From positions 1 through 5,082 of the forward strand of contig CAMPGP010000166.1 in the NCBI GenBank assembly GCA_946885545.1: 5,082 nt of DNA, in the 5' to 3' direction. The notes under the pieces are model-generated. The model saw nothing but the letters and a program-made list of their open reading frames with translations, did not search any database and was not told where the DNA came from. Each line of letters starts with the position of its first letter. Position 1 is the stretch's first letter. A program made the position numbers and the translations under genes. This stretch comes from an uncultured Altererythrobacter sp. (GTDB lineage Bacteria > Pseudomonadota > Alphaproteobacteria > Sphingomonadales > Sphingomonadaceae). Below are positions 1-5,082 of the stretch, in pieces.

Positions 1-76
1 TGGCGATGTTGTGGGCGATAACGCCCAGGTCGGTCTGGGCGTTCTTGAGCCCGTTGAGGGACGTATAGAAAGACAT
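1..76 (-). CDS. flgE: Flagellar hook protein FlgE, N-terminal fragment (runs off left edge)
   Basis: Only the first 25 codons are inside the window. They read MSFYTSLNGLKNAQTDLGVI followed by AHNIA, the N-terminal D0 helix of flagellar axial proteins, with the start of the rod/hook 'NIAN' signature. FlgE polymerises into the hook outside the cell after export through the flagellar type III apparatus. The start is well supported: AAGGAG at 85-90 lies 8 bases upstream of the ATG and is itself the last two codons (Lys-Glu) of flgD, so translation of the two genes is probably coupled. Other axial proteins (FlgF, FlgG, FlgK) share the N-terminal signature, but this wording and the position straight after flgD point to FlgE. 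The C-terminal part is not visible, so length and integrity cannot be judged. Confidence 0.88.
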   Translation of the reverse strand, partial: MSFYTSLNGLKNAQTDLGVIAHNIA

Positions 77-81
77 GGTCT

Positions 82-375
82 TTACTCCTTGGGTTCGGTC
101 GTGGGTGCGGCTTCCGCCTGCGCGGCGGCGAGCACGTCGAGCTTGTCGGAAATCTTCTGCAGGTTGGCGTTCACGTCGTTGATGCCCGCCAGTGAGGAGA
201 ACTGGGCCATCTGCGCCAGCATCTCCTTGTTATCGACGGGATCGAACGGATCCTGCTGCTGCACCTGGACGGTGAGCAGACGCAGAAAGTCGGCCTGGCC
301 GAGCGAAGCGTAGTCGCGCCCGGTGGTGGCCACGCCCGCCGCCCCGGCGGCGGCATTGGTCGCTGCTATGTTCAT
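82..375 (-). CDS. flgD: Hook assembly cap protein FlgD, short form
   Basis: FlgD is the scaffold that caps the growing hook and allows FlgE subunits to assemble; it is exported and later discarded. This protein has 97 residues. Residues about 24-68 carry the conserved FlgD N-terminal domain: LGQADFLRLLTVQVQQQDPF, then DPVDNKEMLAQMAQFSSLAG, matching the family pattern FLxLLxxQLxxQDPxxPxDNxExxxQxAQFSxLE. After this come a short amphipathic helix and an Ala/Glu-rich tail, and the protein stops. The Ig-like/Tudor-like C-terminal region of enteric FlgD (about 220-230 residues in total) is absent. The reading frame is clean, so this looks like a genuinely short form rather than a frameshift. The start overlaps the flgC stop as ATGA, with GAGG at 381-384 as ribosome site. 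Confidence 0.93.
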   Translation of the reverse strand: MNIAATNAAAGAAGVATTGRDYASLGQADFLRLLTVQVQQQDPFDPVDNKEMLAQMAQFSSLAGINDVNANLQKISDKLDVLAAAQAEAAPTTEPKE

Positions 376-782
376 TTCATCCTCATCGTTTCGAGCATCA
401 GTTGCTTGGCGGTGGAGAGCGCCTCGACCATGTTCTGGTATTGGCGCGACGCTTCGAGCATCTCGACCATCTCGGCGTTCTCATCGACCGGGCTGGCCCA
501 GACGTAGCCTTCGGCGTCCGCGAGCGGGTGTCCCGGCTCGTGGCGGCGGACCGGTGCGACATCGGCGCGCTGGACCTCGCTGACGTTGACCGTGCTCATG
601 CCGGTCGCTGCGTCGAGCTGTTCTGCGAAGACCGCGCGCAGCGGGCGATAGGCTTCCTCCTCGCTCGCTGCGACGCTGCCGGCGTTCGCGAGGTTGGAGG
701 CCGCCGCGTTCATCCGCACCAGCTGGGCGGACATGGCGCGCTGGCCGAGATCGAACAGGGTCATCGGGTTCGACATCGTCAC
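372..782 (-). CDS. flgC: Flagellar basal-body rod protein FlgC
   Basis: FlgC is a proximal rod subunit that crosses the periplasm between the MS ring and the distal rod. The 136-residue product has the N-terminal axial signature (AMSAQLVRMNAAASNLANAG, about residues 17-36), and a C-terminal helix with EMVEMLEASRQYQNMVEA and then STAKQLMLETM, the standard FlgC ending (EMvxMIEAsRxYxaNvEaxxtaKxlmlxtL). The middle is short but contains the family's YRPLRAVF strand. The start given is the GTG at 780-782, which overlaps the flgB stop as GTGA. An in-frame ATG at 774-776, giving MSNPMTLF, is an equally plausible start; AAGGG at about 787-791 could serve either one. The stop overlaps flgD by four bases. 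Confidence 0.93.
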   Translation of the reverse strand: MTMSNPMTLFDLGQRAMSAQLVRMNAAASNLANAGSVAASEEEAYRPLRAVFAEQLDAATGMSTVNVSEVQRADVAPVRRHEPGHPLADAEGYVWASPVDENAEMVEMLEASRQYQNMVEALSTAKQLMLETMRMK

Positions 783-1126
783 TCGCCCTTGATCGCGCGC
801 GTGAGGGTCTCGACCCGTCCGCGAAGGAACCCGAGGGTGGCGGTGTAGGCGACGGCGTTCTCGGCGAATTCCGCCTGTTCGGTCGCCATTTCGACCGTGT
901 TGCCGTCGAGGCTGGGCATCACCGGCACACGATAGCGCGTGGCCGAGCCTATGGCCTGTTCGCCTTCCGCGCCGCCCATGCGGGCCTCGAGCGCGGCGGC
1001 GAAGTCGATATCGCGCGCCTTGTATCCCGGTGTCGCCGCGTTGGCGATGTTCGATCCGAGCATGCCCATGCGCTGCGACCTGATCTCAAGCGCCGCGCCG
1101 TGAATGCCGAAAAGGCCGTTGCTCAT
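779..1126 (-). CDS. flgB: Flagellar basal-body rod protein FlgB
   Basis: FlgB is the most membrane-proximal rod subunit, exported without a Sec signal. The 115-residue product begins MSNGLFGIHGAALEIRSQRM and has the rod signature GSNIANAATPGYKARDIDFA at about residues 24-43 (family pattern NIANxxTPGYKArdvDF). The C-terminal portion is the expected amphipathic helix. It is slightly shorter than the roughly 130-140 residues of enteric FlgB. The start is supported by AGGAG at 1133-1137, seven to eleven bases upstream of the ATG. It is the first gene of the leftward flgB-flgC-flgD-flgE operon and lies downstream of a perfect sigma-54 promoter at 1157-1172. Confidence 0.95.
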   Translation of the reverse strand: MSNGLFGIHGAALEIRSQRMGMLGSNIANAATPGYKARDIDFAAALEARMGGAEGEQAIGSATRYRVPVMPSLDGNTVEMATEQAEFAENAVAYTATLGFLRGRVETLTRAIKGE

Positions 1127-1156
1127 GACAGTCTCCTGCGTGTTCGGGTCTTATCC

Positions 1157-1172
1157 AGCAAAGACCGTGCCA
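1157..1172 (-). promoter_or_regulatory. Sigma-54 promoter for flgBCDE
   Basis: On the minus strand this reads TGGCACGGTCTTTGCT, an exact match to the sigma-54 consensus TGGCAC-N5-TTGCW, with the required ten bases between the -24 GG and the -12 GC. The predicted transcription start is about position 1146, giving a leader of about 20 bases before the flgB ATG at 1126. A pair of dyads at 1218-1253 is centred about 80 and 100 bases upstream of that start, the usual distance for a sigma-54 activator. Confidence 0.92.
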
Positions 1173-1217
1173 GTTCATCGATTGGAGACCCGTTGCCGGG
1201 CATTCGCAGACGGCGGG

Positions 1218-1253
1218 CGGCAAGCCGTTGCCGAAAGCGGCAAATGTCGGCCG
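1218..1253. promoter_or_regulatory. Pair of enhancer-like dyads in the divergent flgB / motA-like control region
   Basis: The first copy (1218-1233) is CGGCAAGCCGTTGCCG, a perfect six-base dyad with a four-base spacer. The second (1238-1253) is CGGCAAATGTCGGCCG, with an intact left arm and a degenerate right arm, exactly 20 bases further on (about two helical turns). A further isolated TTGCCG half-site is at 1193-1198. Location upstream of the sigma-54 promoter at 1157-1172 suggests binding of a FlbD/FleQ-type bacterial enhancer-binding protein. The shape resembles the ftr elements of Caulobacter as I recall them; the identity of the binding protein is inference. Confidence 0.6.
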
Positions 1254-1274
1254 GAGGCTAAATCGCGCGCCTCC
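1253..1274. repeat. Inverted repeat in the leader of the motA-like gene
   Basis: GGAGGC at 1253-1258 is repeated in inverse as GCCTCC at 1269-1274, separated by ten bases. It lies about 20 bases before the ribosome site of the motA-like gene. It may form a small hairpin in that mRNA, or be chance in GC-rich DNA. No T run follows, so it is not a terminator. Confidence 0.3.
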
Positions 1275-1292
1275 AGGGGCGTTCTTCGATGC

Positions 1293-1298
1293 AAGGAG
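1293..1298 (+). promoter_or_regulatory. Ribosome binding site that fixes the motA-like start at GTG 1305
   Basis: AAGGAG lies six bases before a GTG at 1305-1307 but 15 bases before the next in-frame ATG at 1314-1316. The spacing favours the GTG. An in-frame ATG far upstream at 1104 would extend the frame across the flgB start and the divergent promoter, and is not credible. Confidence 0.75.
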
Positions 1299-1304
1299 AT
1301 CCAC

Positions 1305-1958
1305 GTGGACATCATGCAATTGCTCGATCCCGTCGCGGCGACGATCGTGTTTCTGGGCACGTTCGCCGCCACGCTGCTGCGGTGCGGCTGGCGCGACGCG
1401 CGGACCGCGCTGCTGACGCTTGCCCAGCTTCCCAGCAAGCCGTTCGACAGCAAGCGCGTGCGCGCCGAGCTCGCCGCTCAGGTGCGCGAGATCGGGCGTG
1501 ACGGCATCCTTCGCGCCGAACCGCACAGCTTCGGCGATGGGGAATTCGACGACCTGACTGGCGCACTCATCCGCCACCGCTCGATCAAGGCTCTCTACGA
1601 CGAGCACGCCCGTCATCGCGCTCGCCGTCAGGCGACCGCCGACACCGCCGCACGCGTGCTGGCCGAAGCCGCGGAGCTCGCCCCCGTCCTTGGGCTTGCC
1701 GGGACGCTGGTCGCATTGGGCGGCTTTTCGGCCGCGGCCGACGGCGACTACGCGCGCTCGATCGGAACCGCAGTGATCACCACGCTCTATGGCCTGGTGC
1801 TCGCGAATTTCGTCTTCAGCCCCCTTGCCAGCGCGATCGCACGGCGCGCGCGCGCCGAGGAGCGCGACCGGCAGGATTTGATGGTGTGGCTGGCTTCGGC
1901 GGTCGAACGCTCGATCCCCGCGCAGCGCAGCGGCACCGACGAAAAGGCCGCCGCATGA
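1305..1958 (+). CDS. MotA/PomA-like (MotA/TolQ/ExbB family) proton-channel protein, three-helix form
   Basis: The 217-residue product belongs to the stator/energiser channel family that couples ion flow to flagellar rotation (MotA, PomA) or outer-membrane work (ExbB, TolQ). Three hydrophobic segments are visible, at about residues 8-26, 124-142 and 152-176. LAPVLGLAGTLVAL (with Pro127) and AVITTLYGLVLANFVFSPLA (with Pro173) match PomA/MotA TM3 and TM4, including the prolines equivalent to MotA P173 and P222 by recalled alignment. The N-terminal segment aligns with MotA TM2, so MotA TM1 appears to be missing, leaving an ExbB-like topology. MotA proteins are usually 250-290 residues. The central part (about 30-120) is a charged cytoplasmic loop. 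The stop overlaps the next start as ATGA, so it is translationally coupled to a MotB/ExbD-like partner. The flagellar setting favours a stator role, but an ExbB-type role cannot be excluded. Confidence 0.8.
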   Translation: MDIMQLLDPVAATIVFLGTFAATLLRCGWRDARTALLTLAQLPSKPFDSKRVRAELAAQVREIGRDGILRAEPHSFGDGEFDDLTGALIRHRSIKALYDEHARHRARRQATADTAARVLAEAAELAPVLGLAGTLVALGGFSAAADGDYARSIGTAVITTLYGLVLANFVFSPLASAIARRARAEERDRQDLMVWLASAVERSIPAQRSGTDEKAAA

Positions 1959-2437
1959 TCCTCTCTTCGGCCCGCATCGGTTGGCAGACCACCCTCGCCG
2001 ATCTCGCGCTGATCCTCTTCATGGTTACCGCGGCGGCGATGGCCGACCGACCCGATCGCGCCGAGCACGCGCCCCCCGCGGCCGTCAACATCCCGCAAAG
2101 CGGCGAACCGCTTGCCATCTATCGCCCCGCACCGGACGCCCCGCCGCTGCGCGACTGGCTCGCGGGTCAGGCGCGCGATGAACGCCAGCACCTGACGATC
2201 ATCTCGCGCTATCCGCGAGGGATGGCCGACGACGCCGCCGCCGGCGCGCTGGCGCTGGCGACCGACGCGACCGCTGCCGGGCATCCGCCCCGGATCGTGG
2301 TCGAACCCGGTCAGGCCGCGGACCTCGTCGCCGTGCTCGATTTCGACGGCAGGCAATCTGGCACGCCGATTGCAGATACCCGCGTAGCAACCAGCAACAC
2401 CAAGCGGGCGGCAGAAGCCGTTCCGAACGAAAGGTGA
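1955..2437 (+). CDS. Small MotB/ExbD-like stator partner with a degenerate periplasmic domain
   Basis: This 160-residue protein has a short cytoplasmic N-terminus and one membrane helix (about residues 12-30). The motif GWQTTLADLALILFMVTAAA places Asp16 where MotB, PomB and ExbD carry the proton-binding aspartate. About 130 periplasmic residues follow. Residues 79-129 suggest a strand-helix-strand unit (HLTIISRY, an Ala-rich helix, RIVVEPG) that loosely recalls an OmpA-like fold. However, I see no NxxLSxxRA peptidoglycan-binding motif, and the protein is about half the length of MotB. The tail after about residue 131 is polar and probably disordered. The ATG at 1955 overlaps the upstream stop, with AAAAGG at 1942-1947 as ribosome site. 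The end overlaps a potential GTG of flgA as GTGA. An embedded sigma-54 promoter for flgA lies in its last 80 bases. It could be an ExbD/TolR-type subunit instead. The pairing is sure; the function is inferred. Confidence 0.72.
   Translation: MILSSARIGWQTTLADLALILFMVTAAAMADRPDRAEHAPPAAVNIPQSGEPLAIYRPAPDAPPLRDWLAGQARDERQHLTIISRYPRGMADDAAAGALALATDATAAGHPPRIVVEPGQAADLVAVLDFDGRQSGTPIADTRVATSNTKRAAEAVPNER
2359..2374 (+). promoter_or_regulatory. Sigma-54 promoter for flgA-flgM-flgN, inside the motB-like gene
   Basis: TGGCACGCCGATTGCA matches TGGCAC-N5-TTGCW exactly, with ten bases between GG and GC. The predicted start is near 2385, 58 bases before the flgA ATG at 2443. Because it sits inside the coding region of the preceding gene, flgAMN can be transcribed independently of the motA/motB-like pair. 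A half-dyad, CGGCAG, lies just upstream at 2347-2352. Confidence 0.85.
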
Positions 2438-2442
2438 TCCAC

Positions 2443-2946
2443 ATGCGTAGCATCCAAGCAGCGATAGCCGCAGGCGCGCTGAGCGCCGCCCTGCCCGCCC
2501 TGGCGGCAGGATTCCAGGACCACGCCGCGATCGATCGCGAAGTGGCGCAGTTCACCGGCATGCCGCTCGGCGCCCAGGGCGGCGCGCGCCTGCCGGTCGA
2601 CCGGCGCCTGAAGCTTTCGCAGTGCCCTGCCCCGCTCTCGCTCGAATGGTACGGCAATGCCAACCAGACCGTGCTCGTGCGGTGCCCGATCGCGGGCGGA
2701 TGGCGACTGTTCGTTCCCGTCGAAGGTGGCGGCACGATGGGCGCCAAGGCCCAGCCGGTAGTCGCGCGCGGGGAAACAGTCTCGATCGCGATCGAGGGAA
2801 AGGGGTTCTCGATCTCGCGCCAGGGCGAGGCGCTGGACGCGGGCGCGATCGGCGAATGGATCAGGGTTCGCCCCGCCGGTGCTGGCCGCGATCCGATCCG
2901 TGCCCGCATCACGCATCCCGGCAAAGTCGGCATAGGCTTGCCGTAA
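2443..2946 (+). CDS. flgA: Flagella basal-body P-ring assembly chaperone FlgA
   Basis: FlgA is a periplasmic chaperone needed for polymerisation of FlgI into the P ring. The 167-residue precursor begins with a Sec signal peptide (MRSIQAAIAAGALSAALPAL, cleavage likely near the following AAG). Residues about 104-165 form the conserved SAF-like C-terminal domain, with PVVARGETVSI, FSISRQGEALDAGAIGEWIR and a final G-KVGIGLP strand. Cys61 and Cys81 flank the region before it and could form a disulphide. At 167 residues it is shorter than enteric FlgA (about 219). The ATG at 2443 is chosen over a GTG at 2434 because AAGG at 2431-2434 is correctly spaced only for the ATG and because it gives a clean signal peptide. 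Its last codons include the rare ATA and TTG, which fall in a regulatory dyad. Confidence 0.93.
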   Translation: MRSIQAAIAAGALSAALPALAAGFQDHAAIDREVAQFTGMPLGAQGGARLPVDRRLKLSQCPAPLSLEWYGNANQTVLVRCPIAGGWRLFVPVEGGGTMGAKAQPVVARGETVSIAIEGKGFSISRQGEALDAGAIGEWIRVRPAGAGRDPIRARITHPGKVGIGLP

Positions 2947-2964
2947 GGCGGCAAAATCTTGCGG
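2928..2964. promoter_or_regulatory. Pair of enhancer-like dyads at the flgA/flgM junction
   Basis: Two 16-base dyads occur exactly 21 bases apart: CGGCATAGGCTTGCCG at 2928-2943 and CGGCAAAATCTTGCGG at 2949-2964, each one base from CGGCAA-N4-TTGCCG. An extra CGGCAA half-site is at 2919-2924. The first lies in the last codons of flgA and the second is just upstream of flgM. No correctly spaced sigma-54 element follows them. They could act on the flgA promoter from downstream, repress, or regulate flgM. That role is inference. Confidence 0.55.
2938..2954 (+). repeat. Hairpin spanning the flgA stop codon
   Basis: TTGCCG (2938-2943) and CGGCAA (2949-2954) are perfect inverse complements around a five-base loop, TAAGG, which contains the flgA stop codon TAA (2944-2946). 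It is formed by the inner arms of the two neighbouring dyads. No run of T follows (AATCTTGC), so it is not a convincing terminator. It could reduce transcript passage or protect the 3' end. Confidence 0.3.
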
Positions 2965-3026
2965 GGCCCCTTAATTTCCCGCGTCACGCGCCGTCCTTGG
3001 TTCCGGTACACGAACGGAGCGAACCG

Positions 3027-3311
3027 ATGGACCGGATCGAGATGCAGGGACCGAACGGGATCCTCGCGCGCCTCAGGGCGCGGGGCTCGGCACCCGTCAC
3101 CCGCGCGGAACCCGCGCGGCCGACCGGCTCCGAACCCGATCCCGCCGTCGCGCTCGCCGCGATCGGGCTGGCAGGCTCAGACGCTCCGGTCGATAGTGGC
3201 CGGGTGAAGGAAATTCGCGAAGCGATCGAGAAGGGCCGCTACCCGCTCGATCCCGGCAGGACCGCGGACGCGATCATTGCCGCAGGCTTCATGTTGAGGA
3301 ACGAGCAATGA
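3027..3311 (+). CDS. flgM: Anti-sigma-28 factor FlgM
   Basis: FlgM binds and inhibits the flagellar sigma factor FliA (sigma-28) in the cytoplasm until hook completion, then is exported through the flagellum. The 94-residue product has an unstructured, Pro/Ala/Arg-rich first half, as is usual for FlgM. Its C-terminal sigma-binding region at about 56-90 reads DSGRVKEIREAIEKGRYPLD followed by PGRTADAIIAAGFML, matching the family pattern (D)xxRVxxIrxaIxxGxYxIDxxkiAdkli. GGAG at 3016-3019, seven bases before the ATG, fixes the start. The stop overlaps flgN as ATGA. The flgA-flgM-flgN order is a standard flagellar arrangement. The 80-base gap before it contains one of the dyads but no exact sigma-54 promoter, so transcription probably comes through flgA. 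Confidence 0.92.
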   Translation: MDRIEMQGPNGILARLRARGSAPVTRAEPARPTGSEPDPAVALAAIGLAGSDAPVDSGRVKEIREAIEKGRYPLDPGRTADAIIAAGFMLRNEQ

Positions 3312-3649
3312 CCGTGGACAGGCCCCTGCGCGATGCGCTCCGGCAAATGCTTGCCCTCCTCGAGAACGAGCGGCAGGCGCTTGCCGGTCTCGACCTCGAC
3401 AGCATCCTGAACTGCTCGGACAACAAGCTCGAGCTGTGCGAAACCATCGAGCGGCAGGCCAAGGGCCCTCTCGACGAGGAATGCAGCGGCCTGCTCGACG
3501 CGGTCGCGCGTCTGAACGAGATCAACCGCAAGATCCGCAACCTGATCGCCGCAAACGTAGAGGCGCGCCTCGGCTCGCTGACCGGGCGGATCAGCCTCTA
3601 CGGTGCGGGCCTCCCCTCGGTAGCGCGGGAAATGCCCTACCACGCCTGA
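3308..3649 (+). CDS. flgN: FlgN-type export chaperone for hook-filament junction proteins
   Basis: FlgN is a small helical cytoplasmic chaperone that binds the C-termini of FlgK and FlgL and brings them to the export gate. This 113-residue protein is helical throughout, with an N-terminal coiled-coil segment (LRQMLALLENERQALAGLDL, residues 11-30) resembling the LLxxExxALxxxDl opening of FlgN. A second long helix follows at about 55-85. Sequence similarity in this family is weak, so the call rests on helix pattern, length (family about 110-160) and position right after flgM. The ATG overlaps the flgM stop, with GAGGA at 3296-3300 seven bases upstream. Codons 12-16 and 22-26 form two copies of the regulatory dyad and contain the gene's only CTT codons. 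Confidence 0.85.
   Translation: MTVDRPLRDALRQMLALLENERQALAGLDLDSILNCSDNKLELCETIERQAKGPLDEECSGLLDAVARLNEINRKIRNLIAANVEARLGSLTGRISLYGAGLPSVAREMPYHA
3341..3386. promoter_or_regulatory. Pair of enhancer-like dyads inside flgN
   Basis: CGGCAAATGCTTGCCC (3341-3356) and CGGCAGGCGCTTGCCG (3371-3386) each differ by one base from CGGCAA-N4-TTGCCG and lie 30 bases apart. They are centred about 350 and 320 bases upstream of the predicted start of the next sigma-54 promoter (3675-3690). That is far, but within looping range for such activators. They encode RQMLA and RQALA in flgN, so a protein-level repeat could explain part of the similarity. Confidence 0.45.
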
Positions 3650-3674
3650 CCTCTCGGGCTGCCCGATCCAATTC

Positions 3675-3690
3675 TGGCACACCTCTTGCT
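3675..3690 (+). promoter_or_regulatory. Sigma-54 promoter for the transglycosylase-flhA operon
   Basis: TGGCACACCTCTTGCT is an exact match to TGGCAC-N5-TTGCW with the correct ten-base GG-to-GC spacing. It lies in the 77-base gap after flgN. The predicted start is near 3701, leaving a 26-base leader before the TTG start at 3727. Confidence 0.92.
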
Positions 3691-3716
3691 TAGACTCCGG
3701 CAGGTACAACCAAGCC

Positions 3717-3721
3717 GGGGG
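3717..3721 (+). promoter_or_regulatory. Ribosome binding site supporting a TTG start
   Basis: A GGGGG run ends five bases before the TTG at 3727. No ATG is available between the promoter and the catalytic domain, and the frame has a stop (TAG at 3691-3693) just upstream. A GTG at 3772 is the only later alternative before the catalytic domain and has no properly spaced ribosome site. Confidence 0.55.
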
Positions 3722-3726
3722 CATCC

Positions 3727-4578
3727 TTGTCAGGCGTCACACCAGTCCAGCGCCCAGCGCAGACCGAGAGCGTGCAGGCTTCGATTGCCCGCGCCTCGAC
3801 CGCGACCGGGGTCGATTTCGACTACCTGCTCGCGCAGGCCAAGATCGAATCCGGCCTCGACGCCGACGCGAAGGCGCGCACGTCCAGCGCATCCGGCCTC
3901 TACCAGTTCATCTCTTCCACCTGGCTTGAGACGCTCGATCGGCACGGCAAGACGCACGGGCTCGACTGGGCCGAGGCTGCGATTACCCGTCAGGGCGGCC
4001 GCGCCACCGTCGGCGACGCAGGTATGCGCTCACAGATCATGGCGCTGCGCTTCGACCCGAACGTCTCATCGCTAATGGCCGCCGAACTCGCACGCGACAA
4101 CGCGGGCGAGCTGCGCGGCTTTCTCGGCCGCGAACCCGATCATGCCGAACTATACCTCGCCCACTTCCTCGGCGCAGGCGGCGCGAAGAGCTTTCTCGGC
4201 GCGCTGAACGACAATCCGCTGTCTCCCGCCGCGGCGCTGTTTCCCAAGCCCGCGTCGGCCAATCCCTCGATCTTCTACCAGGGTGGGCGCTCGCGCTCGG
4301 TCGGCGAGGTCATGGATCTGATGCGCACCAAGGTCGAAGGCGCCAAGGAAGGTGGCGGGTTCGTCGCTCCGCCGGGCGGCGCATACATGCCCGCCGCCCC
4401 TGCGGCGGCATTCGGCCATGCACGGCGCACCTTCGCCGTGACCGAGACCGAAGCACCCCGCCGCCCCTCGATGGCGGAAACGTTGCAGGCCACGTTCGGC
4501 AGCTCCGGCGGGACCGGCGGGAACGCCTCGCGTCATATCGGTGAAGCCTACGGCAAGTTCAGGGCGTTCGGCCTGTGA
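3727..4578 (+). CDS. Flagellar-cluster lytic transglycosylase (SLT domain), no Sec signal
   Basis: The protein cleaves the glycan strands of peptidoglycan; in this setting the likely task is to open a gap for the rod. Of 283 residues, about 15-160 form a GH23-type SLT domain. Glu41 in LLAQAKIESGLDADAKA is the expected catalytic acid, followed by SSASGLYQFISSTW (53-66) and the substrate-groove segment YLAHFLGAGGAKSFL (143-157). The C-terminal 100 residues are Gly/Pro/Ala-rich and probably disordered. There is no hydrophobic N-terminal signal peptide, unlike the flagellar transglycosylase SltF of Rhodobacter as I recall it, so export through the flagellar apparatus is possible. There is also no FlgJ-type rod-binding domain ahead of it. 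The start is TTG, preceded by a sigma-54 promoter. The stop overlaps flhA as GTGA. A specific gene symbol is not justified. Confidence 0.85.
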   Translation: MSGVTPVQRPAQTESVQASIARASTATGVDFDYLLAQAKIESGLDADAKARTSSASGLYQFISSTWLETLDRHGKTHGLDWAEAAITRQGGRATVGDAGMRSQIMALRFDPNVSSLMAAELARDNAGELRGFLGREPDHAELYLAHFLGAGGAKSFLGALNDNPLSPAAALFPKPASANPSIFYQGGRSRSVGEVMDLMRTKVEGAKEGGGFVAPPGGAYMPAAPAAAFGHARRTFAVTETEAPRRPSMAETLQATFGSSGGTGGNASRHIGEAYGKFRAFGL

Positions 4579-5082
4579 CCTGGCGCACGTTCATGGCCCC
4601 GGCGCTCGCGCTGCCTGTCGGCATCCTGACGATCATCGTGCTGATGATCGTTCCGATCCCACCGATCATGCTGGACCTGTTCTTCGTGCTCAACATCGCG
4701 CTTTCGGTCGCGGTGCTGATGGCGGCGATGAATTCGGAAAAGCCGCTCGACTTCTCGTCCTTCCCTTCGGTCCTGCTGTTCGCGACGCTGCTGCGCCTCG
4801 CGCTCAACGTGGCCTCCACCCGCGTCGTGTTGATGAACGGGCACGAGGGCGAGGCCGCGGCGGGCAAGGTGATCGAAGCGTTCGGTGCATTCCTGATCGG
4901 CGGCAACTTCGCGGTGGGCATCTTCGTCTTCCTCATCCTCATGATCATCAACCTGGTCGTGGTGACGAAGGGCGCGGGCCGCGTGTCGGAAGTGTCTGCG
5001 CGCTTCACGCTCGACGCTCTGCCCGGAAAGCAGATGGCGATCGACGCCGATCTCGCCGCCGGGCTCATGACGGCGGACGAAG
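4575..5082 (+). CDS. flhA: Flagellar export gate protein FlhA, N-terminal part (runs off right edge)
   Basis: FlhA forms the nonameric inner-membrane export gate that uses the proton gradient to drive secretion of rod, hook and filament subunits. The 169 visible residues cover the first membrane helices and the FHIPEP signature. Hydrophobic segments lie at about 7-28, 33-51 and 103-130. FATLLRLALNVASTRVVLMN (69-88) and KGAGRVSEVSARFTLDALPG (132-151), continued by KQMAIDADLAAG, are close to invariant in the family. Arg83, Arg136, Arg143 and Asp147 align by recall with Salmonella R94, R147, R154 and D158. The GTG start overlaps the transglycosylase stop. An ATG six codons on (4593) is possible but has no ribosome site. 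The soluble C-terminal domain lies outside the window. Confidence 0.97.
   Translation, partial: MTWRTFMAPALALPVGILTIIVLMIVPIPPIMLDLFFVLNIALSVAVLMAAMNSEKPLDFSSFPSVLLFATLLRLALNVASTRVVLMNGHEGEAAAGKVIEAFGAFLIGGNFAVGIFVFLILMIINLVVVTKGAGRVSEVSARFTLDALPGKQMAIDADLAAGLMTADE

Follow-up and report, generated by a model that had tools for sequence, protein, structure and literature searches.

Ftr elements, the sites of the Caulobacter flagellar activator FlbD, have a GGCA...TGCC shape, and FleR is the Pseudomonas counterpart of the Vibrio activator FlrC. FlbD, which binds to ftr sites, can act as activator and as repressor (PMC3930126). Among the sigma-54-dependent class III genes of Vibrio are those for the rod and hook and the fliK operon, and FlrC sites are usually found downstream of the start, where they work as true enhancers (PMC6504787). 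The alphaproteobacterium Rhodobacter sphaeroides has sigma-54, FliA and FlgM in its Fla1 system, with FleT encoded together with fliEFGHIJ (PMC7277832). Among the top-ranked papers listed in literature searches on flagellar regulation, no described enhancer was seen for the alphaproteobacterial flagellar branch considered here.

The window, the whole analysed stretch of 5,082 nucleotides, is a Pelagerythrobacter-like flagellar cluster. Its minus strand carries flgB (779..1126) followed by flgC (372-782), both with matches to the Pfam rod family and separated from one another by gene order, and then flgD (82-375; Pfam hook-cap family). The plus strand carries a MotA/ExbB-like gene (1305..1958; PF01618), hereafter motA-like, flgA (2443..2946; PF13144), the anti-sigma-28 gene flgM (3027..3311; PF04316) and flgN (3308..3649), which has a weak PF05130 match below the cut-off and was placed by its position after flgM. 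A FlgJ-like transglycosylase gene (3727..4578; Pfam SLT just below the cut-off) and flhA (from 4575, after the transglycosylase gene; FHIPEP well above the cut-off) complete the plus-strand set. Three sigma-54 promoters of the -24/-12 type match TGGCACN5TTGCW perfectly, one for flgBCD (1157..1172, minus strand), one for flgA-flgM-flgN (2359..2374, plus strand) and one for the transglycosylase gene and flhA (3675..3690, plus strand). Of the perfect sigma-54 sites counted genome-wide, this cluster holds three of the six in the related genome G001 and three of the four in G006.

Six copies of the dyad CGGCAA-N4-TTGCCG lie where the preliminary description of this DNA had placed them. Dyad 1a (1218..1233), upstream of the flgB sigma-54 promoter, is perfect, and its partner 1b (1238..1253), 20 bp on, is degenerate with two mismatches. 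The other four have one mismatch each: 2a (2928..2943), which overlaps the last codons of flgA; 2b (2949..2964), in the flgA-flgM gap; and 3a (3341..3356) and 3b (3371..3386), both within flgN. That 2a and the flgN copies are embedded in coding sequence had been overlooked. The claimed rarity of the dyad was borne out, since five copies with at most one mismatch were observed against an expected mean of 0.04, a number reached in 0 of 200 shuffles; with up to three mismatches the window holds 14 dyads against a mean of 4.67, and 0 of 200 shuffles reached 14. The pair spacings are 20, 21 and 30 bp, as had been reported. The accompanying proposal that paired copies sit on nearly the same DNA face suits the 20-21 bp pairs, but it is loose for the 30-bp pair (2.86 turns). 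From comparative sequence analysis we consider it very likely that the dyads are enhancer sites of a flagellar sigma-54 activator encoded in the flagellar cluster of relatives.

The dyads are kept at these positions in relatives. On the flgB side, a copy with at most one mismatch near a sigma-54 promoter was found in all 28 sphingomonad-type loci compared (L001-L028); five more distant loci lack it. Most of the 28 loci also have a degenerate copy 20-21 bp on, which is absent in L023 and L027. The exact promoter-dyad composite occurs in 118 of the 396 genomes of the order, at 122 places in all, and the reversed-pattern control gave matches in none of the 396 in both searches. The match lengths covered by this search were 46-107 bp only, with the longer-spaced L011, L012, L020 and L005 outside that range. 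The gene immediately downstream of the composite was flgB in 19 of 20 inspected loci. The 122 dyad-promoter distances are helically phased, with a resultant of 0.83 at a period of about 10.5 bp. In an earlier test, made on the 15 different distances that the window and L001-L028 provide, the signal was weak, with a resultant of 0.36 at 10.5 and a maximum of 0.49, reached at 11.25, for periods between 8 and 14; that test mixed several promoters per locus and is superseded by the 396-genome search. Position relative to a sigma-54 promoter that depends on the helix face is a mark of a bacterial enhancer (UAS), and on comparative, not experimental, grounds the flgB-side dyad would qualify as one. 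The flgA sigma-54 promoter is without a close dyad.

Enrichment across whole genomes had been suggested as a check, and the answer differs between single and paired copies. The perfect single motif is only modestly above its reversed control (35 vs. 19 in ten genomes; with one mismatch, 38 vs. 28 in G001), but most tandem pairs fall in the flagellar cluster (12 of the 19 places in ten genomes, the other 7 being outside it), and the reversed pair pattern gave three matches. When ten CGGCA-to-TGCCG spacings were compared, N6 alone stood out, with 98 occurrences against at most 12 for any other. That the dyads are RNA hairpins, terminators or dispersed palindromic repeats is extremely improbable. 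Each dyad could fold into a 6-bp stem capped by a 4-nt loop, and the frequent 3b variant CGGCAG...TTGCCG still pairs, through G-U in RNA; however, other variants break the pairing (T-T at 2928, C-C at 3341), the window copies have no trailing T run, and the flgB copy is phased to its promoter from upstream DNA. Perfect copies number one to five per genome in the ten genomes, so the dyad is not a dispersed repeat.

In 26 of 28 loci the two flgN dyads stand exactly 30 bp from each other, neither having more than two mismatches, and the coding block is also conserved at the protein level as a repeated R-Q-x-L-A. Protein conservation could account for these copies, but the codons used speak against it. 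Among 29 sequences, Arg is encoded by CGG in 27/27 and 27/28 cases at the two copies against a background of 0.198, and Leu by CTT in 20/21 and 27/28 cases against 0.071. These uncommon codons are thus nearly fixed at both copies and not so elsewhere: CGG does not predominate in any further Arg column, and outside these columns the highest count for CTT is 8 of 29. Where Val or Phe replaces Leu, the codons are GTT and TTT, which retain the TT. Conservation of the protein only is accordingly very unlikely, and the flgN dyad pair is under strong synonymous constraint.

A candidate for the binding protein is encoded near fliE-fliF in all four genomes where its gene was located, and in G001 the gene adjoins fliE-fliF. 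The AAA+ Sigma54_activat domain and a Fis-type helix-turn-helix (HTH_8, above the cut-off) were found in all three proteins scanned and GAFTGA in four of four; no Pfam match to a receiver domain was obtained in the three. The 57-kb flagellar stretch of G001 contains one Sigma54_activat gene only. In an 80-genome comparison whose sets were unmatched for kinship or flagella, and with a 368-bit cut-off chosen after the scores were seen, a homolog of at least 368 bits was present in 38 of the 40 genomes that have the composite and in 3 of the 40 that lack it (Fisher p about 1e-16); at 500 bits or more the counts were 30 and 2 of 40. Two of the 40 composite-positive genomes lack a strong homolog. 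In some genomes (G302, G120) the homolog is encoded far from the composite site. Promoter association, conservation, the locked position at flgB and co-occurrence of composite and activator all agree with the part of the preliminary description that assigned the dyad to a sigma-54 activator, and the dyad probably marks the binding place of the flagellar activator in sphingomonad-type bacteria.

Both intergenic pairs, but not the flgN copies, adjoin sigma-28-like boxes, a feature that is new here and had been missed before. The box CTAAAT-N-GGCGTTCT (1258..1285, plus strand), 4 bp from dyad 1b, points toward the motA-like gene and was found in 24 of 29 sequences; the flgM box TTAAT-N-GCCGTCCT (2971..2997, plus strand) begins 6 bp after dyad 2b, and 22 of 28 loci have, close to the flgA stop, a dyad with no more than one mismatch. 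The gap between dyad and box is mostly 4-7 bp. Across L001-L028, a dyad (up to two mismatches) was found within 60 bp upstream of 36 of the 46 plus-strand boxes and of 0 of the 12 minus-strand boxes; these counts are descriptive only because the relaxed expressions were chosen after the sequences had been viewed, and much of the set of 46 had suggested the pattern in the first place. G001 and G002 had no match to a strict sigma-28 expression, and most motA-like boxes went undetected with an early form. A box resembling that of flgM lies upstream of flagellin in G001, G002 and G006, where the surroundings of flagellin yielded no dyad at up to one mismatch.

Such proximity could mean that the dyads are occupied by a different DNA-binding protein, one in control of the sigma-28-like promoters, with the sigma-54 link incidental. 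The 4-7 bp gap of most second copies fits that account, as does a dyad-to-box distance that is mostly constant while the distance from dyad to flgA stop varies. It is nonetheless unlikely, given the helical phasing of the dyad to the sigma-54 promoter, the flgN copies with no box beside them and the co-occurrence of activator gene and composite site. The sigma-54 activator itself may act at both kinds of promoter. The intergenic pairs possibly double as operators of the two sigma-28 promoters, and we put forward, as a tentative proposal that we rate at somewhat below even, that the pairs are two-way switches from which the activator drives the phased flgB sigma-54 promoter and serves as operator-bound regulator or co-activator of the adjacent motA-like and flgM promoters. 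If true, expression of a stator-like gene and of the anti-sigma factor would be tied to the middle-class flagellar genes through one protein.

In the enhancer reading that we prefer, activator dimers on tandem dyads would seed an AAA+ ring, which would loop to sigma-54 polymerase. The flgB promoter would be served from the helix-phased upstream site, the transglycosylase-flhA promoter from within flgN, about 300 bp upstream, and the flgA promoter from a nearest site about 570 bp downstream. In relatives, a promoter before a fliK-like frame may be reached from a site 228-287 bp downstream; in G001 this frame is named by position only, because a Pfam scan found nothing. For this flagellar branch the analysis supplies an operator sequence to search with and a candidate for its activator, together with a comparative record of enhancer helical phasing across 118 genomes and a predicted enhancer pair conserved inside the coding sequence of flgN. 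The system also lends itself to testing directly whether sigma-28 promoters, too, are governed by a sigma-54 activator.

The preliminary description had likened the dyad to the FlbD sites of Caulobacter, and this part of its proposal was not supported. FlbD is likewise a flagellar sigma-54 activator with a Fis-type helix-turn-helix, and its model gives the activator its best NCBIfam match (NF050807; 335.3 and 339.5 bits in two proteins). The scores are, however, far under the curated cut-off of 750, and the matches begin at model position 110 in one protein and 104 in the other, leaving the receiver part uncovered. FlbD has a receiver domain, a FliX partner and a different helix-turn-helix region; FliX was found in none of eight sphingomonad genomes, with the Caulobacter control positive. 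Around flbD in nine FlbD genomes (148 kb), the N6 peak is absent (three exact matches at N6, 0-5 at other spacings), in a limited test; three of the nine stretches have no sigma-54 site at up to one mismatch. That the dyads are ftr elements of a true FlbD is thus improbable, and the activator is, by its sequence, FlrC/FlbD-like and not FlbD proper. FlrC (4qhs) is its top solved-structure match, first of 36 in both searches. The present system differs from FlrC/FleR of Vibrio and Pseudomonas in the missing receiver domain (three of three proteins), with which FlrB-type phosphorylation would not be expected, in the site pair inside flgN and in the pairs beside sigma-28-like boxes. In R. sphaeroides Fla1, FleQ and FleT are two activators that act in complex, unlike the single Sigma54_activat gene of the G001 stretch, but the genomic place of FleT resembles that of the fliE-adjacent activator gene of G001.

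The window is a flagellar cluster in which flgD, flgC and flgB lie on the minus strand and a MotA/ExbB-like gene, a 160-amino-acid frame, flgA, flgM, flgN, an FlgJ-like transglycosylase gene and flhA follow in this order on the plus strand; flgN and the transglycosylase gene were assigned from scores under the Pfam cut-offs. The 160-amino-acid frame (1955-2437, 3' of the MotA/ExbB-like gene) had no Pfam or NCBIfam match and, judged by position, may encode a MotB-like partner. Pelagerythrobacter rhizovicinus was the top relative among the 33 loci compared (transglycosylase identity 80%). Perfect sigma-54 promoters were found for flgB (1157-1172, minus strand), flgA (2359-2374) and the transglycosylase-flhA unit (3675-3690). 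The six dyads of the form CGGCAA-N4-TTGCCG noted in the preliminary description, paired at the flgB side (1218 and 1238), at the flgA-flgM junction (2928 and 2949) and within flgN (3341 and 3371), are real, and their count in the window is far beyond chance.

Dyads with at most one mismatch were present in 28 of the 33 relatives' loci (L001-L028) and absent from L029-L033, the lowest-ranked by E-value, of which L033 is a 6-kb contig. The proposal that the dyads bind the cluster's sigma-54 activator gained from their conservation at the flgB side, where all 28 loci kept a dyad near a sigma-54 promoter, each with at most one mismatch. A dyad of this quality was found near the flgA stop in 22 of the 28 loci. 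The flgN pair, in frame and exactly 30 bp apart, was kept with at most one mismatch in both copies in 21 of 28 loci and with at most two per copy in 26; the first copy was lost in L010 and both copies in L028. Upstream of flgB in locus L005 (7299-7356) are three tandem sigma-54 promoter-like sites in 21-bp steps, two with one mismatch.

The flgN dyads encode R-Q-M-L-A (first copy) and R-Q-A-L-A (second copy), and the block containing both is also conserved as protein; therefore, codon usage was tested in 29 sequences (the window and L001-L028; L029-L032 had no flgN match and L033 was dropped) with 13,461 codons of the transglycosylase gene and flhA as background. The arginine codon was CGG in 27/27 first copies and 27/28 second copies (background 0.198), and the leucine codon was CTT in 20/21 and 27/28, respectively (background 0.071). 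Where leucine was replaced in the first copy, by valine in five sequences and phenylalanine in two, the codons were GTT and TTT, so that the dyad was preserved. No other arginine column of flgN was dominated by CGG, and CTT reached at most 8/29 at other columns, at the codon directly 3' of the first copy. By these codon patterns, the DNA word itself is evidently under selection. Three relatives' genomes (G001, G002 and G006) have a further perfect dyad 228-287 bp 3' of a conserved sigma-54-like site with one mismatch, TGGCACNCNTCTTGAA; the G001 copy falls in a frame that had no match in a Pfam scan and is called fliK-like solely from its position.

Composites of a sigma-54 promoter and, after it, CGGCAN6TGCCG, both matched exactly, were sought in 396 genomes of the order and detected in 41 genomes at gaps of 15-45 and 83 at gaps of 46-76 (118 genomes and 122 places in total); the reversed-pattern control gave 0/396 in both gap ranges. 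Match lengths clustered in runs with means of 63.5, 74.2, 84.4, 95.6 and 105.8 bp, and two single cases (79 and 92) fell outside the runs. The resultant length at 10.5 bp was 0.83 and none of 20,000 random sets equalled the occupied lengths, a p-value that is optimistic because neighbouring lengths are non-independent and kinship is unaccounted for. A smaller, earlier test on the relatives' loci gave a weak signal. That the runs are spaced by one turn and separated by unoccupied lengths points to a constraint on the face of the helix. The composite was directly 5' of a correctly oriented flgB in 19 of 20 loci inspected (gene type by eye), and two of these 19 (L131 and L132) carried a second composite facing away from flgB. 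The remaining one of the 20, locus L125 (G400:C1:1813800-1819900), has a composite at 3042-3138 upstream of a glycosyltransferase-like and then a nucleotidyltransferase-like gene (by eye), possibly placing flagellin glycosylation under the same activator.

Genome-wide, tandem pairs were concentrated at flagellar genes, but the bare motif had limited specificity. Perfect dyads numbered 35 in ten genomes vs. 19 for the reversed pattern, and dyads with at most one mismatch numbered 38 vs. 28 in G001, where six of the 38 were in one flagellar stretch of 34 kb, against 0.43 expected (p ~6e-6; the interval was picked after the list had been seen). Tandem pairs occupied 19 distinct places in the ten genomes, 12 of them flagellar by coordinates (seven at flgB, three in flgN, one at flgA-flgM and one in G004, counted as flagellar solely because flgB is ~19 kb away); three matches came from the reversed pair pattern. 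Outside the flagellar cluster of G001, two dyads lie 112 bp apart (L069; G001:C1:376716 and 376828) near a der-like GTPase gene and a small secreted-protein-like gene, and contig 11 of G003 has a pair 124 bp apart.

Two of the three dyad pairs also adjoin sigma-28-like boxes. The flgA-flgM gap contained TTAA-N15-GCCGTYCT in 20 of 29 sequences, with a dyad copy (degenerate copies of up to five mismatches included) ending 6-7 bp 5' of the box in 13 of the 20 and 5-9 bp in 17; in the same 13 sequences, the offset of that copy from the flgA stop ranged from 2 to 25 bp. At the flgB side, CT(A/G)A(A/T)-N-GCCGTTCT, directed toward the motA-like gene, was detected in 24/29 sequences, at an offset of 40-41 from the first dyad in 18 of the 24 and most commonly 4 bp 3' of the second copy. 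Across L001-L028, a dyad lay within 60 bp upstream of 36/46 plus-strand boxes and 0/12 minus-strand boxes. An exact dyad with a flgM-type box occurred in 15/396 genomes (control 0, by sequence pattern alone), at gaps of 7-8 bp in five and 23-30 bp, as a rule from the first copy, in the others. A similar box precedes the flagellin gene of G001, G002 and G006 (flagellin identity confirmed for G002), with no dyad near it in these three genomes. The assignment of the boxes as putative sigma-28 promoters rests on this flagellin match, a gene of the sigma-70 family adjacent to flhA in G001 and the FliA consensus, which we take the boxes to resemble. In G398 (contig 1, 1540851-1540986), the flgB composite overlaps an exact dyad with a sigma-28-like box, so one dyad seems common to two divergent promoters.

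A sigma-54 activator gene, our candidate for binding the dyads, is present within the flagellar cluster of G001, G002, G006 and G008, adjoining fliE, fliF and fliG in G001. The product carries GAFTGA together with a Fis-type HTH, and Pfam showed no receiver domain; its top NCBIfam model was FlbD, with a score far under the cut-off, and its closest relative among solved structures is FlrC. A profile built from four sequences was compared between 40 composite-positive genomes (the first listed per gap range) and 40 negatives (four blocks). Matches of at least 368 bits, a cut-off chosen after seeing the scores (the next was 341), were found in 38/40 positive vs. 3/40 negative genomes, and matches of at least 500 bits in 30/40 vs. 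2/40; because the negatives were unmatched for kinship or flagella, this contrast may partly be one of motile vs. non-motile genomes or of family vs. family. Some composite-positive genomes (G302 and G120) had the activator match far from the composite site. The preliminary description had likened the dyads to the ftr elements of Caulobacter FlbD. FliX was detected in none of eight genomes. When the spacing k in CGGCA-Nk-TGCCG was varied from 2 to 11 over the window and L001-L026, the sole peak was k=6 (98; at most 12 at any other k), and the 148 kb surrounding flbD in nine FlbD genomes had none (k=6: 3; elsewhere 0-5). One published account describes Sphingomonas sp. WG as having FlbD and FliX, with fliA absent from its clusters (PMC8921679); flagellar regulation thus seems to come in more than one type among sphingomonads.

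Most likely, this activator on the tandem dyads drives the flgB, flgA and transglycosylase-flhA promoters: it would bind these putative sites, assemble there into a ring and open the sigma-54 promoters. For flgA and flhA, we infer which pair serves which promoter from position only. The adjoining sigma-28-like promoters suggest a second role, activating or repressing. No published description of this arrangement was found among the top-ranked papers of a mostly open-access literature. Enhancers of flagellar sigma-54 activators are already known in kind, and downstream enhancers are described for FlrC (PMC6504787); new here are the motif, its placement within coding sequence and beside sigma-28-like promoters, and the receiver-less activator.
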